Source of the DNA: Flagellimonas algicola
GTDB lineage: Bacteria > Bacteroidota > Bacteroidia > Flavobacteriales > Flavobacteriaceae
Assembly: GCF_005937185.1 (NCBI RefSeq)
Contig: NZ_VCNI01000002.1
Coordinates: forward strand, 1,178,001-1,242,000
DNA length: 64,000 nucleotides
Direction of reading: 5' to 3'
The notes under the pieces were generated by a model that was given only the letters and a program-made list of their open reading frames with translations, was not told where the DNA came from and did no database searches. Positions 1-64,000 of the stretch are shown here, piece after piece. Every line of letters begins with the position of its first letter. The stretch's first letter is position 1. The translations under genes and the position numbers were made by a program.

Positions 1-600
1 AGCAGCCCGAACCCGTTTGGGTTGACTTTTGGTGACACCTCCGCGTCGGGAAGGCCAGTGGTTCACAATAAAATGAAGCTCTTCCTGATCCATCATACCC
101 CCAACAACAAGCTGGTCCCGGGTATAATCCCGTTCTCCCATTTCATCAAACAAGAGTAGCCTATGGCTTTTAAAGGAGGTAGGAATAAAAGCCGATTTTT
201 TATAAAGTAAGGCAACATCAATGCCCCGGGCATCAGGAGAGTCAAAGTGAACAATGCCGTAATCCTTTGCCTGTAAATTGGGATGATTCACCAAATCTTC
301 CAGTACCCCTTTATTCTCCACTTCACAAAGTCCCAGAATGTCAGGTGAGGTTCCAGTTTTTTCCTTACCTAATTTTGCTATGACCTGCGATATGTTCTTA
401 ATTTTTGCATCATAACGATTTTGGGTCCAATGATAGGCACCTTCCGGAGTACGGTCGTCATCAAAAATTAAGGTGTCGTTGGTGGTATCGAATAGATTTT
501 CAACATTGTAAAAGGCAATGGTTCTGATTTTGTAGCTTGCTTGATTTTGTCCATACAAACAGAAGGACACTAGCATGACAGAGTAGGTTAAAATTTTCAT
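1..600 (-). CDS. Secreted endonuclease/exonuclease/phosphatase family protein (3' end cut by window edge)
   Basis: Reading from an ATG at 600, the first 200 codons stay open to the window edge, so the C-terminus is missing. The protein opens with a signal peptide (MKILTYSVMLVSFCLYGQ). It then shows the hallmarks of the DNase I-like metal-dependent fold: FYNVENLFDT, CEVENKGVL, a DARGIDVALLY segment and NHWPSRRGG, which carry the metal-binding Asn/Glu and catalytic His residues of this superfamily. Members cleave phosphodiesters in nucleic acids or phosphomonoesters; the NHWPSR motif is typical of secreted nuclease-like members in Bacteroidota. It diverges from a TonB-dependent receptor and a DUF5689/lamin-tail lipoprotein, which suggests outer-surface processing of nucleic acid or another phosphorylated polymer. 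The fold is certain; the substrate is inferred. Confidence 0.85.
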   Translation of the reverse strand, partial: MKILTYSVMLVSFCLYGQNQASYKIRTIAFYNVENLFDTTNDTLIFDDDRTPEGAYHWTQNRYDAKIKNISQVIAKLGKEKTGTSPDILGLCEVENKGVLEDLVNHPNLQAKDYGIVHFDSPDARGIDVALLYKKSAFIPTSFKSHRLLLFDEMGERDYTRDQLVVGGMMDQEELHFIVNHWPSRRGGVTKSQPKRVRAA

Positions 601-707
601 TTGGGTTTTGTTTTCTGTACTAAAATTACTAAGATTGTTCGTTTTTCTTACAAAACAGCTAGTAATAACCCCAAATTTTATTCTGATTAACCTACAAAGG
701 CGAACAT

Positions 708-3446
708 ATGAGAACAGCCATGTTCTTTGTGCTGCTATGCTATACCAACCTTTTAAGTGGCCAGCACAGTACAGAAATTTCAGGAACCATAAAAGATGGG
801 TCCAATCAGGTTCCTGTTGCGAGAGGTTCTTTAAAAGTAGAAGGATTTCAAAAAGAATATCATACTGCAGTTGATGGTAGTTTTACCATTGCCCTGGATT
901 TTGAGGGGGACTTCATAATTCATATATCGGCCCCCGACTACTTGCCCAAAACATTCGAGCTTTTTCTTGAAGGCCAACCTGTTAGTTTGGGAGATATTTT
1001 TCTAGAAAAGGACATCACCCTTGAAAAAAATGATAATCTCATAACCTTGACTGATAACGAACTTTCAGATGATGAAGGTTTGTTTTCAGGATCCATGGGA
1101 ATGTTGCAATCCACTAGGGATATTTTTCTTACTCGCGCAGCTTTTGATTTTGGACAGGCATTTTTTAAGATTCGCGGTTATGACTCTCAGCACGGCGAGG
1201 TGTTGATCAACGGAATCCCTTTAAACAAAATCTGGGATGGAAGACCTCAATGGAACAATTGGGGTGGACTCAACGATGTAATCCGAAATCAGACCTATAC
1301 CCAAGCTTTGGAAATGAACCCAAATACTTTCGGTGGAATTTTGGGAAACACCAATATAGATACTAGACCTTCTGGATTTAGATCTGGTCTTCGAGTTTCC
1401 TCTTCCATGTCCAACAGAACCTACAGGAGTAGGCTGATGGCTACCTACAATTCAGGTTTACTGGCAAGTGGATGGGCTTACTCCCTTTCTGCTTCTAGAA
1501 GATGGGCTAATTCAGGCTATGTGGATGGCACTTTGTATGATGCCCAATCCCTTTTTGGTACTCTGGAATATAAATGGAACAAACAAAACAGTTTGGTCAT
1601 AAGTACAATTATGGCAAATAATAGAAGGGGTAGGTCGGCGGCATTAACTGATGAAGTTTTTGTATTGATGGGAAACCGATACAATCCGTATTGGGGGATT
1701 CAGAATGGTGAGATTCGAAACTCAAGGGAACGCAGGATTTTTGAACCCTTGTTTATGGTTAATCACTTTCTACAATCCAACAAAATGAATTGGACTACTG
1801 GAATTATGTATCAAAGCGGAAGTACCGCTAAGGATAGACTGGCTTACTTTAACACACAGAACCCCGACCCTACCTATTATAAATATGTCCCCAGCTTTCA
1901 TATTAATGGTTCTTTTGGTGCCGATTTTGTTAATGCGAATTTGGCAAAGGAAGCGTTACTGGACCATCCACAATTGGATTGGGGACAAATGTATGCCGTG
2001 AACAGAAATTCCCCAGATGATTCTGCCTCCTATGCACTTTCTGAGGATGTACAATACGAAGAACGGTTCATGGTTGCGAGCAATATGCAACTGAACCTTG
2101 GTGAAAGTTTAGAACTGGGTCTAGGAGCAAATATGGAAGTTTCAGGCATCCAGAATTTTAGTAGGATCAAGGATTTACTTGGAGCCGAATTTCTAGAGGA
2201 TAGTGATTCCTTCTCGTTAACACGAAATGATGTTTTTGGGAATCCAACAAAAACCGTGGGAGATAGGACAGGCTACAACTTTGAAATGAATTCCAAAAGA
2301 CTTGGGGGGTTTACGCAATTGCAAATCAAAAGGAAAAAGTGGAATGCATTTGTTTCAGGAGCACTGTCCCAAGGGAACGCCCAACGAAATGGATTGTTTC
2401 AAAATGAACGATACCCTGAGTACTCCTTGGGAAAAGGAGACAAAATTACCTTGGCAGGTCTAAGCGCGAAATCAGGAATGACCTATTTTTTAAATGGGAG
2501 GCACTGGATTATGATCAATGGCGCAAAAATCAATCGTGCTCCGGCACTTCAAAACCTGTTTGTGAACCCAAGGGAGAATAACGTAATTGTTCCTGAAGTA
2601 CAAAACGAAACTATATCCACAATTGATTTAGGTTACCATGTCCGGTTACCAGATTTAAAAGGGCGCATCAGTGCTTTCTATACTAGATTTCAGCACACAA
2701 CAGATGTCAATTTCTTTTTTGTGGATTCAGGCCTAGGCTCGGATTTTGTTCAGGAAGTGATTACAGGTTTGGACAAATTGCACAAAGGCTTGGAATTGGG
2801 TTTGGAGTTCAAGGCCTCCAACGAGCTTAAACTTTCCTTGGCCGGAAATTTAGGCAGCTATGTATATGCTAGCGACCCTAACATTCAGATTTATTTTGAC
2901 ACTTCCGGAAACGAGGAAGATTTAATTAATAAAGAAGGGAATGTGCCATTGGGAACAGCCAAAATCAAAGGATTAAAATTGGCCCAAGGACCACAAACAG
3001 CACTATCATTTGGAGTAGAATACAGAAGTCCAAAATATTGGTGGCTGGGGACAACGGCAAATTACATGGATCAAAGCTATGCAAACCTCAGTACCATAAA
3101 GCGTACCCAGAGTTTCTTGTTGGACCCTGATACACAGGAACCACTTCTGGGTGTTAGCACAGCTAATGTTGACAGATTATTAAAACAACAAAAGCTCGAG
3201 GAAATCTATCTATTAAATCTGGTAGGCGGAAAGTCCTGGTTGGTGAACAAGAAATACATAAGTGCTTTTTTGAGCGTGAACAATGTATTCGACTCGGTAT
3301 TCAAGACTGGGGGATATGAACAAAGCAGAAATGGGAACTATCAGCAAATGCTGCAAGATAATTTAAGCGGAACTCCATCTTTTGGTACCAAATATTGGCG
3401 CAGTTACGGGAGGACCTACTTTTTAAATCTTGCCATAAACTTTTAA
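708..3446 (+). CDS. TonB-dependent receptor with N-terminal carboxypeptidase-regulatory-like domain
   Basis: A 912-residue outer-membrane receptor. The signal peptide (MRTAMFFVLLCYTNLLSG) is followed by a carboxypeptidase D-like beta-sandwich at about residues 22-100 (ISGTIKDGSNQVPVARGSLKVEG), a plug domain at about 120-230 (FKIRGYDSQHGEVLINGIP) and a 22-strand beta-barrel ending in an aromatic terminal strand (YFLNLAINF). Such receptors import ligands using energy from TonB-ExbBD. No SusD partner is present, so it is not a classical glycan SusCD pair. Only 10 nt separate it from the downstream DUF5689/lamin-tail lipoprotein, indicating an operon, and the divergent gene encodes a secreted EEP-family enzyme. 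Transport of a nuclease product (nucleic-acid fragments or phosphate compounds) is an inference from neighbours. Confidence 0.88.
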   Translation: MRTAMFFVLLCYTNLLSGQHSTEISGTIKDGSNQVPVARGSLKVEGFQKEYHTAVDGSFTIALDFEGDFIIHISAPDYLPKTFELFLEGQPVSLGDIFLEKDITLEKNDNLITLTDNELSDDEGLFSGSMGMLQSTRDIFLTRAAFDFGQAFFKIRGYDSQHGEVLINGIPLNKIWDGRPQWNNWGGLNDVIRNQTYTQALEMNPNTFGGILGNTNIDTRPSGFRSGLRVSSSMSNRTYRSRLMATYNSGLLASGWAYSLSASRRWANSGYVDGTLYDAQSLFGTLEYKWNKQNSLVISTIMANNRRGRSAALTDEVFVLMGNRYNPYWGIQNGEIRNSRERRIFEPLFMVNHFLQSNKMNWTTGIMYQSGSTAKDRLAYFNTQNPDPTYYKYVPSFHINGSFGADFVNANLAKEALLDHPQLDWGQMYAVNRNSPDDSASYALSEDVQYEERFMVASNMQLNLGESLELGLGANMEVSGIQNFSRIKDLLGAEFLEDSDSFSLTRNDVFGNPTKTVGDRTGYNFEMNSKRLGGFTQLQIKRKKWNAFVSGALSQGNAQRNGLFQNERYPEYSLGKGDKITLAGLSAKSGMTYFLNGRHWIMINGAKINRAPALQNLFVNPRENNVIVPEVQNETISTIDLGYHVRLPDLKGRISAFYTRFQHTTDVNFFFVDSGLGSDFVQEVITGLDKLHKGLELGLEFKASNELKLSLAGNLGSYVYASDPNIQIYFDTSGNEEDLINKEGNVPLGTAKIKGLKLAQGPQTALSFGVEYRSPKYWWLGTTANYMDQSYANLSTIKRTQSFLLDPDTQEPLLGVSTANVDRLLKQQKLEEIYLLNLVGGKSWLVNKKYISAFLSVNNVFDSVFKTGGYEQSRNGNYQQMLQDNLSGTPSFGTKYWRSYGRTYFLNLAINF

Positions 3447-3456
3447 GGATGAGCAT

Positions 3457-4824
3457 ATGAAAATAAAAGTCAATGTTGTTTTAAAAGGATGGATCCTGTC
3501 AGCAATAATTTCAGCCTGCGTTCCGAATACCAATTTCGACGTACCAAAACCATACTGTGATAATGTTTTATCTGCCAATACAACTTTTCAAGAATTGGAA
3601 GGGATGTATTCTGGTGAAACTTTTCAGATACAAGAAGATTTGATAATTGAGGGTTATGTCATCTCTTCGGATGAAGAAGGCAACTTCTACAATGAAATTT
3701 ATTTGCAAGATAAGACCAAGGAACCCACAAAGGGACTTCTTTTGGAAGCTGAACTAAGTCCGGCGCACCTGCGTTACCCTCTTGGTAACAAGGTACTTAT
3801 CAAGCTAAAAGGATTGTTTTTGGGAATAAGTGGTGAAACCTTGAGGCTTGGCAGCTCGTTTACTTCCTTTGGCAATCTTTCCGTAGGACGCTTACCTGCA
3901 ATAAAAGTACAGGACCATCTTGTATCTGTATGTGAGGAAGGGGGATTGGTGACACCTACTCTAACAACTATAACACAGATGGATCAGGTGGGGTTAAATA
4001 CCTTGATCCAATTGAATGATGTGGAATTTGGTGAAGAAGAACTTGGCCTAAACTATGCAGAACCCCAAGAGGAGACCATTCGTGTCCTCCAAGATTGTGA
4101 GGAAAATAGAATTGAGTTATTGACCAGTGGTTATTCCGATTTTCAGGCCGAGTTGCTTCCGGAAGGCAATGGTAGTATCATGGGGATTTTAAAAAGGGAT
4201 GGTGAAAAGTATCAATTAGTTATAAGGGATGTTACAGATTTGGATTTTGCCAACGAGCGGTGTCCAGAGATTATTACTGAGTTTACATCCAAGGATGTTT
4301 TCATTTCGGAATTGGCAGATCCAGACAACAATACGGGTGCCCGTTTTGTGGAATTGTACAATTCATCCAACCAACCTCTAGACTTAAATCTGTGGACTTT
4401 ACGCAGATATACCAATGAAAAAACAGAGGTAAGCTCGTCAGTAGATTTATCGGGTTTTAGCATTGCTGCAAAAGGCACTCTTGTAATTTCACCCAATTCA
4501 GAGGAGTTTGAACTGGTTTATGGTTTCCCTCCTGATATACATGTTTCCACCAACAGTCCTGCAGACTCAAATGGCGATGACAATCTTGAGCTTGTGGATC
4601 CATTTGGAACCATAATAGACGTTTTTGGCGTGGTGGGCGAAGATGGCTCTGGAACCAACCATGAGTTTGAAGATGGTCGTGCGCTCCGGAACCTGGAGGT
4701 AACCCAAGGAAACCCAACTTATACTTTTGGGGAATGGTTCATTTACAACGATTCAGGAGATGCCGGGACAACCCACCAGCTCCAAAATGCCCCGGAAGAT
4801 TATACTCCAGGCCAGTTTAACTAA
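3457..4824 (+). CDS. DUF5689 and lamin-tail domain lipoprotein
   Basis: A 455-residue surface lipoprotein. The N-terminus has a lipobox-like LSAIISAC with Cys21 as the probable lipidated residue. Residues about 40-270 resemble DUF5689 (OB-fold-like, with IEGYVISSDEEGNFYNEIYLQD). Residues about 280-440 form a lamin-tail domain (VFISELADPDNNTGARFVELYN, then DNLELVDPFGTIIDVFG). Lamin-tail domains in bacteria are often found on secreted nucleases and surface proteins. It begins 10 nt after the TonB receptor and is probably co-transcribed, acting as its outer-membrane accessory in place of a SusD. Its stop codon overlaps that of the convergent SYLF gene: the four bases CTAA at 4821-4824 serve both. 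The exact ligand is unknown. Confidence 0.8.
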   Translation: MKIKVNVVLKGWILSAIISACVPNTNFDVPKPYCDNVLSANTTFQELEGMYSGETFQIQEDLIIEGYVISSDEEGNFYNEIYLQDKTKEPTKGLLLEAELSPAHLRYPLGNKVLIKLKGLFLGISGETLRLGSSFTSFGNLSVGRLPAIKVQDHLVSVCEEGGLVTPTLTTITQMDQVGLNTLIQLNDVEFGEEELGLNYAEPQEETIRVLQDCEENRIELLTSGYSDFQAELLPEGNGSIMGILKRDGEKYQLVIRDVTDLDFANERCPEIITEFTSKDVFISELADPDNNTGARFVELYNSSNQPLDLNLWTLRRYTNEKTEVSSSVDLSGFSIAAKGTLVISPNSEEFELVYGFPPDIHVSTNSPADSNGDDNLELVDPFGTIIDVFGVVGEDGSGTNHEFEDGRALRNLEVTQGNPTYTFGEWFIYNDSGDAGTTHQLQNAPEDYTPGQFN

Positions 4825-5357
4825 AACGGCTTATACCCAAACTTTTGTCCCCCCACGGAGGCATCGGCCATAAGGCCGGCTTTGGGTAGGGCAAATACGG
4901 CTACACCGTCCTTGTATTTGGCGTTAAAGGCAATCCCTGATTTCAAGGCAACCGCGCTGGTTTCCGCAGCAAATTGAAACTTTCCTTCTTTAAAGCGCTC
5001 CAGATCAACTGCGGTTTCAAAAAAGATAATCTCAATAATGGCCTGTCCACCCGCCTGGAACCCTACGTTCAATTTTTTAAGGTTGGCCATTCCAACAACT
5101 TCCCCATTTTCATAAACGGCCCCATTACCAGAAGCCCCTCCAATAATAAATCCACCTTTGCCCACATTGGGAAAAAGCACGTAGCCGGCAGAATTGTCAA
5201 AGAATCGCTGTAGACCCCTGTCTGCTTTCAAAAGGGATTTTTTGGCCCGCTTGGCATCGTTGATGATCTTACGGTCTTTTTTATTTTGGGCTGTGGCGGT
5301 AAATGCGAAGAGCATAAGGGCCACCAAGGCAAAGGATTTAATTAGTTTCATGTTCAT
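4821..5357 (-). CDS. SYLF/YSC84-domain lipid-binding protein, exported
   Basis: The start chosen is the ATG at 5357 (MNMKLIKSFALVALMLFAFTA), because it begins directly with a clean signal peptide; an upstream in-frame start would add 21 residues of uncharged junk before the signal. The 178-residue product has the SYLF signature: DAKRAKKSLLKADRGLQRFF, AGYVLFPNVGKGGFIIGGA, a GQAIIEIIFFETAVDLERFKEG segment and the terminal GQKFGYKP. SYLF domains bind phosphoinositides in eukaryotes, and bacterial members are periplasmic or envelope proteins of unknown role. It is convergent with the lamin-tail lipoprotein, sharing the last four bases. The family call is firm; the function is not known. Confidence 0.85.
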   Translation of the reverse strand: MNMKLIKSFALVALMLFAFTATAQNKKDRKIINDAKRAKKSLLKADRGLQRFFDNSAGYVLFPNVGKGGFIIGGASGNGAVYENGEVVGMANLKKLNVGFQAGGQAIIEIIFFETAVDLERFKEGKFQFAAETSAVALKSGIAFNAKYKDGVAVFALPKAGLMADASVGGQKFGYKPF

Positions 5358-5438
5358 GTTCTTTTTTATCCCATCAAAATTAAAAAATAAACACCGTCCA
5401 AAGAGGAAGGGGTTTGCCAATAATTGTTAAACAATGGA

Positions 5439-6053
5439 TCAATCCACGTTGGATGGAAAAAGCTTGTGATTCATCACCTCCTTCATTTGGCTAACATGTC
5501 GTTCCGTATGGCCAGACATGAATAGAACCAACTGGACTCCATCTATCGTTCCAAAAGGTAAATCATTGCTGTAAAGATTTCTTAGGTCATCCTCGGTGCT
5601 TTGCATATAAGAAATGTGCTCTTCCCTTTTGTCCAAGAAGGCCTTTAAAGTTTCATCAGGGGATCCAAATTTCCCGGAAGGCTCAAAAGGTTCGGCGGTT
5701 TTCACCTTGTTGGAACGGTCCAGGATGATGCCCATAAGTTGTTCGTCATTCATTTTTACAGAATCTTTCAGAGCTGGGTTGGGTCCGGCAGCCACTGTTT
5801 TTTGGATAAGTCCCCCAAAAGCATTTTCTGAAATGGTCAAATGCTCCACGCAATCTGCTATGGACCAAGAGCTTTCCTCGGGTTTAAAGGTCAATTGAGC
5901 TTGGCTCAACCCTTTCAAAACTTTGGACATCTGGTCCCGGGTTTCCTTTAGATGTTTAACCACCTTCTTCCGATCATCGTTGGAAAGTTTATTGGTATCT
6001 GCGCTGAAGCTAAATAATAGCAGTGCAACTAATGGCAAAATCATTTTTTTCAT
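5439..6053 (-). CDS. DinB-family protein with signal peptide
   Basis: A 204-residue protein with an N-terminal signal peptide (MKKMILPLVALLLFSFSADT) followed by a four-helix DinB/YfiT-like domain: HLKETRDQMSKVLKGLSQAQLTFKP, then SIADCVEHLTISENAF with the conserved first His, and LFMSGHTERHVSQMKEVMN with the second metal-ligand pair HxxRH. The three-histidine metal site of the DinB_2 superfamily therefore looks intact. Superfamily members include thiol-dependent metalloenzymes acting on bacillithiol or mycothiol adducts, but exported members in Bacteroidota are uncharacterised. It stands alone, with its promoter in the 317-nt gap it shares with katG. Confidence 0.8.
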   Translation of the reverse strand: MKKMILPLVALLLFSFSADTNKLSNDDRKKVVKHLKETRDQMSKVLKGLSQAQLTFKPEESSWSIADCVEHLTISENAFGGLIQKTVAAGPNPALKDSVKMNDEQLMGIILDRSNKVKTAEPFEPSGKFGSPDETLKAFLDKREEHISYMQSTEDDLRNLYSNDLPFGTIDGVQLVLFMSGHTERHVSQMKEVMNHKLFPSNVD

Positions 6054-8587
<2,534 letters not shown>

Positions 8588-8626
8588 GAAAGGCCTTTAA
8601 TAGAAAAGGAAAATTAAACCCAAAAG

Positions 8627-8661
8627 ACTGTCACGCCAACCAAGGTTGTGGCAGTTTTTTT
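8627..8661 (+). terminator. Factor-independent terminator after katG
   Basis: The arms ACTGTCAC (8627-8634) and GTGGCAGT (8648-8655) pair through one G-U. An inner AACC/GGTT pairing closes a tiny loop, with a GCC bulge, and a run of seven T follows at 8655-8661. It lies 40 nt after the katG stop codon, before the ankyrin gene, so read-through to that gene may be partial. Confidence 0.7.
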
Positions 8662-8679
8662 ATAATTTTAATTCATCAA

Positions 8680-9159
8680 ATGAGCAAGATAGAAAAGCTT
8701 TTCAATGCGGTAAGAAATGGTGATAAGGTTGCCGTTTCCACATTACTGGAAAATGACCTGACCCTTTTGGAAGCCAAAGATGAAAGGGGATCTACCCCAT
8801 TAATTTTGGCCACATACTACAATCAAAAGGAAATTACGGAATTACTCTTGGCCCATGGCGCCAGTATAGATGCTACGGATGGATCGGGCAATACCGCCTT
8901 ATTGGGCGTTTGTTTTAAAGGATATACGGATTTAGCTGAACTGCTGATCAAATCCGGAGCCAACGTGGACCATGTAAATAGCATGGGAGCCACAGGTCTT
9001 ATTTATGCGGTTACATTCAATAGATTGGACATGGCACAATTGCTCATCCAATATGGAGCTGATATTAACGTTAAGGATGGTAGGGGAAATACTGCATTGG
9101 ACCAAGCCAAAATGCAGGAAAATGAAGATTTGGTAAAATTATTGGAATCAAAAACGTAG
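8680..9159 (+). CDS. Ankyrin-repeat protein
   Basis: A 159-residue protein made almost entirely of four ankyrin repeats; examples are DERGSTPLILATYYNQKEITELLLAHGA and the closing DGRGNTALDQAKMQENEDLVKLLES. No signal peptide is visible, so it is probably cytoplasmic. It follows katG on the same strand. In other bacteria ankyrin proteins encoded beside catalase genes (AnkB next to katB in Pseudomonas aeruginosa) are needed for full catalase activity, so a role in KatG stability or haem loading is a reasonable inference from position. The 10-nt gap to the following Nudix gene suggests a shared transcript. The repeat assignment is secure; the partner is not proven. Confidence 0.88.
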   Translation: MSKIEKLFNAVRNGDKVAVSTLLENDLTLLEAKDERGSTPLILATYYNQKEITELLLAHGASIDATDGSGNTALLGVCFKGYTDLAELLIKSGANVDHVNSMGATGLIYAVTFNRLDMAQLLIQYGADINVKDGRGNTALDQAKMQENEDLVKLLESKT

Positions 9160-9168
9160 CCAAACCAT

Positions 9169-9792
9169 ATGGACTCAAAGGAACAGCTTAACCTCATCAA
9201 ACGAATAAAGGCCTTGGCCGAAGCCGGGTTGGTTTTTACCCAAGATGACTACGACAAGGAGCGTTATGAGGAACTTAAGAACATCAGCTTAAAGTTGATG
9301 GCGTTTGTTGCCGATGAACCCATGGAGGTGATACAGGACTTTTTTATGCCCCAACAGGATTATCCTACACCCAAGGTGGATGTAAGAGGTTTTGTCTTGA
9401 ATGAAAAGGACGAAATTTTGATGGCCAAGGAAAGTGTGGATGGCAAATGGACCATTCCAGGAGGTTGGGCCGATATTGGTATTACCCCATCCGAAATTGC
9501 CGTTAAAGAGATTGAGGAAGAGACTGGGTTAAAGACAGAGGTTGTCCGCTTTTTGGGCGTTTATGACAAACAGGTGCATCCGCACCCTCCTGAACCTTAT
9601 TATATCTATAAGTTAATGTTCCTTTGCAGAATCACTGGAGGAGAGTTAAAAGCGGGATTTGATATGCTTGATGCCGGTTTTTTCCCTTTGGACCAACTTC
9701 CAGAGCTTTCGCAAGAACGCATTTTGGAAAGCCAGTTAAAACATCTTTTTCAACTGGCAAAATCCTCTCGAACCGATGTTTATTTTGATTGA
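9169..9792 (+). CDS. Nudix hydrolase with N-terminal helical domain
   Basis: A 207-residue protein. Residues 1-60 form a charged helical domain (DSKEQLNLIKRIKALAEAGL) of the Nudix_N type found in ADP-ribose pyrophosphatase-like enzymes. The catalytic domain follows, with a Nudix box GGWADIGITPSEIAVKEIEEETGL (positions about 101-124 of the protein) that contains the metal-binding REExEE-equivalent KEIEEE segment. It hydrolyses a nucleoside diphosphate linked to another moiety; ADP-sugars are the most likely substrates by family. It starts 10 nt after the ankyrin gene and ends 5 nt before the nitrilase start, so katG's downstream genes ankyrin-Nudix-nitrilase may form a short operon. Confidence 0.87.
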   Translation: MDSKEQLNLIKRIKALAEAGLVFTQDDYDKERYEELKNISLKLMAFVADEPMEVIQDFFMPQQDYPTPKVDVRGFVLNEKDEILMAKESVDGKWTIPGGWADIGITPSEIAVKEIEEETGLKTEVVRFLGVYDKQVHPHPPEPYYIYKLMFLCRITGGELKAGFDMLDAGFFPLDQLPELSQERILESQLKHLFQLAKSSRTDVYFD

Positions 9793-9797
9793 CACCT

Positions 9798-10571
9798 ATG
9801 TCTGAAAAGCTAAAAGTAGCCCTGGTCCAGACGCCGTTGCATTGGGAAAACCCTGAAGCCAACAGGACAATGCTCGGTCACAAAATGGAAACAATCCAAG
9901 ATAAGTTGGACCTCATTGTGCTACCAGAGATGTTTACGACAGGCTTTACCATGACTCCACAAAACATTGACTCTTCTGAAGGAACCAAAACGATAAGTTG
10001 GATGCAGCAATGGGCCAAAATAACCAAGGCTGCAGTTGTGGGTAGTCTCGTTATCCATGAAAACGATCAAAACTACAATCGGTTGATTTTTGCGCACCCC
10101 GATGGGCAGGTGGATCAATACGATAAAAAACACACCTTTACCTTGGCAGGGGAGGACAAAGTGTATACGGCTGGAACTGAGCGGTTGATGATAGACTTCA
10201 AGGGATTTCGTATTTGCCCTTTAATATGTTACGATCTTCGTTTTCCAGTTTGGGCACGAAATACAGAAACCTATGACGTTTTGATCTACGTGGCCAATTG
10301 GCCCAAACCAAGAATTATGGCTTGGGATGCTTTGTTAAAGGCACGCGCCATAGAGAATATGTCCTATTGTGTTGGGGTTAATCGGATAGGAGTGGATGAC
10401 CTAGGTTACGAATATTCTGGACATTCTGCTGTTTATGATGTGCTTGGAGATACTCTGGCGTTTTCCGAAAAGGAAGAGATTCTTTATGTGGAGTTGGAGA
10501 GGGAACACATTACAACCTATAGAAATAAACTAAAATTCTTGAATGACCGAGATGAATTTAGTTTGAAATAA
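9798..10571 (+). CDS. Nitrilase-superfamily omega-amidase (YafV-like)
   Basis: The ATG at 9798 (MSEKLKVALVQTPLHW) was preferred over a TTG three codons earlier that would overlap the preceding stop. The 257-residue product has the Glu-Lys-Cys catalytic triad: Glu in LIVLPEMFTTGF, Lys in DKKHTFTLAGED and Cys in ICPLICYDLRFPVWAR. The fold and close spacing match YafV/omega-amidase, which hydrolyses alpha-ketoglutaramate and alpha-ketosuccinamate, a metabolite-repair step after glutamine transamination. It is cytoplasmic. Its 3' end overlaps the convergent Ig-domain lipoprotein gene by 14 nt. Confidence 0.9.
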   Translation: MSEKLKVALVQTPLHWENPEANRTMLGHKMETIQDKLDLIVLPEMFTTGFTMTPQNIDSSEGTKTISWMQQWAKITKAAVVGSLVIHENDQNYNRLIFAHPDGQVDQYDKKHTFTLAGEDKVYTAGTERLMIDFKGFRICPLICYDLRFPVWARNTETYDVLIYVANWPKPRIMAWDALLKARAIENMSYCVGVNRIGVDDLGYEYSGHSAVYDVLGDTLAFSEKEEILYVELEREHITTYRNKLKFLNDRDEFSLK

Positions 10572-12177
10572 TAAAGGTCTGTTCCAGTTCCCAATTGGCC
10601 CGTACGTCAATGGCATCTGGATAGTAGCTGACTTTTTCAGGTTGAATTTTCTTCAGATAGCTACCGGTATCCCATTTTCCATTTCCGTTGTCATCAAAAA
10701 TCACCCTAATATTGTACTCCCCCGGGTCCAAGTTTTTGAATTCGAAAGTTTTGGGCTGCTCAGCAAAAAGTTCCCGAAAAATCTCACCACGGTCATTCGT
10801 CAATTGGGCAATCATTGGGTAACGGACGGCTCCACCAACATTCAACCGCAGGTTTCCAAAATCAGCATAGCTGCCCGTTGAAAAACGGTAATTTAAAGTA
10901 TCGTTCTGAATCCCAAAAAAATCTGTGATGGCACCAGGCATAATTTCAAAGGAATAGCTTTGGTTGGGTTCCAAAGCAAAATCAAAATCCACCTTGTTCT
11001 TTATGGAGTCCAAGGAATAGGTAAAGGGCGAACTGATGGAATCGCTAATGAAAAGGGCAATTTGATTGGAATCCAATGCAACTATGGGTGTACTGGCCAA
11101 TATACTAAAGGTATCCTCAAAATTGAATTGCCGGCCGATGGAAGTACTCAGTTTAAGTGAATCCAAAGGCAATTTTCTGGTTTTCACGGTAAAAGTATCC
11201 ACCTTTTGCATCTTTTCATTGCTTACGGTAAATATGATGGAATCCAAATCCGTGGGAGTGATCCAAAAATCCAAGGTGTCTTTTTCACGATCTTTAAGGA
11301 TCAGCGTTTGGACGGAATCGGCAAATTCTGTCAAACTTTCAATTTTAATATCCCTGTGATCCCCTTGATAACCAAATAGGATATGGTTTTTGGCAACATA
11401 ACTAGGCACGGAAGCACTATAATCCGGTTCTTCCAAAAACATGTTCAATAAATAAACAGAATCCGTGGGCACGGTAATGGTGTCGTATAAAAAACCAATT
11501 TTATCTTGCCGTTGATTAAACATATTGTTCTTGTTCGCATCTTTGATGGCCACAAGTGCATATTTCCCGGCCTTTAGATTTTGCAGTTCAAAAAAGGGGA
11601 GACTATCCAAAGTATTGGTGATGTAATTCGGCACTGTTTTATAAATGGTGGAATCGGTATATGCAGTATCAATTTCGTACAACATAACGCTTACAAACTG
11701 ATCTGCCCTGCGATTAAAGGCGTCCTTTACGGCGCCAGAAAGAGAAAGGGAATCAATATAGGTGCCGGTAGAGAATACATAGGAAAGAAAGCTGTTCGGA
11801 TTTCCTTCATTATTGTCTACTATACTTTGACCAAAGTTCAACGTATAGGTGGTATTTTCCTGAAGTGTATCCTTTATAATCACCTCTATATACTTGTTTG
11901 CTCCTCCCAGAGGTCTAATTTCAGGGGGGTACTTAAGAGGCGGGGATACGATCAATTGATTTTGAACATCTTCCAATTTGATCAGCTCATCAAAGTACAG
12001 ACGGATTTTCTCAGCCTTGAATTCCGTTGTAAAATTTTCCGGTTCGGTGCGTATCAATTGGGGAGGGGTCAAATCTTTGGGTCCCCCAGATGGATTACCT
12101 CGTTTTGCACATTGCCAAAGGGCGAAAACCATCAGCAATAAAAAAGAAAGGCTCAATAGTTTTTTTAAGTACTGCAT
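10558..12177 (-). CDS. SbsA-type Ig-like domain lipoprotein
   Basis: A 539-residue protein with a lipoprotein signal (LSFLLLMVFALWQC, lipidated Cys23). A Bacteroidota-typical domain follows: KRGNPSGGPKDLTPPQLIRTEP opens an SbsA Ig-like (Big_5) domain at about residues 35-140, which contains NTTYTLNFGQSIVDNNEGN. The middle is beta-rich, and near the C-terminus comes a prealbumin/SdrD-like segment (NLDPGEYNIRVIFDDNGNGKWDTG). Orthologues of this size are widespread single-copy surface or periplasmic lipoproteins in Flavobacteriia. The function is unknown. It lies downstream of the ComF gene on the same strand, 70 nt away, and converges with the nitrilase. Confidence 0.8.
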   Translation of the reverse strand: MQYLKKLLSLSFLLLMVFALWQCAKRGNPSGGPKDLTPPQLIRTEPENFTTEFKAEKIRLYFDELIKLEDVQNQLIVSPPLKYPPEIRPLGGANKYIEVIIKDTLQENTTYTLNFGQSIVDNNEGNPNSFLSYVFSTGTYIDSLSLSGAVKDAFNRRADQFVSVMLYEIDTAYTDSTIYKTVPNYITNTLDSLPFFELQNLKAGKYALVAIKDANKNNMFNQRQDKIGFLYDTITVPTDSVYLLNMFLEEPDYSASVPSYVAKNHILFGYQGDHRDIKIESLTEFADSVQTLILKDREKDTLDFWITPTDLDSIIFTVSNEKMQKVDTFTVKTRKLPLDSLKLSTSIGRQFNFEDTFSILASTPIVALDSNQIALFISDSISSPFTYSLDSIKNKVDFDFALEPNQSYSFEIMPGAITDFFGIQNDTLNYRFSTGSYADFGNLRLNVGGAVRYPMIAQLTNDRGEIFRELFAEQPKTFEFKNLDPGEYNIRVIFDDNGNGKWDTGSYLKKIQPEKVSYYPDAIDVRANWELEQTFIISN

Positions 12178-12247
12178 GTAAAACTAGTGTGGGACAAAGA
12201 AACAACTAATTTGAAAAAGGAAAACACGCCTTAATAAAATTTAACCT

Positions 12248-12952
12248 CTAGGGAACCACGGCCATGCTCAGCACTGATATTTTAATCGGACCCATTTTGG
12301 ATAGGGTTTGGGCACAGGCTTCCAGAGTAGCTCCGGTTGTGATCACATCATCAACCAGAAGCACATGTTTTATGGAAACATTGTTGTTGGTCGTCAACTG
12401 AAAAACATCCTTGGTGTTCTCCCAGCGGAGCTGCCTGTCCTTTTTTGTTTGGGTTTTGGTGTTGATGCCTCTGATCAAAATATCATCCCTGTATTTCGCA
12501 TTGATGGAATTTGCTATTTTTTGTGCAAAGAGCGCTACCTGGTTATATCCTCTTTTCTTTTGCTTTTTAATATGAAGGGGAACAGGTATGACAGCATCAA
12601 CATCCTTTAAAGAAGATTCATGTTGAACGAGAGAGCCATACCACTGGCCTAAAAAACCACCAATTTGCTCTTGATTTTTGTACTTTAAGTGATGCAAGAT
12701 GTTCTTGACAACACCATTTTTCTGGAAAAACATAAAGGAAGCTGCCTTATTTATGGGGATTCGTCCATAAAAAATGCGGTCTACGGGGTTTTCATCGTCA
12801 AAGTTGTAATCGGTGAGTGGCACCTCATGTCGACAAACGGTACACAATACGCTTTCTCCTCTGGATAAATGCGCATTACATCCAAAACATACCAATGGCA
12901 ATAGTATGTTGTGAATCTCGTTTAGTATCTTAGCCAACCTTTTAGGGATCAA
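12248..12952 (-). CDS. ComF-family phosphoribosyltransferase-like protein
   Basis: A 234-residue protein with an N-terminal four-cysteine zinc ribbon (CFGCNAH ... CTVCRHE) and a C-terminal phosphoribosyltransferase domain with the PRPP loop HVLLVDDVITTGATL. ComF proteins are needed for DNA uptake or processing in naturally competent bacteria, and relatives (GntX) exist elsewhere. The only start available at the full length is TTG at 12952; another TTG five codons later would also fit, and no ATG precedes the zinc ribbon. It diverges from the coiled-coil gene across 33 nt. The family call is secure; a link to competence in this organism is inferred. Confidence 0.88.
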   Translation of the reverse strand: MIPKRLAKILNEIHNILLPLVCFGCNAHLSRGESVLCTVCRHEVPLTDYNFDDENPVDRIFYGRIPINKAASFMFFQKNGVVKNILHHLKYKNQEQIGGFLGQWYGSLVQHESSLKDVDAVIPVPLHIKKQKKRGYNQVALFAQKIANSINAKYRDDILIRGINTKTQTKKDRQLRWENTKDVFQLTTNNNVSIKHVLLVDDVITTGATLEACAQTLSKMGPIKISVLSMAVVP

Positions 12953-12985
12953 ATCTTATACGCGTTATAGTAGCCAATTAACCTC

Positions 12986-13882
12986 ATGGATGCCCAAGAT
13001 AACAATTTCAACTACAAGATTATCTTTGCTGCACTACTTGCAGTAATTGTGGGTATTCTCATAGCTTTTTACTACAGTTATGCCCAATCCAAGAACCAGA
13101 TGAACTTTTTGGAACAGGAAAAGTCACTTTTGGTCAAAGATCTTACTTTGATGAAAGCGGAGGTAGACCGTCTATCTGGATTGAATGAGGTAAGCGAAAT
13201 TGAACTGCAGACTTCCCGTTTTCGAGTTCAACAATTATTGGATTCCGTAGGTCGGTTGAATTTTAGCATTATGAAGCTGAAAGAAACCCGAAAGGAACTA
13301 CGCATGTTGGAAATCAAGTTTGATAGCTTAAAACTCAAGAACAATTTCCTTCGCTATAACAATAGTCTATTGGCTAATCGATACGAAGAGACCCAAAGAC
13401 AGTTGGACGAACTTCGCGGTAGGGCCAGTACTATGGAACAAGCAGAATCCCTGCTTCGGGAAACCAATCGCGAGCTTGCACGGGAACTTAAGATCAAGAG
13501 CTACTTAAAACTTCAGGATGCCGAAGGAAGTGGTTTCCGTCTTAGAGCTGGAAGACCATTGAAAACCAATAAGGCTTCTACCATTGAAAAGTTACGAGGA
13601 TGCGTTACCGTAACTGCAGATCCCAATGAAACTGGGAACGTACGGGTATTGTATTTGCAATTCCTTGATCCCAACATGTCCATTATTGAGGACAATGCCA
13701 ATACTATTTCGGTGAGTGGCAACACCTACAGCAAAAAAGTGGAGATTCCGTATACCGGAAAAGAGATCAGTATTTGTGATGCGATTACCGTGCCTGAAGG
13801 CTCACTTTCCGAAGGAATTTACACCATTAATGTTTTTGAGGACGAAAGACTTCTTGCCTCTGCCGAATTTCAGCTCAAATAA
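12986..13882 (+). CDS. Membrane-anchored coiled-coil protein of unknown function
   Basis: A 298-residue protein. Residues 10-30 (KIIFAALLAVIVGILIAFYYSY) form one membrane helix with a short cytoplasmic N-terminus. Residues about 35-180 are a long, charged coiled coil (LVKDLTLMKAEVDRLSGL and onward). The C-terminal 115 residues form a beta-rich domain (TIEKLRGCVTVTADPNETGN ... YTGKEISICDAITV) that is probably periplasmic. The domain is not recognised beyond resemblance to hypothetical proteins common in Flavobacteriaceae. It ends 35 nt before glyS, but glyS has its own promoter. Confidence 0.7.
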   Translation: MDAQDNNFNYKIIFAALLAVIVGILIAFYYSYAQSKNQMNFLEQEKSLLVKDLTLMKAEVDRLSGLNEVSEIELQTSRFRVQQLLDSVGRLNFSIMKLKETRKELRMLEIKFDSLKLKNNFLRYNNSLLANRYEETQRQLDELRGRASTMEQAESLLRETNRELARELKIKSYLKLQDAEGSGFRLRAGRPLKTNKASTIEKLRGCVTVTADPNETGNVRVLYLQFLDPNMSIIEDNANTISVSGNTYSKKVEIPYTGKEISICDAITVPEGSLSEGIYTINVFEDERLLASAEFQLK

Positions 13883-13885
13883 CCC

Positions 13886-13913
13886 TTGTTTTTTAGGTAA
13901 AGTTCTATTTTTG
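13886..13913 (+). promoter_or_regulatory. Bacteroidota-type promoter of glyS, predicted leaderless start
   Basis: The -7 element TATTTTTG (13906-13913) is a perfect TAnnTTTG, with TTG at 13886-13888 as a plausible -33 element (17-nt spacer). Only four bases (CCGC) separate the -7 element from the glyS ATG at 13918, so transcription would begin at or next to the start codon and the mRNA would have no leader. Confidence 0.6.
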
Positions 13914-13917
13914 CCGC

Positions 13918-15459
13918 ATGGCAAAACAAGAAGACGTTTTTAAGAAGGTAATCTCCCATGCCAAGGAGTATGGGTATGTGTTCCAATCCAGTGAGATTTA
14001 TGATGGCCTGAGTGCGGTTTACGACTATGCACAAAATGGGGTTGAGCTAAAAAAGAACATTAGGGAGTACTGGTGGCAAGCCATGGTGCAGCTCAATGAT
14101 AACATTGTGGGTATCGATGCTGCCATATTTATGCATCCCACTACCTGGAAGGCTTCTGGTCATGTGGATGCCTTTAATGACCCATTGATTGACAACAAAG
14201 ATTCCAAAAAAAGATACCGTGCCGATGTTTTGATTGAAGACCATGTCGCAAAAATTGAGGCCAAAATAGATAAGGAAGTAACCAAGGCGGCCAAACGCTT
14301 TGGGGACAGCTTTGACAAAAAACAGTTTTTAGAGACCAACCAGCGCGTGTTGGATTATCAGGCCAAGGCGGACGGCATTCTAAAGCGTATGGGTAAATCT
14401 CTCGAAAATGAAGATTTAGCCGATGTAAAAGCATTGATAGAGGAGTTGGGGATTGCTTGCCCCTTGTCCGGTTCCAAAAACTGGACGGATGTAAAGCAGT
14501 TCAACCTCATGTTCGGAACAAAGTTGGGAGCTTCTGCAGATTCGGCTATGGATCTGTACCTAAGACCCGAGACCGCCCAGGGTATTTTTGTGAACTTCCT
14601 TAACGTGCAAAAAACTGGACGGATGAAGATTCCTTTTGGGATTGCCCAAACAGGAAAAGCGTTTAGAAATGAGATTGTGGCCCGTCAGTTTATATTCCGA
14701 ATGCGAGAGTTTGAACAGATGGAAATGCAATATTTCATTAAGCCAGGAACCCAACAGGAGTGGTATGAAAAATGGAAGGAAAAACGTTTGAAGTGGCACT
14801 TATCCTTGGGTATGGGAGAAGACAACTATCGTTTCCATGATCATGAAAAGTTGGCGCACTACGCCGATGCCGCGGCTGATATAGAATTCAAATTCCCATT
14901 TGGTTTCAAGGAATTGGAAGGAATCCATTCCCGCACCGATTTTGATTTAAGCCAGCACGAAGAATACTCAGGTAAAAAATTACAATACTTCGACCCAGAG
15001 GAAAACAAGAGCTATGTACCCTATGTTCTGGAAACTTCCATTGGACTAGATCGTATGTTCTTGGCGGTTTTCTCCAATTCATTAAAAGAAGAGGAGCTTG
15101 AAAATGGCACCACCAGAACTGTTTTGAAAATCCCAGCAGTCTTGGCTCCAACCAAAGCTGCAGTGTTACCACTATTAAAGCGGGATGGATTGCCAGAGGT
15201 CGCCCAAAAGTTGATTGATGAGCTTAAGTGGGATTTCAACGTGATCTATGATGAAAAGGATGCCGTAGGCCGTCGTTACAGAAGGCAAGATGCTGCGGGA
15301 ACTCCTTTCTGCGTTACCGTAGACCACCAAACTTTGGAAGACGATACGGTGACCATAAGACATCGGGATACCATGGAGCAGCAACGGGTAAAGTTATCCG
15401 AAGTCAAGGAGATCATCTCCAAGGAAGTGGACATGCGCTACTGGTTGCAGAAAATCTAA
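13918..15459 (+). CDS. glyS: Glycine--tRNA ligase
   Basis: A 513-residue class II aminoacyl-tRNA synthetase of the homodimeric (archaeal/eukaryal and Bacteroidota) type, charging tRNA-Gly. Landmarks are motif 2 around FRNEIVARQFIFRMREFEQMEMQ, the DLYLRPETAQGIFVNF block that precedes it, and motif 3 SIGLDRMF. The anticodon-binding domain covers about residues 400-513 (LAPTKAAVLPLL ... GTPFCVTVDHQTLEDDTVTIR). The length matches the alpha2 family rather than the alpha2beta2 GlyQS enzyme. The start is supported by the promoter just upstream. In some annotations the symbol for this form is glyQS. Confidence 0.97.
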   Translation: MAKQEDVFKKVISHAKEYGYVFQSSEIYDGLSAVYDYAQNGVELKKNIREYWWQAMVQLNDNIVGIDAAIFMHPTTWKASGHVDAFNDPLIDNKDSKKRYRADVLIEDHVAKIEAKIDKEVTKAAKRFGDSFDKKQFLETNQRVLDYQAKADGILKRMGKSLENEDLADVKALIEELGIACPLSGSKNWTDVKQFNLMFGTKLGASADSAMDLYLRPETAQGIFVNFLNVQKTGRMKIPFGIAQTGKAFRNEIVARQFIFRMREFEQMEMQYFIKPGTQQEWYEKWKEKRLKWHLSLGMGEDNYRFHDHEKLAHYADAAADIEFKFPFGFKELEGIHSRTDFDLSQHEEYSGKKLQYFDPEENKSYVPYVLETSIGLDRMFLAVFSNSLKEEELENGTTRTVLKIPAVLAPTKAAVLPLLKRDGLPEVAQKLIDELKWDFNVIYDEKDAVGRRYRRQDAAGTPFCVTVDHQTLEDDTVTIRHRDTMEQQRVKLSEVKEIISKEVDMRYWLQKI

Positions 15460-15515
15460 ATTGAAAATCGTATCTCAAATTGAGAAGGCAGGCTCGAAGG
15501 GACACTTTATTTTCA

Positions 15516-17183
15516 TTAGAATAAACCGGTAATCTCCCCATCATCATTTACGTCAATTCCCTCAGAAGATGGTGTTGCAGGTAATCCGGGCATACGCATA
15601 ATGTCTCCGGTTATGGGAACCAAAAATCCGGCTCCAACCGCAATTTCAATTTCCCTAACCGTGATGATAAAGTCTTTCGGTCTACCCAACAACTTAGGAT
15701 TGTCGGATAAGGATTTTTGTGTTTTGGCAATACACACGGGCAGATGATCCAAGCCCAGATTGGTAATTTTCCTGAGATGCGCTTTGGCTCTGGAGGTATA
15801 ATCCACATGCTCCGCTCCGTAAATTTCAGTGGCAATGGTCTCAATTTTGTCCATGACCGGGGAATTCCAATCGTAAAGGGGTTTAAAGTTGGATGCTTTG
15901 GATTCCACCACATCAATAACATGTTGTGCCAAATCCTCGGCACCTTCCCCACCTTTGGCCCAAACCTCGACCAAAGCCACCCGTATTCCTTTGGAATCTG
16001 CCAACGCTTTGATCACAGCAATCTCTTCGTCAGTATCCGTTACAAATTTGTTGATGGCAATCATCGGAACCACATTAAACTTGGCAATGTTTTCCAGATG
16101 CTTTTCCAAATTTGGAAGTCCTTTTTTCAGGGCTTCCACATTGGGCTCCGTTAAGGACTTTAAGTCGGCTCCACCATGATATTTTAAAGCTCGAATGGTC
16201 GCGGTAAGTACCACAGCTTTGGGTTTCAATCCTGCACTTTGGCATTTGATGTCAAAGAACTTTTCCGCGCCCAAGTCAAAACCAAAACCAGCTTCGGTAA
16301 CGGTATATTCTGAATGCGACATGCCCATTCGCGTGGCAATTACTGAATTGGTTCCCTGGGCAATATTGGCAAACGGCCCGCCATGGATAATGGCCGGATT
16401 CCCTTCCATGGTCTGTACCAGATTGGGTTTAATGGCATCTTTGAGCAAGGCTGTCATAGCACCTTCGGCCTTCAAATCCTTGGCATAAATGGGCTCTTTA
16501 TCAAAAGTGTAGCCAACAAAAATGTTCCCTAATCGCTCTTTGAGGTCACTGAGGTTTTCCGCCAAACATAGAATGGCCATAATTTCCGACGCGGCCGTGA
16601 TATCAAAACCAGTTTCTCGAGGTACTCCAGAAGTGGTTCCTCCCAGCCCAACAATGATATCCCGTAGCGCACGATCGTTCATGTCCATCACCCGTTTCCA
16701 ACCAATAGTCCGTGGATCTATTCGCAATGATCTTGTTTTGCTCTGAATGTTATTATCAATGACAGCCGCCAAAAGGTTATGTGCCTTTTCAATAGCTGCA
16801 AAATCCCCTGTAAAATGCAGGTTGATGTCCTCCATGGGCAGCACCTGGGAATAGCCACCGCCTGTGGCACCTCCCTTTATCCCAAAAACAGGACCTAGGG
16901 AAGGTTCCCTCAACACCACGGTGGTTTTTTTGCCCAAGCGATTCAGCCCTTCAGTAAGGCCAATGGACATGGTGGTCTTCCCTTCTCCGGCAGGAGTTGG
17001 GGAAATGGCTGAGACCAAGATGAGGTTGCTCTGTTCCGCTTTTTCTTTATCAATGGCTTGTAAAGGAAGTTTGGCCTTGTATTTCCCATACATTTCTATG
17101 GAGTCTGGATTCACTCCAAATTTTTCGGCAATGCTGGAAATAGGTTGTAGGGTAACGCCTTTGGCGATTTCCAAATCGGTCAT
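15516..17183 (-). CDS. fhs: Formate--tetrahydrofolate ligase
   Basis: A 555-residue enzyme that makes 10-formyl-tetrahydrofolate from formate, THF and ATP for one-carbon metabolism. The ATP-binding P-loop TPAGEGKTTMSIGL is at about residues 63-76; the family signatures GIKGGATGGGYSQVLPMEDINLHFTGD and DPRTIGWKRVMDMNDRALR follow. Near-full length with a normal C-terminus (LPATPSSEGIDVNDDGEITGLF). The gene lies 81 nt after the DUF4442 gene on the same strand, and a strong imperfect hairpin occupies that gap (17208-17233). Confidence 0.97.
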   Translation of the reverse strand: MTDLEIAKGVTLQPISSIAEKFGVNPDSIEMYGKYKAKLPLQAIDKEKAEQSNLILVSAISPTPAGEGKTTMSIGLTEGLNRLGKKTTVVLREPSLGPVFGIKGGATGGGYSQVLPMEDINLHFTGDFAAIEKAHNLLAAVIDNNIQSKTRSLRIDPRTIGWKRVMDMNDRALRDIIVGLGGTTSGVPRETGFDITAASEIMAILCLAENLSDLKERLGNIFVGYTFDKEPIYAKDLKAEGAMTALLKDAIKPNLVQTMEGNPAIIHGGPFANIAQGTNSVIATRMGMSHSEYTVTEAGFGFDLGAEKFFDIKCQSAGLKPKAVVLTATIRALKYHGGADLKSLTEPNVEALKKGLPNLEKHLENIAKFNVVPMIAINKFVTDTDEEIAVIKALADSKGIRVALVEVWAKGGEGAEDLAQHVIDVVESKASNFKPLYDWNSPVMDKIETIATEIYGAEHVDYTSRAKAHLRKITNLGLDHLPVCIAKTQKSLSDNPKLLGRPKDFIITVREIEIAVGAGFLVPITGDIMRMPGLPATPSSEGIDVNDDGEITGLF

Positions 17184-17207
17184 AGGTGGCTGTTTTTCAT
17201 TAGTCAG

Positions 17208-17233
17208 GCAAACGGAAGGGCGTTCCTGTTTGC
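17208..17233 (-). promoter_or_regulatory. Hairpin in the fhs leader region
   Basis: On the plus strand, GCAAACGGAA (17208-17217) pairs with TTCC-T-GTTTGC (17223-17233), leaving one bulged T and a five-base loop. It lies between the DUF4442 stop and the fhs start, 24 nt upstream of the latter. No T-run follows in the direction of fhs transcription, so it is not a standard terminator. It could be an operator or a leader structure. Confidence 0.35.
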
Positions 17234-17264
17234 GCCTAACAAGATACTATAATCAAGGGATATT

Positions 17265-17789
17265 TTAGCTGCGCTTGCTGGCCCTTTTTTGTTTAAAATA
17301 GGTCTTGTCCGCTATGTAAATGGTCTTGTGCACTTGGCAGAATACCTTGGTCTTGTCTTTGTTGGTAAGCTCAGTGGTCTTTACAATTTCCAGCTCATTT
17401 TGCTCGGATACTTTAATTTTGATATCCTCCAATTCTTCAAGGGAATATTGAAATTCTGCATACAAATGTTCCTTGGCAGGACGTTTAAAACGGATTTCGG
17501 CCGATTTGTCCCAGACCACATAGTCCGGACCCAGCAAGTTGATCAACTGCACCATGGGAATAGGATCTACCGCAGAGAACATGCTGCCCCCAAAAATGGA
17601 GTTAACGTAGTTGCGGTTTTTGTAGGTGAGGCGTAGCCTCATGTGTATCTTCAACAGATCTTCCGAAATATGCGTGATCCTGCCCGTACTACTCCGGTAC
17701 ATGGGCGAGAAGTTAAAGCCGTGTTTAAGGAGCTGGTGTTTTTTAAAGAACCGCTCTCCAACTCCCATTAAGTTTTGATACAAAGACAT
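17265..17789 (-). CDS. DUF4442 hotdog-fold thioesterase-like protein
   Basis: A 174-residue cytoplasmic protein with the hotdog-fold pattern of DUF4442/PaaI-like thioesterases: the conserved NRNYVNSIFGGSMFSAVDPIPM segment carries the helix and catalytic-loop position, followed by beta strands (DYVVWDKSAEIRFKRPAKEHLYAEF). Such proteins hydrolyse acyl-CoA or acyl-ACP thioesters, but no substrate has been set for this group. It precedes fhs on the same strand with an 81-nt gap; the pairing is probably not functional. Confidence 0.8.
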   Translation of the reverse strand: MSLYQNLMGVGERFFKKHQLLKHGFNFSPMYRSSTGRITHISEDLLKIHMRLRLTYKNRNYVNSIFGGSMFSAVDPIPMVQLINLLGPDYVVWDKSAEIRFKRPAKEHLYAEFQYSLEELEDIKIKVSEQNELEIVKTTELTNKDKTKVFCQVHKTIYIADKTYFKQKRASKRS

Positions 17790-17832
17790 GCTGGCAAGTT
17801 ACTTAAAACCCTCGCTAAAAAATTCTTCCAAA

Positions 17833-18672
17833 CTATTTTAACGTATCTGGATTATCGTCCAACTTTTTGGTTTCCGAACCCACTCTGCGTTCCAGTTTTT
17901 TTACATCTTCTTCTGCTGGGAGTTCTTCGGGTTTAATACCTCTTTGTAGCATTATTTTACGAACAGATCTGTTGTTGGTAATGTGCTCGGCCGAAATCTG
18001 TCTTTCACTTTCAAGGTTTTTGTCTTTGGTGTTGAACACTGTTATTTCTGTGGCAAAATCCTTGGCCTTAATGGTTATTGTAGGCAGGAAATCGGCCAAT
18101 GCTCTGTTTTTTGGAACACCAAGCTTGTCCTTCATCTGTCTCGTGCTCTTCCCAAATAACGCTTGATCTCCCTTACTGCGGATGATGCCAAAGTTTTTGT
18201 TGTCCCCGGTTTGTTCATAGATAAGCTCGGACAGTTCTTTTTCTGATAGACTTAGCTTTTGTCTAGCCTGCAAACGCTCCCAATCCTTGATGCGCTGCTC
18301 AATGACCTCCAGTTTTCTGGTCTGGATGGCAAAGTAGTTCTGAGCGAATGCAATTTGTTCTTTACGGGAATCCCCGTTTTGGGCAATGAGGTAACAGGCA
18401 TAACGGGTGAGCATAATATCATCAATTTCCCGCTCGCTGCCCGAACCTAGTTGCACCATTTTCCCGACGTCAGCAAAATGGTCTAGGATGTCGTTTCCTG
18501 CCGCTTCGCAGGACGTTTTTGCCTTGTTGATTACCTTGTTAAAGTTGTCCCATTTGGTGTATCCCAAAAGGTGCTGCAAGTCCCTTGCAAACCAAAACTC
18601 AATGCCATTCTCCGTGGTTTGGGAATGACCCTCAAAATTGTTGGATAGTGATTTGATTACTTCTGTTTTCAT
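17833..18672 (-). CDS. dinD: DinD-like DNA-damage-inducible protein (BRO-N type)
   Basis: A 279-residue protein resembling DinD. The N-terminal BRO-like region reads NGIEFWFARDLQHLLGYTKWDNF; the centre reads DIMLTRYACYLIAQNGDSRKEQIAFAQNYFAIQTRK; the C-terminal half is charged and helical (RSKGDQALFGKSTRQMKDKLGV). In Escherichia coli DinD is LexA-controlled and inhibits RecA strand exchange; the gene is patchily distributed and often on mobile islands. It diverges from a 63-residue orphan gene across a gap with a perfect 14-bp palindrome. The family call is strong; SOS control is unproven here. Confidence 0.88.
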   Translation of the reverse strand: MKTEVIKSLSNNFEGHSQTTENGIEFWFARDLQHLLGYTKWDNFNKVINKAKTSCEAAGNDILDHFADVGKMVQLGSGSEREIDDIMLTRYACYLIAQNGDSRKEQIAFAQNYFAIQTRKLEVIEQRIKDWERLQARQKLSLSEKELSELIYEQTGDNKNFGIIRSKGDQALFGKSTRQMKDKLGVPKNRALADFLPTITIKAKDFATEITVFNTKDKNLESERQISAEHITNNRSVRKIMLQRGIKPEELPAEEDVKKLERRVGSETKKLDDNPDTLK

Positions 18673-18775
18673 GTTGCCATTTGATTAGGTTCATAGATTT
18701 GGGGATGCTACGGGCCCATACAAGATAGCAAAAGAAGTCTCCAATAGTCAGAACCTTCAACAAAATTTCAAAAAG

Positions 18776-18789
18776 CTACTAATTAGTAG
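18776..18789. promoter_or_regulatory. Perfect palindrome between dinD and an orphan small gene
   Basis: CTACTAATTAGTAG is self-complementary over 14 bp and is followed by an AT-rich TAATTAATTAATT stretch. It sits 104 nt upstream of dinD and 36 nt upstream of the small gene, where a dimeric repressor could control either. No matching copy was noticed elsewhere in the window. Confidence 0.4.
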
Positions 18790-18824
18790 TAATTAATTAA
18801 TTCTCACATTAGTACATTAGCCTC

Positions 18825-19016
18825 ATGCTAAAAGAGTCCCAAATTGAACAATTGAATGCTTTAATAGAAGATGGCTACGGCTCACCGGAGCGGATGGCGC
18901 AGCGTTTAAGCGAAGTGATTTTTATGCTGCACTATCTAGAAGAGGAGGTTTTTACCCAAAGAGAAATTCAGAGTTCCGCAGATTTGCTAAGGGCGTTGGG
19001 GGAGGTTTTGAGTTAA
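18825..19016 (+). CDS. Small 63-residue protein of unknown function
   Basis: ATG at 18825 begins a 63-codon frame (MLKESQIEQLNALIEDGYGS ... ADLLRALGEVLS). The composition is acidic and mostly helical, with no signal peptide or membrane segment. Codon use resembles the surrounding genes, and the upstream region contains AT-rich promoter-like sequence and a palindrome, which support a real gene. The family is not recognised. It diverges from dinD and converges with the serine hydrolase; a weak hairpin (GAGCCGTGG/CCATGGCTT, about 19032-19056) lies after the stop. Confidence 0.6.
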   Translation: MLKESQIEQLNALIEDGYGSPERMAQRLSEVIFMLHYLEEEVFTQREIQSSADLLRALGEVLS

Positions 19017-19070
19017 CGGTATTGTATATGAGCCGTGGCCGATAACCATGGCTTATAAAGGTTGTAGTAC

Positions 19071-20507
19071 TTAATTAAGTTTTTTATCTCTAATACCAAT
19101 GAAGAGGCCATTATAGTATTCTTTGAAATACAAAACATTACCATTTTTATCAGTTTCAAAAATCAAACGATCCATAGGTGCCGATTCAGGAGCAAATGCG
19201 TTTTTCTCAATATGATAAAGTCTTTCTCCACGTGAATCGCTATCACTTCTTTTCCTATAAAGATGTTTGTCATCAGTATATTTAACTATTTTCATAAATC
19301 TCGTTTTGGTATCCGTTGGGCGGATATAATCACCAATAAAAGATTCAATATTTTCTATTGGTCTATTCTGGTCATATAATTCTTTGAGTTTTATATCAAG
19401 ACATTCACCGGCAATGGCTCCAAATATGTTAAGTGCATTTGAAGGTGTAGAATACGTATTTACAACAACCGCAATACTAAGGTCATCATCAGGAAAATGG
19501 CTCATAACACACCAACGTGTTTTATGGCCACCTGTATGACCATAGACCTTATGCCCTTCTAGATAACCAGTTCTAAATCCTAAGCCATAATCAAAGAAAA
19601 TGCCTGAACTTAGATGGGACGGCTTAATCATTTCATTCAACTTTTCTTTAGGAATTATAAGTCCACTATTTGCGCTATAGATAAATTTCGCAAGATCACT
19701 AGCCGAAGAGCTTATACCTCCGTCACCTTCAATATAGGTCATCTCATTCAAAAAACTTTTTAAGTAAATACTTTCAGATAACTCAAATATCTGCGTAGTT
19801 TTTGATTTTTTCAAATCGTTGTAATACGCATCGATAGTTGGAAAGGAGAGGTCATTTTTTATATATTTTTCTATAAGTTCCGCGAAACTTAAACCAGAGA
19901 CTTTTTTCATTATTTCCGTAACAATTACAAATCCAGAATTGGAATATGAAAACTTTGATCCAGGTTCAAAAAGGTGATTTTGGTTTTCTATTGCGTCAAA
20001 ATAGTCGTTTAGAGTGATTTGGTTTTTTCCAGAAAGTGATAGACTGTCAATATAGGTTGTATAATCTGGTATCCCAGAGGTATGATTTAGTAGATGTCTT
20101 ATAGTAATTTGATTGGAAAATTTACGTTTAGGGAAATTGGGAAGGTATTTTATGACTTTATCATCGAGATCAAGTAAATTTTCTTCCATCATTTTAACAG
20201 CAACTATGGCCATAATTGGCTTGGTGGCCGAGGCAATTGGAAACCCAATATCATTGGTAACAGGTTTGGTTTTTGAACTATCAATAAAACCAAAACTTTT
20301 CTTATATATCGATTCCTTTGATTTTTGGACTGCTATAGAAAATCCAAGTACTTTATTAGATTTGAGAAAGCTATTTGCAACAGAGTCTAGCCTGTATTCT
20401 AAGTCATCTATATTGTTAGTATTAAATGCTTTGTTTTTATCCTCACAACCAATCGCTACTATAATCAATGAAAAAATAAAAATTGTCTTTAATGAATTGA
20501 TTTCCAT
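19071..20507 (-). CDS. Class C beta-lactamase-fold serine hydrolase, lipoprotein
   Basis: A 478-residue protein of the beta-lactamase/DD-peptidase fold (serine hydrolase family S12). A lipoprotein signal (IFIFSLIIVAIGC, Cys21) is followed by the SxxK motif in IASATKPIMAI, the YxN motif in KFSYSNSGF and HTGG at the KTG position. The C-terminal 120 residues form an extra beta-rich domain. It probably acts as an esterase or peptidase in the periplasm; resistance function cannot be claimed. The gene is visibly richer in A+T and in Lys, Asn and Ile codons than its neighbours, which suggests recent acquisition. GTAAACA/TGTTTAC inverted arms with a 5-nt loop lie about 100 nt upstream (20606-20624). 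Confidence 0.88.
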   Translation of the reverse strand: MEINSLKTIFIFSLIIVAIGCEDKNKAFNTNNIDDLEYRLDSVANSFLKSNKVLGFSIAVQKSKESIYKKSFGFIDSSKTKPVTNDIGFPIASATKPIMAIVAVKMMEENLLDLDDKVIKYLPNFPKRKFSNQITIRHLLNHTSGIPDYTTYIDSLSLSGKNQITLNDYFDAIENQNHLFEPGSKFSYSNSGFVIVTEIMKKVSGLSFAELIEKYIKNDLSFPTIDAYYNDLKKSKTTQIFELSESIYLKSFLNEMTYIEGDGGISSSASDLAKFIYSANSGLIIPKEKLNEMIKPSHLSSGIFFDYGLGFRTGYLEGHKVYGHTGGHKTRWCVMSHFPDDDLSIAVVVNTYSTPSNALNIFGAIAGECLDIKLKELYDQNRPIENIESFIGDYIRPTDTKTRFMKIVKYTDDKHLYRKRSDSDSRGERLYHIEKNAFAPESAPMDRLIFETDKNGNVLYFKEYYNGLFIGIRDKKLN

Positions 20508-20646
20508 GATGTAATGTCAATTGAAAATAATTAAGTACAACTTGTTTATTTAGCTATAAAATATATCCATATACACCCAAATATAGCGTACAAACGTAAT
20601 AAAACGTAAACAGAATTTGTTTACAAACTTAAGCCCGCACCTTTAG

Positions 20647-22275
20647 CTAAAAAGACACCTGAAACTGCACTACATCACTCGCCTTAAACCCAATCCTGTG
20701 CGCCACAACTTCCAGTTGGGCGCCATTTTTTAAAGTAAAAGGGCCGTTATACACTTGCCAAGGAGAAGGGATACTATCTTGAAGGGTTCGGTAGCCAATA
20801 CTGGCCCCTAGGGTGGGACATTCTAGGGTAATTTCGCTGTCCACTTGGAGTACCACAGGTTTTTGCGTCACCGGGTTTTCGTCTGCACCTTGCCAGAGCT
20901 GGGTAATCAGTTCGCGTTCTGGTAGGTTGGGTTGGTCGCCAATTTCGGTGAGCCAACGGTCCATTTCTGTACTTAGCTCTTGTAGTTTTTCGGCATATTG
21001 GGGTTGGCCTGCCAAGTTGTTAATTTCGTGTGGGTCGTTTACGCAATCGTACAGCTCTTCTTTGGACTTACTTTCCTTAAACCAGATAGACTGGACTTCG
21101 TTGAGTGTTCCCTTGTCCCGCATACGCAAGAGTTCCTGCATGGTGGGGATACGCTCGCGGTATTGGTTGGGCAAATAGTTGCCCTGTTCCGGTCTATAGT
21201 TTCGAACATATTTATAGCGGTTGTCCCGCACCGCCCGGATGGCATCGGTTACACCATCAAATCGGTCGGCAGCCCCGTGGATGTATTGTCGTTGATCCTT
21301 ATCTCCCAAAAATGTTTGGCCTTGTAAATAATCGGGTGGAGTTTGTCCTGCCAAGGTGAGTACCGTTGGTACAAAATCAATAAAGCTAATGAGCTGGTCA
21401 TCTATGGTTCCGGTCTTCTTTTTGTCTGGGAAACGAACGATCATGGGTACGTTCAGTCCGGAATCGTACACCAATCTCTTTTGTCGTGGCAATGGCCCGC
21501 CATGATCGGCATAGAAAAAGATGATTGTGTTGTCCATAAGCCCATCTTCCTCCAGTTGGGTCAGAATTTCGCCAACCTGACGATCCATCAGGGCAATATT
21601 GTTGTACATTTTCCAAAGGTCGCGTCGCACCACTTCGGTGTCCGGCAAATAAGGTGGAATGGGAAATGGAGTGTCTTTGGAGATGACTTCTTCCCTTTCG
21701 TAAGGTTCAAAAAGCCCAGATTCATGGGTGACCCCAAAATTAAAAATGGAATAAAAAGGCTGTCCTGGAGCTCGGTTTCTCCAATGGCCATCCTTGCCAT
21801 TTTGATCCCATGCAGTCACGGGTGCTTTAAACTGATAATCGTTTTTGGCATTGTTGGTACAGAAGTAGCCCACCTTTCGCAATTGTTCGCTCAACATCTT
21901 TACCTCCGCAGGAGGAATGGTCTCGTAAGGGGGTAATCCAGTTACTTCGGTATAGGAATGGGTGCGCATATGGCTGGCCCCAATGCTTGTGGGGTACATG
22001 CCTGTGGCTATGGCAGCTCGGCTGGGTGCACAAACCCCGGATGGTGAAAAGAGATGGGTATAGCGAATCCCTTCGGAAGCCAATTTGCTGAGGTTGGGGG
22101 TTACCACGGTAGAGTCTCCAAAAGGCGGGATATAAGGTCCCATATCCTCTACCACCAACCACAAAATGTTGGGCGGAGGTGTGGTTACTTCGGTGTTGTC
22201 CTTGGGTTTGGTATTGCAGGCCCATATCAAGATCAAAATAAACAGGGTCAGCGAACTTTTTAATCTTAACATCAT
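20647..22275 (-). CDS. Sulfatase (family S1, heparan N-sulfatase-like) lipoprotein
   Basis: A 542-residue exported sulfatase with a lipobox (LFILILIWAC). The formylglycine motif GVCAPSRAAIATG puts the modifiable Cys at residue 82. Metal and substrate residues are seen in NILWLVVEDMG and FYADHGGPLPRQKR. It resembles the S1_8/heparan N-sulfatase group. The C-terminal 70 residues (about 470-542: LECPTLGASIGYRTL ... VVAHRIGFKASD) resemble a chitobiase C-terminal beta-sandwich. Activity requires a maturase for formylglycine, which is not in the window. The gene is alone, divergent from a NIPSNAP gene, and not in a recognisable polysaccharide locus. The start could be the second Met at 22272. Confidence 0.93.
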   Translation of the reverse strand: MMLRLKSSLTLFILILIWACNTKPKDNTEVTTPPPNILWLVVEDMGPYIPPFGDSTVVTPNLSKLASEGIRYTHLFSPSGVCAPSRAAIATGMYPTSIGASHMRTHSYTEVTGLPPYETIPPAEVKMLSEQLRKVGYFCTNNAKNDYQFKAPVTAWDQNGKDGHWRNRAPGQPFYSIFNFGVTHESGLFEPYEREEVISKDTPFPIPPYLPDTEVVRRDLWKMYNNIALMDRQVGEILTQLEEDGLMDNTIIFFYADHGGPLPRQKRLVYDSGLNVPMIVRFPDKKKTGTIDDQLISFIDFVPTVLTLAGQTPPDYLQGQTFLGDKDQRQYIHGAADRFDGVTDAIRAVRDNRYKYVRNYRPEQGNYLPNQYRERIPTMQELLRMRDKGTLNEVQSIWFKESKSKEELYDCVNDPHEINNLAGQPQYAEKLQELSTEMDRWLTEIGDQPNLPERELITQLWQGADENPVTQKPVVLQVDSEITLECPTLGASIGYRTLQDSIPSPWQVYNGPFTLKNGAQLEVVAHRIGFKASDVVQFQVSF

Positions 22276-22437
22276 GATGCAACGGGAATTATGTATTCAA
22301 ATATAACTTTTAGAAGCAACAATGTAAGATTTTATGCGCTGTGGTGTGGAAAGCCAACATGGGAACGCTTTGCCAAGAACATTTTAGTATCTTGTTGGAG
22401 GTCAATACCACTTTCAAACCCATCAAACCCAACAATC

Positions 22438-23184
22438 ATGAAAGCCAAATTATTTTGCTCCCTTGTTTTTCTACTGATTCAGTTTCAATTTAGCAATGCC
22501 CAAGCAGAGGTATACGAATTCCGAACCTATGAGTTGGAATTTTTTAAATCTGCGGATGTGCTGAACAACTATTTAAAAGATGCGCTCATCCCAGCCCTCA
22601 ACCGACAAGGAATCAACAATGTTGGTGCTTTTGAAGAAGCTGGGGATGCTTTGCCCAAAAAGATGTATCTGCTAATTGCTTATGCCAACATCCAGGCGTT
22701 TCAGGATAGTCAGGATGCCTTGGTCCAAGATGAACAATACAAGAAAGATGCCCATGATTATTTGGTAGCCGGAGATGCCGTACCCTACAAACGAATCTCG
22801 ACCAGTTTAATTCGATCCTCCACAGGCTTTCCCAATTTGGTAAAACCCGATGACGAATCCAACCTTTTTGAGTTGCGGATTTACACCAGCGCCAATGAGG
22901 ACGACCTGCGCCGCAAGGTAAAGATGTTCAATGATGCTGAGTTTCCCATTTTTGCGGATGCGGGTCTGCCCATGGTGTTTTTTGGGGTAAATATGGCCGG
23001 GGGACAAATACCTTGTTTGACCTATATGTTGGCCTTAAAGGATAAGGAAGCCCATGCTGAGGGCTGGTCCAAGTTTTTGGCACACCCCGAATGGCAACGA
23101 ATCATAAAAGTAGAGGAATATGCCAATTCTATGAACAATATCCTCCGAGTATTTCTAAAGCCACTGCCGTATTCGCAATTGTAA
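22438..23184 (+). CDS. Exported NIPSNAP-family protein, two tandem domains
   Basis: The ATG at 22438 was chosen because it begins a clean signal peptide (MKAKLFCSLVFLLIQFQFSNA); the frame stays open upstream to 22291 but that stretch reads like non-coding sequence. The 248-residue protein carries two ferredoxin-like NIPSNAP domains, at about residues 24-125 (VYEFRTYELEFFKSADVL) and 138-240 (LFELRIYTSANEDDLRRKVKMF). Exported NIPSNAP proteins of this type are common in Bacteroidota, often near sugar oxidoreductases or sulfatases; the function is unknown. A strong terminator follows. Confidence 0.88.
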   Translation: MKAKLFCSLVFLLIQFQFSNAQAEVYEFRTYELEFFKSADVLNNYLKDALIPALNRQGINNVGAFEEAGDALPKKMYLLIAYANIQAFQDSQDALVQDEQYKKDAHDYLVAGDAVPYKRISTSLIRSSTGFPNLVKPDDESNLFELRIYTSANEDDLRRKVKMFNDAEFPIFADAGLPMVFFGVNMAGGQIPCLTYMLALKDKEAHAEGWSKFLAHPEWQRIIKVEEYANSMNNILRVFLKPLPYSQL

Positions 23185-23207
23185 CACAGTGAAGCTGTAG
23201 TCAAAAA

Positions 23208-23235
23208 TAAAAAGCCCCGAGATCGGGGCTTTTTT
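23208..23235 (+). terminator. Factor-independent terminator after the NIPSNAP gene
   Basis: The arms AAAGCCCCGA (23211-23220) and TCGGGGCTTT (23223-23232) are perfectly complementary, followed by T residues. The A-run on the other flank lets it work for the convergent lipocalin-like gene too. Confidence 0.9.
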
Positions 23236-23255
23236 GCGTTCAAGGCGAAGCCGGT

Positions 23256-23675
23256 TTACTCCTCCTTCTCATATCTTTCTTGATACTCCCCTAAGCCTTC
23301 ATCAATGGTCAAGGTGAGTTCGTTTTCTTCAATTACATAACCTACTTCACGAGTTTCCTGTTCATTATAGACCAATTCCAAAATCCCATCGGAAGCATAA
23401 GACCACTGCCCGGTCTGATCTCCGCGGGTAATACACTCTTCACCTTCAATATAATAATAGGCAAAATCAAAAGTGTCGTCCTCATTAAACCGGATAAAAT
23501 CATTGTTGTCACAGCCATTTGGATCTTGTTGGCCCTCGTCGTCTATGTAGGCAATAAAATACCAGGTCCCAATAAGGGAAGTATTTTCATTAGGGTCTTC
23601 TTGGTTTTCGGCATCTGTGGAACAGGACATAAAAAGTAGGCAAAAGGCCAACAATCCACCTAGGATGGGTTTCAT
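23256..23675 (-). CDS. Lipocalin-like lipoprotein
   Basis: A 139-residue protein with a lipoprotein signal (LLAFCLLFMSC, Cys19). A small beta-barrel follows, of the type annotated as lipocalin-like in Flavobacteriia: SLIGTWYFIAYIDDEG, NDFIRFNEDDTFDFAYYY, GQWSYASDGILELVY and ENELTLTIDEG. The product is acidic. Such proteins are outer-membrane lipoproteins of unknown ligand. It sits between the bidirectional terminator and a still smaller lipoprotein gene on the same strand. Confidence 0.75.
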   Translation of the reverse strand: MKPILGGLLAFCLLFMSCSTDAENQEDPNENTSLIGTWYFIAYIDDEGQQDPNGCDNNDFIRFNEDDTFDFAYYYIEGEECITRGDQTGQWSYASDGILELVYNEQETREVGYVIEENELTLTIDEGLGEYQERYEKEE

Positions 23676-23755
23676 AAGTTTGGGATTATAGGTTGATGCA
23701 TTTAAAAACGCAAACGCAATTTTGATATTGTGCTAAAAGCTGGGGTTATTCCAAC

Positions 23756-23890
23756 TTAAAGTCCGCACGGACGGTCTATGCAATTGTTAAATCCATCGGG
23801 ACAGATGGTTTCCACGCAATCTTCTTCCTTGGAACAAGAAGCTATAGCAATAAGCAGAAGGACGAAGAGAAATTTTAGTGCTCTATTCAT
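23756..23890 (-). CDS. Very small Cys-rich lipoprotein
   Basis: The start is placed at the ATG at 23890 (MNRALKFLFVLLLIAIASC), which gives a 44-residue product that begins directly with a type II signal peptide. The mature part is only 26 residues and has four cysteines after the lipidated one (SKEEDCVETICPDGFNNCIDRPCGL). It looks like one of the tiny lipoproteins common in this group. An upstream start would add 17 residues before the signal and is unlikely. Confidence 0.6.
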   Translation of the reverse strand: MNRALKFLFVLLLIAIASCSKEEDCVETICPDGFNNCIDRPCGL

Positions 23891-23959
23891 GGTTGAAGGT
23901 TGGTTACAGTGGGTAAATATAGTATATCCCATCATGCGCAAATAGGATTAGCTCCTTTT

Positions 23960-24370
23960 TTAGTCGAAAGGTAATAGGTCAGGTTCCATGTACTTTTTCT
24001 TGGCTTGTTCGGAGTTAAAAATGTCTACAGCGTAATGTGCTCCGATCAATTCTTTAAAACGGGTTTTCAGCTGAGGAAACTCTATCATAAAATCAGGAAA
24101 ATTATTCGAATTGGATTTGCCCATGAAATGGTTGACCATCTTTATGGAAGCTACGGTTAGCGTGGTATTGTATTTATCCGTTGCACCAAGATGCTCCACA
24201 TAGGTTCTAAGTTGAGTGCAAACATTTCCAATGGCAGTTTCGAGGGCGTATTTTTGAATATGGATCCATGCCAACCTCAGATGCGCTTCGTGATTGAATT
24301 GGGATGGAGGTACTTTACAATTTTCAAAGGCTATTTCGAATGCATTGTCTGATAACCAAGTATTCATCAT
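23960..24370 (-). CDS. Conserved hypothetical protein next to a Crp/Fnr regulator
   Basis: From the ATG at 24370 the product has 136 residues (MMNTWLSDNAFEIAFENCKV). It is helical and soluble, with a histidine-bearing FNHEAHLRLAWIHIQKY segment and a later LIGAHYAVDIF. The His pattern may bind metal, but no family with known function is recognised. The gene starts 51 nt after the stop of the Crp/Fnr gene on the same strand, so it may be its target or partner. A start 17 codons upstream is possible but would abut the regulator's stop. Confidence 0.65.
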   Translation of the reverse strand: MMNTWLSDNAFEIAFENCKVPPSQFNHEAHLRLAWIHIQKYALETAIGNVCTQLRTYVEHLGATDKYNTTLTVASIKMVNHFMGKSNSNNFPDFMIEFPQLKTRFKELIGAHYAVDIFNSEQAKKKYMEPDLLPFD

Positions 24371-24421
24371 TACATTTTTTAAATAGAATACAAAGCAAGG
24401 GACAAAGCCGCTCTTTCCCAT

Positions 24422-24940
24422 TTACATTTGTTGAGAAAACTGTTTTCTGGCCCTACTTAATTGGGTAGGGGTGATGCCGAGATAGTTGGCAATGTAGTAA
24501 TGTGGAATTCGATTGAGCAATCCAGGATAATCTTTTAAGAAGCGTTTGTATTTTTCCAGGGAGGTCAAATTTAGAAGCGATACCAAACGAGATTGCAACT
24601 GATGGTTCAGTTTCTGAAACTCACGAGTAATGATTTCGGTAATTTGCTTGTCCTTATTCACGTAGGACATCACTTCTGCATAATTGGCAATGGATATTTG
24701 GCAGTCCTCCATGGCCTGAATGGACATGGTCATTTTCGTGTTGGGCATAAAACTGCCCACCACCATTTCACCTTCTTGGTAAAAGTGAGTGGTAAGCTCG
24801 TTACCGTCGTTATCGTATACAAGTCCTCGTAGCACACCCCTTTCCATCTTGCCAATTTTCACGCACAATTTACCGTGCTCCAGAAAATAGGCTTCTTTTT
24901 TCAGGAATTCGGTGCTATGTAAGGAATCGCTTAAAGTCAT
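24422..24940 (-). CDS. Crp/Fnr-family transcriptional regulator, short N-terminus
   Basis: A 172-residue protein with a cyclic-nucleotide-binding-like beta-roll (residues about 10-95: LEHGKLCVKIGKMERGVLRG ... YQEGEMVVGSFM) and a C-terminal helix-turn-helix (IPHYYIANYLGITPTQLSRARKQF). No cysteine cluster for an Fe-S cluster is seen, so it is of the general Bacteroidota Crp type. It is about 20 residues shorter at the N-terminus than usual relatives. It lies 29 nt after the TonB receptor gene, a gap that holds a perfect 7-bp inverted repeat. It may regulate that operon. Confidence 0.85.
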   Translation of the reverse strand: MTLSDSLHSTEFLKKEAYFLEHGKLCVKIGKMERGVLRGLVYDNDGNELTTHFYQEGEMVVGSFMPNTKMTMSIQAMEDCQISIANYAEVMSYVNKDKQITEIITREFQKLNHQLQSRLVSLLNLTSLEKYKRFLKDYPGLLNRIPHYYIANYLGITPTQLSRARKQFSQQM

Positions 24941-24943
24941 CTT

Positions 24944-24964
24944 TGAACCGGCATTATCGGTTCA
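24944..24964. promoter_or_regulatory. Inverted repeat directly upstream of the Crp/Fnr gene
   Basis: TGAACCG (24944-24950) and CGGTTCA (24958-24964) are perfect complements with a 7-nt loop, filling most of the 29-nt gap between the TonB receptor stop and the regulator's ATG. It may be an operator for the regulator or an RNA hairpin that tunes expression between the two genes. No T-run follows. Confidence 0.4.
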
Positions 24965-24969
24965 TAAAA

Positions 24970-27033
24970 TTAGAAAAGATACCCCAATCGAACACCTCCA
25001 TATACATTGCGGCCGTTACCCGGATAAAAATAACGGGGCGGAGCACCCCCGAAGCTGGAGGCATTGATCAACACACTTTGGGCATAGTTGGTGTCAAAAA
25101 GATTGTTGATGCCCGCATTCAATCCCAAGGAAACATGGTTAGACAGACTGGTCTGATATGCGAGTTTTGCATGCAATACGTTGAAAGATTCGCTATTGAG
25201 TGAGTTGTTGTCCCGTAATGGAATCTCATCTACAAATTGATGGGTCAAATTTAGTTGCAAACCATTGGAATGCTGAAGATCAAATCCGGAGCTTATGCGA
25301 TGTTTGGGCACCCCGGTCAAAGGATTTCCCGAATAGTCGTTGTCTTCATCCACAAAATCCACAAAACTATGGTCGCTCAAGGTATAACTCAAATAAGGAG
25401 AAAGCTGCAATTGATTGCAAAGGGATATCACATACTTCGCATCAAGTTCCAAACCCTGATGTCGGGTTTCACCCGCGTTTCTGCCAATAAACTGATCTTC
25501 CCCAGTTCGTTGGGCCACCAACAAATCGTTTATGTTCATTCGGTAGAGCGCAAAATTGAAATAGAGTTTAGGCTTTAAAAAAGTAAGCTTGCCTCCAACC
25601 TCATAGTTCATTCCCGTTTCCTGGGCAATGTCAGGATTGATTACCCCATCTGGAGTTAAGGTCTCTTCCAAGCTTGGGTTCGAAAACCCTCGACTGACAT
25701 TGGTATACAACCAACCGTTTTTTAGTTGGTATTTCAAACCCAAACTGGGCAACAAAATGGCATCAAAATCCCTTTCGGCAGAAGTGTTGGTGTCCCCGGT
25801 ATTGAATAGATCTCTGAAATCGAAGTGGGTGCTGTTCAAATTGAGGCCTGCTTGGGCATAAAGATCATTGGACAGAGGAAGCGTAAAGGTGCCAAAAAGA
25901 TTTAATTGATCTCGGAATTCCCTGTTACGACTCAAACGGGCTCCTTGCAAACTCCCATTGCCGTTGTTATCCCCAAACAAGTTTTGAAAAGTACCCCAAT
26001 GGTATTCGTCCTTGTACAGCTCAACGCCAAAACTATATTCACCCGTGGAGAGATTTCCTCCCTGAAACTGGCTGCGCAATCCAAAACCATTGGTAAATTC
26101 GTCCAGAATGTTGAAGGGTCGTGGCTCGTAATGATCTAAATAGGTGTAAAAAATGCTGGTAGTGTTCTTAAAGTTTTCGGTAAACTCTTGGGTATACGAA
26201 AGACCTATCAAAGAATATTTGTTGGCCTCAAAACCTTGTGCGGCCAACCAGTTTCCAGCAGCTCGGGTAGGGTCTTCATCAAAATCACTTTGGTTGATGG
26301 AACTTGGAATCTGGGCTGAATAGTTGATATAATTGACCAAGATGCCCAGACTACTTTTGGTGCCGAGGTTTACTTCCGAAGCCAACAAAAAACCATCCCG
26401 CTCAAAGTTGTTGTTTTGCCGATACCCATCTGTTTTAAAATGATTATAACTAAAGCTTAGGTCCAACTTTTCGTCCGAGTGTTGTAAAGTTAAATTGTCC
26501 TTGACCATGCTATACGATCCAACGGTGAAACTATTGGTCAATCGGGTCTCATTTTCAAAAGCCGGTCTGGTATCCAACAAAATGGCTCCACCCATATTGG
26601 CTCCGAAGGAGGTGCCTTTCGGTCCTTTGATGACCTCCATGGAACCTAAATTCTCAAAATCGAATGCCTCAATGGTAGAAGAACCTGTACCATTGGTCAC
26701 GGGAATCCCATTAAAGTATAAGCGAAGCTTATCTGTCCCAAATAAGGTTCGAGCACCCACACCACGAATAGTAATTCGATTGGTATTCAATGCTCCAGAT
26801 AGGATGTAAACACCAGATACTTGGTTTATCGCGGAAGCAATATCGATAGGATTGAATTTCTCAAAAGTGGAAGGCCCCAAGGTGGATGATGCAGTTATAC
26901 CTACGGCTCTCTTGGGAACCACATCCTCCAGTAATATGATTTCATCCAATTGGGTAATGGAATCTTGTTGGGCCTGTTGAGCACTAGCGGCAATTGCCGT
27001 AAGACCGAGGAGGAGCGAAGGAATTTTTTTCAT
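24970..27033 (-). CDS. TonB-dependent receptor, FecA/siderophore type
   Basis: A 687-residue outer-membrane receptor: signal peptide (MKKIPSLLLGLTAIAASAQ), plug at about residues 45-160 (QVSGVYILSGALNTNRITIRG, then GSMEVIKGPKGTSFGANMGGAILL) and a barrel that ends in the aromatic-rich GGVRLGYLF. It lacks a carboxypeptidase-like extension, and the size and plug match siderophore or ferric-citrate receptors more than glycan SusC proteins. No SusD is nearby. A Crp/Fnr gene follows 29 nt downstream. Iron or cofactor uptake is the likely role; the ligand cannot be stated. Confidence 0.9.
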   Translation of the reverse strand: MKKIPSLLLGLTAIAASAQQAQQDSITQLDEIILLEDVVPKRAVGITASSTLGPSTFEKFNPIDIASAINQVSGVYILSGALNTNRITIRGVGARTLFGTDKLRLYFNGIPVTNGTGSSTIEAFDFENLGSMEVIKGPKGTSFGANMGGAILLDTRPAFENETRLTNSFTVGSYSMVKDNLTLQHSDEKLDLSFSYNHFKTDGYRQNNNFERDGFLLASEVNLGTKSSLGILVNYINYSAQIPSSINQSDFDEDPTRAAGNWLAAQGFEANKYSLIGLSYTQEFTENFKNTTSIFYTYLDHYEPRPFNILDEFTNGFGLRSQFQGGNLSTGEYSFGVELYKDEYHWGTFQNLFGDNNGNGSLQGARLSRNREFRDQLNLFGTFTLPLSNDLYAQAGLNLNSTHFDFRDLFNTGDTNTSAERDFDAILLPSLGLKYQLKNGWLYTNVSRGFSNPSLEETLTPDGVINPDIAQETGMNYEVGGKLTFLKPKLYFNFALYRMNINDLLVAQRTGEDQFIGRNAGETRHQGLELDAKYVISLCNQLQLSPYLSYTLSDHSFVDFVDEDNDYSGNPLTGVPKHRISSGFDLQHSNGLQLNLTHQFVDEIPLRDNNSLNSESFNVLHAKLAYQTSLSNHVSLGLNAGINNLFDTNYAQSVLINASSFGGAPPRYFYPGNGRNVYGGVRLGYLF

Positions 27034-27066
27034 GAATGGGTTGAGTTGAAGTAGCGATTGATGATT

Positions 27067-28173
27067 TTATTTTTTTAGGGTGATGGTCTTTCCTTTTTTG
27101 GCACTTTTTCGGGCCGCATCCAAGATTTCCATGACTACCAGGTTGTTTTCTATGGAATATAGATTATGGGGCGGTAATTTGATTTTATTTCGCACAACGG
27201 CTTCAAGTAATGCAAACGGGTCGTTATAGGGAGCGGGACGTTCTTCCAAAACCATGGTTTCCTCAGTATATCGGTCATAGCCTTCCGCCATTCGGATGCG
27301 AAGTGTGTTGCGATTGTCAGCATAGATGGCTCCTGTTAGTCCGTAAACTTCCATATCCTTACGCCCTATGGGCCAATTCCAGGAAGGCTCCAAAATGGCT
27401 TGGGCATCGTCATAGGTAAGAATGATTGTGGCGTCGTCATCCACTTTGGGATTGTTTTCAGGCTGTAGTTGTTGGGTTACGGCAGTAACCGTATTGGGCC
27501 GTTCCCCGTTGCGAAGCCAAGTCATTAAGTTGGCCCCGTAACAACCAAAATCCATGATGGCACCACCGCCATTTTCCACGGGATCAAACAACCAATCCAG
27601 AAATTCTTGGTTGATACCCAATTTGGCAGGTCCCCGGTGGCCATCGCGAACAATGACTTTTCGCAAATCTCCAACCTTTCCCTGTTCCAGCAGCTCCTTG
27701 GCCTTGTGGTTGGTAGGGTACCAAGTAGTTTCATAATTGGTGAGCAGTTGGATGTTGTGCTTTTGGGCCAAAGCCGCCATTTTTTTAGCATGATCCAAAC
27801 TTACCGCCATGGGTTTTTCAACCATAACATGTATGCCTTTGGGCGCGCAGGTCTGAACTACTTCCAAATGACTATAAATGGTTCCGAAGGCCGTAACGGC
27901 TTCTGGTTGGGTAGCACTGATCATCTCCTCAAGCGTATCATAAACCAAGTCCATTGAATAGCCATATTGGTCGGCATAACGCTGGGCTAATTCTTTGTTG
28001 GGTTCTACCATGCCCACCAATTGGATATCACCTTTGTCTTCCCTTCCCAAAATCCAGTGCACATGGGTATGGGTAAGGCCGGCTACCCCAACCCTTAAAG
28101 GTTGTTCTTGGGCAAACGAGGAGGAAAAAGACAATAAAATGGAAAAGATAAAAACAAGTGTAGTACGGAGCAT
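27067..28173 (-). CDS. Exported Gfo/Idh/MocA-family oxidoreductase
   Basis: A 368-residue protein with a signal peptide (MLRTTLVFIFSILLSFSSSFA). The Rossmann domain (LRVGVAGLTHTHVHWILG), the EKPMAVSLDHAKKMAALA motif with the conserved Lys, and the C-terminal sheet domain (FDPVENGGGAIMDFGCYGANLM) are those of NAD(P)-dependent sugar or inositol dehydrogenases. Exported members are frequent in Bacteroidota and probably use a tightly bound cofactor in the periplasm. It starts the downstream TonB receptor by 33 nt and may share its transcript. Confidence 0.9.
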   Translation of the reverse strand: MLRTTLVFIFSILLSFSSSFAQEQPLRVGVAGLTHTHVHWILGREDKGDIQLVGMVEPNKELAQRYADQYGYSMDLVYDTLEEMISATQPEAVTAFGTIYSHLEVVQTCAPKGIHVMVEKPMAVSLDHAKKMAALAQKHNIQLLTNYETTWYPTNHKAKELLEQGKVGDLRKVIVRDGHRGPAKLGINQEFLDWLFDPVENGGGAIMDFGCYGANLMTWLRNGERPNTVTAVTQQLQPENNPKVDDDATIILTYDDAQAILEPSWNWPIGRKDMEVYGLTGAIYADNRNTLRIRMAEGYDRYTEETMVLEERPAPYNDPFALLEAVVRNKIKLPPHNLYSIENNLVVMEILDAARKSAKKGKTITLKK

Positions 28174-28213
28174 GGGTTGTATTGGACTTTGATCTTATAA
28201 AAATAAGAAGGAA

Positions 28214-28765
28214 TTAGCCAAGTTCCTGTAACAAACTTTGGGTATCCTGTATGCTGGCGAACTCGTCTTTGAGGTTGGCCAAAGCAATTTTATGGGCCAA
28301 ATCGGCACTATACTTTTCCCCATCAATGCCAATTTTATTGAAAGCAGCGGTGGCATCGGAAATCAAGGTGGTGTTGAATCCCAAGTTGGCAGCCATTCTT
28401 GTTGAGGTGGATATGCAGTATTCCGTGGTAAGTCCAACAATGACCAAATCCGAAATGTTCTGGGCTTTGAGCTTGGACTCCAAGTCCGTGTCAATAAAGG
28501 CACTGTTTACCGTTTTTTGGAAAATGGGTTCACCTTGTCTTGGTTGGACCAAGGGATGAAAATCGTTGCCGGGTTTATCCGGGTGCAGCGGAGATTCAGG
28601 ATTGATAGAGCAATGCTGTACATGGAAAATGGGAAACCCTTTTGCTCTAAAAGCCTCCAAAATTTTGCCGCAATTGGTTTCCGCTTCGGGATTGTTGCGT
28701 TCCCCACCATAAAAATCGAGTTCTTGGAGACCTTGTTGTATGTCTATCAGAAGTAAGGCTTTCAT
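28214..28765 (-). CDS. Isochorismatase-family cysteine hydrolase
   Basis: A 183-residue cytoplasmic hydrolase with the catalytic triad of the family: Asp in ALLLIDIQQGLQ, Lys in FQKTVNSAF and Cys in GLTTEYCISTSTRMA, preceded by the cis-peptide position. Relatives include nicotinamidase, N-carbamoylsarcosine amidase and YcaC/YecD-type enzymes. The sequence HVQHCSINPESPLHP near residues 48-62 does not settle the substrate. It lies 40 nt upstream of the oxidoreductase gene on the same strand. Confidence 0.88.
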   Translation of the reverse strand: MKALLLIDIQQGLQELDFYGGERNNPEAETNCGKILEAFRAKGFPIFHVQHCSINPESPLHPDKPGNDFHPLVQPRQGEPIFQKTVNSAFIDTDLESKLKAQNISDLVIVGLTTEYCISTSTRMAANLGFNTTLISDATAAFNKIGIDGEKYSADLAHKIALANLKDEFASIQDTQSLLQELG

Positions 28766-28794
28766 TGGATAGGATTAAGCCTTAAAATTACGGC

Positions 28795-29313
28795 TTAAAA
28801 CCTAAACCCAACAGATAGGGCCCCTCGAAACATAAAGGTGTCCTGGAATACTTCCGGATTTACATTTCTACCAACTCCGCCGTAGATTTCCAAAGTGAAA
28901 TTATCGCTGGGAGTAACCCATTTATTACCTAATCCCAACCCAAGCGCAATGGTACTGAAGTTGTCGTTTCTTAACCGTATGTTTTCCTCAAGATTCTCTT
29001 CGTCCCAAGTGTAATAGAGTCCAAAAGCTTCCACAAAGATGCCAGTTCTGGGTTGATACCCAAAATAGGCCCTAAGATTGGGACCGATGCCAAAATCACC
29101 ATTATAGTCCGTAGCATCATTATTAAAATAGACGGTTCCCCCAAAGCTGGTGTCTTCGGTGAAGTAATATTCATAAGAACCTTCCACCGACCCGGTGGCC
29201 AAAAATAGGCCGGCATTGAACTTCAATTCGTGGTTGTTGTCATATCGTGGATACGCCTGTCCGTTCATTGCCAATCCGGTGAGCAAAACGCTCAAAATCA
29301 AGAGCTTTTTCAT
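28795..29313 (-). CDS. Outer-membrane beta-barrel protein
   Basis: The start at 29313 (MKKLLILSVLLTGLAMNGQA) gives a signal peptide at once; the longer frame would add 11 residues before it. The mature protein of about 150 residues alternates polar and apolar strands with turns (FNAGLFLATGSVEGSYEYYF, GIGPNLRAYFGYQP, LEIYGGVGRNVNPE) and ends in the Phe-terminated strand GALSVGFRF. It is an eight-stranded porin-like or OmpW/OmpX-like barrel of unknown role. Confidence 0.82.
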   Translation of the reverse strand: MKKLLILSVLLTGLAMNGQAYPRYDNNHELKFNAGLFLATGSVEGSYEYYFTEDTSFGGTVYFNNDATDYNGDFGIGPNLRAYFGYQPRTGIFVEAFGLYYTWDEENLEENIRLRNDNFSTIALGLGLGNKWVTPSDNFTLEIYGGVGRNVNPEVFQDTFMFRGALSVGFRF

Positions 29314-29373
29314 GATTAAAAATTTGATTCCATCATGAATAATCAATTAGTGTTCCAAAAATGAGACAGGGGT

Positions 29374-30168
29374 TCAATATCTGAAACCAATGCCTTCTTC
29401 CAGAAGTTCTTCATATTTGGTGGAGTTGAAGGAATAGAGGTAGGGGGCTTTATTAGCCGCGCCTGACATTAGCTTTTCGTGACGGTCCAGGAAACCCAGC
29501 TTTAAGATTTTGCGCTGAAAATTGCTACGTTCCAAAGGTCTTCCCAAAATAGCCTCATACAATTTTTGTAAATCGATCATGGTGAACTTTTCTGGAAGCA
29601 GGGAAATACCAATGGGAAGGTAATTCAATTGGATTTTAAGCTGGTGCATAGCTTGTTGAATGATCTCCGCATGATCAATAATAAGCTCAGGAAGTTCCGA
29701 AACACTCTTCCATTCGCATTTTTCACTCAAAAAATCGGGTCTTGGTGTAGCTTTTCTAATATCGGTTAGCGCAAAATATCCAGTGGTGATGAAACGGTGA
29801 TCAAACCAATCGATGACTATCTTCCGATCTTGCTTACTAGGCTTCATCAGTGCCATAATTTTTTTATGGTGTTCCTGCTGACTGTGATCCGATCGTTGAA
29901 TTTTTCCGAAGGTGTGAAATTGCTTTAGAAAAATGGAGGAGAGACCTGTCCGTTCTTCCAAAACACGTTGGGCAGCATCGTCCATACTTTCGTCCTTGAA
30001 AATAAATCCTCCAGGTAGTGCCCAAATGTCCATTTGCTTCCAATTCAACAAAAGAACTTTGAGTTCCTTATCCTCATAACCGAAGATGACACAATCCACG
30101 GAATGTCCGGGAAGGAATTTAGGAATAAGGTCTTTTAGGATCTTGATTTGAGATTCGATATCTGCCAT
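29374..30168 (-). CDS. Nudix-domain transcriptional regulator (NrtR/AraR type)
   Basis: The ATG at 30168 (MADIESQIKILKDL) was chosen over an upstream TTG. In the 264-residue protein, residues about 22-160 form a Nudix fold (SVDCVIFGYEDKELKVLLLNW, LPGGFIFKDESMDDAAQRVLEERTGL). Residues about 180-255 form a winged-helix domain (FTMIDLQKLYEAILGRPLERSNFQRKILKLGFL). The Nudix box has diverged (no REExEE glutamates in the usual order), which is typical of members that sense a ligand instead of hydrolysing it. Family members regulate NAD or sugar catabolism in Bacteroidota. It diverges from a GH3 glycosidase across 86 nt that hold two matching palindromes. Confidence 0.9.
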   Translation of the reverse strand: MADIESQIKILKDLIPKFLPGHSVDCVIFGYEDKELKVLLLNWKQMDIWALPGGFIFKDESMDDAAQRVLEERTGLSSIFLKQFHTFGKIQRSDHSQQEHHKKIMALMKPSKQDRKIVIDWFDHRFITTGYFALTDIRKATPRPDFLSEKCEWKSVSELPELIIDHAEIIQQAMHQLKIQLNYLPIGISLLPEKFTMIDLQKLYEAILGRPLERSNFQRKILKLGFLDRHEKLMSGAANKAPYLYSFNSTKYEELLEEGIGFRY

Positions 30169-30192
30169 TGATGTCAAAAATACAAAAAATAT

Positions 30193-30213
30193 AATGTGTC
30201 AGTTTGATACATT
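30193..30213. promoter_or_regulatory. Operator-like palindrome 1 between Nudix regulator and GH3
   Basis: The arms AATGTGTCA (30193-30201) and TGATACATT (30205-30213) match at 8 of 9 positions around GTT. A second copy with the same layout lies at 30230-30250; the two centres are 37 bp apart. Together they suggest the binding site of the Nudix regulator. Confidence 0.6.
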
Positions 30214-30229
30214 AAAAATAAATTGTAAT

Positions 30230-30250
30230 ATTGTGTCGAAATGATATAAT
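30230..30250. promoter_or_regulatory. Operator-like palindrome 2, abutting the GH3 start
   Basis: The arms ATTGTGTCG (30230-30238) and TGATATAAT (30242-30250) around AAA agree with palindrome 1 on the pattern ATTGTGTCA-N3-TGATACAAT, though with weaker internal symmetry (6 of 9). It ends 4 nt before the GH3 ATG, so binding there would block transcription or the leader of GH3. Confidence 0.5.
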
Positions 30251-30254
30251 AGAT

Positions 30255-32213
30255 ATGAAAAAGTTCCTGAAAATTCTCAAATATGTATTGCTCATCATAA
30301 TAGCCTTGGTCGTTGTGGGATGGACCGTATTGTACTTTTCGAAAAAGAAAAAATCGAATGATAATATGGATTTGCTGGGTGAAGAGGCTCCAACCCTGGT
30401 TGCCCATGGTATAACATACCGGGACCTGAACAAAAATGGTAAGCTGGACGTTTACGAAAACAAAAATGCTCCCATTGAAGACCGGGTAACCGACTTGGTT
30501 GATCAAATGACCTTGGATGAAAAGACAGGAACGCTGTTTGTGACCATGATTGGTTCCACCCCAAGTGGGAAACCTCTAGAAACCCCGGTCTTATCCTTGG
30601 ACCCTATAAATATTATCATGTCGTTTGTGCTTCCCTCCAACTCTGAGCTCATTGCGAAGAAGAAATTGAACAGCTTTAACATTCTGACTTCCTTGGATGC
30701 CAATCTTATGGCCGAATACAACAATACCATTCAGAAAATGGCAGAGCGGACCCGACTGGGAATACCCATTACCATAGCAACGGATCCCCGTCACGGTACT
30801 TCCAACAATCCTGGAGCCTCGTTGTATACCCCGGCTTTTTCGCAGTGGCCCAGTTCTTTGGGGTTGGCAGCCTCTAGAGACACCCTCATGGTCCGGGAGT
30901 TTGCGGATGTTGCCCGCCAAGAGTATTTGGCAGTGGGTATTCGGTTGGCCTTGCACCCCATGGCCGATTTGGCCACGGAACCTAGATGGGGCAGGACCAA
31001 CGGGACCTTTGGAGAGGACGCAGACCTGTCAGCAATGATGACGAAAGCCTATGTACTAGGATTTCAAGGGGATTCTTTGGACACCAATAGCGTGGCCTGT
31101 ATGACCAAACATTTTTCAGGAGGAGGCCCGCAGAAAGATGGCGAAGACCCCCATTTTCCATACGGAAAAGAGCAAGCTTATCCGGGAGATAATTTTGATT
31201 ATCATGTTAAACCTTTCATCGAGGGGGCTTTTGAAGCCAATACTGCCCAAATTATGCCTTATTATGGCATTCCTGTTGGTCAAACGAGTGAGGATGTTGC
31301 CTTTGGGTTCAATAAGGATATTATTACCGGACTCTTGCGTGATTCCCTCAATTTCAAGGGTGTGGTCTGCACAGATTGGAATATTATTACGGATACCAAA
31401 ATGGGAGAAGGCCGAGCTTGGGGTGTAGAACATTTGACCATAAAAGAGCGCGTTAAGAAGGTATTGGATGCCGGCTGTGATCAATTAGGAGGGGAAAGTA
31501 TTCCTGAAGTAATTACCGAATTGGTAAATGAGGGTCAGCTTACAGAAGATCGTATTGATATCTCGGTTCGACGCGTCTTACGGGATAAGTTCAAGTTGGG
31601 TCTTTTCGATAATCCTTATGTGGATGTGGAGGCATCTAAAATTATAGCTGGAAATAGTGATTTTAGAAAAAGGGGAAAATTGGCCCAACAAAAGTCCACT
31701 GTGCTACTCAAAAATGAAGGCCTATTACCCTTGAAAAAAGATGTGAAGTTATATGTTTATGGTGCTGAGCATAAAGAGGCCTATGCAAGTTTGGGCGAAT
31801 TGGTCAGTAGTCCTGATAAAGCGGATGTGGTCATAGCTCGAATTCAAACTCCTTATGATGAGCGTACCGATTATTTCTTGGAGTCTTTTTTCCATCAAGG
31901 AAGATTGTATTATACGGAGGAGGAGAAAAAAGAAATCTTGGATCTGATCCAGGATAAACCTTCTGTAGTTGTAGCTACACTTGAACGACCTGCAATATTA
32001 ACTGAGGTCAGTGCAGAAGCCAATGCTTTGCTCGTTGATTTTGGCACCAGCGATGAAGCATTGGTAGGCCTCCTCTCGGGCGAGGTAAATCCGAGGGCAA
32101 AATTGCCTTTTGAGTTACCTTCATCCCAAGAAGCCGTTGAAAAGCAGTTGGAGGATGTTCCCTATGACTCCGAAAATCCTTTGTACCCATTCGGATTCGG
32201 TTTGTCCTACTAA
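30255..32213 (+). CDS. Membrane-anchored glycoside hydrolase family 3 protein
   Basis: The ATG at 30255 (MKKFLKILKYVLLIIIALVVV) starts a 652-residue protein with one N-terminal membrane helix and a short EF-hand-like calcium motif YRDLNKNGKLDVYEN. The catalytic TIM barrel has the RHGTSNNPGAS and KHFSGGGPQKDGEDPH signatures of beta-glucosidase/xylosidase-like GH3 enzymes. The nucleophile is Asp374 in VVCTDWNIITD. The C-terminal alpha/beta sandwich (about 470-650) ends in the normal PLYPFGFGLSY. It probably cuts beta-glucosides in the periplasm. The divergent Nudix regulator and the two palindromes suggest sugar-dependent control. Confidence 0.93.
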   Translation: MKKFLKILKYVLLIIIALVVVGWTVLYFSKKKKSNDNMDLLGEEAPTLVAHGITYRDLNKNGKLDVYENKNAPIEDRVTDLVDQMTLDEKTGTLFVTMIGSTPSGKPLETPVLSLDPINIIMSFVLPSNSELIAKKKLNSFNILTSLDANLMAEYNNTIQKMAERTRLGIPITIATDPRHGTSNNPGASLYTPAFSQWPSSLGLAASRDTLMVREFADVARQEYLAVGIRLALHPMADLATEPRWGRTNGTFGEDADLSAMMTKAYVLGFQGDSLDTNSVACMTKHFSGGGPQKDGEDPHFPYGKEQAYPGDNFDYHVKPFIEGAFEANTAQIMPYYGIPVGQTSEDVAFGFNKDIITGLLRDSLNFKGVVCTDWNIITDTKMGEGRAWGVEHLTIKERVKKVLDAGCDQLGGESIPEVITELVNEGQLTEDRIDISVRRVLRDKFKLGLFDNPYVDVEASKIIAGNSDFRKRGKLAQQKSTVLLKNEGLLPLKKDVKLYVYGAEHKEAYASLGELVSSPDKADVVIARIQTPYDERTDYFLESFFHQGRLYYTEEEKKEILDLIQDKPSVVVATLERPAILTEVSAEANALLVDFGTSDEALVGLLSGEVNPRAKLPFELPSSQEAVEKQLEDVPYDSENPLYPFGFGLSY

Positions 32214-32283
32214 GGCCAAAGGAATTGGAAACATTCTTTTTTCCAACGGATGACATTGGTTATTTTTAGGAAAATTTTTTTCC

Positions 32284-33048
32284 ATGAAGATTGCTTCCTA
32301 TAATGTCAACGGTATTAGAGCCGCTTTAAACAAAGGATTTATTGATTGGTTACAGGCGGTGGATCCGGATGTGATTTGCCTTCAGGAGACCAAGGCCATG
32401 AAAGAACAGGTGGATGTTTCCCTGTTCGAGGCTGCTGGATACCATCACAACTACTGGTTCAGTGCCCAAAAAAAAGGATACAGTGGGGTTGCATTGCTTT
32501 GCAAGGAAGAACCGGACCATGTGGAGTACGGCACCGGAATTGATTATATGGATTTTGAAGGTCGGAACTTAAGGGCAGACTTCGGTGATATTTCAGTAAT
32601 GAGCATGTACCTGCCATCTGGCACCAACATGGACCGTTTGGAGTTCAAGTTGACCTATATGGCCGATTTCCAAAAATATGCGGACCAACTTCGAAAAGAG
32701 CGACCCAATTTGATTGTTTGTGGAGATTATAATATTTGCCATGAGGCGATAGACATCCACGACCCGGTCAGAAATAAAAATGTTTCCGGTTTCTTACCTG
32801 TTGAACGGGAATGGATTGGGGATTTTATGAAAAGTGGTTTTATAGATAGCTTCAGGCATTTCAATAAAGAACCACATAACTACACGTGGTGGAGCTACCG
32901 AGCTAATGCCCGGGCCAACAACAAAGGTTGGCGATTGGATTATGGCATGGTCAATGAATCCTTAAAGGACAGGCTTAAGCGTTCCGTGATTCTTTCTGAC
33001 GCCAAGCATAGCGACCATTGTCCTATTCTTCTTGAAGTGGAAAAATAA
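32284..33048 (+). CDS. xth: Exodeoxyribonuclease III / AP endonuclease
   Basis: A 254-residue cytoplasmic enzyme of base-excision repair that cuts at abasic sites and removes 3' blocking groups. Motifs are NVNGIRAALNKG, ICLQETKA with the metal-binding Glu, LIVCGDYNICHEAIDIH and the terminal LDYGMVNESL and SDHCPILLE with the catalytic His. Full length. It is 70 nt after GH3 with an AT-rich leader; a TATTTTTA box (about 32261-32268) may be its promoter. Confidence 0.96.
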   Translation: MKIASYNVNGIRAALNKGFIDWLQAVDPDVICLQETKAMKEQVDVSLFEAAGYHHNYWFSAQKKGYSGVALLCKEEPDHVEYGTGIDYMDFEGRNLRADFGDISVMSMYLPSGTNMDRLEFKLTYMADFQKYADQLRKERPNLIVCGDYNICHEAIDIHDPVRNKNVSGFLPVEREWIGDFMKSGFIDSFRHFNKEPHNYTWWSYRANARANNKGWRLDYGMVNESLKDRLKRSVILSDAKHSDHCPILLEVEK

Positions 33049-33111
33049 CATTTCGGTTAAAAAGCCAAAATTCCTATTGCTTATTTTTGCCAATCGTAAT
33101 TTGATGGCCCA

Positions 33112-34152
33112 ATGAAATATACTAGAATACCACATACCAATATTAGAGTAAGTAAAATCTGTTTGGGAACCATGACGTGGGGTAGACAGAACTCCGAAAC
33201 GGAAGGACATGAGCAGATGGATTATGCCCTTGACCAAGGGGTAAATTTCTTTGATACGGCCGAGCTTTATCCCATTCCGCCCAAGAAAGAGATTTATGCC
33301 GTAACCGAAGAGATTATCGGAAGTTGGTTCAAGAAAACCGGGAATAGGGATAAAGTGGTACTAGCATCAAAAATTGCGGGAAGAGCTGATTTTGCCAAAT
33401 ACATTAGGACTACAGGCTTCAGTAAGGATTCCATTATTAGTGCAGTAAACGGAAGCTTGCAACGTCTGCAAACCGATTATATAGATCTATATCAGCTACA
33501 TTGGCCAGAACGGAACACCAATTACTTTGGTCAACGCGGATTCAATTCCCATGCCATGGATCCTTGGGAAGATAATATTCATCAAGTATTGGAAACCCTT
33601 CGGGATTTGGTCAAAGAGGGTAAAATAAGGCATGTGGGTCTTTCCAACGAAACCCCATGGGGAACTATGCGCTATCTGGAGGAGAGCAAGGTGCACCAAG
33701 ATTTACCCAGAATGCTCACTATCCAAAACCCATATAGTTTGCTTAACCGACTTTTTGAAGTGGGATTATCCGAAGTCGCTACCCGTGAGAGCATCGGTCT
33801 TTTGGCATATTCACCCATGGCCTTTGGCGTGTTGAGTGGAAAATATCTTGATGAAATCAAACCTAGAAAAGGAAGATTGACCTTGTTCCCACATTATGAT
33901 CGTTATAGCAGTGAAAATTCCACCAAGGCGACGCAGCAGTATCAGCAGTTGGCCCAAGCACATGGTCTAAGTTTGGCCCAAATGTCCTTGGCATTCGTGA
34001 ACACGAGGCCATTTTTAACGAGCAATATCATTGGAGCAACCACGATGGATCAGTTAAAGGAGAACATCGCAAGTATTGAAGTTGACCTTTCCGATGAAGT
34101 TTTGGACGGTATTGAGACCATTCATAATGCCATACCCAACCCCGCTCCCTAA
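33112..34152 (+). CDS. NADP(H)-dependent aldo/keto reductase (Tas-like)
   Basis: A 346-residue TIM-barrel oxidoreductase. The catalytic tetrad is visible: Asp and Tyr in FFDTAELYP, Lys in VVLASKIAG and His in YQLHWPERNTNYFG. The NTNYFG segment and length match the Tas/YghZ-like subgroup. The C-terminal cofactor loop SNIIGATTMDQLKENIASIEV is typical. Cytoplasmic; the substrate is unknown. A TATTTTTG box (33082-33089) gives a probable promoter 22 nt before the ATG. It ends 2 nt from the convergent PQQ dehydrogenase. Confidence 0.93.
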   Translation: MKYTRIPHTNIRVSKICLGTMTWGRQNSETEGHEQMDYALDQGVNFFDTAELYPIPPKKEIYAVTEEIIGSWFKKTGNRDKVVLASKIAGRADFAKYIRTTGFSKDSIISAVNGSLQRLQTDYIDLYQLHWPERNTNYFGQRGFNSHAMDPWEDNIHQVLETLRDLVKEGKIRHVGLSNETPWGTMRYLEESKVHQDLPRMLTIQNPYSLLNRLFEVGLSEVATRESIGLLAYSPMAFGVLSGKYLDEIKPRKGRLTLFPHYDRYSSENSTKATQQYQQLAQAHGLSLAQMSLAFVNTRPFLTSNIIGATTMDQLKENIASIEVDLSDEVLDGIETIHNAIPNPAP

Positions 34153-34154
34153 AC

Positions 34155-36317
34155 TTATTTAAGGGTGTAGGCGCGGTATTCATCTCCGGAAGAAGTTCCC
34201 ATTTTTCCGCCACCACAGGCTATGACCACATACTGTTTACCGTCAACGGCATAAGTTGCCGGAGTGGCGTAACCTCCTGAAGGTAGGTTGTCCTCCCATA
34301 ATTGTTGACCTGTTTTCATATGGAAGGCCCGAATCTTTTCATCCTTGGTCGCGGCAATAAATAAAACCCCGCCTGCCGTGATTACGGGGCCACCATAATT
34401 TTCCGTACCCGAAACTGGAATATTTGGGTCGTTCAACTGTTCTTCATGTCCTAATGGAACGGTCCAAAGGTATTCTCCCGAATTTAAATCGATGGCGTTG
34501 AGAGTGCCCCATGGTGGTTTAACCACAGGAAACCCTCTATCGTCCTTAAAACGACCAAATCCAGCCACTGCGTAAGGCACTTTTACCGAAGTTTCTTCAA
34601 CCCTATGATCCGTTTCTTCCGTAATTCCAGAGATAAAATTTGATATGGCCCTAATTTCATTATCATTTAAATTGGGCATTCCGGGCATGGCACCTCGTCC
34701 ACTTTTGATGACCGTTGCAATAGAATCCACAGAAAGTCGATCTTTTACGGTTTGTAATTCTGGAATCCCAGCCAAGCCTTGGAACTCTCCTCCATGACAA
34801 CGGGCACAATGGATTTGGGCTAGGGATTGTCCTGGATTGCTTTCTTCTCCATCGCTTCCGCCCACTTCCCGCATGCGGACAATCCAGGCCATTTCGTTCG
34901 AATTCACATACATAATACCATTTCGCGGATCTAAAGCTGCGCCTCCCCATTCGGCTCCGCCATCAGCGCCTGGGTACAACATTGTTCCGATAGTGTCTAT
35001 AGGGATAAACTGTCCTTTGGAAGTAATTCCCTTGAACTTTTCCAATACCGTTGGAGGATCAATATTTTGATCTTTGTCCACAAAATCATCTACAAAAGCA
35101 GGTCTGTCCGGATCATACAGGTCTGTTTCATTTAATATTTGGCGTGCAAATGGCTTGGGTTTGGTCGGTAGGGGTTGGGTAGCATAGGACTCCTCGCCTA
35201 CCAAGGGAGATGAAGGATATGATTTTTCCTCAATCGGAAATAAGGACTCTCCGGTAATGCGGTTAAAAACAAATACATGTCCGCTTTTGGTTACTTGAGC
35301 CACCGCAGGAATGGTCTCTCCATCCTTTTCCACTTCAAAAAGATTGGGCGGTGCGGGTAAATCCCGATCCCAGGTATCGTGGTGAACCATTTGAAAATGC
35401 CATTTGCGTTCACCGGTGTTGGCATCCAAGGCCAATAGTGAATTGGCAAACAAATTAGCGCCTGCCCTATCCCCTCCATACCAATCAAAGGCTGCTGATC
35501 CTGTTGGGATATAAACTAAGCCCCTTTTCTGATCCAAAGCCATTCCCGGCCAACTGTTTGCCCCTCCTACTGTTTTATAAGCTTCTTTGGGCCAGGTTTC
35601 GTAACCCAACTCACCGGGTTGAGGAATGGTATGAAACGTCCATTCAATGGCCCCGGTCAATACATTATAGGCCCTAATATGTCCAGGTGAAGAACCGGGA
35701 CCCTCTCCAACGCGTGTACCTTGTATAAGTAAGTTTTTATGGATTACCCCAGGAGTATTGGCAACTACAGACAGTTGTTGGGGGTCTCTTCCTAGTCCAT
35801 CCCTTAGATCGATACTACCATTATTGCCGAAAGAAGAAATGGGCTCTCCATCTGTTATATTGATTGCAAAAAGGCTGGATCCCGATGAGAAAAAAATACG
35901 CCCGGGCTCTGCGCCTTGGGAATCCAAAAAACTCAATCCGCGATTTACACCCAAACCTGAATCATTGGATGCTGGAGGTTTAAATTTCCAAATTTCCTCC
36001 CCTGTTGCCGCATTAAGGGCAAAAAGCTCCAAAGCTGCGTTTACACCATATAGTACATTGTCTATGATTAGAGGATTGGTTTGGATTTGCGTGGTTCTTC
36101 CTTCTTCCAATCCCCCACTTTTATAGGACCATGCCAATTCCAACCCTGCTACGGTGGACGTATCTATTTGCTGTAAGGTTGAATAGTGGGTTTGTTCAGG
36201 GTCACCTAAATAATGCTGCCAAGTGGTATGATATGCCTTTACCGGATTTTCTTTATCCTTGGCACAGGAGAAAATGATCAAACACATCAATAGGAGGAGG
36301 GTCTTTTCGGATTTCAT
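34155..36317 (-). CDS. PQQ-dependent dehydrogenase with internal cytochrome c domain, lipoprotein
   Basis: A 720-residue protein with a type II signal (LLLMCLIIFSC). Beta-propeller repeats of the quinoprotein family follow (TGEEIWKFKPPASNDSG, RVGEGPGSSPGHIRAYNVLTGAIEWTFHT). A c-type haem domain is inserted between propeller blades at about residues 495-565 (IHCARCHGGEFQGLAGIP, with Met ligand candidates in RGAMPGMPNL). The propeller then resumes (NLNSGEYLWTVPLGHEEQ). It resembles membrane-bound glucose/alcohol quinoprotein dehydrogenases that pass electrons to the respiratory chain. No PQQ biosynthesis genes are in the window. It is convergent with the aldo/keto reductase. Confidence 0.9.
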   Translation of the reverse strand: MKSEKTLLLLMCLIIFSCAKDKENPVKAYHTTWQHYLGDPEQTHYSTLQQIDTSTVAGLELAWSYKSGGLEEGRTTQIQTNPLIIDNVLYGVNAALELFALNAATGEEIWKFKPPASNDSGLGVNRGLSFLDSQGAEPGRIFFSSGSSLFAINITDGEPISSFGNNGSIDLRDGLGRDPQQLSVVANTPGVIHKNLLIQGTRVGEGPGSSPGHIRAYNVLTGAIEWTFHTIPQPGELGYETWPKEAYKTVGGANSWPGMALDQKRGLVYIPTGSAAFDWYGGDRAGANLFANSLLALDANTGERKWHFQMVHHDTWDRDLPAPPNLFEVEKDGETIPAVAQVTKSGHVFVFNRITGESLFPIEEKSYPSSPLVGEESYATQPLPTKPKPFARQILNETDLYDPDRPAFVDDFVDKDQNIDPPTVLEKFKGITSKGQFIPIDTIGTMLYPGADGGAEWGGAALDPRNGIMYVNSNEMAWIVRMREVGGSDGEESNPGQSLAQIHCARCHGGEFQGLAGIPELQTVKDRLSVDSIATVIKSGRGAMPGMPNLNDNEIRAISNFISGITEETDHRVEETSVKVPYAVAGFGRFKDDRGFPVVKPPWGTLNAIDLNSGEYLWTVPLGHEEQLNDPNIPVSGTENYGGPVITAGGVLFIAATKDEKIRAFHMKTGQQLWEDNLPSGGYATPATYAVDGKQYVVIACGGGKMGTSSGDEYRAYTLK

Positions 36318-36388
36318 ATGGATGTTTTCTTAAATATAAAATATAAGACCCTGAAAACCAGTATTGGGTTGGGAAAATATCCTTGCGG

Positions 36389-37747
36389 TTAAAATAGGGA
36401 GCCGACCACATCCTCAATTTTGGAAACCAATTGAATTTGAATTGCCGTACTCTTTAATCCAATTTTGTTGTTTTTGGAAACGTAGATTTTGTTGAAACCC
36501 AATTTTTCAGCTTCAAGGATACGTTGATCAACGCGTTGCACAGGTCTGATTTCCCCTGCAAGACCAACTTCGGCAGCAAAACAAACTCCCTTTGCAATGG
36601 GAATATCAGCATTGCTGGACAGAATAGCGGCCACAACGGCCAAATCAATGGCGGGATCATCCACAGAGATTCCGCCTGTAATGTTCAAGAATACATCCTT
36701 GGCTCCCAATTTAAACCCAGCTCGTTTTTCCAAAACGGCCAAAAGCATGTTCAACCTTTTGGCATTGAACCCAGTACCTGAACGTTGCGGGGTCCCATAC
36801 ACAGCTGTACTGACCAAGGCTTGGATCTCTATCAAAAGAGGACGCATCCCTTCTACCGTAGCCGCAATAGCCGTTCCGCTTAAATCTTCTTCGTTTTTGG
36901 AAATAAGAACTTCAGAAGGATTGTTCACCTCCCTTAGACCGCTACCTTGCATCTCATAAATACCCAGTTCAGCTGTGGAGCCAAATCGATTTTTTAAAGA
37001 GCGGAGGATACGGTACACATAGTTGCGATCTCCTTCAAACTGCAACACGGTGTCTACCATATGTTCCAAGATTTTGGGCCCGGCAATGGTACCATCTTTG
37101 GTAATGTGCCCCACTAAAATGACTGGGGTGTTACTTTCCTTGGCAAACTTGATCAGCTCCGCCGTGCACTCCCTTATTTGGGAAATGCTTCCCGCGGCCG
37201 ATTCAATGTAATCCGTATGTAGGGTTTGAATGGAATCTATGACCAGCAGGTCAGGTTCCAAGGCGCTGATTTGTTGAAAGATGTTCTGGGTTTTGGTCTC
37301 TGTGAGAATATAGCAGTTTTCACTATTGGGATGAATACGATCTGCCCGCATCTTGATCTGTTTCTGACTCTCCTCACCAGAAACGTATAGCGTTTTGTAA
37401 TTGAGCTTTAAAGCAATTTGAAGGAGTAGGGTACTTTTTCCTATCCCGGGTTCGCCACCTAAAAGAATCAGGGAACCTGGTACAATTCCCCCACCCAGTA
37501 CTCGGTTAAATTCCTGGTCTTTGGAATCCAAGCGCAGTTCTTTTTCGTTGGTAATTTCAGTAATTTTTAAAGGACGGGATGCTTTTTTGGAGGGGCTAAT
37601 CTCCGTTTTCCAACTCCTTTTTTCTTCTTTTTGAACCACTTCTTCCACAATGGTATTCCACTGTTTGCAAGAAGAGCATTGCCCTACCCATTTGGGGTAT
37701 TGAGCACCACAGTTTTGACAAAAGAAGGCAGTTTTGGTCTTGGCCAT
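36389..37747 (-). CDS. radA: DNA repair protein RadA
   Basis: A 452-residue RecA-like branch-migration ATPase in recombinational repair. An N-terminal zinc finger has four Cys (CQNCGAQYPKWVGQCSSC). Then come Walker A GGEPGIGKSTLL, Walker B LLVIDSIQTL, the family-specific KNRFGST motif (SLKNRFGSTAELGIYEM) and a C-terminal Lon-protease-like domain (GGISVDDPAIDLAVVAAILSS). Full length. A TATCTTTG box on the minus strand (complement of 37767-37774) is a good promoter element 20 nt upstream of the ATG. Confidence 0.97.
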   Translation of the reverse strand: MAKTKTAFFCQNCGAQYPKWVGQCSSCKQWNTIVEEVVQKEEKRSWKTEISPSKKASRPLKITEITNEKELRLDSKDQEFNRVLGGGIVPGSLILLGGEPGIGKSTLLLQIALKLNYKTLYVSGEESQKQIKMRADRIHPNSENCYILTETKTQNIFQQISALEPDLLVIDSIQTLHTDYIESAAGSISQIRECTAELIKFAKESNTPVILVGHITKDGTIAGPKILEHMVDTVLQFEGDRNYVYRILRSLKNRFGSTAELGIYEMQGSGLREVNNPSEVLISKNEEDLSGTAIAATVEGMRPLLIEIQALVSTAVYGTPQRSGTGFNAKRLNMLLAVLEKRAGFKLGAKDVFLNITGGISVDDPAIDLAVVAAILSSNADIPIAKGVCFAAEVGLAGEIRPVQRVDQRILEAEKLGFNKIYVSKNNKIGLKSTAIQIQLVSKIEDVVGSLF

Positions 37748-37766
37748 TTGTTGTTAAAGAAGAACC

Positions 37767-37774
37767 CAAAGATA
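37767..37774 (-). promoter_or_regulatory. -7 element of radA
   Basis: The minus strand reads TATCTTTG here, a perfect TAnnTTTG, 19 nt upstream of the radA ATG. No clear -33 TTG was found at 17-23 nt. Confidence 0.45.
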
Positions 37775-37790
37775 TGGAATATGATGTATG

Positions 37791-37859
37791 GATTTTTAGA
37801 TGGTTGGATTATAGGATTTCCAGGATTCATTTTTCGAAAAATCCATCTATCGAAAAATC
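37791..37859. repeat. Inverted-repeat element between esterase-fold gene and radA
   Basis: GATTTTTAGATGG (37791-37803) is the inverse of CCATCTATCGAAAAATC (37843-37859) apart from a 4-nt insertion. Between them is a perfect 14-bp palindrome ATTTTTCGAAAAAT (37829-37842), and CGAAAAATC occurs twice in direct orientation (37834-37842, 37851-37859). It may fold into a compound hairpin after the esterase-fold gene. Confidence 0.45.
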
Positions 37860-37874
37860 TAACTTTCCAAGAAG

Positions 37875-39017
37875 TTAATATCCAAAATCAGCCTTAAGGG
37901 CATCAATTTTATCCAGGGCCATGTCTTTGGTCAGAAAATCGATTTCTTCCATTTGGAAGGCTTTCTCAAAGGTTTTGAAAGCTTTCTTGGGTTCGCCCAA
38001 TTCCTCGTAGTATTCTCCTTCAAAGTAAAAGCCCATCATGGTGTCCGGGTACTGTTTTTTGCAGATTTCGGACAAGGGTTTCAAGGATTCAAAATCGTCT
38101 TTTTTAAGACAGGCTGCATAGATGGCCATGATGTCATTGAGCTCCACGGGTTTTCTGAAACCTAGCAGATTTTCAATCATGTCGTACCGGTCTTCAAGAT
38201 ATTTGAATACCGGTTCATCTGAAGTAAGGATTTCCGTCTTGTATTCTTTGGGGCTAATCGGTCTGAATATCTTGAACACGTTGTCAAAAGCTTTGCTAAT
38301 TCCGTAAGCGGCTATGGAAACATGATCAGCATTGTCATATTCGTCAAAAAAGAAATGCAAACTTTCCTTGTCTATGGATTTGATGGCATTGTTCATTTGA
38401 AGAATACGCTGTCTATCTTCTGTTTTTTCTTTTTCCAGGACCACATTGTAAAAAATCTGTTGGTTTAAATCGGACAATCTTGAAGGAACACGACTCTCCA
38501 TTTCGGTTGCCAAAACTGGCGAAATGGACAAATAGGAGTTGAACAGTGACCGATCTTTGAACAAGAAGTAATTACCAAAGTTGGCGGTTATATCGTAGCC
38601 CACAAACATTTTAAAAGGGGCAATATTGTAGCTGGTTTCGAGATAGGGAATAAGCTCCGTACCCAAAAACTCGTAAAATTTGGCACCTTTTTCGGTGGGA
38701 AGTCCCGTGGTTTGTTCAAAATCACAATCATCCCATCTGATGTCGTCCTCGGCTTGATGAACCCCAACGATAATGGTTTCTGGCATTCTTTGATGCTCAC
38801 TATAGAACTTGGCATTGGCTACTACCAAATCAAATAGGTACTCTGCATCCAGTACTACAATTAGCGGGTATTTTTGGTCTTCGGAATAATTCTCCGGGAA
38901 ATAATAGGAAACATCCCTGCGCTCTTGAAGTTTGAACGACTCAAAGATTTCTTTCTGTACTTGAGCACCAAGCTCAAAGCACAATAGGCCAGTTAAAACA
39001 AATAGCCATGTTTTCAT
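37875..39017 (-). CDS. Alpha/beta-hydrolase (esterase D-like) fold protein with altered nucleophile
   Basis: A 380-residue exported protein: signal peptide (MKTWLFVLTGLLCFELGAQ) and an esterase domain at about residues 25-260 (RRDVSYYFPENYSEDQKYPLIVVLDAEYLF, ETIIVGVHQAEDDIRWDDC). At the nucleophile elbow, where the family has GHSxGG, the sequence is FVGYDITANFGNYF, so Ser is replaced by Asp. The later His is present in NADHVSIAAYG. A C-terminal TPR-like helical part (about 290-380: YYEELGEPKKAFKTFEKAF) follows. It may be a binding protein, or an Asp-nucleophile hydrolase; the sequence cannot tell. It lies 24 nt downstream of the membrane-protein gene. Confidence 0.8.
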   Translation of the reverse strand: MKTWLFVLTGLLCFELGAQVQKEIFESFKLQERRDVSYYFPENYSEDQKYPLIVVLDAEYLFDLVVANAKFYSEHQRMPETIIVGVHQAEDDIRWDDCDFEQTTGLPTEKGAKFYEFLGTELIPYLETSYNIAPFKMFVGYDITANFGNYFLFKDRSLFNSYLSISPVLATEMESRVPSRLSDLNQQIFYNVVLEKEKTEDRQRILQMNNAIKSIDKESLHFFFDEYDNADHVSIAAYGISKAFDNVFKIFRPISPKEYKTEILTSDEPVFKYLEDRYDMIENLLGFRKPVELNDIMAIYAACLKKDDFESLKPLSEICKKQYPDTMMGFYFEGEYYEELGEPKKAFKTFEKAFQMEEIDFLTKDMALDKIDALKADFGY

Positions 39018-39041
39018 TGGATAGGTTTTGATGGTAGGGGT

Positions 39042-40007
39042 TTACCGATTTCTATTCAATAACGGCAACACAATAAAGGATATTGTACCAAAAACTACCA
39101 CCATTAAGGTCTGGGCGGTCCACATGATCCATCCATAGGCGTCTCCGGATGTTTTGCTTATACCATAAACGGATAAAGCTGCGGTTACCATGATGGGGAA
39201 AAGTCCCAAACCGCCATTGGTGGTTGCCATGGCAAAGGCACCTGCCACAAAGGCCACCAAAAAAGCTCCAAGGGGTAGATCTGTAGTTTCTGGCACTGTA
39301 AATTTTATTACCCAGAACATGGCAATGTAGCAAGCCCAGATCAAGAAGGTGTGGAAAATAAAGGCTCCCCTGCGCTTCATTTTGAAGATGCTCAGCACAC
39401 CATCCAAAAGACCGTTGAGGAAGGTTTTAATTTTAACCGCAAATTTGGAGGTAGATTTTTTTATAAGCCTTATAGCAATTAATAGTCCGCCAACTCCCAC
39501 TATTAGCAGCGTTAGCGACCCTGCAAGTCCAATGCCATTTTCTTCAAGGATGCCCAGAATTACATCGGTCTGTACCAACATCGCTATGGTAATAATAAGA
39601 AGCAACATGATCAGATCAATAATTCTTTCTGTTACAATGGTGCCAAAGCCCTTCTCAAAAGGGACATTTTCATAAGTGTTCAATGCTGTGGCCCTTAGGA
39701 ATTCTCCTGAGCGTAAGACCAAGGTGTTGGCAAAATAACTGGTAAGAATAATAAGAACATTATTGATCAGTTTGGGACGATATCCAATGGGGTCTAAAAG
39801 ATAGTTCCAACGTATAGCTCGGGAGACATGGCTCAAAATTCCAATGGCAACCGACAATATCACCCAAATTGGGTCGGCATTTTTAATGGCCTCCAAAATT
39901 TTTGTTCGGTCCTCTGGGGTTGTGGAAGCGTAGGAATAAAATACCAGTCCCAAACCGATAAGAATCGGAACAGCAATCTTTAGGAATTTTTTGAGGGAAT
40001 CGCTCAA
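39042..40007 (-). CDS. Lysylphosphatidylglycerol synthase/UPF0104-type membrane protein
   Basis: A 321-residue integral membrane protein with about eight transmembrane helices and the features of the UPF0104/LPG_synthase_TM family: SHVSRAIRWNYLLDPIGY, VLRSGEFLRATALNTYENVPFEKGFGTIVTERIIDLIML and the C-terminal TTNGGLGLFPIMVTAALSVYGIS. Relatives without the catalytic cytoplasmic domain may act in lipid flipping or glycosyl transfer. The start is TTG at 40007, 2 nt after the panD stop, indicating translational coupling within the panC-panD operon. Confidence 0.88.
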   Translation of the reverse strand: MSDSLKKFLKIAVPILIGLGLVFYSYASTTPEDRTKILEAIKNADPIWVILSVAIGILSHVSRAIRWNYLLDPIGYRPKLINNVLIILTSYFANTLVLRSGEFLRATALNTYENVPFEKGFGTIVTERIIDLIMLLLIITIAMLVQTDVILGILEENGIGLAGSLTLLIVGVGGLLIAIRLIKKSTSKFAVKIKTFLNGLLDGVLSIFKMKRRGAFIFHTFLIWACYIAMFWVIKFTVPETTDLPLGAFLVAFVAGAFAMATTNGGLGLFPIMVTAALSVYGISKTSGDAYGWIMWTAQTLMVVVFGTISFIVLPLLNRNR

Positions 40008-40009
40008 AA

Positions 40010-40360
40010 CTAGTTTAGCCTATTGGTTTCCTCGTTGGGGAAGACCAATGCAGGATTAAAGGATTTGGCTTCCTCTATACCCATCCATGCATAAGTGATC
40101 AAAATAAGTACGTCGCCAACTGCAACTTTACGTGCAGCGGCACCGTTAAGGGTAAGCTCCCCGGAACCCCTTGGTCCTGGAATGGCATAGGTTTCCAATC
40201 GCTCACCGTTGTTGTTGTTCACGATCTGTACCTTTTCTCCCCTGATGATATTCGCAGCATCCATGAGGTCTTCGTCAATGGTAATGCTCCCAATATAATT
40301 GAGATCGGCACCGGTGACCTTTACTCTATGGATCTTTGATTTTACTACTTCAACTTGCAT
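40010..40360 (-). CDS. panD: Aspartate 1-decarboxylase proenzyme
   Basis: A 116-residue enzyme that makes beta-alanine for pantothenate and CoA. The self-cleavage site Gly24-Ser25 in [10 protein letters not shown] yields the pyruvoyl group on Ser25. Catalytic Tyr58-type and Arg54-type positions are in [16 protein letters not shown]. Typical length. It follows panC by 13 nt, and that gap holds a complete TAATTTTG -7 box four bases before the ATG, so panD may be transcribed on its own as well as from panC. Confidence 0.97.
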
Positions 40361-40364
40361 GGCG

Positions 40365-40372
40365 CAAAATTA
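40365..40372 (-). promoter_or_regulatory. -7 element of panD, predicted leaderless
   Basis: The minus strand reads TAATTTTG (perfect TAnnTTTG), followed by CGCC and the panD ATG. The spacing is the same as for glyS and bioF. It lies wholly within the 13-nt gap after panC. Confidence 0.5.
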
Positions 40373-40373
40373 A

Positions 40374-41222
40374 TTAATTCAATCTTAGATTGTCTATCAA
40401 TCGGACTCCATCAGCATAAACGGCAATGAAAGCCCTATATTTTTGGGTTGCCTGTTTTTCATTCATTGGGGTTAAGGTGTCTTCATCCGTTATTTCAAAA
40501 TACTCCAACTCCAATGTTTGGTTTTCGGCAAACTGGGTATTAACCCAGTCCTTAATTCCTTTAGCACTTTCCGTGCCAAATTTGGCCTTGGCAGCTTTTA
40601 AGGTTTTATAGATAAATCCAGCTTCTTCCCTAGTCGAAGGGGAGAGACGTTCATTACGTGAACTCATGGCCAAACCATTAGCTTCCCTTTCAATGGGACA
40701 ACCTACTATGGTATAAGGGAGTTGCTTAGACGCCACCATTTTTTTAATGATTTGGAGTTGCTGAAAATCTTTCTCTCCAAAATATGCCCTGTCTGGGGAT
40801 ACGGTCTTTAAAAACAATTCCACAATGGTTCCAACACCGTCAAAATGTCCGGTTCTGAATGCTCCTTCCATGACCTTGTCCAATCCATCAAAATCGTAGG
40901 ATTTGGAAACTACCTGCTCCCCATAGATTTCGGATGCTGTTGGAGTAAACACTACAATGTTTGGGTCAACACTTTGAAGTAGGGCCAAATCTTTATCAAG
41001 ATTCCTTGGATACTTCTCCAAATCTTCTTTTTGATCAAATTGGGTTGGGTTTACAAACACGCTTACAATAACTACATCGGTTTCCAAGATGGCCTTTTTC
41101 ACCAAAGACAAATGGCCTTGGTGCAGCGCCCCCATGGTAGCTACCAAGGCAATGGTACGATTTTTGTTTCTTTCATTTTGTAGGAAGGATTGTAGATCCT
41201 TCTTACGGTCAAATACGTGCAT
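40374..41222 (-). CDS. panC: Pantothenate synthetase
   Basis: The ATG at 41222 (MHVFDRKKDLQSFL) was preferred over an upstream TTG. The 282-residue enzyme joins pantoate and beta-alanine with ATP. Signatures are VATMGALHQGHLSLVKKA with the HxGH motif, VSVFVNPTQFDQKEDLEKYPR, RAYFGEKDFQQLQII and the KMSKS-like AMSSRNERLS. It is cytoplasmic and forms an operon with panD. It diverges from the starch-synthase-like gene, and a TATTTTTG box on its strand (complement of 41242-41249) is a probable promoter. Confidence 0.97.
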   Translation of the reverse strand: MHVFDRKKDLQSFLQNERNKNRTIALVATMGALHQGHLSLVKKAILETDVVIVSVFVNPTQFDQKEDLEKYPRNLDKDLALLQSVDPNIVVFTPTASEIYGEQVVSKSYDFDGLDKVMEGAFRTGHFDGVGTIVELFLKTVSPDRAYFGEKDFQQLQIIKKMVASKQLPYTIVGCPIEREANGLAMSSRNERLSPSTREEAGFIYKTLKAAKAKFGTESAKGIKDWVNTQFAENQTLELEYFEITDEDTLTPMNEKQATQKYRAFIAVYADGVRLIDNLRLN

Positions 41223-41241
41223 AGCGTAAATCAAAAGCGTG

Positions 41242-41249
41242 CAAAAATA
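41242..41249 (-). promoter_or_regulatory. -7 element of panC
   Basis: The minus strand reads TATTTTTG, 19 nt upstream of the panC ATG, in the divergent promoter region shared with the starch-synthase-like gene. Confidence 0.45.
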
Positions 41250-41280
41250 CTATAAATACTGCTAATCAGCATAATTTTTG

Positions 41281-41288
41281 TACTTTTG
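41281..41288 (+). promoter_or_regulatory. -7 element of the starch-synthase-like gene
   Basis: TACTTTTG is a perfect TAnnTTTG on the plus strand, 36 nt upstream of the chosen ATG at 41325. It lies within the longer open frame that begins at 41286, which supports the downstream start. Confidence 0.45.
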
Positions 41289-41324
41289 CGCCTACGTTTT
41301 TCGGATAAGCAAAAGAAAGTGTTT

Positions 41325-42134
41325 ATGAATGGTAAAAAGATATTGTTTGTATCTTCTGAATTAGTGCCCTACCTCCCAGAGAATCAAGTTTCCTTAATGT
41401 CGTACGAAGCGCCCAGAATGGTTAATAGCAATGGGGGTCAGATTCGCATATTCATGCCCAGATACGGGAATATCAATGAGCGGAGACACCAGCTTCATGA
41501 GGTCATCCGTTTGTCAGGGATGAACTTGGTAATCAATGATATGGATATGCCTTTGATTATTAAGGTAGCATCTATTCCAAGGGAGAGAATCCAAGTATAC
41601 TTTATTGACAACGATGAGTACTTTAAAAGAAAAGCCACTTTTGCCGATGCGGAAGGGAATCTTTTTCCTGACAATGATGAACGCGCCATTTTCTTTGCCA
41701 AAGGGGTTGTTGAAACTGTTAAGAAGCTGAATTGGTCCCCAGATATCATCCACGTACACGGTTGGATGGCTTCCTTGCTTCCCTTGTATTTAAGGGAATA
41801 CTATTCTGATGAACCATTGTTTGCGGATAGTAAGATCGTTACTTCGGTTTACGATAGAGGCTATGAAGGAGCTTTGGATGGGAAAATGATCAACAAAATT
41901 ACTTTTGACGGGATTAAGGAGGAACAGATAGCTTCGCTTACAACACCTGACTATAATAATTTGTTAAAAGTTGCAGTGGATTATTCCGATGCGGTTATTT
42001 TAGCCTCGGAGGAGATTTCAGAGGACTTGAAAAACCACATAGCAAATCTTTCCAAACCAGTATTGCCCTATGTTTCTCTTCAAGAAGCAGAAGAGGCGTA
42101 CACAAATTTCTATAAGACAGAAGTTTTAAAATAA
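41325..42134 (+). CDS. Starch/glycogen-synthase-like protein, N-terminal domain only
   Basis: The ATG at 41325 ([20 protein letters not shown]) gives 269 residues, matching only the N-terminal GT5 domain of GlgA (about half the usual 480). The ADP-glucose-binding KxGGL motif, normally just after SSE-x-P, is absent: the sequence reads [19 protein letters not shown]. The [16 protein letters not shown] region is retained. The C-terminal Rossmann domain with its catalytic residues is missing, so a true synthase activity is unlikely. Divergent from panC and 5 nt before the DUF4270 gene, an arrangement seen in other Bacteroidota. Role unknown. Confidence 0.85.
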
Positions 42135-42139
42135 ATTGC

Positions 42140-43966
42140 ATGAAATTTTCTAGGATTATATGGGTTTCAGCCTGGGTTGGAGCTTTGTTTCTAATCAATA
42201 CATCCTGTGAGGAGGAATTGGGGACCATAGGTGAGGGTGTAGTTGCGGGAGAACCGTTTACCACTGGAAAGGCAGAGTATGAAGTTTTTGCCTTCAATAA
42301 GGGGGTGGAAGCTGTTCAGACCAATAAACTTCCACTCTATCAATTGGGGACCTTGAATGATGGCGTATATGGAAAAAGGAATGCCAGTATAGCTTCGCAG
42401 CTTTGGTTGCCAAATGGCGGGCAAGGAAATCCAATCTTTGGGGAATTGTCGCAAGAGTCAGAGGACAATGCAGACAGTGACGATAATGACAATACCGTTC
42501 AAGAAAATGAGACCGTAAAAGAGGTCTTTTTGTACATACCGTTCCAATTGCCTCCAACTTCGTTGAGGGACAATGATGGCGATGGGGTGGAAGATGAGTT
42601 TGACAACGATTCCAGTGACCCTAATTCCGATGAGGATGGGGATGGAGTTTCAGATAATGAGGAGCGTATCATTGGCTCTGACCCTTTTGATCCAGATGAG
42701 GATGGAACAGGTGAGGGCTTTATTGCCAATACTTTTGCAAAACGTTTTGATCTGGATAGTATTTTTGGGGATAGAACCCAAGCCTTTAATCTGAAGGTTT
42801 CCTCCTTCACCTATTATTTAAGGGATCTGGATCCAAACAGCAATTTTGAGGAGGCCCAAGAGTATTTTTCCAATCAGGATTTTTTGGCATTTGTTGATGA
42901 AGAGCTTTTTAGTGGGGAGGTCATAGTAAATAACGAAGAGGAGTTGGAATGGTTTGAGGATGACCCTGAAACAACTGACGTGGATGAGTCGCTTCAAGTA
43001 GAAAATAGAATCGCCCCTGGAATTCGTGTTGAATTGGAAAAGTCCTTTTTTCAGGAGATTTTGGATAAAGAAGGGGATGCTGAATTGATTAGCCAAGCCA
43101 ATTTTTCAGACTATATCCGTGGAATACATTTGGCAGGTTCTTCAGATAGTGAAGAACTTATGTTCTTGTTGGATTTGACCCAAGCCACAGTTACCATTAC
43201 CTACGAATTCCAAGATTACAATTCCACTGAGGAGGAGGTTGAAACAGTGGAACGCGATTTTGTCCTGAACCTTTTGGTCAATAATAATGGTGCAATATTA
43301 GGGAATGCCGTCAATATTTTGCAAGATGATATCTTGCCTGCTGATATTGCCAATGCGCTTGACAATGGCGAAAATGCATCAAAAATTTATGTCCGTGGGG
43401 GAACGGGTACCTTTACCGAAATAAGATTGTTTGAAGAAACCATTAATGGTGGTGGGGATTTGATAAATCAAATCAAGCAGAACAATTGGATCATTAACGA
43501 GGCTAATCTTGTTTTTTATGTGGACCGTACAACCTTGGATGCATCCATGGGGATTACAGATGAACCTTCGAGGCTATACCTTTATAATGCGGAAACCAAT
43601 CAACCCATATATGATGCCACAATAGAAACTAGCAATACTAATGAACCCCTAGGGCTTTTCTTGGATTTTGATGGCATCCTTCAAAGAGATAACAACCAGG
43701 GCACCCAGTACAAGTTTAGGATTACGAATCACATCAATGATATTGTGGTCAGAGATTCTACCAATGCCAGATTGGCGCTAACGGTAACTTCCAATATCGG
43801 GATTGCAGCAGTTTTAGAGGCTATGGGTTCCGTTGAGGAAATTATAGACGTACCTGTAATGTCCAACATTAATCCTTTGGGCACGGTATTGTTTGGCAGC
43901 AATGTGGATGCTGCCGATGAGGACAAAAAGCTCAAACTGGAAATTTATTACACGGAAGCCAACTAG
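42140..43966 (+). CDS. DUF4270 lipoprotein with thrombospondin type 3-like repeat
   Basis: A 608-residue surface or periplasmic lipoprotein ([18 protein letters not shown]; lipidated Cys23). The DUF4270 domain runs through most of the protein ([20 protein letters not shown] ... [14 protein letters not shown]; later [20 protein letters not shown]). At about residues 135-190 an Asp-rich, calcium-binding thrombospondin-3-type insert appears ([20 protein letters not shown], then [20 protein letters not shown]). It starts 5 nt after the starch-synthase-like gene and so shares its transcript. The function is unknown. Confidence 0.88.
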
Positions 43967-44030
43967 CATACCATTCATAGACTTTTTTCGTTTTTTGACT
44001 TACAGCGGTCCAACTTTCCCTTTTTGGGAC

Positions 44031-44038
44031 TAAATTTG
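44031..44038 (+). promoter_or_regulatory. -7 element of glmS
   Basis: TAAATTTG matches TAnnTTTG perfectly, 40 nt upstream of the glmS ATG. A -33 TTG at the usual distance is not evident. No glmS ribozyme-like structure was recognised in the 112-nt leader region. Confidence 0.45.
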
Positions 44039-44078
44039 GCAACAAAGTCATTCATCAAATAGCTTAAAACTCAATCTT

Positions 44079-45926
44079 ATGTGCGGAATTGTGGGATATA
44101 TTGGACATAGAGATGCTTATCCAATAATCATTAAAGGGTTACAACGCTTAGAATATAGAGGCTATGATAGTGCTGGGATAGTATTATTTGATGGTGAGGA
44201 TAGCCATTTGGCGAAAACCAAAGGGAAGGTTGAAGATTTAAAAAAGAAAAGCGAGGCCACCATTACTACCGAAGGTAAATTGGGATTGGGCCATACACGC
44301 TGGGCTACTCATGGTGTACCAAATGATGTTAATTCCCATCCACATTATTCCAATTCCGGGGATTTGGTGATAATCCACAATGGAATCATTGAGAACTACG
44401 AATCCATTAAAAAAGCACTTACAGCACGCGGTTATATCTTTGAATCGGACACGGATACCGAGGTTTTGGTGAACTTGATTGAAGAAGTGAAGAAAAAAGA
44501 AGGGGTAAAGCTGGGACAAGCGGTTCAAATTGCCTTGAACCAGGTTGTAGGGGCGTATGCCATTGCCGTGTTTGACAAAAACAAGCCAGATGAAATTGTG
44601 GTGGCAAAACTGGGAAGTCCCTTGGCTATCGGAATTGGTGAGAACGAATATTTTATTGCTTCTGATGCGTCTCCCTTTATAGAATTCACGAACAATGCAA
44701 TTTACCTAGAGGATGAGGAAATGGCCATTGTGCGGATTGGGAAGGAAATCAAATTACGCAAGATTAAAGATGATGCCATAGCCTATCCAAATATTCTTGA
44801 GCTTCAAATGAACCTTGAAGAAATAGAGAAAGGAGGCTATGATCATTTCATGCTCAAAGAGATCTATGAGCAACCTCGTGCTATTCTAGATACGTATAGG
44901 GGTCGTTTACTGGCCGATCAAGGGATTGTGAGAATGGCGGGAATTGACCAAAATCTGGAGAAATTCCTTAACGCCAACAGGATAATTATTGTGGCCTGTG
45001 GTACCTCATGGCATGCCGGACTGGTTGCCGAATATATTTTTGAGGACATGGCCCGCGTTCCCGTTGAGGTCGAATACGCTTCCGAGTTTAGGTATCGAAA
45101 CCCTGTTATCACAGAAAACGATGTGCTTATAGCTATTTCCCAATCAGGGGAAACTGCAGATACTTTGGCGGCGATTAAATTGGCCAAGGAAAAAGGCGCA
45201 TTTGTGTTCGGGGTCTGTAATGTTGTTGGATCCTCTATTGCAAGGGAAACCCATGCAGGGGCTTATACCCATGCCGGACCGGAAATTGGAGTGGCTTCTA
45301 CAAAGGCGTTTACCACCCAGATAACGGTACTGACTTTGATTGCGTTGAAACTTGCCCATGAAAAGGGTGTTTTCTCAGAATCCAAGTACCATGAGATATT
45401 GACGGAGTTGGAAAGCATTCCTTCCAAAGTGGAAAAAACTTTGGAATCCAATGAACTGGTGGAGGAGATTTCAGAAATATATAAGGATTCCTCCAACTGC
45501 CTTTATTTGGGAAGAGGGTACAACTTCCCTGTAGCCCTTGAAGGAGCATTGAAATTAAAGGAAATCAGCTATATCCATGCGGAGGGATATCCTGCAGCCG
45601 AAATGAAGCATGGCCCCATCGCCTTGATTGATGAGCAAATGCCGGTTGTGGTCATCGCTACTAAAAAAGGGCATTACGAAAAAGTGGTGAGCAATATCCA
45701 AGAGATCAAGTCCAGAAAGGGTAGGATCATTGCTATTGTTACCGAAGGAGACGAGCAGGTGAGAGCATTGGCTGATCACGTCATAGAAGTACCAGAAGCT
45801 ACCGAATGTCTTACTCCTTTATTGACCACCATACCGCTTCAATTGCTATCCTATCATATTGCCGTGATGAGGGATTGTAACGTGGACCAACCTCGAAATT
45901 TGGCCAAATCGGTTACCGTGGAGTGA
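44079..45926 (+). CDS. glmS: Glutamine--fructose-6-phosphate aminotransferase
   Basis: A 615-residue enzyme that makes glucosamine-6-phosphate for peptidoglycan and lipopolysaccharide. The N-terminal glutaminase starts with catalytic Cys2 (MCGIVGYIGHRDAYPI) and has HTRWATHG and HNGIIENYE. The C-terminal half has two SIS domains (VACGTSWHAGLVAEY, AISQSGETADTLAAI, and YLGRGYNFPVALEGALKLKE) and ends in the standard PRNLAKSVTVE. Full length and ordinary. Confidence 0.98.
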   Translation: MCGIVGYIGHRDAYPIIIKGLQRLEYRGYDSAGIVLFDGEDSHLAKTKGKVEDLKKKSEATITTEGKLGLGHTRWATHGVPNDVNSHPHYSNSGDLVIIHNGIIENYESIKKALTARGYIFESDTDTEVLVNLIEEVKKKEGVKLGQAVQIALNQVVGAYAIAVFDKNKPDEIVVAKLGSPLAIGIGENEYFIASDASPFIEFTNNAIYLEDEEMAIVRIGKEIKLRKIKDDAIAYPNILELQMNLEEIEKGGYDHFMLKEIYEQPRAILDTYRGRLLADQGIVRMAGIDQNLEKFLNANRIIIVACGTSWHAGLVAEYIFEDMARVPVEVEYASEFRYRNPVITENDVLIAISQSGETADTLAAIKLAKEKGAFVFGVCNVVGSSIARETHAGAYTHAGPEIGVASTKAFTTQITVLTLIALKLAHEKGVFSESKYHEILTELESIPSKVEKTLESNELVEEISEIYKDSSNCLYLGRGYNFPVALEGALKLKEISYIHAEGYPAAEMKHGPIALIDEQMPVVVIATKKGHYEKVVSNIQEIKSRKGRIIAIVTEGDEQVRALADHVIEVPEATECLTPLLTTIPLQLLSYHIAVMRDCNVDQPRNLAKSVTVE

Positions 45927-46022
45927 CCTTCAGAATTCGATAATACTTTAAAAAGCTTTCGATTTTCGCAGTTTTTTTGTTAAAATGGTAGATAAAGCAC
46001 ACTTTTTTTAGCAATAAAGTAC

Positions 46023-46061
46023 TATGCATGCATAATTTTTTTTGATTTTGACGAAATCAAA
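46023..46061. promoter_or_regulatory. Two palindromes upstream of a TonB receptor
   Basis: TATGCATGCATA (46023-46034) is a perfect 12-bp palindrome. TTTGATTT (46041-46048) and AAATCAAA (46054-46061) are perfect 8-bp arms around TGACG, flanked by T- and A-runs that can lengthen the stem. They lie 74-112 nt upstream of the receptor ATG in a 208-nt gap with no gene, and could be operator sites or a leader or terminator hairpin after glmS. Confidence 0.4.
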
Positions 46062-46134
46062 TGAAAAAAAATGTATCTTCCGCCTGCAATGCTTAACACA
46101 CTTTTAAAACTATTTTAACTCAAATTAAAAACTG

Positions 46135-48897
46135 ATGAGAAGACTAGTCATTCTTTCCTTCATGTTGTTTGGTTACCTATCTTATGCACAAACAACGGTT
46201 CAGGGAACAGTAGTTGATGAAAATAATGAACCCATTCCCGGGACCAATGTTGTCCTGGTTGGAAAAGCGGAAGGAACCACTACAGATTTTGATGGAAATT
46301 TTACCTTCAACACTTCAGAACAACCCCCGTTTCAACTTCAGTTTACGGCCATTGGTTTTGCGGATTACGTAGCGGATGTAACCTCAAACAATCAAACACT
46401 TGCAATTGTGTTGGCAGAGGCCTCCACTTTTTTGGATGAAATTGTAATCTCCGCTTCCCGAACCCCGGAACGAATTTTTGAATCCCCGGTGTCCGTGGAA
46501 CGTTTTGGACTCAAGGATATTAAAAACACAACTGCGGAATCCTTCTATGGGGGACTTCAAAATTTAAAGGGCGTAGATATAAATACCAACAGTTTAACCT
46601 TCCAATCCATTAACACTAGAGGTTTTGCCACTTTTGCCAATAACCGCTTTTTACAGTTGGTGGACGGTATGGACAATACTGCACCGGGACTAAATTTTGT
46701 CCTTGGTAACTTGGTAGGGATGTCTGAATTGGATGTGCAGAGCGTGGAAATACTACCTGGTGCGTCTTCTGCCTTGTATGGTGCAGGTGCGTTCAATGGT
46801 ATTTTGTTCATGAGAAGTAAAAACCCTTTTGATTTTCAAGGAATCAGCGCCTATGGAAAAACAGGAATTACTTCCCAGGAAGCTGCAGGGGACAACAACT
46901 ATTACGATTTTGGTGTAAGGGCCGCCCATGCCTTTAACGATAAACTGGCGGTTAAGGCAAACATTTCCATATTAAAAGGGGAAGATTGGCATGCCAACAG
47001 CATTGTGGATTTTGGCAATCCTGGAGCTGATCGTTCCAATCCGGCATATGATGGTCTGAACGTTTATGGGGATGAGGTTTCAACCACCTTGGACTTTGAT
47101 GCAGCTGCCGGGTTACCCAGTGGAACCGTTGGAACTGCAACCATTTCTAGAACAGGATATGATGAAAGGGATTTGGCTGATTATAATGCGGAAAGCGTGA
47201 AGACCGATTTTGCGATTCATTACCGTCCTTTCGGAACTGATTTAGAACTGATTTACAATGGACGGATTGGTCGAGGTACAACAATATATCAAGGTTCGAA
47301 CAGATATGCCGTTAGCGGGTTTTCCATGCAACAGCATAAATTGGAACTTAAAAATGACAACTTCTTTATTAGAGGTTATCTGGTATCTGAAAATTCTGGC
47401 GATGCATACGATACAAGGTTTGCAGCAATTAACATAAATAGAAGATGGAAGGGAGACACCCAATGGTTCACTGAATATGCAGGAACATACATCCCCGCTT
47501 ATCTGGGGGGTATTCAGCAAGGTGGTTTAACACCTGAGCAAGCATCAACCGCCGCGCATGCTGCAGCAAGACAAGCAGCGGATACAGGACGATTGATTCC
47601 AAGAACCCCGGCATTTCAAAGTGCCTTCAATACAGTAACCAATGATGGGGATTTAACCACAGGAGCCAAATTTATTGATAATACCAAATTCCGTCATATA
47701 AATGGAAACTACAACCTTGCCCATTTGATAGACGATTGGGCTGACATTCAAATAGGTGGATCCTTTAGGGAATATGAACTGAATTCAGGTGGAACCATCT
47801 TTACGGATTCGGATGGCCCAATTACTTACAATGAATATGGAGCCTATGTTCAAGTTCAAAAGAAATTTGCGGATGATCGTTTCAAATTTACGGGGTCAGC
47901 ACGTTTTGACAAGAATGAATTTTTTGATGGATTTGTATCTCCTCGAGTTGCATTGGCGTATACTGCTGGCGAAAACCGCAATCACAACATCAGGATATCT
48001 GCACAGCAAGGTTTTAGAAACCCAACCACCCAAGACTTATTTATAGGATTAGATGCAGGTGCTGCAATATTGGTGGGTTCTGCTCCAAACAACCTAGATC
48101 GGGATGTAAGAACTTTTGATGTAAGTCAAAATGGTCAAGGCCTAATCGGTCAATCAACTGTGGAAATTGTGGGAAGAGCGGCCTATGAGAATGCATATTC
48201 CCTGAATTCTGTATTAAGTGGTGCTCCGGAAGCAGTTACTACTTCTGTAATCAAGCCTGAGGAAATTACCACTTTTGAAGCTGGTTATCGTGGACAGATT
48301 GGAAAATTCACTGTCGATTTGAGTGGATACTACAACAGGTATAAGGATTTTATTGCCAATGTAACCGTATTGGTGCCATACTATGGAACAGCGGGAGATG
48401 GAGGTCTTTCGTTACTGGCCCTACAAAACGGTGATAGAAAACCGTATCAGACGTATACCAATTCCACCGTGGATATTAATTCCTATGGAGGAACCGTAGG
48501 AGTGGACACCAAAATCTTTGGAGATTTTGATTTGGGTGTTAACTATACCTATACCGAACTTGATTTTGATAAGGCCAGGTTCCCGGATTTCAGGACCAAT
48601 TTCAATACCCCTAAGCATAAAGTAAAGGCATCATTTGGCAATACCGAGCTTTTCAAAAACTTTGGATTTAATGTGAACTATAGGTGGAGCGATAGTTTCT
48701 TCTGGGAAGCTTCCTTTGCAGATGGGGATGTTCCTTCCTTTACCGTGCTTGATGCGCAGATGAATTATACGGTACCCAGCATTAAATCGGTATTTAAGGT
48801 GGGGGGATCCAATCTTTTGGGAGATGAATACTTTACTGCGATAGGTACCGGAAATATTGGTTCTATTTATTATGTTTCTTGGACCATAAATCCGTAA
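46135..48897 (+). CDS. TonB-dependent receptor with carboxypeptidase-like N-terminal domain
   Basis: A 920-residue outer-membrane receptor. Signal peptide MRRLVILSFMLFGYLSYAQ; CarboxypepD_reg-like domain at about residues 20-105 (TVQGTVVDENNEPIPGTNVV); plug at about 115-225 (SASRTPERIFESPVSVERFG, SINTRGFATFANNRFLQLVDG, SVEILPGASSALYGAGAFNG); and a barrel ending in the aromatic strand SIYYVSWTINP. No SusD follows; a terminator does, and then atpD. It is therefore a stand-alone transporter. The Asp-Asn-rich surface loops give no hint of ligand. Confidence 0.92.
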   Translation: MRRLVILSFMLFGYLSYAQTTVQGTVVDENNEPIPGTNVVLVGKAEGTTTDFDGNFTFNTSEQPPFQLQFTAIGFADYVADVTSNNQTLAIVLAEASTFLDEIVISASRTPERIFESPVSVERFGLKDIKNTTAESFYGGLQNLKGVDINTNSLTFQSINTRGFATFANNRFLQLVDGMDNTAPGLNFVLGNLVGMSELDVQSVEILPGASSALYGAGAFNGILFMRSKNPFDFQGISAYGKTGITSQEAAGDNNYYDFGVRAAHAFNDKLAVKANISILKGEDWHANSIVDFGNPGADRSNPAYDGLNVYGDEVSTTLDFDAAAGLPSGTVGTATISRTGYDERDLADYNAESVKTDFAIHYRPFGTDLELIYNGRIGRGTTIYQGSNRYAVSGFSMQQHKLELKNDNFFIRGYLVSENSGDAYDTRFAAININRRWKGDTQWFTEYAGTYIPAYLGGIQQGGLTPEQASTAAHAAARQAADTGRLIPRTPAFQSAFNTVTNDGDLTTGAKFIDNTKFRHINGNYNLAHLIDDWADIQIGGSFREYELNSGGTIFTDSDGPITYNEYGAYVQVQKKFADDRFKFTGSARFDKNEFFDGFVSPRVALAYTAGENRNHNIRISAQQGFRNPTTQDLFIGLDAGAAILVGSAPNNLDRDVRTFDVSQNGQGLIGQSTVEIVGRAAYENAYSLNSVLSGAPEAVTTSVIKPEEITTFEAGYRGQIGKFTVDLSGYYNRYKDFIANVTVLVPYYGTAGDGGLSLLALQNGDRKPYQTYTNSTVDINSYGGTVGVDTKIFGDFDLGVNYTYTELDFDKARFPDFRTNFNTPKHKVKASFGNTELFKNFGFNVNYRWSDSFFWEASFADGDVPSFTVLDAQMNYTVPSIKSVFKVGGSNLLGDEYFTAIGTGNIGSIYYVSWTINP

Positions 48898-48921
48898 CAA
48901 TTCCCATTGAAAAAGTTAACA

Positions 48922-48951
48922 GGGGCACTGCTAAAAACAGTGCCCTTTTTG
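48922..48951 (+). terminator. Factor-independent terminator after the TonB receptor
   Basis: GGGCACTG (48923-48930) pairs perfectly with CAGTGCCC (48938-48945) around CTAAAAA, and a T-run follows at 48946-48951. It lies 25 nt after the stop codon. Confidence 0.92.
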
Positions 48952-48975
48952 TTGCTAAAAAAAGCCGTTTTTAAG

Positions 48976-50570
<1,595 letters not shown>

Positions 50571-50577
50571 CCAAGGT

Positions 50578-50600
50578 GAGTGCTGAGCGCAGTCGAAGCA
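50578..50600. repeat. Short interspersed repeat (GAGCGCAGTCGA type) between atpD and atpC
   Basis: The core TGAGCGCAGTCGAAG lies in the otherwise tight atpD-atpC junction. The same core GAGCGCAGTCGA occurs in frame in the ketosynthase gene (59801-59812), and a split version in bioF (54635-54669). It resembles short palindromic repeats dispersed in Flavobacteriaceae genomes. Confidence 0.6.
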
Positions 50601-50615
50601 TTATTAATTATAAAA

Positions 50616-50637
50616 GATTCCCGTTTTCACGGGAATG
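50616..50637. repeat. Hairpin repeat ATTCCCG/CGGGAAT between atpD and atpC
   Basis: ATTCCCG (50617-50623) pairs perfectly with CGGGAAT (50630-50636) around TTTTCA, followed by GACA. It resembles a second dispersed repeat family. No T-run follows, so it is unlikely to separate transcription of atpC from atpD, but it can affect the messenger's stability. Confidence 0.55.
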
Positions 50638-50647
50638 ACAATAAAAA

Positions 50648-50926
50648 ATGTATTTAGAAATAGTATCACCAGAAGCCACTTTGTTTGCAGGAGAAGTAAC
50701 CTCTGTTACCGTTCCTGGAATCAATGGTGAATTTCAAATGTTACAAAACCACGCCCCTATTGTTTCATTGCTACAACAGGGGGATGTAAAGGTTCAAGGT
50801 GACATTCAGATTGAAGAGGAGTTTCAAGGCAAATTTTCAAAAGGAGCCAATGGGGAGACAGTTTTGTCCATTACCAGCGGTACCATTGAAATGAAGGATA
50901 ACAAAGTTATCGTGTTGGCAGATTAA
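50648..50926 (+). CDS. atpC: F1Fo ATP synthase subunit epsilon, short form
   Basis: A 92-residue protein equal to the N-terminal beta-sandwich of subunit epsilon (MYLEIVSPEATLFAGEVTSV, GEFQMLQNHAPIVSLL, TVLSITSGTIEMKDNKVIVLAD). The C-terminal two-helix domain that inhibits ATP hydrolysis in many bacteria is absent; short forms of this type are usual in Bacteroidota. It is co-oriented with atpD but separated by 77 nt holding two repeat elements, instead of the usual near-contact. Confidence 0.95.
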   Translation: MYLEIVSPEATLFAGEVTSVTVPGINGEFQMLQNHAPIVSLLQQGDVKVQGDIQIEEEFQGKFSKGANGETVLSITSGTIEMKDNKVIVLAD

Positions 50927-50949
50927 GTTAACACTGTTACATAAATATA

Positions 50950-50978
50950 AAGGCCGCTCCATTTGAGCGGCTTTTTTT
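50950..50978. terminator. Bidirectional terminator between atpC and the XRE gene
   Basis: GCCGCTC (50953-50959) and GAGCGGC (50965-50971) pair perfectly with T-runs at 50972-50978 and A residues on the left. It serves atpC, and its right edge touches the stop codon of the convergent XRE gene, so it may also serve that gene. Confidence 0.88.
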
Positions 50979-51180
50979 ATTCCTGATATTCCAAAATGTC
51001 AGAAGGTTGGCAGTGCAATTCTCTGCAAATTGCTTCTAGGGTTGAAAAACGAATTGCTTTGGCTTTTCCTGTTTTAAGAATGGATAGATTAGCCGTAGTA
51101 ATCCCAATTTTTTCGGCAAGTTCGTTGCTTTTCATTTTCCGTTTGGACAACACAACATCCAAGTTTACGATAATAGGCAT
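50977..51180 (-). CDS. Small XRE-family helix-turn-helix regulator (YozG-like)
   Basis: A 67-residue protein that is just a DNA-binding helix-turn-helix: MPIIVNLDVVLSKRKMKSNE, LAEKIGITTANLSILKTGKA, FSTLEAICRELHCQPSDILEY. It closely fits the YozG type of small XRE regulators that are encoded next to DUF2975 membrane proteins. It starts 2 nt after the stop of the DUF2975 gene, so the two are translationally linked. Two matching palindromes upstream of the pair are the likely self-control sites. Confidence 0.9.
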   Translation of the reverse strand: MPIIVNLDVVLSKRKMKSNELAEKIGITTANLSILKTGKAKAIRFSTLEAICRELHCQPSDILEYQE

Positions 51181-51182
51181 GG

Positions 51183-51716
51183 CTAAATGGTTAAGTCGTT
51201 ATCGGATTGGATAGCATATCCTTTCTTAAAAATATGAACTATGAATAATGCGGTTACACCAAATATGATATTTAGAATTGGATTATGGATGCCTCTGTAA
51301 TCAGAATGTTGCATAATGAAGAAGTGAGTTACTAGATACAGTAAGGGCCCAACAAGCAAGTTCAAAAATGAGAAATATCTTAAGTGCTTTATAGCCGACT
51401 CAGTAAAAACTGTTTCTGATACAAATGCTTTAAATATATTGGATAGCACATAGAAAAAGATAGTACCATAAAGCATACTCAAGGTAATAGTGACAATAAC
51501 ATTGGTTTGATAATCACCTTTGGCAACGACCCCGAGAATGGGAAGTGAAATGTAATAACGAGCGTTGATTATTTCCACGTTGCTCAGTAAGAAGGATAAA
51601 TCTATGTAAATGATAAAAAGTAGAAATCCTATTGAAATTGCCCTAAATATATAGAAAAGGTATTTGGATAGTGAATTTGGACCGAATACCTTTAGATTAT
51701 TGGAGTTGTTTTTCAT
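51183..51716 (-). CDS. DUF2975 four-helix membrane protein
   Basis: The ATG at 51716 (MKNNSNNLKVFGPNS) was preferred over an upstream TTG. The 177-residue protein has about four transmembrane helices (LFYIFRAISIGFLLFIIYID, VIVTITLSMLYGTIFFYVLS, FLNLLVGPLLYLVTHFFIMQ, IFGVTALFIVHIF) and a cytoplasmic C-terminal tail. It belongs to the DUF2975 family, commonly paired with a small XRE regulator, a possible membrane sensor or anti-regulator system. The gene is AT-rich relative to neighbours. Confidence 0.85.
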   Translation of the reverse strand: MKNNSNNLKVFGPNSLSKYLFYIFRAISIGFLLFIIYIDLSFLLSNVEIINARYYISLPILGVVAKGDYQTNVIVTITLSMLYGTIFFYVLSNIFKAFVSETVFTESAIKHLRYFSFLNLLVGPLLYLVTHFFIMQHSDYRGIHNPILNIIFGVTALFIVHIFKKGYAIQSDNDLTI

Positions 51717-51719
51717 TTT

Positions 51720-51738
51720 ATTATCGTTTAACAATAAT
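51720..51738. promoter_or_regulatory. Operator-like palindrome A upstream of DUF2975-XRE
   Basis: ATTATCG (51720-51726) and CAATAAT (51732-51738) are inverse at 6 of 7 positions around a 5-bp centre. It repeats with 15 of 18 identical bases at 51752-51770; centres are 32 bp apart, close to three helical turns. Confidence 0.6.
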
Positions 51739-51751
51739 AAAAATATATAAA

Positions 51752-51770
51752 ATTATTGATAAACAATAAT
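51752..51770. promoter_or_regulatory. Operator-like palindrome B upstream of DUF2975-XRE
   Basis: ATTATTG (51752-51758) and CAATAAT (51764-51770) are a perfect 7-bp inverted repeat around ATAAA. It is the better of two matched copies and ends 7 nt before the stop of the upstream GNAT gene. Confidence 0.65.
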
Positions 51771-51776
51771 TAGTAA

Positions 51777-52307
51777 TCATAAAACAATTAAAACCCAGTC
51801 TTTTCCATCATCTCCTTGGTACCTTTTGAGCTCGGTGAATCCGATGGCAAGATGTGCATTTAGGGAACGTTGATTCTTTGCGTCGACTTCGGTGATTATC
51901 GTATCCATTCCCTCGGGAAGTTTTGCTTGCATTGTTTCATATAGTTTCCGAAAAACCCCTTTGCCCCGATAATTTTTGTCAACGCAGATTTGCCCCATGA
52001 CCATATAGTTTTGACGTCCGCTAATCGCTAGATTAATTTCATGGAACATGGGTTTTAACACCGTTATACTTTCGGAAAATTTAGGATGCATACAAAGGGC
52101 ATAGGCTACCACTTTTTCATGGTCCAAAGCGATGATGTGCCCACATTCTTCATTCATTTCCTTTAAAATGGAAAACGAATGCTCTACCGTTAAAAAACCT
52201 TCATTTTTCAGTTCTTCTGCTGATATATTTTTAGGAAGGTTCCGTTGCTGGAGCTCAAGAATTTGTTCCAGATGGCCATCGCTGGTTGCTTGTGTGTATC
52301 GGACCAT
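51777..52307 (-). CDS. GNAT-family N-acetyltransferase
   Basis: A 176-residue acetyltransferase. The acetyl-CoA-binding motif A is MGQICVDKNYRGKGVFRKLYE (R/QxxGxG/A as RGKGVF), preceded by the HIIALDHEKVVAYALCM strands and followed by TIITEVDAKNQRSLNAHLAIGF. The substrate is unknown. It abuts the M61 peptidase gene with no gap (its ATG ends at 52307, the peptidase stop begins at 52308), so the two are co-transcribed. Confidence 0.9.
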   Translation of the reverse strand: MVRYTQATSDGHLEQILELQQRNLPKNISAEELKNEGFLTVEHSFSILKEMNEECGHIIALDHEKVVAYALCMHPKFSESITVLKPMFHEINLAISGRQNYMVMGQICVDKNYRGKGVFRKLYETMQAKLPEGMDTIITEVDAKNQRSLNAHLAIGFTELKRYQGDDGKDWVLIVL

Positions 52308-54098
52308 TTATTCCGTTTTGAGCCAAGATTTTCGGAACGTCAACATTTCCTCGGAAGGAGCTCCCTCCATATCTTCCATAAGTTTGATGGTATAGGAAGG
52401 GCTTGGAGTTAAGACTATGGTTGTATTTTTTTTATCCCCATAACGTTTGTAATTCACCTGAAGCGATTTTCCGATCTCAAACTGTCCCAGATAGGCTCTG
52501 AAATCTTGTCCTTCTGCGAAGGGAATGGCATTGATATTTAGAATAACATCCCCTTTTGTCAAACCTGCTTTGTACGCGGGAGTTCCAATTGCTGGATTGC
52601 GCATAACACTTCCTCCATCTTTGTTCATAGAAACAAAGGAACCAAAATGAGGCTGCTCCCCTATTTGGACCAAATTTACCCCAGCAAGTTCCAAAAGTGC
52701 TTTGTAATTGGGCATTCCGCTTTTGTATATGTAAGTATTAAAGAAGCGGTCTCCGAACGCTTCTCCCGCATATTGACTAAGCGTTTCATGAAGATTGGAG
52801 ATGGTATATGGAATTTCCTTTTTCCCGAATTTATTCCAAATCATTTTCATATAATCGTCCAAAGTGAGCCCATTTTGTCTTAGTGATAAATCCAAGGCCA
52901 AGCCTAAAACGCTGCCATAGGAATAATAAGAAATGAAAGTGTTTTCCCGATTAACGGGATCCACGGAAGTGGCTGCATCCACAAAGGGAGCTTGATAACT
53001 CATCTCTATAGGATTAAAGAAACGTCTTGCAGGGGATGTCCAAACATAATTGAAGGTACCGGTAAGGCCCTCTACATATTCCTTTGGAGAAATTAAACCA
53101 GCCCTGCACAAGATCAAATTGGTATAGTAACTGGTAAAACCTTCGGCAAACCAAAGTTCTCCGCTCATATTGGCTTCCTCAAAATTGAAGGGTTCCAGGC
53201 TTTTTGGTCGGATACGTTCCACATTCCAGGCATGAAAAAATTCATGGGAAACCGTGACAATATTGCGCTCCATTCCGCCCTCGGCCAAACTGCGGGTGCT
53301 GGTTAGGATGGTCGAATTTCTATGTTCCATCCCATCCCCAGATGCGTTGGGAACGTAACAAGCTAAAAAGGTATAAGTACCATAATCAAAGTTGGGAAGC
53401 TCTCCGTACACTTCCTTTTGGGCCAAAACCGTTTTTTTTACCTTCTCAAAGTAGGTGTCAGCCTCTTCCTCAGTCCCGTTGTGATGCAATGCCAGTTGTA
53501 TGGTCTGCCCGTCCAAATCAAAAATTTTAAGAGTAAATTTGCTGATTTCGGTAGGGCTGTCCATAAAATAGTACAAATTGGGCGCGGAGTAGGTAGTTCC
53601 AGATACCAATGACAATTGGGTAGCCACTTTCCAACCCAAGTCTTCCCGAACATTAAAATCGACTTCAATTTTCCGCTCTTTTAAGGTTGGGGCATACATA
53701 AAAGTGGGCGGAATGTTCAAATGTGCATGGGTTTCATCTATTTGGGAGTAAGTACCGTCCCCTCGATTCGCAAACAGGATATAATTTATGTTGATGGTGC
53801 CATCATGGCCAGTGACTTTCCATTCATACGGATTTGGTCGTGTTGTATCCAATCGATTTCCCTTGCCGTCGGTCGCCTTAAAAGCGTATACATTTTTAGC
53901 AAATTCGTGAAGGGCATATCGCCCAGGGGAAGTTCGGCTCATCCTCAAAGAAAGGGTGTCGGTTTTTATATCGGGAAAAGTAGCTGTGATTAGAGCTTCG
54001 TGATGCACAGCATTTTCAAAAGAAATGGAATAGGTATTTGTTTGACCTAGCAAGGGCAAAACCGTAAGTAGAGAAATTAAGGAAAAAAGTAGCCTCAT
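52308..54098 (-). CDS. M61-family glycyl aminopeptidase-like metalloprotease with PDZ domain
   Basis: The ATG at 54098 (MRLLFSLISLLTVLPLLGQ) starts at the signal peptide; an upstream TTG is less likely. The 596-residue protein has the M61 N-terminal sandwich (YSISFENAVHHEALITATFP), zinc motif HEFFH (VSHEFFHAWNVERIRP) with the third ligand in LWFAEGFTSYY, and a C-terminal PDZ domain at about residues 490-570 (NPAIGTPAYKAGLTKGDVILNI). It is a periplasmic or exported peptidase that probably acts on Gly or Ala N-termini. Confidence 0.93.
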   Translation of the reverse strand: MRLLFSLISLLTVLPLLGQTNTYSISFENAVHHEALITATFPDIKTDTLSLRMSRTSPGRYALHEFAKNVYAFKATDGKGNRLDTTRPNPYEWKVTGHDGTININYILFANRGDGTYSQIDETHAHLNIPPTFMYAPTLKERKIEVDFNVREDLGWKVATQLSLVSGTTYSAPNLYYFMDSPTEISKFTLKIFDLDGQTIQLALHHNGTEEEADTYFEKVKKTVLAQKEVYGELPNFDYGTYTFLACYVPNASGDGMEHRNSTILTSTRSLAEGGMERNIVTVSHEFFHAWNVERIRPKSLEPFNFEEANMSGELWFAEGFTSYYTNLILCRAGLISPKEYVEGLTGTFNYVWTSPARRFFNPIEMSYQAPFVDAATSVDPVNRENTFISYYSYGSVLGLALDLSLRQNGLTLDDYMKMIWNKFGKKEIPYTISNLHETLSQYAGEAFGDRFFNTYIYKSGMPNYKALLELAGVNLVQIGEQPHFGSFVSMNKDGGSVMRNPAIGTPAYKAGLTKGDVILNINAIPFAEGQDFRAYLGQFEIGKSLQVNYKRYGDKKNTTIVLTPSPSYTIKLMEDMEGAPSEEMLTFRKSWLKTE

Positions 54099-54149
54099 TT
54101 GATTGCTATTAGAAAGCAACTAATTTAATCATTTAAAGAGAGTAAACAC

Positions 54150-54157
54150 TAAATTTG
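54150..54157 (+). promoter_or_regulatory. -7 element of bioF, predicted leaderless
   Basis: TAAATTTG is a perfect TAnnTTTG, and GGGC then the bioF ATG (54162) follow. The gap of four bases equals that of glyS and panD. Confidence 0.55.
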
Positions 54158-54161
54158 GGGC

Positions 54162-55343
54162 ATGGGGAAACTACCAGCAAAATTGGAGTCAAAACTTGCG
54201 GAACGTTCGGCGAATCAATCTTTGAGAAGCCTTCCAGAGGAGGCGGACAGGGTTGATTTTTCCTCCAATGACTACTTGGGGTTGGCACGGGAAAGGGCGA
54301 TAGGTAAAAAGACGAAGGACCTACTCTTGTTAGATGGGGAATGGAGGCGTGGAGCTAGTGGTTCCAGATTACTCTCGGGGAATCATGCACTATACCCAAA
54401 GTTGGAATCTTTTCTGGCCAAGCACCATAATTCTGAGGCTGCTTTGGTTTTTAATTCGGGTTACGATGCGAACGTCGGTTTTTTTTCCTCGGTACCCCAA
54501 CGTGGGGACATGGTACTTTATGACGAACTGATTCATGCCAGTATCCGGGATGGAATCAAGATGGGGAATGCAAAGAGCTATAAGTTTGCTCACAATGACC
54601 TTGAGGATTTAAGAACCAAAGTGGAAAAGTCACTTCGAGCGCTGTGTCTGCCGACAGGCAGGCAGTCGAGAAGTAATGATTCCGAAATCTATATTGTTAC
54701 CGAGTCTGTTTTTTCAATGGACGGAGATTCTCCCGATCTCAAACCCATGGTTCAAATATGTCGCGACAAAGGCTGCCACTTAATTATTGATGAAGCCCAT
54801 GCAACCGGAATTTATGGTGATGGAAGGGATTTGGTTTGCAAAATGGGACTTAAGGACGAAATTTTTGCAAGAATCATCACCTTTGGCAAAGCCATGGGCG
54901 GCCATGGTGCCGCAATTTTGGGAAGCGAGGACTTAAAAACCTATCTTATTAATTTTGCCCGAAGTTTGATTTATACCACTGCCCTTTCACCGCATTCTGT
55001 TGCTGGGATTTTGGCATCATATCATTTTTTGGAGTCCAATGGAAAGGATCATATCATTGGTTTGCTGAACAATATTGAACATTTTAATGCCCAGATTAGG
55101 GAACTGGGTTTGGAGAAGAATTTTATCGAAAGCAATTCTGCGATACATTGTCTTATTGTCCCTGGGAACCAACAGGTGAAGTCCTTGGCCGGTCATTTAC
55201 AGCAGGCCGGCTATAATGTCAAACCCATTCTCTCACCAACGGTCAAGGGAGGAGAGGAACGATTGAGATTTTGTTTACATGCATTCAATACAAGGGAAGA
55301 AATAACCAGCATATTAAAAGAAGTTAAAAATTACCTTAACTAA
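54162..55343 (+). CDS. bioF: 8-amino-7-oxononanoate synthase
   Basis: A 393-residue PLP enzyme that joins pimeloyl-ACP (or CoA) and alanine in biotin synthesis. Signatures: VDFSSNDYLGLARE, ASGSRLLSGNHALYPKLE, LIIDEAHATGIYGDGR and the PLP lysine Lys243 in IITFGKAMGGHGAA. At residues about 157-171 (SLRALCLPTGRQSRS) the protein carries a stretch absent from usual family members; its DNA (54629-54675) is a dispersed palindromic repeat inserted in frame, in the loop before VTESVFSMDGD. The enzyme probably stays functional as the site is a surface loop. The DUF2007 gene overlaps its stop by one base. Confidence 0.95.
   Translation: MGKLPAKLESKLAERSANQSLRSLPEEADRVDFSSNDYLGLARERAIGKKTKDLLLLDGEWRRGASGSRLLSGNHALYPKLESFLAKHHNSEAALVFNSGYDANVGFFSSVPQRGDMVLYDELIHASIRDGIKMGNAKSYKFAHNDLEDLRTKVEKSLRALCLPTGRQSRSNDSEIYIVTESVFSMDGDSPDLKPMVQICRDKGCHLIIDEAHATGIYGDGRDLVCKMGLKDEIFARIITFGKAMGGHGAAILGSEDLKTYLINFARSLIYTTALSPHSVAGILASYHFLESNGKDHIIGLLNNIEHFNAQIRELGLEKNFIESNSAIHCLIVPGNQQVKSLAGHLQQAGYNVKPILSPTVKGGEERLRFCLHAFNTREEITSILKEVKNYLN
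54629..54675. repeat. Palindromic repeat inserted in frame in bioF
   Basis: Outer arms CACTTCGAGCGCTG (54631-54644) and CAGTCGAGAAGT (54663-54674) frame an inner stem TCTGCC/GGCAGG around GACA (54647-54662). The outer parts share GAGCGC...AGTCGA with the repeats at 50578 and 59801. The inner part encodes LPTGRQ, a peptide typical of dispersed repeats in this phylum. Confidence 0.7.
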
Positions 55344-55729
55344 TGGAACAAGAGTTTTTTACATTGGGAAGCTTTGAATTTCCGGCGGATGTCCAAATTA
55401 TCAAGGGGAAACTGGAGGCCGAAGGCATTCCGGTATTTTTGAGGGATGAGAATACCATAAATTCGGATCCTTTGATCAGTAGTGCTATAGGTGGTGTTAA
55501 ACTCCAAGTGCGCACATCAGATAAAGAAAGAGCTAAACAGATATTTGATGAGGTAAGAAACTACGCCACCGATATGGAAGGCAAACCTATTGTCTGTCCA
55601 AACTGCAAGGCGGAACGTTCAGAAATTTATTATTCGAGAAACAGTATTTTTTACAAACTTTTTCCCTTTTTTGAGCTTAAGAAATATAGATGTACCGCCT
55701 GCAACTTCATTACAAAACCTGAATCATGA
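55343..55729 (+). CDS. DUF2007 protein with C-terminal zinc ribbon
   Basis: A 128-residue protein. Residues 1-75 form a DUF2007 (GlnB-like putative signal-transducing) domain: FTLGSFEFPADVQIIKGKLE, AEGIPVFLRDENTINSDPL, GGVKLQVRTSDKERAKQIF. Residues 85-128 have two CxxC pairs (VCPNCKAERSE ... YRCTACNF) that make a zinc ribbon. It overlaps bioF by one base (TAATG) and bioD by four bases (ATGA), so all three are translationally coupled. A role in regulation of the biotin genes is possible but unproven. Confidence 0.85.
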   Translation: MEQEFFTLGSFEFPADVQIIKGKLEAEGIPVFLRDENTINSDPLISSAIGGVKLQVRTSDKERAKQIFDEVRNYATDMEGKPIVCPNCKAERSEIYYSRNSIFYKLFPFFELKKYRCTACNFITKPES

Positions 55730-56340
55730 GCTATTTTATTACCGGAACATCCACCGAAGTGGGCAAGACCATTGCTTCGGCCATTGTGGTGGAAGCCTTG
55801 GAGGCCGATTACTGGAAACCTGTACAGGCCGGGGATTTACATTATTCTGACAGCCATAAGGTTCAAGAATTGATTTCCAACCCTAAAAGCAAGATCCACC
55901 AGAACAGCTATGCGCTACAGACTCCCATGAGCCCTCATGCTGCGGCTGAAATTGATGGAATTCAGATAGAATTGGATAAAATAACGCCTCCTAAAACTCA
56001 AAACAGATTGGTGGTTGAAGGTGCAGGAGGATTGTTGGTTCCTCTAAATGATAGCGATACTATTTTTGATTTGATCCAACCCGAGGACAAGGTAATCGTG
56101 GTCTCCCGCCATTACTTGGGAAGCATTAATCATTCCCTTTTAACCATTGAAAAACTCCAGGAAAAGAATCTAAAGATTGGGGTCATATTCAGCGGAGACG
56201 AACATCCTACCACGGAAAGTATTATTCTAAAGAAAACTGGGGTTACTTTTCTGGGAAGAATCAATGAAGAACAGGAGTTTGATAAGGAAGTTGTAAAGAA
56301 ATATGCCGCCAATTTCAAGCAGGCGCTGGAATCATTTTAG
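55726..56340 (+). CDS. bioD: Dethiobiotin synthase
   Basis: A 204-residue ATP-dependent enzyme that closes the ureido ring of dethiobiotin. The P-loop TGTSTEVGKTIASAI, the DAPA-binding Lys in YWKPVQAGD, the middle MSPHAAAEIDG and the VVEGAGGLLVPLND motif are all present. Its start overlaps the DUF2007 stop by four bases. Its last nine bases overlap the convergent glycosyltransferase. Confidence 0.96.
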   Translation: MSYFITGTSTEVGKTIASAIVVEALEADYWKPVQAGDLHYSDSHKVQELISNPKSKIHQNSYALQTPMSPHAAAEIDGIQIELDKITPPKTQNRLVVEGAGGLLVPLNDSDTIFDLIQPEDKVIVVSRHYLGSINHSLLTIEKLQEKNLKIGVIFSGDEHPTTESIILKKTGVTFLGRINEEQEFDKEVVKKYAANFKQALESF

Positions 56341-57816
56341 CCTTTGGTAGACCAATCCACGGTCAATGGTTTTCACCAGTTCATAATGCTGGGCTAGATA
56401 GGCATCGATATAGGCATTGAATTCCAAAAGTTTTTTGTCAAAAATGGTTTCTCGTTTTCTGGTCACCAAGGTTTTCGGCTTTATTTCCTCCATAATATAA
56501 CGAAGTTCTTCCATGCCCGTTGTTCTCGGGTTGTCCATAAATGGAAAGAGCTTGTCCCTTGTTATATTGCTAGGGTGGGTAGCAGCCTTGGTTGGCGGAG
56601 TTTCGCCTAAAACCCAATATCCAATATGATATTCCGTAAAGAAAATGTTCTGGGTCTCAAGCTTGTTTTCAATGATATAGTTGGGAACATCTATTCCTTC
56701 GCCATTAAAAAAGGAACCTTTTTCCATTTTATTGTTGATAACATTGACGTACTCCAAATAGGCCTCCATCGGAGTCAGTACAAGCAGAACACCTGCAACG
56801 ATTTTGAGATTTTTTTTCAAAGGGGGCAATTTACTTACAGCAATGGCAACCAGAATAAGTAAAAAAGGATATAGCTGTATCAGATAATGACCATTGACCT
56901 TCCCGGTTTGCATAAACGAAACAAAGACACCCAAGATAACCAACAGCAATACTTGAATTTCCTTGGATTTCCTATCGATAAGCTTTTTACCAATACCCAA
57001 ACCAAGCAAGAGAAGGGTGCTCAAAACCACGGGCAGTGCTTTGCCTATGGAGTGAAACTTGGATTGCGAATAAGCCAGAGGGGCCTCAAAAATAGATGAC
57101 CACCATGTTGCCAATTCCCCTTGAAAGTAATAGGGGACAGCTGTTAAGGTTACCAATAAAATAAATCCGATACCCATCCAGATAAGATGTTGCAAATCTT
57201 TCCAGAAATTTTGCGCCTTAAGCGCGGCCCATAGCAGGTAGATACCAAGGGTCAGCATGGGGTAGGCCATGTTCAGTTTGGACATGACTGAAATTCCAAG
57301 GAGAACCCCAACTACCAAAGACCACCAAAGTCCACGCTTAGATAATTGTAAATAAAGTGCGATTACAAAGAACAGCGTGCAGATATGCTCGGACATGACG
57401 CCTTGTAAACTGCCAAAAAGACTCAGGAAGAAGACGGTAAAGATAGCACACCAAAAGCCTACTTTCTTGGAGGTAATTCGTGTTGCCATACCATAGGTAA
57501 AGAGCGCGGTAAGCGCAACCAAGAGGGTCCCAAACAAGCGAATGGCAATGAAACTTTTTCCAAAAACAGCAATGATTCCGGCAAAAAATAAAAAAGTGAC
57601 CGGGGGTTTTAAATCCCAAAGCTGGGTATAAGGTAAATGACCATCTACCCAAGATTGCGCCATGATGATAAAGGTACTCTCATCCCGATCCACATAGTCC
57701 CTAAAAAAGAAAGGGAACCGGATGAATAAGGCAACCAAAAACAATACAAAAAACACTGTTTTCCAGTCTAATCTACTGTTTAGGGAATCAAGAAATCCAA
57801 TAGCTTTCTTAAGCAC
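56332..57816 (-). CDS. ArnT/GT39-like membrane glycosyltransferase
   Basis: A 494-residue protein with about eleven membrane helices. The first periplasmic loop has the acidic motif RDYVDRDESTFIIMAQ and the LWDLKPPVTFLFFAG segment of polyprenyl-phosphate-sugar glycosyltransferases (GT39/GT83, PMT_2). A C-terminal periplasmic domain starts at about residue 370 (MEKGSFFNGEGIDVPNYII). It probably transfers a sugar from undecaprenyl-phosphate to lipid A or a glycan. It interrupts the biotin region on the opposite strand and may be unrelated. Confidence 0.85.
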   Translation of the reverse strand: MLKKAIGFLDSLNSRLDWKTVFFVLFLVALFIRFPFFFRDYVDRDESTFIIMAQSWVDGHLPYTQLWDLKPPVTFLFFAGIIAVFGKSFIAIRLFGTLLVALTALFTYGMATRITSKKVGFWCAIFTVFFLSLFGSLQGVMSEHICTLFFVIALYLQLSKRGLWWSLVVGVLLGISVMSKLNMAYPMLTLGIYLLWAALKAQNFWKDLQHLIWMGIGFILLVTLTAVPYYFQGELATWWSSIFEAPLAYSQSKFHSIGKALPVVLSTLLLLGLGIGKKLIDRKSKEIQVLLLVILGVFVSFMQTGKVNGHYLIQLYPFLLILVAIAVSKLPPLKKNLKIVAGVLLVLTPMEAYLEYVNVINNKMEKGSFFNGEGIDVPNYIIENKLETQNIFFTEYHIGYWVLGETPPTKAATHPSNITRDKLFPFMDNPRTTGMEELRYIMEEIKPKTLVTRKRETIFDKKLLEFNAYIDAYLAQHYELVKTIDRGLVYQRLK

Positions 57817-57869
57817 GGTGCGGTTGGTGTTTTTTAGGTTTTAATTACCATCTTTGCAAGATATATAAA

Positions 57870-59165
57870 TTGAAGCGTTTGACTAATCCCACAGCATTGG
57901 AAAAGTTATCGGATCGGGACAAAAAGCATCTTTGGCACCCCCTCACACAGCATAAGACCCATTCGGAAATGTTGGCCATTTCCAAGGCCAAAGGTGTGCT
58001 ACTTTTTGATGAGGAAGGAAAAGAATACATAGATGGTATTTCCTCTTGGTATACCTGTATGTATGGCCATTGTCACCCCTTTATTTTGGAAAGAGTGGGA
58101 AACCAGATGCAGCGGTTGGACCAAGTGGTTTTTAGTGGGTTTACGCATGAACCTGCGGTGAAACTTTCGGAAGAGCTTATCAAAATATTACCCGCCAACC
58201 AAGAAAAACTCTTTTTCTCGGACAATGGGTCCACAGCTACGGAAATTGGGATTAAAATGGCATTGCAATACCACTTTAACCAAGGTGAAAAACGCAATGT
58301 GCTCTTGGCCTTTGAGGAAGGTTTCCATGGTGATACTTTTGGGGCGATGTCGGTTTCGGGATTATCTGTATACAATGGTCCGTTTGAAGATTTCTTTATT
58401 GAAGTGGATCGTATTCCCGTTCCCACTCAAGACAATATCGAATCGGCTTTGGCCCAGTTGGAAATCAAATTGAAAAACAACAATATAGCGGGATTTATTT
58501 ATGAGCCTTTGGTTCAAGGAGCAGCGGCTATGAAAATCCACGATGCTGACGGACTTGACCGTATATTGGCACTTTTGAAGAACCACGGGGTGCTCACCGT
58601 TGCTGATGAGGTTATGACCGGATTTGGCAAGACCGGGAAGCATTTTGCATCAGACCATTTAGATACCAAACCGGATATCATGTGTTTGTCCAAGGCATTA
58701 ACGGCCGGTCTCGTTCCCATGGGTTTGACTACCTGTACCCAAGAAGTGTATCAGGCTTTTTATAGTGATGACATATCCAAAGGGCTTTTCCATGGCCACA
58801 CGTATACGGCAAACCCTTTGGCCTGCACTGCCGCTTTGGCTGCAGTTGAATTGTTACAAACCGAAGAAATTCAAGAAAATATTCAAAACATTATCCAATG
58901 GCATAAGGTATTTGATTCAGAGATTAAAGACCATCCCAAAGTCGCACAAACCAGGCAGCTCGGAGTAATTTATGCATTGGATTTGGATATTCAGATGGAG
59001 CGGTATGGGAATCTAAGGGACAAGCTGTTCAAGCATTTTATGGATGAAGGGGTTTTTCTCAGGCCTTTGGGAAATACCATTTATATTTTAGCTCCATATG
59101 TAACAACGGAGATTCAAATGAACAAGATTTACGATACGATAAAATCAGCTTTGGAAATTGTATAG
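57870..59165 (+). CDS. bioA: Adenosylmethionine--8-amino-7-oxononanoate transaminase
   Basis: A 431-residue PLP-dependent aminotransferase. Motifs: DKKHLWHPLTQHKTHSEML, EYIDGISSWYTCMYGHCHP, LFFSDNGSTATEIGIKMALQY, ADEVMTGFGKTG and the PLP lysine in IMCLSKALTAGLVPMG. The SAM-type substrate Tyr in SSWY is kept. There is no ATG in the right place; TTG at 57870 is the best start, with a CATCTTTG box (57849-57856) 13 nt upstream. It overlaps the longer frame of the ketosynthase by a few bases. Confidence 0.95.
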   Translation: MKRLTNPTALEKLSDRDKKHLWHPLTQHKTHSEMLAISKAKGVLLFDEEGKEYIDGISSWYTCMYGHCHPFILERVGNQMQRLDQVVFSGFTHEPAVKLSEELIKILPANQEKLFFSDNGSTATEIGIKMALQYHFNQGEKRNVLLAFEEGFHGDTFGAMSVSGLSVYNGPFEDFFIEVDRIPVPTQDNIESALAQLEIKLKNNNIAGFIYEPLVQGAAAMKIHDADGLDRILALLKNHGVLTVADEVMTGFGKTGKHFASDHLDTKPDIMCLSKALTAGLVPMGLTTCTQEVYQAFYSDDISKGLFHGHTYTANPLACTAALAAVELLQTEEIQENIQNIIQWHKVFDSEIKDHPKVAQTRQLGVIYALDLDIQMERYGNLRDKLFKHFMDEGVFLRPLGNTIYILAPYVTTEIQMNKIYDTIKSALEIV

Positions 59166-59175
59166 TCAATCAAAA

Positions 59176-60363
59176 ATGTTGGAACAACCCATTTCCATAA
59201 CCGCCTTATCTTCCATTTCTGCATTGGGGAGTTCCATGGTAGAAGTCTGGAATTCGTATCAAGAAGGGAACCATAAATTAACCCACACTTGTATTGGCGA
59301 CCAGAAAGTTTGGGCCTCTTACCTTCCAAAGCCTTTGAAAGCTGAGGTAACTGCCCTAAAGCAATCCGATTCTAAATATGAACAGCTGGACGACTCTGTA
59401 CTCTTTGCGCTGTTGGCGGCCAGAAGGGTCATTGAACAATCGGGATGGGATGCCATCGCTAACTTTGGGGTAAATATTGGATCTTCCAGAGGGGCTACCG
59501 GCTTGTTTGAAAAGTATCATGAAGATTTCTTGAAAGTTGGGAAATCCTCCACCTTGTCATCCCCCACCACTACCTTGGGAAATATTTCGTCCTGGGTGGC
59601 CCATGATTTAAAATCCAAAGGACCGGATATATCCCATTCCATAACCTGCTCAACGGCCTTGCATGCAGTTTTAAATGCTGTGGCTTGGCTACAGAGTGGA
59701 CTGACCGATAAATTCTTGGTAGGTGGTAGCGAGGCACCACTGACCCCTTTTACCATATCCCAAATGCAGGCTTTGAAAATATATTCGAAAATGTCACCTG
59801 GAGCGCAGTCGAGAGGAGCCGGAAAAATACAATACCCTTCTCGGGCAATGGATTTGGAGAAGAAACAAAACTCCATGGTATTGGGAGAAGGCGCTGCCAT
59901 GGCCTGTTTGGAAAAGGGAAAACAAGCAAATGCCTTGGGGTACATCATCGGTATAGGGTATGCCACAGAACTCTTACAACATAACGTTTCCATTTCTACA
60001 GATGCCCAGTGTTTTCAGGATTCCATGAAAATGGCCTTGGGTGAACTAGATCCATCTGAAGTGGATGCCGTTGTGATGCATGCTCCTGGTACCGTAAAGG
60101 GGGATTTATCAGAATTTAAGGCCATAGAAAAAGTTTTTTGTAACAAAACTCCATTTTTAACAACCAATAAATGGAAAGTAGGTCACACCTTTGGTGCTTC
60201 GGGACTTTTAAGTGTTGAAATGGCCCTGCTCATGTTACAGCACCAAACCTATATTACAACTCCTTTTTTTAACCAGGAACAGAGGTCGAAAACCATCAAA
60301 AATGTGATGGTCAATGCAGTAGGCTTTGGAGGGAACGCCGTGTCTATTTTACTTTCCAAATAA
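59176..60363 (+). CDS. FabF-like beta-ketoacyl synthase in the biotin locus
   Basis: The ATG at 59176 (MLEQPISITALSSISALGSS) gives 395 residues. The thiolase-fold active site is complete: nucleophile Cys in SITCSTALHAV, His in HAPGTVKGDL and His in KVGHTFGASGLL with the Lys before it. Motif spacing resembles FabF/KASII but the motif sequences differ (ITCSTAL for the usual ACSSS), so it is a paralogue and probably specialised. Residues about 207-216 (SPGAQSRGAG) are encoded by a repeat element. It lies 10 nt after bioA and is probably part of pimeloyl chain synthesis; no bioC or bioH is in the window. Confidence 0.88.
   Translation: MLEQPISITALSSISALGSSMVEVWNSYQEGNHKLTHTCIGDQKVWASYLPKPLKAEVTALKQSDSKYEQLDDSVLFALLAARRVIEQSGWDAIANFGVNIGSSRGATGLFEKYHEDFLKVGKSSTLSSPTTTLGNISSWVAHDLKSKGPDISHSITCSTALHAVLNAVAWLQSGLTDKFLVGGSEAPLTPFTISQMQALKIYSKMSPGAQSRGAGKIQYPSRAMDLEKKQNSMVLGEGAAMACLEKGKQANALGYIIGIGYATELLQHNVSISTDAQCFQDSMKMALGELDPSEVDAVVMHAPGTVKGDLSEFKAIEKVFCNKTPFLTTNKWKVGHTFGASGLLSVEMALLMLQHQTYITTPFFNQEQRSKTIKNVMVNAVGFGGNAVSILLSK
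59793..59820. repeat. Repeat inserted in frame in the biotin-linked ketosynthase
   Basis: The core GAGCGCAGTCGAGAGG (59801-59816) matches the core at 50583 over 12 bases and the outer arms of the bioF repeat. It adds about ten residues (SPGAQSRGAG) just before the conserved YPSRAMD segment, without a frameshift. Confidence 0.65.
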
Positions 60364-60397
60364 GACGTTTTTTATTACACAAAAGTCTTATCTTTTT
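60360..60397 (+). terminator. Terminator at the end of the bioA-ketosynthase unit
   Basis: ATAAGAC (60360-60366) and GTCTTAT (60385-60391) are perfect complements and TTTT/AAAA inside the loop can extend the stem. A CTTTTT run follows. The left arm overlaps the ketosynthase stop codon. A TATCTTTT box at 60389-60396 could start the next transcript. Confidence 0.55.
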
Positions 60398-60427
60398 ATT
60401 CAAAATAACAACCTAAAACTATTGATT

Positions 60428-61006
60428 ATGGAAGAATGGTTTACCGCACTCACCCTTTTTGAAAAAGTCTATTGGATAACAGCACTTGCCGGTTCGGTAG
60501 TATTGCTCATCTTAATGATCTTGACCTTTGTAGGTGGGGATATCGATGATGTTAGCGGCGATATAGATGCGGATATAGACGGGGATGGAGGTTTAGGGTT
60601 TCAATTCCTGTCCTTTAAAAATTTGGTAGGCTTTTTTACCATTTTTGGTTGGTCTGGAATCTCTTGCATCGAAAATGGACTTTCAACAGGCCTTACCATT
60701 CTTATTTCTGTGGTTTGTGGATTACTGATGATGTTGCTCATGGCTTCCCTGTTTTATTACCTCAGCAAGATGCAGAGCAGTGGAACCTTAAAACTCAAAA
60801 ATGCCCTAAATCAAATTGGGGAAGTATACCTAACCATAGGTGCGAATAGGTCTAGTATAGGCAAAGTGAGCATAAATGTACAGGGAACACTACGTGAATT
60901 GCAAGCCTTGACCGATGAGGATATGGACCTTACCCAAGGTAACGTGGTCCAAGTAAAAGAAGTTACCGATAACGGAATATTGATTGTTAAACTCCTAAAT
61001 AAATAA
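60428..61006 (+). CDS. NfeD-like membrane protein with OB-fold domain
   Basis: The ATG at 60428 (MEEWFTALTLFEKVYWITAL) was chosen; the frame open upstream overlaps the ketosynthase gene. The 192-residue protein has three membrane helices (ALAGSVVLLILMILTFVGGD, a middle helix near residue 80, and VVCGLLMMLLMASLFYYLSK). An Asp-rich loop (IDDVSGDIDADIDGDGG) and a C-terminal OB-fold (about 130-192: GEVYLTIGANRSSIGKVSIN) follow. NfeD-type proteins work with flotillins in membrane domains; the flotillin gene starts 4 nt later, so they are one unit. Confidence 0.87.
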   Translation: MEEWFTALTLFEKVYWITALAGSVVLLILMILTFVGGDIDDVSGDIDADIDGDGGLGFQFLSFKNLVGFFTIFGWSGISCIENGLSTGLTILISVVCGLLMMLLMASLFYYLSKMQSSGTLKLKNALNQIGEVYLTIGANRSSIGKVSINVQGTLRELQALTDEDMDLTQGNVVQVKEVTDNGILIVKLLNK

Positions 61007-61010
61007 CCAT

Positions 61011-62444
61011 ATGCTATTATTACCCTTACAGCTGGGCGGAGGAGCTTCGCTCTTAGGCATTGGCTTTGCCATTTTATTCGCCTTTATTATTATTATTTCT
61101 TTTATCCGGAGGTACAAAAGATGTCCTTCAGACCGAATCTTGGTCGTCTATGGAAAGGTTGGGTCTGGAAATTCAGCCAAATGTATCCATGGTGGTGCAG
61201 CCTTTATCTGGCCCGTGATTCAAGACTACGAATTTTTGGATTTGACTCCAATTTCAATTGAAGTTGACCTAACGAACGCCCTGAGTAGACAAAATATTAG
61301 GGTGAACGTACCCTCCAGATTTACCATTGGTATTTCCACGGAACCTGGAATTATGCAAAATGCCGCGGAACGACTTTTGGGATTGGGTATGCAAGAAGTC
61401 CAGGACTTGGCCAAGGAGATTATTTTTGGTCAGCTACGTTTGGTTGTGGCTTCCATGGATATCGAGGAAATCAACTCGGACAGGGATAAATTTTTGTCCA
61501 ATATTTCTCAAAGTGTGGAGTCTGAATTGAAGAAAGTGGGTCTGAAATTGATCAACGTAAACATTACGGATATCGTTGACGAATCTGGATATATTGAAGC
61601 TCTTGGAAAAGAGGCTGCAGCACATGCCATCAACGCCGCAAGAAAGTCTGTTGCAGAAAAAAACAGGGACGGTTCTATTGGTGAGGCCAATGCAGTACAA
61701 GATGAACGTACTCAGGTAGCGGCTGCCAATGCAAAAGCTGTAGAAGGAGAAAACGTCGCCAAAATTGATGTGGCCAATTCCGATTCCTTGCGTAGACAAA
61801 GGGAAGCTGAGGCTGAACGTACGGCAATAGCTGCGGAAAAAGTGCAGGCGGCAAAAGCTTTGGAAGAGTCATATGCTGCTGAAAAAGACGCAGAAATGGC
61901 CAGAGCAGAACGGGAGCGTAGCTCTCAGGTAGCCGATATTGTGGTGCCAGCAGAAATTGATAAACGTAAAGTTGAGATTGATGCCGAAGCCGAGGCGGAA
62001 ATGATTCGTAGAAAAGCCAAAGGGGAGGCAGATGCAATACTCTTCAAAGCGGAGGCTGAGGCAAAAGGTATTTTTGAAGTATTGACCAAGCAAGCAGAAG
62101 GTTTGGATAAGATTGTAAAGGCAGCAGGCAATGACCCTAAGGATGCAGTGCTACTTTTAATTGCTGATAAGCTACCTGAACTGGTGGAGAAACAAGCAGA
62201 AGCCATCAAAAACATCAAAATAGATAAGGTTACGGTTTGGGATTCTGGAACCAAGACCGAAGATGGCAAGAATTCCACGGCCAACTTCATTTCTGGAATG
62301 TACAAATCCGTTCCGCCTTTGCAGGAAATGTTCAATATGGCAGGGATGCAATTGCCTGAGTATCTCAAAGGAAAAGAGATTCCGGAACCAAATACGGACA
62401 AAGGCACGGGCAATAAACCCAAGGACACCAAAAAGTCAGAATAA
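61011..62444 (+). CDS. Flotillin-family protein (SPFH domain, YqiK-like)
   Basis: A 477-residue membrane-associated scaffold. One N-terminal helix (LLGIGFAILFAFIIIISFIR) is followed by the SPFH domain at about residues 30-210 (ILVVYGKVGSGNSAKCIHGG ... SRFTIGISTEPGIMQNAAERL). Then comes an Ala-Glu-rich coiled coil at about 215-365 (AEAERTAIAAEKVQAAKALE, AEAEAEMIRRKAKGEADAIL) with flotillin EA repeats, and a C-terminal tail ending in Lys-rich GNKPKDTKKSE. It forms oligomeric rafts in the inner membrane together with the preceding NfeD-like protein. Confidence 0.93.
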   Translation: MLLLPLQLGGGASLLGIGFAILFAFIIIISFIRRYKRCPSDRILVVYGKVGSGNSAKCIHGGAAFIWPVIQDYEFLDLTPISIEVDLTNALSRQNIRVNVPSRFTIGISTEPGIMQNAAERLLGLGMQEVQDLAKEIIFGQLRLVVASMDIEEINSDRDKFLSNISQSVESELKKVGLKLINVNITDIVDESGYIEALGKEAAAHAINAARKSVAEKNRDGSIGEANAVQDERTQVAAANAKAVEGENVAKIDVANSDSLRRQREAEAERTAIAAEKVQAAKALEESYAAEKDAEMARAERERSSQVADIVVPAEIDKRKVEIDAEAEAEMIRRKAKGEADAILFKAEAEAKGIFEVLTKQAEGLDKIVKAAGNDPKDAVLLLIADKLPELVEKQAEAIKNIKIDKVTVWDSGTKTEDGKNSTANFISGMYKSVPPLQEMFNMAGMQLPEYLKGKEIPEPNTDKGTGNKPKDTKKSE

Positions 62445-62467
62445 CAGCTTGATTTTTTGAAGAATGA

Positions 62468-62500
62468 GGTCATGATATATGTCATGGCCTTTTTCTTTTT
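62468..62500 (+). terminator. Factor-independent terminator after the flotillin gene
   Basis: GGTCATGA (62468-62475) pairs with TCATGGCC (62482-62489), including one U-G pair, around TATATG, followed by a T-rich tract at 62490-62500. It separates the NfeD-flotillin unit from bioB. Confidence 0.88.
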
Positions 62501-62512
62501 AACGCCATATCA

Positions 62513-62544
62513 TTGTAGGTTTAAAGGAATATGGGCTATTTTTG
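62513..62544 (+). promoter_or_regulatory. Promoter of bioB
   Basis: TTG (62513-62515) and TATTTTTG (62537-62544) fit the TTG-N17-23-TAnnTTTG promoter form with a 21-nt spacer. The bioB ATG is at 62566. A TTG at 62542 that would extend bioB falls inside this element, which argues for the ATG start. No BirA operator-like dyad was recognised. Confidence 0.6.
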
Positions 62545-62565
62545 ACCCTGAATTATACTCAACCC

Positions 62566-63666
62566 ATGATTGCACCAAGACACGACTGGACCAAGGAAGA
62601 GATTCTTAACGTGTACAACAAACCCCTTATGGAATTGTTGTACGAAGCAGCTACCATCCATAGACAACATCATGATCCAAATACCGTACAGGTTTCCACT
62701 TTGCTATCCATAAAAACTGGTGGATGTCCGGAAGACTGCGGTTATTGCCCACAAGCGGCCAGATATCATACCGATATTGAAGGAAATGATTTGATGAGCG
62801 TGCAGCAAGTAAAAGCCCAGGCACTTCGTGCCAAGGAATCTGGAAGCTCACGCGTCTGCATGGGAGCAGCTTGGCGAAATGTAAAAGATGGCCCCGAGTT
62901 TGATCAAGTATTGGAAATGGTACGAACCATCAACAAACTGGATATGGAAGTATGCTGCACTTTGGGCATGTTGACGGAAAATCAGGCCAAAAGACTGGCT
63001 GAAGCAGGATTGTACGCCTACAACCATAATCTAGATACCTCAGAGGATTACTATAAGGATGTGATTTCCACTAGGGCTTTCCAGGATCGTTTGGACACTA
63101 TTGACAACGTCCGCAAGAGTAATGTAACGGTCTGCAGTGGTGGGATTATTGGCATGGGGGAAGCGTTGGAAGATAGGGCAGGGATGCTTGTGGCCTTGGC
63201 TTCATTAAATCCGCAGCCGGAGTCTGTACCCATCAATGCCTTGGTTGCCGTAGAAGGTACCCCAATGGAAGATATTGAACCTATTTCCATCTGGGAAATG
63301 ATTCGTATGGTAGCCACCACCCGAATTGTGATGCCTGAGACCCAGGTACGATTATCTGCAGGGCGTACCGATATGAGTAGGGAAGGACAGGCCATGTGCT
63401 TTTTTGCAGGGGCCAACTCCATTTTTGCGGGGGATAAATTGCTTACTACGCCGAATCCGGATGTGAACGAGGATATGGAAATGTTCAAGCTTTTGGGCTT
63501 GAACCCACAGAAACCCTTTACCAAAATTTCCCAACCCAAAACCGTGGAAGCCGAGGATTCCCAAATTGAATCCAAAGGTGAAAAACCTAAGTGGACTCGC
63601 CCAGGACATTCCATTGAGCGCAACGAAGTTGCAAAAGAGAAAGGGAAGCTAATTGCCAAGGAATAG
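62566..63666 (+). CDS. bioB: Biotin synthase
   Basis: A 366-residue radical-SAM enzyme that inserts sulfur into dethiobiotin. The [4Fe-4S] motif C-x3-C-x2-C is Cys54, Cys58, Cys61 (TGGCPEDCGYCPQAARYHT). The [2Fe-2S] ligands are expected in VCMGAAWRNVK, EVCCTLGML and VTVCSGGIIGMGE; the Arg ligand is in QVRLSAGRTDMS. The C-terminus has an unusual charged tail of about 40 residues (PKTVEAEDSQIESKGEKPKW ... KEKGKLIAKE). It is preceded by its own promoter. Confidence 0.97.
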   Translation: MIAPRHDWTKEEILNVYNKPLMELLYEAATIHRQHHDPNTVQVSTLLSIKTGGCPEDCGYCPQAARYHTDIEGNDLMSVQQVKAQALRAKESGSSRVCMGAAWRNVKDGPEFDQVLEMVRTINKLDMEVCCTLGMLTENQAKRLAEAGLYAYNHNLDTSEDYYKDVISTRAFQDRLDTIDNVRKSNVTVCSGGIIGMGEALEDRAGMLVALASLNPQPESVPINALVAVEGTPMEDIEPISIWEMIRMVATTRIVMPETQVRLSAGRTDMSREGQAMCFFAGANSIFAGDKLLTTPNPDVNEDMEMFKLLGLNPQKPFTKISQPKTVEAEDSQIESKGEKPKWTRPGHSIERNEVAKEKGKLIAKE

Positions 63667-63718
63667 GACTACAAGTACCCGTTTAAAAACCTTTTATTAA
63701 TTTAGTTGTTTCAAAATC

Positions 63719-64000
63719 ATTGAAATTTTGGAGCTTAACCTTGACCAAATTCCTCGCGAAAAGACCCTGACTAAAAAGGAATTCCTTCGCAAATACTTCC
63801 AACCGCAAAAGCCGGTGGTTATTGAACAGTTCATTGAGGATTGGCCAGCCTATTCCAAATGGAATCTGGATTATATGAAGGAAATAGCAGGGGAGAAAAT
63901 CGTTCCCCTCTATGATGATAGGCCTGTAAAGCATGATGAAGGGTTCAATGAACCCCATGCCCAAATGAAAATGAAGGATTACGTTGACCTTCTACAAAGC
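63719..64000 (+). CDS. Cupin-like (JmjC-type) domain protein, cut by window edge
   Basis: The plus-strand frame open from 63701 to the window edge encodes IEILELNLDQIPREKTLTKK, then FLRKYFQPQKPVVIEQFIED, WPAYSKWNLDYMKEIAGEKI and VPLYDDRPVKHDEGFNEPH. This is the N-terminal part of the cupin_8/JmjC-like family, Fe(II)/2-oxoglutarate oxygenases related to FIH and tRNA or protein hydroxylases. There is no ATG at the expected start: ATT at 63719 lines up best with the MEILKL start usual in relatives, TTG at 63728 is the alternative. The metal-binding HxD lies beyond the edge. It follows bioB by 52 nt. Confidence 0.7.
   Translation, partial: MEILELNLDQIPREKTLTKKEFLRKYFQPQKPVVIEQFIEDWPAYSKWNLDYMKEIAGEKIVPLYDDRPVKHDEGFNEPHAQMKMKDYVDLLQS

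Follow-up and report, generated by a model that had tools for sequence, protein, structure and literature searches.

A 47-nt palindromic segment lying in frame within bioF of Flagellimonas algicola (positions 54629..54675 on the forward strand of the window, i.e., the whole 64,000-nt stretch of DNA analyzed here) is a dispersed genomic repeat with one hairpin nested in another, and such repeats recur in the same bioF loop of relatives. We consider it likely that the segment is a compound REP (repetitive extragenic palindrome), namely, a CGTC/TGTC-type palindrome whose complementary arms flank GAGCGCAGTCGA and whose loop contains a second hairpin, and that REPs insert widely while selection spares in-frame copies in tolerant loops, so that few loops are reused. 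Different palindromes occupy the bioF loop in relatives, which suggests that this loop tolerates genomic repeats and serves as a parking place for them. Short palindromes of different families occupy, in frame, a small shared set of protein loops, one of them in a tRNA synthetase. This would provide a natural map of insertion tolerance and make two questions testable: by what means CGTC-type REPs move when no transposase is known for them, and whether the capture of repeats reflects tolerance alone or is a source of protein diversification.

A compound palindrome in bioF and its genomic copies

The host gene (54162..55343, forward strand) encodes an 8-amino-7-oxononanoate synthase of 393 aa whose top NCBIfam match was TIGR00858 (E value of 1.1e-94 and 317 bits, under the model's curated cut-off of 426 bits), with bioD (55726-56340) and bioA (57870-59165) as neighbors according to NCBIfam; the closest named BioF relatives belonged to Muricauda, Flagellimonas, and Allomuricauda. 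The repeat encodes BioF residues 157-171 (SLRALCLPTGRQSRS) and reads GTC ACTTC GAGCGC (21 nt) AGTCGA GAAGT A. Its parts, all on the forward strand, are the tag AGTC (54628..54631), the outer arm ACTTC (54632..54636), the left half of the REP core, GAGCGC (54637..54642), a nested 21-nt segment (54643..54663) with the inner hairpin CTGCC-GACA-GGCAG at 54648-54661, the right half of the core, AGTCGA (54664..54669), and the outer arm GAAGT (54670..54674), both arms being delimited by the fold and by the copies in the same genome. The RNA fold of 54620-54690 had a z score of -3.7. A preliminary description had proposed a dispersed palindrome inserted in frame in bioF, which is borne out, as the DNA is found at exactly these positions and has many genomic copies. 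It had also described a single nested palindrome; the inner hairpin does lie within outer arms, but the element is better regarded as two nested units, since bioF of Flagellimonas pacifica (L039) has only the outer REP at this position (SLRVQSRS) and is shorter by 7 residues (21 nt).

Searches of the F. algicola genome revealed the exact inner 14-mer 5 times and the outer 14-mer, with at most one mismatch, 29 times, while the reversed inner and outer patterns had 0 matches there; within the window, the inner 18-mer with up to 3 mismatches matched once, compared with 0 matches in 100 shuffles. Copies of the outer REP (family 1) in this genome follow the plan tag-arm-GAGCGCAGTCGA-arm, and by reading, xGTC precedes the arm in 29 of the 31 copies (TGTC in 24 and CGTC in 1). 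Moreover, the 5-nt arms of these 31 copies pair at 4.52 of 5 positions versus 3.33 ± 0.14 when partners were shuffled (maximum of 3.81 in 2000 shuffles), so that the palindrome is preserved via compensating changes. The bioF compound shares 45 of 47 bases with a copy elsewhere in the same genome (L002) and 43 of 47 with another (L017), and given this near-identity, bioF most likely acquired the compound as a unit.

In an AlphaFold2 model of BioF built with 21 sequences (mean pLDDT of 82), residues 157-162 form the end of a helix (147-162), residues 163-175 are coil, and a strand (176-181) follows, with pLDDT under 50 at residues 166-170. The inserted stretch was aligned with gaps by phmmer to 1bs0, which we take to be Escherichia coli BioF. 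The insert would thus occupy a predicted surface loop.

Occupancy of the bioF loop across Flavobacteriaceae

The loop was compared in 166 bioF loci (161 distinct genes once identical ones were collapsed), drawn from named genomes (21 loci), from 60 genomes of the genus, 40 of which (own genome included) had a match above 260 bits, and from 199 genomes of the family, 106 of which (own included) had a match at an E value of ≤1e-60. A match above 260 bits, the range of bioF itself, in 40 of 60 genus genomes makes the earlier characterization of the host as an essential-pathway enzyme a weak one. REP families and cut-offs were set after the loops had been viewed, and control windows of the same size from the same bioF genes were scored with the same definitions. 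The family-1 pattern (core GAGCGNAG(T)CGA plus arms) was present at a score of ≥14 in 30 of 161 loops, a score that 1 of 4990 control windows also reached; lowering the cut-off to 13 gave 36 loops versus 4 controls, and to 12, 46 loops versus 52 controls. The family-2 pattern (GTCATTCTGAACTTGTTTCAGAATCTC) reached at least 19 of 27 positions in 11 of the 161 loops but in none of 3259 controls, and a third type, CTGAGCTTGTCGAAG, matched at 18-19 of 23 positions in two genes (L172 and L121), with 0 of 2967 controls reaching ≥17. When loops with a family-1 score of ≥13 or a family-2 score of ≥19 are counted along with the window copy, 48 of 161 loops have REP-like palindromes and 113 lack a REP at these cut-offs; Fisher tests on these loop data take no account of relatedness.

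The CGTC/TGTC tag was present in many of the bioF loops. Forward family-1 copies occur in two frames (ERSR and RAQSR), while reverse-strand copies were observed for family 1 in L052 and for family 2 in L108, L116, L120, L134, and L143. The suggestion that the insert is confined to this strain therefore holds for one part only: the window gene is the sole carrier of the inner 21 nt among the 161 distinct bioF genes (the runner-up matched 11 of 14 positions of the inner 14-mer), while the outer REP recurs in Flavobacteriaceae. A common origin with the sequence in Muricauda myxillae (L055) is at most tentative for the nested part, the similarity score being attained by 33 of 1000 shuffles. Two further genes were unusual in other respects. 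In the BioF of Pricia antarctica (L051 3001-4338), a very long insert brings this loop to 234 nt (modal loop length, 123 nt) and a second insert lies further on, and bioF of Maribacter halichondriae (L054 3001-4160) has 10 stops in one frame, indicating either a frameshifted gene or a sequence error.

REPs outside bioF and the inner palindrome

To what extent REPs enter other genes was judged from the non-bioF family-1 sites of three relatives (G103, G093, and G057), 66 of 67 of which were read (the missing one is 1 of 41 in G057); the count leaves out 9 sites of G184, from which only unpaired ones had been taken. Just 14 of the 66 sites lay within identifiable genes, 13 being assigned by NCBIfam on cut-out ORFs, most of them under curated cut-offs, and one (L251) by metG alignment, while L249, without a family match, is outside the 14. 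The genes were metG (in all three relatives), rnr, an RlmB/TrmH-type methyltransferase gene, aceF, metH, mfd, argS, argD, the gene for the methylmalonyl-CoA mutase small subunit, purL, and trpF (two sites). Such genomes are mostly coding, about 90%, and genes therefore appear to be strongly avoided by REPs. This pattern resembles a purifying filter rather than an element tuned to be tolerated, as had been proposed; such tuning of the open reading frames was rejected because the 5 open frames, of 6, in the REP consensus are a level that 32% of shuffles attain.

REPs also lie in other protein-coding genes. A metG search of the family, with a query that itself bears a REP, gave matches in 95 of 100 genomes, and among the best 30 loci scanned, a REP was found at the same place in 5 at a score of ≥13 (0 of 387 control windows) and in 10 at a score of 12 (3 of 387 controls); most forward metG copies read SAVE, which is the third frame. 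An inverted REP pair lies in frame in trpF of both F. algicola (L034 1169-1900) and one relative (G057; L281 235-1005). In the window, a fabF-like ORF (beta-ketoacyl-ACP synthase-like; 59158..60363, forward strand) adjoining bioA hosts another in-frame REP, of the family to which the outer REP of bioF belongs (59792..59817, forward strand; peptide KMSPGAQSRGAGK). Few loops may tolerate REPs, so that the same ones (in bioF, metG, and trpF) would be reused.

Genomic copy numbers were compared in 65 genomes, which were picked by bioF status rather than at random and did not include all those with a REP in bioF; one genome without a bioF match (G100) was removed before the tests, leaving 64. Family-2 copies had a median of 33 in the 11 genomes with family 2 in bioF, 10 in the 23 with family 1, and 5 in the 30 others, a class that includes eroded-REP loops (P = 1e-4). 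For family 1, the values were 31 where bioF has family 1 versus 4 and 4 (P = 5e-4), and outside the genus, family-1 copy number did not differ with the presence of family 1 in bioF (P = 0.22). As for the mover, Y1_Tnp (PF01797) had 0 matches in the F. algicola genome at an E value of ≤0.001, a search in which 5 of 14 control genomes were positive, and was found in 10 of 60 genomes of the genus. A RAYT was accordingly rejected as the mover in this genome.

The exact inner 14-mer occurs at 35 sites in 17 of the 60 genus genomes (own included), and 32 of the 35 were read, with contexts sorted by eye. Five of the 32 were in loops of family-1-type REPs, all in F. algicola; three were in loops of family-2-type REPs (L208, L211, and L216), two in GATTCCCG/CGGGAATGAC hairpins (L209 and L232), eight in broken tRNA copies with an intact tRNA close by (L206, L218, L219, L225, and L228-L231), and 14 in other contexts. 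The flanks of the inner palindrome had a mean duplex energy of -5.99 versus -4.79 ± 0.39 for shuffled partners (lowest of 300 shuffles, -6.37), so that hairpin-loop targeting is only modest. Conceivably, mobility has two tiers, in which the 20-nt palindrome CCTGTCTGCCGACAGGCAGG would be a minimal mobile unit preferring hairpin loops (in REPs of several families and in the arms of broken tRNA copies) and might ride in a REP, as a compound, into coding loops, where successive REP families would compete for tolerant sites; we regard this scheme as rather doubtful. In addition, five loci (L218, L219, L225, L228, and L231, at ~1120-1960) have, by eye, a small GIY-YIG nuclease-like frame between the palindrome-bearing broken tRNA copy and an intact tRNA-Leu or tRNA-Arg. 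In three others (L224, L226, and L227, near 1500), the 20-nt palindrome is at seemingly the same place, with TTCTTTAA^CTTAA flanks and similar downstream sequence.

Explanations and comparison with known systems

In the mechanism that we favor, non-autonomous CGTC/TGTC-type REPs would insert or be copied widely by a putative machinery, selection would purge gene-disrupting copies, and those lying in frame in flexible loops would persist until they erode or are replaced, with no function of the insert being required. Copying of the compound REP as one unit into the BioF loop that joins helix 147-162 to strand 176-181 probably took place recently. Evidence for this mechanism comprises the excess of REPs over control windows in the bioF loop and at the metG site, the unlike elements of sister lineages, the near-identity to the L002 copy, the covarying arms, the high family-2 copy number of genomes with family 2 in bioF, the 14 of 66 sites within genes, and the predicted position of the insert at a helix end and in coil. 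Counting against it, the Y1_Tnp searches gave no mobilizing enzyme for this genome, family-1 copy number outside the genus does not follow the presence of family 1 in bioF, REP families and cut-offs were set with the loops in view, REP states cluster on the BioF tree, and with one genome per species no insertion event is seen directly. On this tree, a quick one with the loop left out (LG+G4, with SH-aLRT support only), the REP state requires at least 36 changes versus a mean of 45.6 for shuffled labels (minimum of 39 in 200 shuffles), suggesting that inheritance accounts for part of the pattern, beside turnover. Such clustering, together with weaker, eroded-looking copies at the same place, would also be expected if a single REP had inserted long ago in an ancestral bioF and been inherited by all, the differences being due to mutation or gene conversion. 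That history is unlikely given that the copies belong to two families, are found on both strands, read in two frames on the forward strand, and have offsets of 60, 66, 67, 70, and 73, differences that are beyond the reach of substitution, and that well-supported sister lineages are unlike in family, strand, or frame (L168/L052, SH-aLRT of 99; L132/L099, 94; L076 versus L074+L095, 99). Under any tree, the five family-strand-frame combinations observed would imply at least five placements.

Slightly less probable still is that the hairpin or the peptide has been retained for a function, either in mRNA attenuation or stability or as an adaptive BioF loop. The stable RNA fold of the window copy accords with this, as does the frame usage, because forward family-1 copies in bioF (score of ≥13) are in frames 0 and 1 and never in the third, the one mostly used in metG. 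Yet the encoded peptides are wholly unlike (ERSR, RAQSRS, RHSELVSES, and EMLKRVQHD), the majority of loops score below the cut-offs for a REP, and stable hairpins are not enriched at the loop; when 36-nt windows were folded in the 161 bioF genes, 7 of 161 had their most stable window in the loop, which makes up 4.9% of windows, and a family-wide selection for a hairpin there was rejected. Copies near the threshold are ambiguous, considering that 52 of 4990 controls reach a score of 12, but a chance resemblance, an assembly error, or a native loop in place of a repeat is highly improbable in view of the genomic copies, the covarying arms, and the same pattern in named genomes, isolates included (L035-L055).

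In the available text of Di Nocera et al. 2013 (PMC3733652), CGTC-tagged REPs are described as short palindromes that bear a CGTC/TGTC tag, frequently form dimers, and in some cases lie in coding regions, and for which a dedicated transposase is not known; two Xanthomonas species have REPs at roughly corresponding positions in recB, and RPE-4 and RPE-6 are equated with CGTC REPs. The family-1 copies of F. algicola are similar in being mostly TGTC-tagged, though the bioF copy reads AGTC. Their anatomy differs from the stem of 8-9 bp (first two pairs A-T) and loop of 4-5 nt given in that text (PMC3733652), as family 1 has 5-nt paired arms and a GAGCGCAGTCGA core with G-A, with A at the first and C/G at the second stem position, whereas family 2, CGTC ATTCTGAA CTTGT TTCAGAAT, matches that stem and loop plan by reading. 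The REPs described there are mainly head-to-head dimers, and here 16 of 34 listed sites form eight inverted pairs with tags outward and starts spaced 31-55 nt apart. Inverted pairing of short palindromes is also a feature of RAYT-linked REPs and REPINs as portrayed in the accessible part of PMC6006769, from which this genome differs in having no Y1 transposase match.

Rickettsia palindromic elements (RPEs), according to the consulted portion of a review (PMC10969869), lie in frame in unrelated genes and are thought to be compatible with protein structure, which the present repeats share. The long type, of about 150 bp with a conserved peptide, is unlike the repeats described here, which belong to another phylum, span about 25-50 nt (47 nt in bioF), and encode peptides varying with frame and family. 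No paper on the bioF loop or its repeat in Flavobacteriaceae was found by title and abstract in the open-access literature searched. Relative to the CGTC-tagged REPs as presented in the available text of PMC3733652, one subfamily here has a second hairpin in its loop, and more than one REP family uses the same protein loop across a bacterial family. In-frame REPs and RPEs are thus already known, and what is new is that one loop is reused by several REP families.
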